In this document: one piece after another, positions 1 through 11,382 of the stretch | How the letters are laid out: each line of letters starts with the position of its first letter | Numbering within the stretch: the stretch's first letter is position 1 | NCBI GenBank assembly: GCA_011524575.1 | Contig: WTKB01000370.1 | Location: 1-11,382 of the forward strand | Reading direction: 5' to 3' | Length of the DNA stretch: 11,382 nucleotides | Source: Aquimarina sp. | GTDB taxonomy: Bacteria > Bacteroidota > Bacteroidia > Flavobacteriales > Flavobacteriaceae | Made by a program: the position numbers and the translations under genes | Notes under the pieces: generated by a model | Database searches by the model: none | The model's input: the letters and a program-made list of their open reading frames with translations, nothing else | Told to the model about the DNA's origin: nothing

Positions 1-29
1 ATGGTTATTATATTTTTTTAAAAAATTGA

Positions 30-183
30 GAGCTGATTTAAACTCACCACTTCCTGTAATCCAGAATTTAGGAACTTAAATACCTTTAAAATGGCTTAAC
101 TACTTTGAAATAGGTATTGTTTAAAAGTAAACCAATAAGGGTAAACTTTTGAATTACAGTTCACATTGGATTTAAACATGCTG
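30..183 (-). repeat. MITE-like palindromic element, copy 1 (full, inverted orientation)
   Basis: A 154-bp element with terminal inverted repeats: the left end GAGCTGATTTAAACTCAC and the right end TTTAAACATGCTG are degenerate versions of the family ends. It is the reverse complement of copies 3, 5 and 6: the arm with the CTTCCTGTAAT motif is on the left here and the arm with GAATTACAGT on the right. Flanks are TGA and TTA, both TNA but not identical, so this looks like an older insertion. It lies 78 bp upstream of the tssH start and could influence its expression, which is inference. Confidence 0.8.
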
Positions 184-236
184 TTACCCATAAATATAAA
201 TACTATTTACGGATAAAATTATACCATTCATCTTTA

Positions 237-244
237 TATATTTG
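237..244 (+). promoter_or_regulatory. Possible Bacteroidota-type promoter -7 element for tssH
   Basis: TATATTTG matches the Bacteroidota -7 consensus TAnnTTTG exactly and ends 17 bp before the tssH ATG. I find no TTTG at the usual spacing for the -33 element, and the implied leader is very short. It is a motif match only. The 184-261 stretch otherwise holds nothing recognisable. Confidence 0.3.
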
Positions 245-261
245 TTAAAAAAAGACTTACC

Positions 262-2736
262 ATGAATGTTTCTTATACCAAAAAACTAGAGGAAGCTTTA
301 AATATTGCAACATCTATTGCTAAAGAAAACCATCACGCTAGTTATGGAGCTCCTCATTTACTAAAAGCACTCTTACATAAAAATGTAGGGCTTTCAGATT
401 TATTTTTCGCTACAGATACTGATACCTATTACATTGATGAGTGGTGTGAAGTTCGTCTGGAGAATTATCCAAAAACAGCTAATGTCCCTAATAAAATTAA
501 TTTTGATAAAGAAGTACAAGCTGTTTTTACAGAAGGAAAATCACTAATGTTAAAACTTGGTGGACAAGATATTTCTGAAGTAGCTGTACTTATTTCTTTA
601 TGTACACCAGGTGTAGGTTTTAGTTATGAGCAACTAAAAACATTACCGCTACAACCTGCTTCTATTTTAGAATATTACACTAATAATAAAAACACTTCAA
701 TTAAAAAAACAGGAATAAACAATGGTATTAATGATCAAAATTTAACTGTAGATACTAGTATACTCTCAAAGTTCTGTATTGACAAAAAAGCTCAAGGGAA
801 AAACAATGAACTTAAAAAAGTATTTGGAAGAGATGGCAGTTTAAAAACAATCATTGAAATTTTAGGAAGACATTCAAAATCTAGCGTACTAATTTTAGGG
901 GATTCAGGAGTAGGTAAAACCATACTTTTTGATGGCTTTACCCAACAAATAATCGACAGAAATATCCCTAAACCATTAGAAAATGCCGAAATTTTTGAAA
1001 TTGACCTTATAAAATTAATCTCTGGAACTACCTATAAAAGTGAAGTAGAAGACCGTTTTAAAAAAATACTAAATAGTTTAAAAAGCTTCGAAAAGCCCAT
1101 TGCTTTAATTGATAATTTACAAGAACTCACTAATAAAGATAATGGTAACACAGGACTTATTAATATTTTAAAATCAGAACTTTCAAAACATGAAATTACT
1201 TTTATAGCAACCTCATCCCAAGATGGATTTAGAAAACATATCGAACCCAACCAAGGATTAGCACGTTTATTTGAACTAGTAACTATAGAAGAACCGTCTC
1301 AAAAAGAAACCTTGCGTATTATTTCTAAATCAATTGCTCCTTATGAAAGTTTTCATGGTTTAAACATTGACTCGCAAAGTATCGAAGAAGCGATCCGATT
1401 AGCCACACGATTCACTAAAGATCGGTCTTTACCTGATGTAGCTTTTGATCTCATTGACAGAACATTATCAGCTACTAGATATATGCTAGATACGACAAAT
1501 AACCAAATTGAAAAAACAAAACAAGAAATTGAAGAAATTTTAACAATAGAAGATTCTAAACAAGTATTCACAGAATTACAATGGCTTGGAATTCAACTTA
1601 AGGAACGTTTTAGCTATTTACTATTTGCAGAACTTGAAAACGAAACACTTATAAGTAGCTGTAAAACTATTGAGGAAGTAACCTCAACTTTACAAACTAT
1701 TTTAGAAGAGTTTGCAACAATACATAAAAATACTCCTAAAAATATTACTAAAAGTTTTATCACAGCCACTATTGCAAATAAAACAGGTATTCCAATTGGC
1801 AAATTACAGACTAATGAAAAAGAACGCTTACTAGCTATCGAGAACACCCTTAAAAAAAGAGTTATTGGACAAGATGTCGCTATAAAAAGTTTATCTGGAG
1901 CTATTTTAGAGTCGCGTTCTGGACTAAGTAAACCAGGATTACCTGTTGGTTCTTTCTTTTTTACAGGACCTACAGGTACAGGAAAAACCGAACTTGCAAA
2001 ATCTTTAGCCGAATTTTTATTTCAAAGTGAAGAGGCTATCATTCGTTTTGATATGTCAGAGTTTAAAGAAGAGCATTCTGCAGCTTTATTATATGGTGCA
2101 CCTCCAGGTTATGTAGGTTATGAAGAAGGAGGAGTGCTGGTAAATAAAATTAGAGAAAGACCCTATTCCATTGTTCTTTTCGATGAAATTGAAAAAGCCC
2201 ATCCATCTGTATTTGATATTTTCCTACAAATACTCGATGAAGGAAAACTTAGCGATCGATTAGGAAAAATAGGTGATTTTTCTAACGCTGTGATTCTGTT
2301 TACCTCTAATATTGGAAGTGAACAAGTAGTGCAAGCTTTTAATAGTGGGAATACACCGAATACTTCAGACCTACTGGAAACTATGGGAAATTATTTTAGA
2401 CCTGAATTCTTGGGAAGACTTACAGAAATTGTTCCTTTTGCTCCTATAAGCAAAGATCATATTGTAAAAATATTTGATATTCAGATGAAAGATCTATACG
2501 CTGCTTTAAAAAGACAGGATATCGAATTAGAACTCTCAATGGCGGCCAAAGAACAACTTGCACTTCAAGGATTCACTCCGAAATACGGAGCACGTCCTAT
2601 TCGTGGGGTTATTCGTTCTGAAATACGTTCTGTACTTTCTAAAAAAATTATCAAGGAAGAAATTTCAAAAGGAACCAAAGTATTTCTCGATGCAAAAGCA
2701 GGTATATTGAATTGGGATTTTCAAAATAAAAAATAA
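262..2736 (+). CDS. tssH: Type VI secretion ATPase TssH (ClpV-like AAA+ disaggregase)
   Basis: An 824-residue ClpB/ClpV-type double AAA+ ATPase. In type VI secretion this protein extracts and unfolds contracted TssB/TssC sheath in the cytosol so that subunits can be reused. Visible in order: a Clp N-domain (about 5-140), first ATPase module with Walker A GDSGVGKT (213-220) and pore-loop tyrosine Y258, a middle helical region (about 400-480), second module with Walker A GPTGTGKT (569-576), pore loop GYVGY (616-620), Walker B VLFDE (638-642), sensor-1 asparagine N683, arginine-finger segment RPEFLGRL (713-720) and sensor-2 GARPIRG (776-782). Oddly, the first Walker B reads ALIDN (281-285), with Asn in place of the catalytic Glu. 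Sequence alone does not fully exclude ClpB; the adjacent sheath genes make TssH by far the better call. The 203-bp gap to tssB contains a repeat fragment. Confidence 0.92.
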   Translation: MNVSYTKKLEEALNIATSIAKENHHASYGAPHLLKALLHKNVGLSDLFFATDTDTYYIDEWCEVRLENYPKTANVPNKINFDKEVQAVFTEGKSLMLKLGGQDISEVAVLISLCTPGVGFSYEQLKTLPLQPASILEYYTNNKNTSIKKTGINNGINDQNLTVDTSILSKFCIDKKAQGKNNELKKVFGRDGSLKTIIEILGRHSKSSVLILGDSGVGKTILFDGFTQQIIDRNIPKPLENAEIFEIDLIKLISGTTYKSEVEDRFKKILNSLKSFEKPIALIDNLQELTNKDNGNTGLINILKSELSKHEITFIATSSQDGFRKHIEPNQGLARLFELVTIEEPSQKETLRIISKSIAPYESFHGLNIDSQSIEEAIRLATRFTKDRSLPDVAFDLIDRTLSATRYMLDTTNNQIEKTKQEIEEILTIEDSKQVFTELQWLGIQLKERFSYLLFAELENETLISSCKTIEEVTSTLQTILEEFATIHKNTPKNITKSFITATIANKTGIPIGKLQTNEKERLLAIENTLKKRVIGQDVAIKSLSGAILESRSGLSKPGLPVGSFFFTGPTGTGKTELAKSLAEFLFQSEEAIIRFDMSEFKEEHSAALLYGAPPGYVGYEEGGVLVNKIRERPYSIVLFDEIEKAHPSVFDIFLQILDEGKLSDRLGKIGDFSNAVILFTSNIGSEQVVQAFNSGNTPNTSDLLETMGNYFRPEFLGRLTEIVPFAPISKDHIVKIFDIQMKDLYAALKRQDIELELSMAAKEQLALQGFTPKYGARPIRGVIRSEIRSVLSKKIIKEEISKGTKVFLDAKAGILNWDFQNKK

Positions 2737-2820
2737 TCATGTGTACTTTTACAGCAATTTTAAAGACCCATTGATATAATCAGTATAAATCATTATATTT
2801 AAACCAATTCTTGCTTAAGA

Positions 2821-2867
2821 GCGTGTTTAAACGCACTACTTCCTGTAACCATATTAATTAGTTACAG
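2821..2867. repeat. MITE-like element, copy 2 (truncated end plus small hairpin)
   Basis: Preceded by TAA (2818-2820; the terminal G of the element is 2821 or 2819 depending on alignment), the sequence GAGCGTGTTTAAACGCACTA continuing into CTTCCTGTAAC matches one arm of the repeat family. The opposite arm is missing. CTGTAAC (2843-2849) instead pairs with GTTACAG (2861-2867) around an 11-nt loop. It sits in the tssH-tssB gap. The remainder of that 203-bp gap is AT-rich and shows nothing else I can support. Confidence 0.6.
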
Positions 2868-2939
2868 TAATTTCAAAGAAAAAATTATAAAAATTTAGGT
2901 ACAATTATTAAATACTAATCATTTAAAAAAATAATTACT

Positions 2940-3383
2940 ATGAATAACTATTCTTTAGGAGGATCAGAAGTAAAATCTGGATCTGGAGAGGCTATATCAG
3001 AAATTGATCAAAATAAAACATTACTTGTTCAAAAATTAACCCAAGATCCGCCTGTAAAACCTGTGGTAGTGGGAGGGCTGTCTTCTATAGAAGAAGTTTT
3101 TAGTCACTTCCAGCCAGAAGTTGAACTCACTCATGAAAATTCAGAAGGTATCGAAACTAAAGAAACTTTACATTTTAAAAATGTTGGAGATTTCACTAAA
3201 GGAGGGATTATCAATCAAAGCGAATACCTTAAAAATCTAAATGCCGAAAAGGATCAATACCTAAAGGTTGTAAAACAACTAAACTCTAATAAAGTCCTCA
3301 AAATGGCTATTGAAAACCCAGAAGCAAAACAAGCTCTATTGGAATCAATCCATTCTTTACTCACAGAACTCAAAGAGAAATAA
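2940..3383 (+). CDS. tssB: Type VI secretion contractile sheath small subunit TssB (Bacteroidota type)
   Basis: A 147-residue cytosolic protein that fits the small sheath subunit of subtype iii type VI systems. It pairs with TssC to form the sheath around the Hcp tube. After a polar, probably flexible N-terminus (1-40) comes a beta-rich core containing LHFKNVGDFTKGGIINQS (77-94), the counterpart of the F-x-x-M-x-D-F-x-P segment of canonical TssB, then a helical C-terminus (about 95-147) ending in a charged tail. Its length is somewhat below the roughly 160-170 residues of proteobacterial TssB. Identification rests on this core and on the immediately following tssC, 64 bp downstream on the same strand. 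The ATG is preceded by an A-rich stretch with no Shine-Dalgarno sequence, normal for this phylum. Confidence 0.85.
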   Translation: MNNYSLGGSEVKSGSGEAISEIDQNKTLLVQKLTQDPPVKPVVVGGLSSIEEVFSHFQPEVELTHENSEGIETKETLHFKNVGDFTKGGIINQSEYLKNLNAEKDQYLKVVKQLNSNKVLKMAIENPEAKQALLESIHSLLTELKEK

Positions 3384-3447
3384 CACCATATACATAGTAT
3401 TTGGACTCCACTATTTTATAAAAAATTAAAACCAATATTAGGTAAAC

Positions 3448-4794
3448 ATGGCATTACAAAAACAACAGGAAATAATTATTGAAAACCCTGTACAAAAATT
3501 AAAAGAAACAGAAGAAAAACTCGCTAAATATGGTGGTTTTGATTTATTAGAATCTGCTATTGAAAATGTGCAGAATATGAACCCTTCAAGAAAAGCACGT
3601 AAGCGTATTTTCCTTTCGGAGAGTTCAAAAAAATCGGAACGAGAAATGCTTGCAAAAACATTGCAGATCTGGGCAGATGTACTTTCTTCTTCTGAGGATA
3701 TTTCTGAAATGGCTTCCCTATCCGAACAGCAATCAAAAATCGCACAGGAATACCTTACAAAAAACTTAGGAAGTGCTCTAGAACAAACCCGAGACATGGA
3801 ACAATCTTACCGTTCTATGGCATTATTTTATAAAAATACCGAGTCTAGCAAAGTTAAAAATATCAATATTGTCAATGCGGAGTTGGATCAATTAAAAGAC
3901 TTAGACAACACCCGTTTTATCGATGCTATCGAAGAAGAACTCGTACAAGGATACGACCGTTTAGACCTCAGAGACAATTACGGACTTCTTGTGATTCCTG
4001 GGTATTTAGGATCTAATAAAGTGGTAGAAAAATGGGCTAAAATTGCATATAAAAATAAAGTAATGCTCGTTACCGACTTTGAACACCTTGATGAACCTGA
4101 TGATGTAATGGAGATGTTTGAACTGGCAAATCTAACAGGTGGTGATGACTATAGATCAAATGTAATCATGACATGTAACTGGCTTGTAGGACGTGGAAAA
4201 TACGATGAAGTAGGTGAAGAAGAAGATTTATTTGTACCTCCTTCTAGTGCATTAGCAGGAAAAATATACCAAACTTTAATGTCTCAAGTAACCGCTGGTA
4301 AAAAGTTTGGAGGTATTAACGAAGTAGATGGTGTGCGTTTTGACTTAAAAAAAGGTGAGATTTCTCAACTTGAAAAAATGGGATTGGTACCCATGGTAAA
4401 TGAATATGGCAAAGTAATGGCATTTTCAGCCAAAACCTTATTCAACGGAGATAATCTAGGTTTACAAACCTATTCTGTGGTACGTGTATTTGACTATGTA
4501 ACTAAGGTACTTATGGATTTCTTAAATCGTCGTGCTTTTGAAAACTTCAACGTCAAAACAAAAAAACAACTAAGTAGTCAAATCGTGAAATTTCTAGACG
4601 GAATTACAGGGCCAGATAAACTCATTGAGGATTTTTCTATTAAAAAATTCGATCAGGATCCACAACAAAAAGACCGTATTTTACTAGATATTCAAATAAA
4701 ACCCTACTTTCCAGCTAAAAACTTTATGATTAAATTAGATGGTCAAAAAGGTGATGAAGGTACAGAATGGGGTACCGATTATGAGCAATCATAA
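3448..4794 (+). CDS. tssC: Type VI secretion contractile sheath large subunit TssC (Bacteroidota DUF5458 type)
   Basis: A 448-residue protein of the Bacteroidota TssC family (known as DUF5458). With TssB it builds the cytosolic contractile sheath. It has a charged helical N-terminal third (1-165), the conserved core beginning at about 175 with the GLLVIPGYLGSN segment (179-190), then KVMLVTDFEHL (204-214), the NLTGGDDYRSNVIMTCNW segment (228-245) and the PPSSALAGKIY motif (264-274), and a C-terminal half with an FDYVTKVLMDFLNRRAFEN helix (348-366), likely in the sheath interface. The last beta-strand (412-430) is followed by an acidic, glycine-containing tail. Length is normal for the family and no frameshift is visible. 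It lies 64 bp after tssB and is probably co-transcribed. No type VI gene follows: a repeat copy and a convergent gene close the cluster here. Confidence 0.92.
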   Translation: MALQKQQEIIIENPVQKLKETEEKLAKYGGFDLLESAIENVQNMNPSRKARKRIFLSESSKKSEREMLAKTLQIWADVLSSSEDISEMASLSEQQSKIAQEYLTKNLGSALEQTRDMEQSYRSMALFYKNTESSKVKNINIVNAELDQLKDLDNTRFIDAIEEELVQGYDRLDLRDNYGLLVIPGYLGSNKVVEKWAKIAYKNKVMLVTDFEHLDEPDDVMEMFELANLTGGDDYRSNVIMTCNWLVGRGKYDEVGEEEDLFVPPSSALAGKIYQTLMSQVTAGKKFGGINEVDGVRFDLKKGEISQLEKMGLVPMVNEYGKVMAFSAKTLFNGDNLGLQTYSVVRVFDYVTKVLMDFLNRRAFENFNVKTKKQLSSQIVKFLDGITGPDKLIEDFSIKKFDQDPQQKDRILLDIQIKPYFPAKNFMIKLDGQKGDEGTEWGTDYEQS

Positions 4795-4841
4795 AAAGTT
4801 ATAAGTATTCCTTAAAAGTTATTTTTAAACTATTAATTTTA

Positions 4842-4998
4842 GAGCTTGTTTAAACTCAATACGAACTGTAATTCAAAATTTTGCCATTATTTGGTTTGCT
4901 TTTAAATGATGCGTATATCGAAACATATAAATCGTTTTAAAAGTGACCCAATTTCTTAAAATTTTAGATTACAGGGAGTAGTGAATTTAAACATACTC
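4842..4998 (+). repeat. MITE-like palindromic element, copy 3 (full)
   Basis: A 157-bp element from GAGCTTGTTTAAACTC to TTTAAACATACTC, flanked by TTA (4839-4841) and TAA (4999-5001). It has the two family arms (AACTGTAATTCAAAA on the left, TTAGATTACAGGGAGTAG on the right) and a central segment resembling copies 5 and 6. It sits exactly between the convergent tssC and the 5027-5710 gene, 28 bp from the latter's stop codon. Its long stem could end transcription from either side, which is inference. Confidence 0.85.
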
Positions 4999-5026
4999 TA
5001 AATACAAACTTTAAATTCTCAAAAAC

Positions 5027-5710
5027 CTACATACTGCTTAAACGCTTTTTGGTAGCCTCTAATACTTTTTTACTTGCTTCTAGCTGCTGTGAGAACTTTT
5101 TTATTTCAGCCTCATTAGTAATTATTAACTGCTGTTTCTCTTTAATTTTTTCTTGCATATCAACAATTGATTCTTTAGCCTTTTGAATACCCTTGTTTAG
5201 ATTTTCATCTTTTTTAGTAAAATCTTTGATATCTGACTGTGTACCTTCTATAATTTCTGTATAATACGCAGGAATATAGGTATTAATAAATCCTTCAAAA
5301 ATTTCTTTAAGTGCTGCATATTCTTTAGGGTATTCTTTAGCATCTATATACATATCGTATCCAAAAGCAGCAAATACTTTCATTTGCGAACCTACCCCCT
5401 CTCCTTCTACAATTTGTGTATAGAAGTTCAAAGCTTTAGTAGATATTTTGTTAATAACGACCTTTTCTATACTTAATAAATCTTTATTAGATAATATCCC
5501 AATCCCCCCTATTTTAAAATCATGGTTTTCTTTTAAATAATCTGCCCAAGCAGCTTTAAGAGTTTTTGTATCAGGATCTAAATTTACCTCTAAACAAGGA
5601 CGTAAGACTTTATCATATTTTATAGTAGCATTAATAGGTGTGAACGTTTGTCCACTCATATACATACCACCCAACATAAAAGTAGCTATCAATAAGTTTT
5701 TAAATTTCAT
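5027..5710 (-). CDS. Secreted protein of unknown function with C-terminal coiled coil
   Basis: A 227-residue protein I do not recognise. Residues 1-21 form a typical flavobacterial Sec signal peptide: basic KFK, a hydrophobic core, then MSGQ, with cleavage probably around Gln21. There is no lipobox cysteine, so a soluble periplasmic or exported protein is expected. The middle (about 25-155) is a mixed alpha/beta region with several aromatic residues (for example YDMYIDAKEYPKEY, 118-131). Residues about 160-225 are Lys/Glu/Gln-rich helix that should form a coiled coil. One cysteine, C39, lies in the mature part. It is convergent with tssC and separated from it by repeat copy 3. Nearness to a type VI cluster permits a guess at an effector or accessory role, but nothing in the sequence shows one. 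Confidence 0.72.
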   Translation of the reverse strand: MKFKNLLIATFMLGGMYMSGQTFTPINATIKYDKVLRPCLEVNLDPDTKTLKAAWADYLKENHDFKIGGIGILSNKDLLSIEKVVINKISTKALNFYTQIVEGEGVGSQMKVFAAFGYDMYIDAKEYPKEYAALKEIFEGFINTYIPAYYTEIIEGTQSDIKDFTKKDENLNKGIQKAKESIVDMQEKIKEKQQLIITNEAEIKKFSQQLEASKKVLEATKKRLSSM

Positions 5711-5823
5711 AGGTCAATAGATTATTTTTTAATATTCCATAAAGTTAAAAAAGTGGTGTAGGAACAGCCAAACTATATCAATTTTTATGCCAATCATAAA
5801 TTATTTACTTAAAAAATAACTAG

Positions 5824-5995
5824 AACCCTAATCGTTTGATTTCAGAAGTAGCACAAGAATCACATCAGGAAGTTACACTTGAAAGTGCTTTCAGTACCCC
5901 TACAGTCTCACCTAACCAAGCAGTAAGTTAGTGGTAGTGGAGCTGCTGCTGCTGACCTGCAACCAGAAAGACCTTCTCTTAACACCTCTCTCTAA
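5824..5995 (+). pseudogene. Frameshifted C-terminal remnant of an unidentified gene
   Basis: From 5824 a stop-free, protein-like stretch of 35 codons (including RLISEVAQESHQEV and AFSTPTVSPNQAVS) ends at TAG 5929-5931. From 5933, shifted by one base, the text continues as GSGAAAADLQPERPSLNTSL and stops at TAA 5993-5995. Removing one T near 5929 joins the two into AVSSGSGAAAAD and so on, so a single-base insertion probably broke the frame. The stretch is visibly richer in G and C than its surroundings. There is no start codon, and a stop at 5821 closes the frame upstream, so only the tail of the old gene remains. The final TAA doubles as the target duplication of repeat copy 4. I cannot tell which family it came from. 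Confidence 0.45.
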
Positions 5996-6077
5996 GAATT
6001 TGTTTAAACTCACTACTTCCTGTAATTCAAAAGTTTAAACTTTTGAATTACAGGAAGTAGTGAGTTTAAACAAGCTC
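5996..6077. repeat. Short-form MITE-like element, copy 4: near-perfect 82-bp palindrome
   Basis: The element runs from GAATTTGTTTAAACTCAC to GTGAGTTTAAACAAGCTC and is flanked by TAA on both sides (5993-5995 and 6078-6080), a 3-bp target duplication. Positions 6000-6073 form a perfect palindrome of 37 bp per arm with no loop, centred on GTTTAAAC. Only two mismatches (5998 and 5999) occur in the outer part. Its arms combine the outer sequence of one arm of the full element (ACTTCCTGTAAT) with the inner sequence of the other (TCAAAAGTTT). Confidence 0.88.
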
Positions 6078-6217
6078 TAAAGGCTGTAAAGCAAAAAACT
6101 GCAAAAAAAGAAGTTAATATATGTAATTCAACAGAAAAAACTAATACACAACTAAAATACAGTCATTTATATGCTACGAAAAAAATTATTGACGTATATT
6201 TACTGACCACTTATTAG
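6047..6217 (+). other. Open, possibly decayed coding stretch between two repeat copies
   Basis: From 6047 to a TAG at 6215-6217 there is a stop-free frame of 56 codons. The unique part (6080-6214) reads, for example, AVKQKTAKKEVNICNSTEKT and later YSHLYATKKIIDVYLLTTY. It has no ATG in a sensible place, its beginning lies inside repeat copy 4 and its stop lies on the target triplet and first base of copy 5. In such AT-rich DNA this length can occur by chance. It is either a gene fragment boxed in by two insertions or noncoding spacer. Confidence 0.2.
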
Positions 6218-6370
6218 AGCTTGTTTAAAGGGAACACAAACTGTAATTCAAAAGTTTAGGGTTTAGGTTTACTCTTAAATGATGTGCATATCGAGATATG
6301 TAAGTCTTTTTAAAGTAATCCAAGTTCTTAAAATTTTGGATTACAGGAAGTAGTGAGTTTAAACAAGCTC
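6217..6370 (+). repeat. MITE-like palindromic element, copy 5 (full)
   Basis: A 154-bp element, GAGCTTGTTTAAAGGG to TTTAAACAAGCTC, with a perfect 3-bp target duplication TTA (6214-6216 and 6371-6373). The arms are ACTGTAATTCAAAAGTTT on the left and AAAATTTTGGATTACAGGAA on the right. The centre contains CATATCGAGATATG, a small palindrome at the tip of the whole-element hairpin. Its right end is 21 bp from the ATG at 6392, so the downstream gene's expression signals must lie in or beyond the repeat. Confidence 0.9.
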
Positions 6371-6391
6371 TTAACTATAAAACTAATAACA

Positions 6392-7018
6392 ATGCCTACT
6401 TCACAAAGTTTAGATGAAATTGAAATTGTAAATGAAATTAAATCGTTTTACAAAAACACACCAAAAAAAAATAAAGTAAAAGAACATTTAGCAGTTTTAA
6501 TAGAAAAACCACAAGAATGCTTAGAAATCTTAGATTCAATAATAGCAAATAGCTCTTCTAGATTAATCGAAAATAAATCTTATAAAGCTACCAAAGCACT
6601 TGTAGAAGCTCTTGGAAGAGTTAGAGCTCAAAATCTCTTATTAGGAATAGAAAAACTACGTATAAGTGAATGTAGTGAAGAATCAAGAACAAAGATAAAT
6701 AATATTGAACTCCCTTCTGCAACAAGATTTCGACTAGCTATAGAAGGAAATTATAGAGAAATTATAGAAAATGCTGAAAAAAAGGACGAAATTACAAACC
6801 AAGATGCAGGTTCTTTAGCAATATCCGAAAAATTAGTAAAAAATTGTAATGAAGCTATTGATGTTATAGTTGCTGAAACTAGAGGTAACACTACAAGTCT
6901 TCTTGGATGTTTTTCTACCGCTATAGCTACACGCCGTCCTGAAGCTACAACTAATCCTAACCGTAATACTGGTACTATAGCAACAAGTAAACCAAGTAAG
7001 AACCCTAAAATAAAATAA
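6392..7018 (+). CDS. Hypothetical helical protein with low-complexity C-terminus
   Basis: A 208-residue protein I do not recognise. No signal peptide or membrane segment is visible, so a cytosolic protein is likely. Residues 1-165 look almost wholly alpha-helical, rich in Glu, Lys, Ile and Leu, with segments such as EHLAVLIEKPQECLEILDSI (31-50) and ATKALVEALGRVRAQNLLLG (66-85). Residues about 166-208 form a polar Thr/Asn/Pro/Ser/Lys tail ending PSKNPKIK. I chose the ATG at 6392. A GTG at 6353 in the same frame would lengthen it by 13 residues, but those codons are the terminal repeat of MITE copy 5. The gene lies between copies 5 and 6 and faces rmuC. It could be cargo or an orphan accessory gene; no function can be assigned. 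Confidence 0.6.
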   Translation: MPTSQSLDEIEIVNEIKSFYKNTPKKNKVKEHLAVLIEKPQECLEILDSIIANSSSRLIENKSYKATKALVEALGRVRAQNLLLGIEKLRISECSEESRTKINNIELPSATRFRLAIEGNYREIIENAEKKDEITNQDAGSLAISEKLVKNCNEAIDVIVAETRGNTTSLLGCFSTAIATRRPEATTNPNRNTGTIATSKPSKNPKIK

Positions 7019-7038
7019 TACTAGTTGGATTTAAGTTA

Positions 7039-7194
7039 GAGCATGTTTAAAGGTATCACTTTTTGTAATTCAAAAATTTACCATTATTGCTTTATTTTTA
7101 AAAGGACTTATATATCGAGATATGTAAGTCCTTTTAAAGTAATCCTAGTTCTTAAAATTTTGGATTACAGGAAGTGATGCCTTTAAACAAGCTC
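7039..7194 (+). repeat. MITE-like palindromic element, copy 6 (full)
   Basis: A 156-bp element from GAGCATGTTTAAAGG to CTTTAAACAAGCTC, with perfect TTA target duplications (7036-7038 and 7195-7197). Its central hairpin is the best preserved: TTTAAAAGGACTTA (7097-7110) pairs without mismatch with TAAGTCCTTTTAAA (7125-7138), and ATATC/GATAT extend the stem inward to a two-base loop. It lies between convergent genes (the 6392-7018 gene and the rmuC end). Confidence 0.9.
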
Positions 7195-7269
7195 TTATGT
7201 AAAAACACCTAAATCAATAAGATTTAAAATTTCTTTTTGTTGTGGGTTAGTGGTAGTGTTATCTTTCAT
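7195..7269 (-). CDS. Possible 24-residue micro-ORF downstream of rmuC
   Basis: An ATG at 7269 (minus) opens a 24-codon frame starting MKDNTTTNPQQKEIL and ending at TAA 7197-7195. It starts 20 bp after the rmuC stop on the same strand and could be translated from the same message. The TAA is the target triplet of MITE copy 6, but since TAA is regenerated by the duplication, the stop predates the insertion. The residue composition is protein-like, yet this length is easily reached by chance. No family is recognised. Confidence 0.22.
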   Translation of the reverse strand: MKDNTTTNPQQKEILNLIDLGVFT

Positions 7270-7288
7270 CAATAGTAAATTATAATTG

Positions 7289-8752
7289 TTAACCTTGTGT
7301 ATCGGCTTTTTTCAGTAAATTATCTGGTAGTGATTTTTTAGCTTTAGCCCCCATTTTCTTAAGTTTTTCGACACTTACCACCAAATTACCACGACCTGTA
7401 ACAAGCTTTTTCATGGCTGAAGTGTAGTCTTTTTTGGTGTCGTCTATTTTTTTACCTATTTGGGTTAGGTCTTTAATCAATCCTTCAAATTTATCGTATA
7501 AAGAACCTGCTTGTTTCGCAATTTCAAGAGCATTACGTTGTTGTTTTTCCGTATTCCACATACTGTCTATGGTTCGTAATGTGGCAAGTAATGTCGATGG
7601 GGTAACAATAACTATATTCTTTTCAAAAGCTTGAGAGTAAATACTACTTTCCTCATTTACAGCCACAGAAAAAGCGGTTTCTACAGGAACAAAAAGAAGT
7701 ACAAAGTCTAACGAATCAATATCATACAAATCTTGGTAATTTTTAGCGGAAAGTTCCGAGATATGTTTTTTAAGAGAGAATAAATGTTCCTTTAAATGAT
7801 TATTTCTGATAGCCAAATCATCTTGCTCATTAACATACCTCTCGTAAGCCGTTAAAGATACTTTAGAATCTATAATAATCTTTTTTCCATCGGGGAGGTA
7901 AATAACGACATCAGGCATCGCACGACTACCGTCTTCTCTCGTAAAATTTTGCTGAACTTTATATTCACGATCCTTTTCTAGACCTGATTTTTCAAGTACA
8001 CGTTCTAAGACTAACTCCCCCCAATTCCCTTGGGTTTTATTATCTCCTTTAAGTGCACGTGTGAGATTTATGGCTTCCTGACTCATTTTCTCATTGAGAT
8101 TTTTAAGCCCAATAATCTGCTCTTTTAAAGTAGCGTGATTGATGCTGTTTTCTCTATGAGTTTGTTCTACTTTTTTCTCGAAATAATTTATTTTTTCTTG
8201 CAGAGGTAATAAGATATTTTTAATATTCTCGCTGTTTTGAATAGTAAATTTTTGAGACTTTTCTTCTAAAATTTTATTGGCTAAATTTTGAAACTCTATA
8301 TTAAATCTTTTTTGAAGGGCAATACTCTCTTGTTGTTGCTGCTTCATTACCTTTTTTAAATTCTCATTCTCTGAAGTCTTTCTTGTGAGTTCTAAATTAA
8401 CTTCTTGATTTAATAGTCGAAATTTATCTAATTCATTAAAATAATCCTGCTCTTTATTTTCTAGTTTAGATTCTAGTTTATGTTGTATTTGAGATAATTC
8501 TTCTTTAAAATACTTTTCGGCAGCTAGCTCTTTAAACTTAAAAGATTTAAGCTCGTTATCTAAACGCTTTTGAAGTGAGTTTTCTTTTTCTTCGCTGTTA
8601 CTCAGTTGGGTTTTAAGCAACTCAATTTCACGTTCATAACTATTAAATTTATTTTCCTGACGTAATTTAAATATATAAGAAACGATAACATAACTTATAC
8701 CTGCACCAAAAAGTAATGCCCCAAAAGCTGTTAAAAAAAGATCTAGTGTCAT
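7289..8752 (-). CDS. rmuC: DNA recombination protein RmuC
   Basis: A 487-residue RmuC-family protein. RmuC limits rearrangements at inverted repeats in E. coli and has a predicted nuclease-like core; its biochemical activity is not settled. Visible: one N-terminal membrane anchor (about residues 4-28), a long coiled coil (about 30-235), then the conserved RmuC domain with QGNWGELVLERVLEKSGL (241-258), the RAMPDVVIYLPDGK motif (277-290) and IIIDSKVSLTAYERYV (292-307). The Asp of PDVV and the D-S-K of IIIDSK fit a PD-(D/E)xK-like fold. The C-terminus (about 445-487) is basic. Length is typical. The start at 8752 gives a complete anchor. It is a single-gene unit separated from upstream amt by repeat fragments and a terminator. 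Its family link to inverted-repeat stability is worth noting beside so many palindromes. Confidence 0.93.
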   Translation of the reverse strand: MTLDLFLTAFGALLFGAGISYVIVSYIFKLRQENKFNSYEREIELLKTQLSNSEEKENSLQKRLDNELKSFKFKELAAEKYFKEELSQIQHKLESKLENKEQDYFNELDKFRLLNQEVNLELTRKTSENENLKKVMKQQQQESIALQKRFNIEFQNLANKILEEKSQKFTIQNSENIKNILLPLQEKINYFEKKVEQTHRENSINHATLKEQIIGLKNLNEKMSQEAINLTRALKGDNKTQGNWGELVLERVLEKSGLEKDREYKVQQNFTREDGSRAMPDVVIYLPDGKKIIIDSKVSLTAYERYVNEQDDLAIRNNHLKEHLFSLKKHISELSAKNYQDLYDIDSLDFVLLFVPVETAFSVAVNEESSIYSQAFEKNIVIVTPSTLLATLRTIDSMWNTEKQQRNALEIAKQAGSLYDKFEGLIKDLTQIGKKIDDTKKDYTSAMKKLVTGRGNLVVSVEKLKKMGAKAKKSLPDNLLKKADTQG

Positions 8753-8816
8753 TTTAATAATGAATTTTTATTAAAAATTAAATATAAGTAATCAAATTAA
8801 TAATTTAAGTTTTTTT

Positions 8817-8880
8817 GAACTTGTTTAAGAGCTTGTTTAAAGGGAATACAAACTGTAATTCAAAAAAATTAGGGTATTAG
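8817..8880 (+). repeat. MITE-like element, copy 7 (left half), with a second degenerate end
   Basis: From 8829, preceded by TAA, GAGCTTGTTTAAAGGGAATA continues into AACTGTAATTCAAAA and a segment like the first 50 bp of copy 5 (TTAGGGTATTAG against TTAGGGTTTAGG). Similarity ends near 8880, where the amt terminator begins; the central and right parts are absent. Immediately upstream, GAACTTGTTTAA (8817-8828) is another, degenerate copy of the terminal repeat in the same direction. Confidence 0.7.
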
Positions 8881-8886
8881 AAACAA

Positions 8887-8920
8887 AAAAAGAGGCTATC
8901 TTTTCAGACAGCCTCTTTTT
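8887..8920 (-). terminator. Intrinsic terminator of glnK-amt (bidirectional form)
   Basis: AAAAAGAGGCT (8887-8897) pairs perfectly with AGCCTCTTTTT (8910-8920) around a 12-nt loop, inside which TCT/AGA can pair. On the minus strand this is a GC-containing stem flanked by an A-run and a U-run, placed 37 bp after the amt stop. The flanking A and T runs would let it work in both directions. Confidence 0.85.
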
Positions 8921-8921
8921 A

Positions 8922-8934
8922 GAGCTTGTTTAAA
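8922..8934 (+). repeat. Solo MITE terminal repeat beside the terminator
   Basis: GAGCTTGTTTAAA, an exact match to the consensus family end, preceded by TTA (8919-8921). It points the same way as the end at 8829, so it is not the right-hand end of copy 7, which would read TTTAAACAAGCTC. The following sequence does not resemble either arm, so this is a truncated end. Confidence 0.55.
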
Positions 8935-8957
8935 ATCAAAAACAAAAACTATAGGGT

Positions 8958-10241
8958 TTAGTTATATACATTCATACCGTGCTCATGAATATCTAAACCT
9001 TCTACTTCTTCTTTCTCAGAAACACGTAAACCAATAAAGGCACGTAATAGTACTAAAACAAGATAAGAAGTTATCATAGCCCAGATAATATAAGAAAATG
9101 AACCAAGTACTTGTACTCCTAATAGACCAAATTCTCCAGAAGCTATCAAACCTCCTTTAGGATATACATCATTTACCCCTTCTAAAGCAAAAACTCCTAC
9201 TAATATAGTTCCTAGTAAGCCACAAACTCCGTGAACAGATATTGCTCCTACAGGATCATCTATCTTAAGTACTTTATCAATAAATTCGATAGAAAACACC
9301 ACTACTACACCACAAATAAGTCCAATAAATAACGCTCCAAAAGCATTTACAGCACCACAACCAGCAGTAATCCCTACAAGACCTGCAAGTGCTCCATTAA
9401 GTGTCATAGAAATATCTGCTTTACCATACTTTGCCCAAGTAAATATAAGTGCTGCAATAGCCCCCATTGCTGCTGCAATATTGGTGTTGATAAGTACACT
9501 ACCTGCGGCAACCGTATCGCTACCTCCCCATGCTAATTGTGAACCTCCATTAAATCCGAACCATCCTAACCAAAGAATTAGTACACCAATAGCTCCATAC
9601 ATTAAATTATGACCAGGAATAACCTTTACTTGACCATCAACATATTTCCCAATACGTGGACCTATTAACTTCGCAGCTACAATAGCAGCACCACCACCTA
9701 CAGCATGAACTACAGAAGAACCTGCAAAATCAACAAAACCTAAACGATTTAACCATGCATCATCATCAAATGGCCAATACCAACTTCCAGAAATAGGATA
9801 GATAATTGTTGTTAAAATCGCCGAAAAAATAAGGTAAGTAGAAAATTTTGTACGCCCTGCCACTGCTCCAGAAACGATTGTTGCTGCAGTTGCACAGAAT
9901 ACCGTTTGAAAAAATAAGTTATACCAATCATCTGCATGGAAAAAGAAATAACCTTGCTCTGCAGAACTAGAACGCATAAAACCACCTAATAATACGTCAT
10001 CTCCATACATAAAAGCATAGCCCACTGCCCAAAACATTATCGATCCTACAGAAAGATCCATAACATTTTTAAGAATAATATTTCCTGCATTTTTTGCTCT
10101 AGTAAAACCAACTTCTACAAGCGTAAAACCTGCTTGCATAAAAAACACTAAAATAGCTGAAATGGTGATCCATAATGCCCCCATATCACCATTAATTGCA
10201 CTAATAGCAGCCTCTAAAGCCTCTTTATTAATTGTATCCAT
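8958..10241 (-). CDS. amt: Ammonium transporter Amt
   Basis: A 427-residue Amt/MEP/Rh-family ammonium channel of the inner membrane with about 11 transmembrane helices. Visible family features: an N-terminal helix with FFMQAGFTLVEVGFTRAKN (33-51), the pore histidines H179 (in SSVVHAVGGG) and H337 (in ISVHGVCGLLGT), the structural aspartate D171 (in DFAGSSVV), and WFGFNGGS (227-234) supplying a gate phenylalanine. The cytosolic C-terminus EVEGLDIHEHGMNVYN (412-427) matches the conserved tail through which Amt is gated and contacted by PII proteins. No cleavable signal peptide is evident. It lies 57 bp downstream of glnK on the same strand, the classical glnK-amt pairing, and is followed by a strong terminator. 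Expression is probably raised when nitrogen is scarce, from knowledge of the family. Confidence 0.97.
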   Translation of the reverse strand: MDTINKEALEAAISAINGDMGALWITISAILVFFMQAGFTLVEVGFTRAKNAGNIILKNVMDLSVGSIMFWAVGYAFMYGDDVLLGGFMRSSSAEQGYFFFHADDWYNLFFQTVFCATAATIVSGAVAGRTKFSTYLIFSAILTTIIYPISGSWYWPFDDDAWLNRLGFVDFAGSSVVHAVGGGAAIVAAKLIGPRIGKYVDGQVKVIPGHNLMYGAIGVLILWLGWFGFNGGSQLAWGGSDTVAAGSVLINTNIAAAMGAIAALIFTWAKYGKADISMTLNGALAGLVGITAGCGAVNAFGALFIGLICGVVVVFSIEFIDKVLKIDDPVGAISVHGVCGLLGTILVGVFALEGVNDVYPKGGLIASGEFGLLGVQVLGSFSYIIWAMITSYLVLVLLRAFIGLRVSEKEEVEGLDIHEHGMNVYN

Positions 10242-10298
10242 GTTTATGTAATGTATTTATTTTTTATAAATGATTCAATTTTAAATTAAATAACTATT

Positions 10299-10637
10299 TT
10301 AATTTAAGGTTTCTCCACCTTTTTCTGAAGTACGAATTCGATAGGCATCGTTAATATCTGAAACAAAAATCTTCCCATCTCCTATATCTCCTGTTTTTCC
10401 AGCAGACAAAATAGCATCAATAGTCACTTGCTCAAAATCATCATTAACTACAATAGATAAATACCTTCTTTGAATATCACTGGTACTATAACTTACTCCA
10501 CGGTACACCTGTCCTGTAGATTCATTACCAATTCCTGTAACATCCCAATAAGAGAAAAAATTAATCCCCTTTGCATGTAAAGCCTCTTTAACAGCTCTAA
10601 ATTTAGATTTTCTAATTATTGCTTCAATTTTTTTCAT
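10299..10637 (-). CDS. glnK: PII nitrogen-regulatory signal protein (GlnK/GlnB family)
   Basis: A 112-residue PII protein, a cytosolic trimer that senses ATP/ADP and 2-oxoglutarate and, when adjacent to amt, blocks the ammonium channel with its T-loop. It has the usual start KKIEAIIRKSKF, a T-loop with YRGVSY (45-50) in which Y50 corresponds to the Tyr51 modified by uridylylation in E. coli, the B-loop TGDIGDGKIFV (82-92) and the C-loop region YRIRTSEKGGET (99-110). The T-loop base reads GIGNESTGQVYRG: one residue shorter than E. coli GlnB, with E39 where Gln39 normally helps bind 2-oxoglutarate. Together with FFSYWDVTG (27-35) this marks a Bacteroidota-style subtype. The gene is first of a two-gene unit with amt. 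The symbol is given by context, as GlnB and GlnK are not separable by sequence here. Confidence 0.95.
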   Translation of the reverse strand: MKKIEAIIRKSKFRAVKEALHAKGINFFSYWDVTGIGNESTGQVYRGVSYSTSDIQRRYLSIVVNDDFEQVTIDAILSAGKTGDIGDGKIFVSDINDAYRIRTSEKGGETLN

Positions 10638-10674
10638 ATAATTAAAAGTTGGTTATATTTTTATTAGACTAAAA

Positions 10675-10706
10675 CAAATGTAAAATATCTAGATAATTAT
10701 TCCAAA
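10675..10706 (-). promoter_or_regulatory. Bacteroidota-type promoter of glnK-amt
   Basis: On the minus strand TTTG (10706-10703) is followed after 20 bp by TACATTTG (10682-10675), an exact match to the -7 consensus TAnnTTTG with a -33 TTTG near the usual spacing. It ends 37 bp upstream of the glnK ATG, leaving a leader of about 30 nt. Confidence 0.6.
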
Positions 10707-10723
10707 AAAAAAATACAATTATC

Positions 10724-10746
10724 TAAGTATTTACTTAAAATACTTA
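10724..10746 (-). terminator. Possible weak terminator after nth
   Basis: TAAGTATTT (10724-10732) pairs with AAATACTTA (10738-10746) around a 5-nt loop; on the minus strand a long T-run follows about 9 nt later. The stem is nearly all A-T and lies 68 bp after the nth stop, so it is a weak candidate. The rest of 10638-10814 is AT-rich promoter region. Confidence 0.3.
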
Positions 10747-10814
10747 AAAAAAGTACTTTACATATTTCAAACTACTTTAAAAACTAGATAATAATACCTA
10801 TTAGTTGTAATTAT

Positions 10815-11382
10815 TTATTTTGACTTTTTATGTTTTTTATGGTATGCGGTGATTACTGTTTTCCTGCCGATTTTTGCAGTAATAATATCTTTGGTCAAAT
10901 CCCAACCCCTTGCCGGACTATATTCCCTTCCATACCAAATAATCTGTAAATGAAGATCATTCCATAATTCTTTTGGAAAAAGACGTTTAGCATCTTTTTC
11001 GGTTTGAACCACATTTTTCCCATTAGAAAACCCCCAACGATACATTAATCGGTGGATATGAGTATCTACGGCAAAAGCTGGAATTCCAAAAGCTTGAGAA
11101 AGTACGACACTTGCCGTTTTATGCCCCACACCTGGTAAAGCTTCTAAATCTGTAAAATTTGAAGGTACTTCCCCATTATGTTTTTCTATTAATAGTTCTG
11201 ATAATCGATGGATGGCTTTTGATTTCGAATCGGAAAGACCGATAGATTTAATGAATTCCTTGATTTCAGAAACCGTTAACTGCACCATCTTTTCTGGGGT
11301 ATCTGCTTTTTTAAACAATTGAGGGGTAATTAAATTTACGCGAATATCTGTACTTTGTGCACTTAAAAGAACGGCAATAAGT
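10815..11382 (-). CDS. nth: Endonuclease III (partial, lacks iron-sulfur cysteines)
   Basis: A DNA glycosylase/AP lyase that removes oxidised pyrimidines in base excision repair. The frame is open to the right edge: about 188 residues are present, starting within LIAVLLSAQSTDIRVN, and roughly 25-30 N-terminal residues lie outside. The UUG at 11318 is internal, not the start. The helix-hairpin-helix LPGVGHKTASVV carries the catalytic lysine (K in GHKT), and AFAVDTHIHRL carries the catalytic aspartate (D in VDTH). The C-terminus differs from E. coli Nth: the C-x6-C-x2-C-x5-C motif for the [4Fe-4S] cluster is absent, and no cysteine occurs anywhere in the visible part. GREYSPARGWDLTKDIITAK stands where the cluster ligands would begin. 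The end is strongly basic (KTVITAYHKKHKKSK). Confidence 0.95.
   Translation of the reverse strand, partial: LIAVLLSAQSTDIRVNLITPQLFKKADTPEKMVQLTVSEIKEFIKSIGLSDSKSKAIHRLSELLIEKHNGEVPSNFTDLEALPGVGHKTASVVLSQAFGIPAFAVDTHIHRLMYRWGFSNGKNVVQTEKDAKRLFPKELWNDLHLQIIWYGREYSPARGWDLTKDIITAKIGRKTVITAYHKKHKKSK

Follow-up and report, generated by a model that had tools for sequence, protein, structure and literature searches.

The window analysed here, an 11,382-nt stretch of an Aquimarina genome, carries members of a MITE family that was very probably spread in trans by an IS5-family (IS1031-like) DDE transposase acting at TNA, that now appears to be decaying, and whose elements form a strand-folded hairpin. 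The family is new, the kind of element is already known, and the strand-specific fold is unexplained. Full-text searches of open-access papers, judged by titles and the starts of abstracts, found no report of this MITE in Aquimarina or Flavobacteriaceae.

Elements in the window and the genome

The first-pass annotation of the window had described four full elements, an 82-bp short form and at least three truncated ends. The full elements and the short form lie where it placed them, as do the ends starting at 8829 and 8922, while the remaining end starts at 2819 rather than at 2821 (Table 1). It was also right that TNA adjoins each of these ends and that three elements, starting at 5996, 6217 and 7039, have identical triplets on both sides. 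The listed ends differ from the 13-mer at 0–2 positions; in 30 Markov simulations of the window, chance matches averaged 0.07 with one mismatch and 0.77 with two, and there were no exact ones. Element 30..183 is the most diverged among the 52 full copies examined, and element 6217..6370 is a single hairpin (z = -6.35 when folded as single-stranded DNA). The end-to-end hairpin nature of the full elements was absent from the annotation, as was the decayed end at 8817..8829, which follows TTT and not TNA.

Table 1. MITE-derived features of the window
Feature	Position	Strand	Details
Full-length MITE, 154 bp	30..183	-	77% to consensus; flanks TGA/TTA
Truncated MITE end	2819..2860	+	GAGCGTGTTTAAA; TAA before; far boundary approximate
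Full-length MITE, 157 bp	4842..4998	+	flanks TTA/TAA
Short form, 82 bp	5996..6077	.	near-perfect palindrome, one arm twice; flanks TAA/TAA
Full-length MITE, 154 bp	6217..6370	+	93.5% to consensus; flanks TTA/TTA
Full-length MITE, 156 bp	7039..7194	+	flanks TTA/TTA
Decayed MITE end	8817..8829	+	GAACTTGTTTAAG; directly before the end at 8829
Truncated MITE end	8829..8870	+	left arm of ~40 bp; TAA before; far boundary approximate
Solo 13-bp end	8922..8934	+	TTA before; no element body

The annotation had proposed a search of the whole genome, and this found the end in hundreds of copies: the source assembly (G000), which is incomplete (89% complete), matches the 13-bp end exactly at 474 places (229 + 245) and the reversed control pattern at none. 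Such abundance may help to explain the many breaks in this assembly. Across the genus, 64 of the 66 genomes searched carry three exact ends or fewer. In 61 sampled G000 contigs, TNA adjoins 245 of the 259 ends with at most one mismatch, against a background of 10%. The same contigs hold 92 paired elements, 52 of them 154–157 bp long; each end of a pair could carry up to two mismatches, and a few short pairs may therefore be chance. The elements are thus short, multicopy and without a transposase, and their consensus ends are perfect 13-bp inverted repeats. Identical triplets, the 3-bp TNA target-site duplication of these MITEs, flank 59 of the 92 pairs (5000 shuffles averaged 35.5 and never reached this count) and, as TAA or TTA, 35 of 36 paired elements in 40 stretches fetched from Aquimarina sp. 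RZ0 (G324). Non-identical triplets flank the other 33 pairs, with TNA on both sides in 24 of them, and may reflect rearrangement, mutation or misassembly between copies. TTA/TAA flanks (14) exceed TAA/TTA flanks (5) in the G000 sample, which may be chance.

Insertion is also seen from an empty site, a check that the annotation had suggested. The insert between rsmH and ftsL is absent from the orthologous junction in the six relatives viewed, which were picked because their match spanned that junction; the spacer has diverged, making the comparison less than base-exact. Only 3 of the 92 MITE midpoints lie inside an ORF while ORFs cover 87% of the sample, but this supports intergenic insertion only weakly, since an element breaks whatever frame it sits in.

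It is unlikely that the elements are host-selected repeats kept in place as mRNA stabilisers, terminators or RNase III sites, in the manner of ERIC or Correia. They do form long hairpins, and the stop-side distance is ≤34 bp in 38 of 62 cases with a start-side distance <23 bp in only 2 of 64, although these distances rest on mechanical ORFs and genes interrupted by an element would likewise stop there. In RZ0, elements between tandem genes lean one way (16 same, 8 opposite), and effects of RNase III or RNase E are known for Correia and ERIC (excerpts of PMC10969869 and PMC2229807). Orientation relative to an upstream gene within 250 bp nevertheless has no clear bias (20 same and 22 opposite in G000, 12 and 7 in RZ0), elements between tandem genes in G000 split 11 and 10, and unpaired ends with at most one mismatch are numerous (41 contigs hold 64, of which 30 lie near contig ends).

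A candidate parent in a congener

The annotation had proposed the IS1031 group of the IS5 family from the ends and duplications, and had advised looking for a transposase with the same terminal repeats. Congeners, but not G000, yielded such a parent. The element in Aquimarina sp. RZ0 belongs to the IS5 family, is 884 bp long and has ends GAGTATGTTTAAA; GAGTATGTTTAAAAA stands at each end, with TAA on both sides, and the single ORF encodes 256 aa. The 155-bp MITEs of RZ0 have ends matching those of this IS, one of the two MITE ends exactly. The proposed family holds for it and the proposed group fits: the transposase matches the NCBIfam equivalog NF033580 (149.7 bits against a cut-off of 110) and exceeds the cut-offs of the DUF4096 and DDE_Tnp_1 profiles, and the element fits the IS1031 group by its GAG ends, 3-bp TNA duplication, size and single ORF. 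D100, D173 and E215 are invariant across seven transposase proteins and are probably the catalytic DDE residues. A GAG left end with identical TTA or TAA flanks occurs at 16 of 25 distinct IS loci examined, a figure to be read knowing that the end-finder rewarded these features and that 18 further loci, mostly partial, were left out. A search for structural relatives of the transposase in the PDB gave none.

IS1031-group elements have GAG ends, 3-bp TNA duplications and a single ORF, features given in part in PMC2516522. That paper, in the excerpt consulted, reports for IS1237 of Leifsonia the ends GAGGTGG/GAGATGG with repeats TTA (TAA), and names a single ORF and an insertion site of 3 nt as IS1031 features of ISLxx6; clustering places both under IS427, with members showing features of both groups. 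In Amoebophilus, ISCaa8 and ISCaa9 are 893 and 881 bp long, and the ISCaa8 entry lists two ORFs and a repeat length of 0 (excerpt of PMC3196728). Because of the IS427 clustering and the ISCaa8 entry, the group rules are not strict. The RZ0 parent resembles an IS1031-type IS in size, ends, TAA flanks and single ORF, whereas the MITE lacks a transposase and has only the ends in common with its parent. The MITE cores have no similarity to the IS beyond those ends, so simple internal deletion of the RZ0 IS does not account for the MITE.

Searches with the RZ0 transposase gave no match at E <= 1e-10 in G000 or in two further genomes, G033 and G094, and DUF4096 has none in these three at 0.01. Multicopy ISs are easily lost from incomplete assemblies. 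Since G000 gave no match, we infer mobilisation there from the congener; the flanking triplets, the empty junction and the matching congener IS are direct observations. Two other candidates were rejected as parents. G000 yielded a single DDE_Tnp_1 gene, C100, which is not bracketed by any 13-mer end pair; it presumably is IS4-like, carries one in-frame TAG and has a MITE pair upstream. G033 contains another IS5-family IS, with ends GAACCTGTTTAAA, but this IS and its relatives were set aside as parents of the G033 MITEs because their flanks are mostly ATT, AAT, ATA and TAT, not TNA.

The most likely account is that an IS5-family (IS1031-like) element whose ends resemble GAGNNTGTTTAAA supplied a DDE transposase, which bound the 13-bp ends of the MITE in trans and integrated the 154-bp element at TNA, so that the triplet was duplicated. 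In G000 the family now seems to be in decay, as the assembly yielded no matching transposase and individual copies carry private changes. The short forms (82, 47–48 and 20 bp) have the appearance of internal deletions of the hairpin; loss of the stretch between the two TTTAAA motifs would be expected to leave the 20-bp form. Pairing of the full-length hairpin, on one strand, was probably kept in the lineages that amplified.

Folding of one strand

The MITE consensus is a single full-length hairpin. Between two Aquimarina families, 304 cells covary on two sides, compared with 128 after shuffling and 24–45 after sliding. In all four families examined one strand folds better, by 14–23 kcal/mol, and G.U to A.C counts on one strand are 288:94, 264:38, 9:33 (opposite reference strand) and 18:12; the arm-swap control gave 9, 6, 1 and 1 of 400. 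Two other genera have hairpins of similar length with another core but the same ends. A count of three unrelated cores was rejected: G033 and G094 have a common core (28 against a shuffled maximum of 23, 0/200), so two independent cores are counted, and the cores are of at least two unrelated kinds, the Aquimarina type and the G033/G094 type, in elements that share just their 13-bp ends and a size of 154–161 bp.

The wobble bias is absent among single-copy variants (14 against 16), and strand bias is absent in single-copy and distinct variants alike. Placed copies therefore seem to decay neutrally, and this result also counts against a host-selected repeat. Read-through transcription is not supported as the source of the bias, which in G000 is alike in all copy orientations (co-directional 29:16, opposite 28:16, other copies 57:29); in RZ0 the ratio was 13:8, a sample too small to tell. 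Rfam gave no matches from five sources, and no viral contig carrying paired ends was found with two patterns. TAnnTTTG, the promoter motif of Bacteroidota, is in none of the four consensus sequences.

From two unrelated cores that each fold on one strand, a strand-specific role in propagation would follow. We tentatively suggest, while thinking it somewhat doubtful, that the MITE contributes to its own spread through a strand-specific folded RNA or as a single strand, possibly by transcript protection, recruitment of the transposase or a replication step. We know of no model of DDE-transposase MITEs that calls for such a fold. Arm-to-arm templated correction (quasi-palindrome conversion) might instead have produced the covariation and near-perfect arms, with an asymmetry due to chance in a few ancestors, an account that is plausible but that we would put short of even. 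The 82-bp forms with near-perfect arms, the mixing of the arm variants CT..AG and GG..CC among copies, the mere two independent core types and the unbiased single-copy and distinct variants all fit it. Correction would remove both kinds of mismatch alike, however, and does not predict an excess of G.U over A.C on one strand; the arm-swap control also speaks against it.

One-strand folding would follow directly if the elements were palindromes of the REP/BIME type, mobilised in single-stranded form by a Y1/RAYT transposase, and the better-folding strand in 4/4 families fits this. Transposition of REP/BIME by that family occurs without target duplication, whereas these MITEs have 3-bp duplications (35/36 in RZ0) and symmetric 13-bp ends in common with a DDE-transposase IS, which makes such movement highly improbable. 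REP/BIME hairpins are tagged GTAG/CGTC (PMC3733652); the ends here are GAGCTTG.

Known relatives and significance

Correia elements reach very high copy numbers, RUP has an IS630 parent, and the duplications of Correia, ERIC and RUP are 2-bp TA. Correia/NEMIS of Neisseria are likewise short mobile repeats (107 and 155 bp) whose transcripts form long stem-loops, and ERIC and RUP are small MITEs with a stem-loop made by 5'-3' end pairing (both from an excerpt of PMC2229807). All of these have TA at their termini, whereas the duplication here is TNA; the present family differs from Correia/NEMIS also in its 13-bp GAG ends and IS5-family parent, and from ERIC and RUP in sequence and hosts. Another Bacteroidota genome, that of Cardinium, has likewise undergone a MITE expansion whose parental IS is known (PMC9769881), but that parent belongs to the IS982 family.

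The analysis connects a repeat family of very high copy number with a likely transposase type, in a genus where most genomes have few ends. Given a strand-specific, covarying hairpin together with apparently neutral decay of placed copies, how well MITEs spread may hinge on the way one strand folds while they are mobilised, and not on any use to the host.

Copies in the window and across the genome

The window's elements sit between genes, and the coordinates in the first-pass annotation hold, except that one end begins at 2819 rather than 2821 and a decayed end at 8817 was missing from its list. Profile searches left two window ORFs without a Pfam match, and for the one whose longest reading begins inside a MITE end, translation more likely starts from an ATG at 6392. 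Judging from the protein matches, the ATPase, TssB-like and TssC genes probably belong to a type VI secretion locus of Bacteroidota, the TssB-like match being weak and under the Pfam cut-off. This gene set is bordered on both sides by MITEs or MITE ends.

Coordinates of genes and elements in the window and in related sequences
Feature	Location	Details
ClpV/ClpB-like ATPase, TssB-like and TssC genes	window 262-4794	TssC: PF17541, E 5e-237
227-aa ORF	window 5027-5710	no Pfam match
ORF	window 6353-7018	no Pfam match; longest reading begins (GTG) within MITE right end
RmuC, ammonium transporter, P-II, HhH-GPD DNA-repair protein	window	Pfam matches
MITE between rsmH (TIGR00006) and ftsL (PF19579)	this genome (G000), C276:3097-3254; element L240:3100-3254	TAA both sides
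47-bp form	L240 18133-18179	about 15 kb along from the rsmH-ftsL element, between ftsZ and a YqeY gene
30-bp palindrome	G094 (another genus), C38 (L036:996-1025)	two 13-bp ends plus 4 central bases; TAA either side
IS5-family element	congener G324, L125 1138-2021	884 bp; GAGTATGTTTAAAAA both ends; TAA both sides; one 256-aa ORF

The assembly to which the window belongs (as contig C82; 2.09 Mb, 89% complete) holds the further copies that a MITE family implies: the 13-mer GAGCTTGTTTAAA occurs 474 times, its reversed control not once. We analysed 61 contigs totalling 453 kb (the window and 60 others), which were picked for having matches and so give no density estimate. They contain 178 exact ends, 81 with one mismatch and 66 with two, whereas the reversed pattern gave six matches in the first 41 contigs, every one with two mismatches. 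These ends form 92 paired elements of 154–157 bp (n = 52), 82–83 bp (n = 6), 47–48 bp (n = 12), 20 bp (n = 11) or other sizes (n = 11), and since pairing tolerates two mismatches per end, a few short pairs may be chance.

Of the 259 ends that have no more than one mismatch, 245 adjoin TNA (background 10.2%), and 59 of 92 pairs have identical flanking triplets, compared with 35.5 when right flanks were shuffled (0 of 5000 shuffles as high). Among non-identical flanks, TTA/TAA (n = 14) outnumbers TAA/TTA (n = 5), whereas random recombination between copies would predict equal numbers. Only three of the 92 midpoints fall within ORFs of at least 100 aa, which make up 87% of the sample, but this is weak evidence of intergenic insertion because the elements break any reading frame. 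Of the 64 unpaired ends counted in the first 41 contigs, 30 are no more than 160 bp away from a contig end, suggesting that the repeat causes breaks in the assembly. Other genomes of the genus (at least 90% complete) span 2.9–7.0 Mb, and the sole DDE_Tnp_1 match in this one (C100) bears an in-frame TAG; this 2.09-Mb genome may represent a reduced or host-bound lineage.

Relatives, an empty site and a likely parental element

More than three exact ends were found in only three of 299 family genomes (G000 and two of other genera, G033 and G094) and in only two of 66 genus genomes: G000 (474) and Aquimarina sp. RZ0 (G324; 64). Forty G324 stretches yielded 36 paired elements, mostly 155 bp, with GAGTATGTTTAAA or a near variant at the left and GAGCTTGTTTAAA at the right. 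Identical TAA or TTA triplets flank 35 of the 36 (the remaining one has TGA/TAA), and median copy-to-consensus identity is 98%, versus 94% in G000, from which we infer more recent transposition in G324 and an older burst in G000.

The annotation had also anticipated empty sites in relatives. The left TAA of the rsmH-ftsL element is the rsmH stop codon, duplicated on the other side. Queries made from the joined flanks of four elements were run against the genus, and at this one of the four junctions we viewed six loci, chosen because the match crossed the junction and therefore biased towards empty sites; in all six, rsmH is followed by ftsL after a short spacer without the element. Because the spacer has diverged, the site is empty by gene order and not base-exact.

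The ends had been assigned to the IS1031 group of the IS5 family, with the parent transposase placed outside the window. A DDE_Tnp_1 profile search of G324, followed by inspection of element ends, located an IS5-family element with the same kind of ends. Its transposase exceeds the cut-off of the IS5-family equivalog NF033580 and also matches DUF4096 and DDE_Tnp_1, and its D100, D173 and E215 are invariant in seven relatives. Transposase searches gave 44 loci, of which 26 longer ones (25 distinct) were passed to an end-finder whose scoring rewarded GAG and identical triplets, while the near-full L181 and 17 fragments were withheld. Of the 25 loci, 16 have GAG at the left end and the same TTA or TAA triplet on both sides (nine being copies in one genome, G328); one has TAA flanks and a GAT end, and eight have no clear ends, some lying at contig edges. 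One copy, from a Chryseobacterium MAG, is bounded by GAGCTTGTTTAAA and GAGTATGTTTAAA, the end pair of the G324 MITEs.

The transposase has matches in two of 68 genomes searched (G324 and G328) and none at E <= 1e-10 in G000, G033 or G094, and we found no similarity between the MITE cores and the 884-bp element. Genomes of the family also carry another IS5-family group (L043, L044, L047–L075; about 890–930 bp), which has ends like GAANNNNTTTAAAC and mostly ATT/AAT/ATA-type flanks, not TNA.

The hairpin and its favoured strand

The G000 consensus folds into a single end-to-end hairpin (-65.5 kcal/mol), and those of G324, G033 and G094 (the last two built from 7 and 3 copies) also pair over their full length, with inner-arm pairing of 0.59–0.67 versus 0.41–0.43 when shuffled. 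An alignment of 86 elements (51 of the 52 G000 elements, all but window 30-183, and 35 from G324), which also supplied the structure, has 95.8% paired cells. Two-sided changes occupy 304 cells, versus 128 shuffled and 24–45 slid, part of this signal being one between-species difference counted many times. They affect 15 of 37 pairs, versus 11.4 shuffled (4 of 500 shuffles as high), and further pair types are scarcely in excess (44 versus 41.8; 50 of 500). Within G000, double changes at paired sites preserved standard pairing in 41 cells and lost it in 5, the copies being non-independent.

The fold is also strand-asymmetric. G.U outnumbers A.C in G000 (288:94), G324 (264:38) and G094 (18:12), while G033 has 9:33 on its reference strand, i.e., the opposite strand is favoured. 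The better-folding strand is consistent across copies (50/52, 35/35, 7/7 and 3/3 in G000, G324, G033 and G094), and the four consensuses differ between strands by 14.2, 18.1, 17.9 and 23.3 kcal/mol, equalled in 9, 6, 1 and 1 of 400 trials when mismatched columns were arm-swapped at random. There are two core types, one in G000/G324 and another in G033/G094, and the favoured strand is constant within each. Since G.U/G.T is favoured over A.C in both single-stranded RNA and DNA, either molecule could be the one that folds.

Orientation relative to the upstream gene shows no clear preference. In tandem-gene gaps, elements are 11 same/10 opposite in G000 and 16 same/8 opposite in G324. One-sided departures at paired sites in G000 show a similar wobble excess in co-directional (29:16) and opposite (28:16) copies. 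Counted by copies, wobble-kind versus opposite-kind transitions number 132:80 at paired and 26:55 at unpaired sites, but single-copy variants (14:16) and distinct variants (33:34) have no wobble bias, so the excess resides in variants common to many copies; G324 shows no such difference under any count. We read this as neutral decay of placed copies after insertion, with any fold preference having acted in the lineages that multiplied. This speaks against each copy serving the host and in favour of a propagation step, although, given shared ancestry, few independent events lie behind the argument.

Relation to known elements

The passages we searched describe no covarying, strand-specific fold among MITEs that share their ends but have unrelated cores, and words starting with "compensat" are absent from PMC10969869, PMC2229807 and PMC3049150. 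RNase cleavage linked to Correia and ERIC RNA is on record (PMC10969869). The Aquimarina MITE resembles Correia, ERIC and RUP, recorded as bacterial MITEs of about 100–200 bp (PMC2229807), in size class and long stem-loops. Its likely parental element resembles IS1237 in its GAG ends and TTA/TAA repeats (PMC2516522) and is close in size to ISCaa8/9 (881–893 bp; PMC3196728). Given these likenesses, the Aquimarina MITE is a new family of an already known kind.
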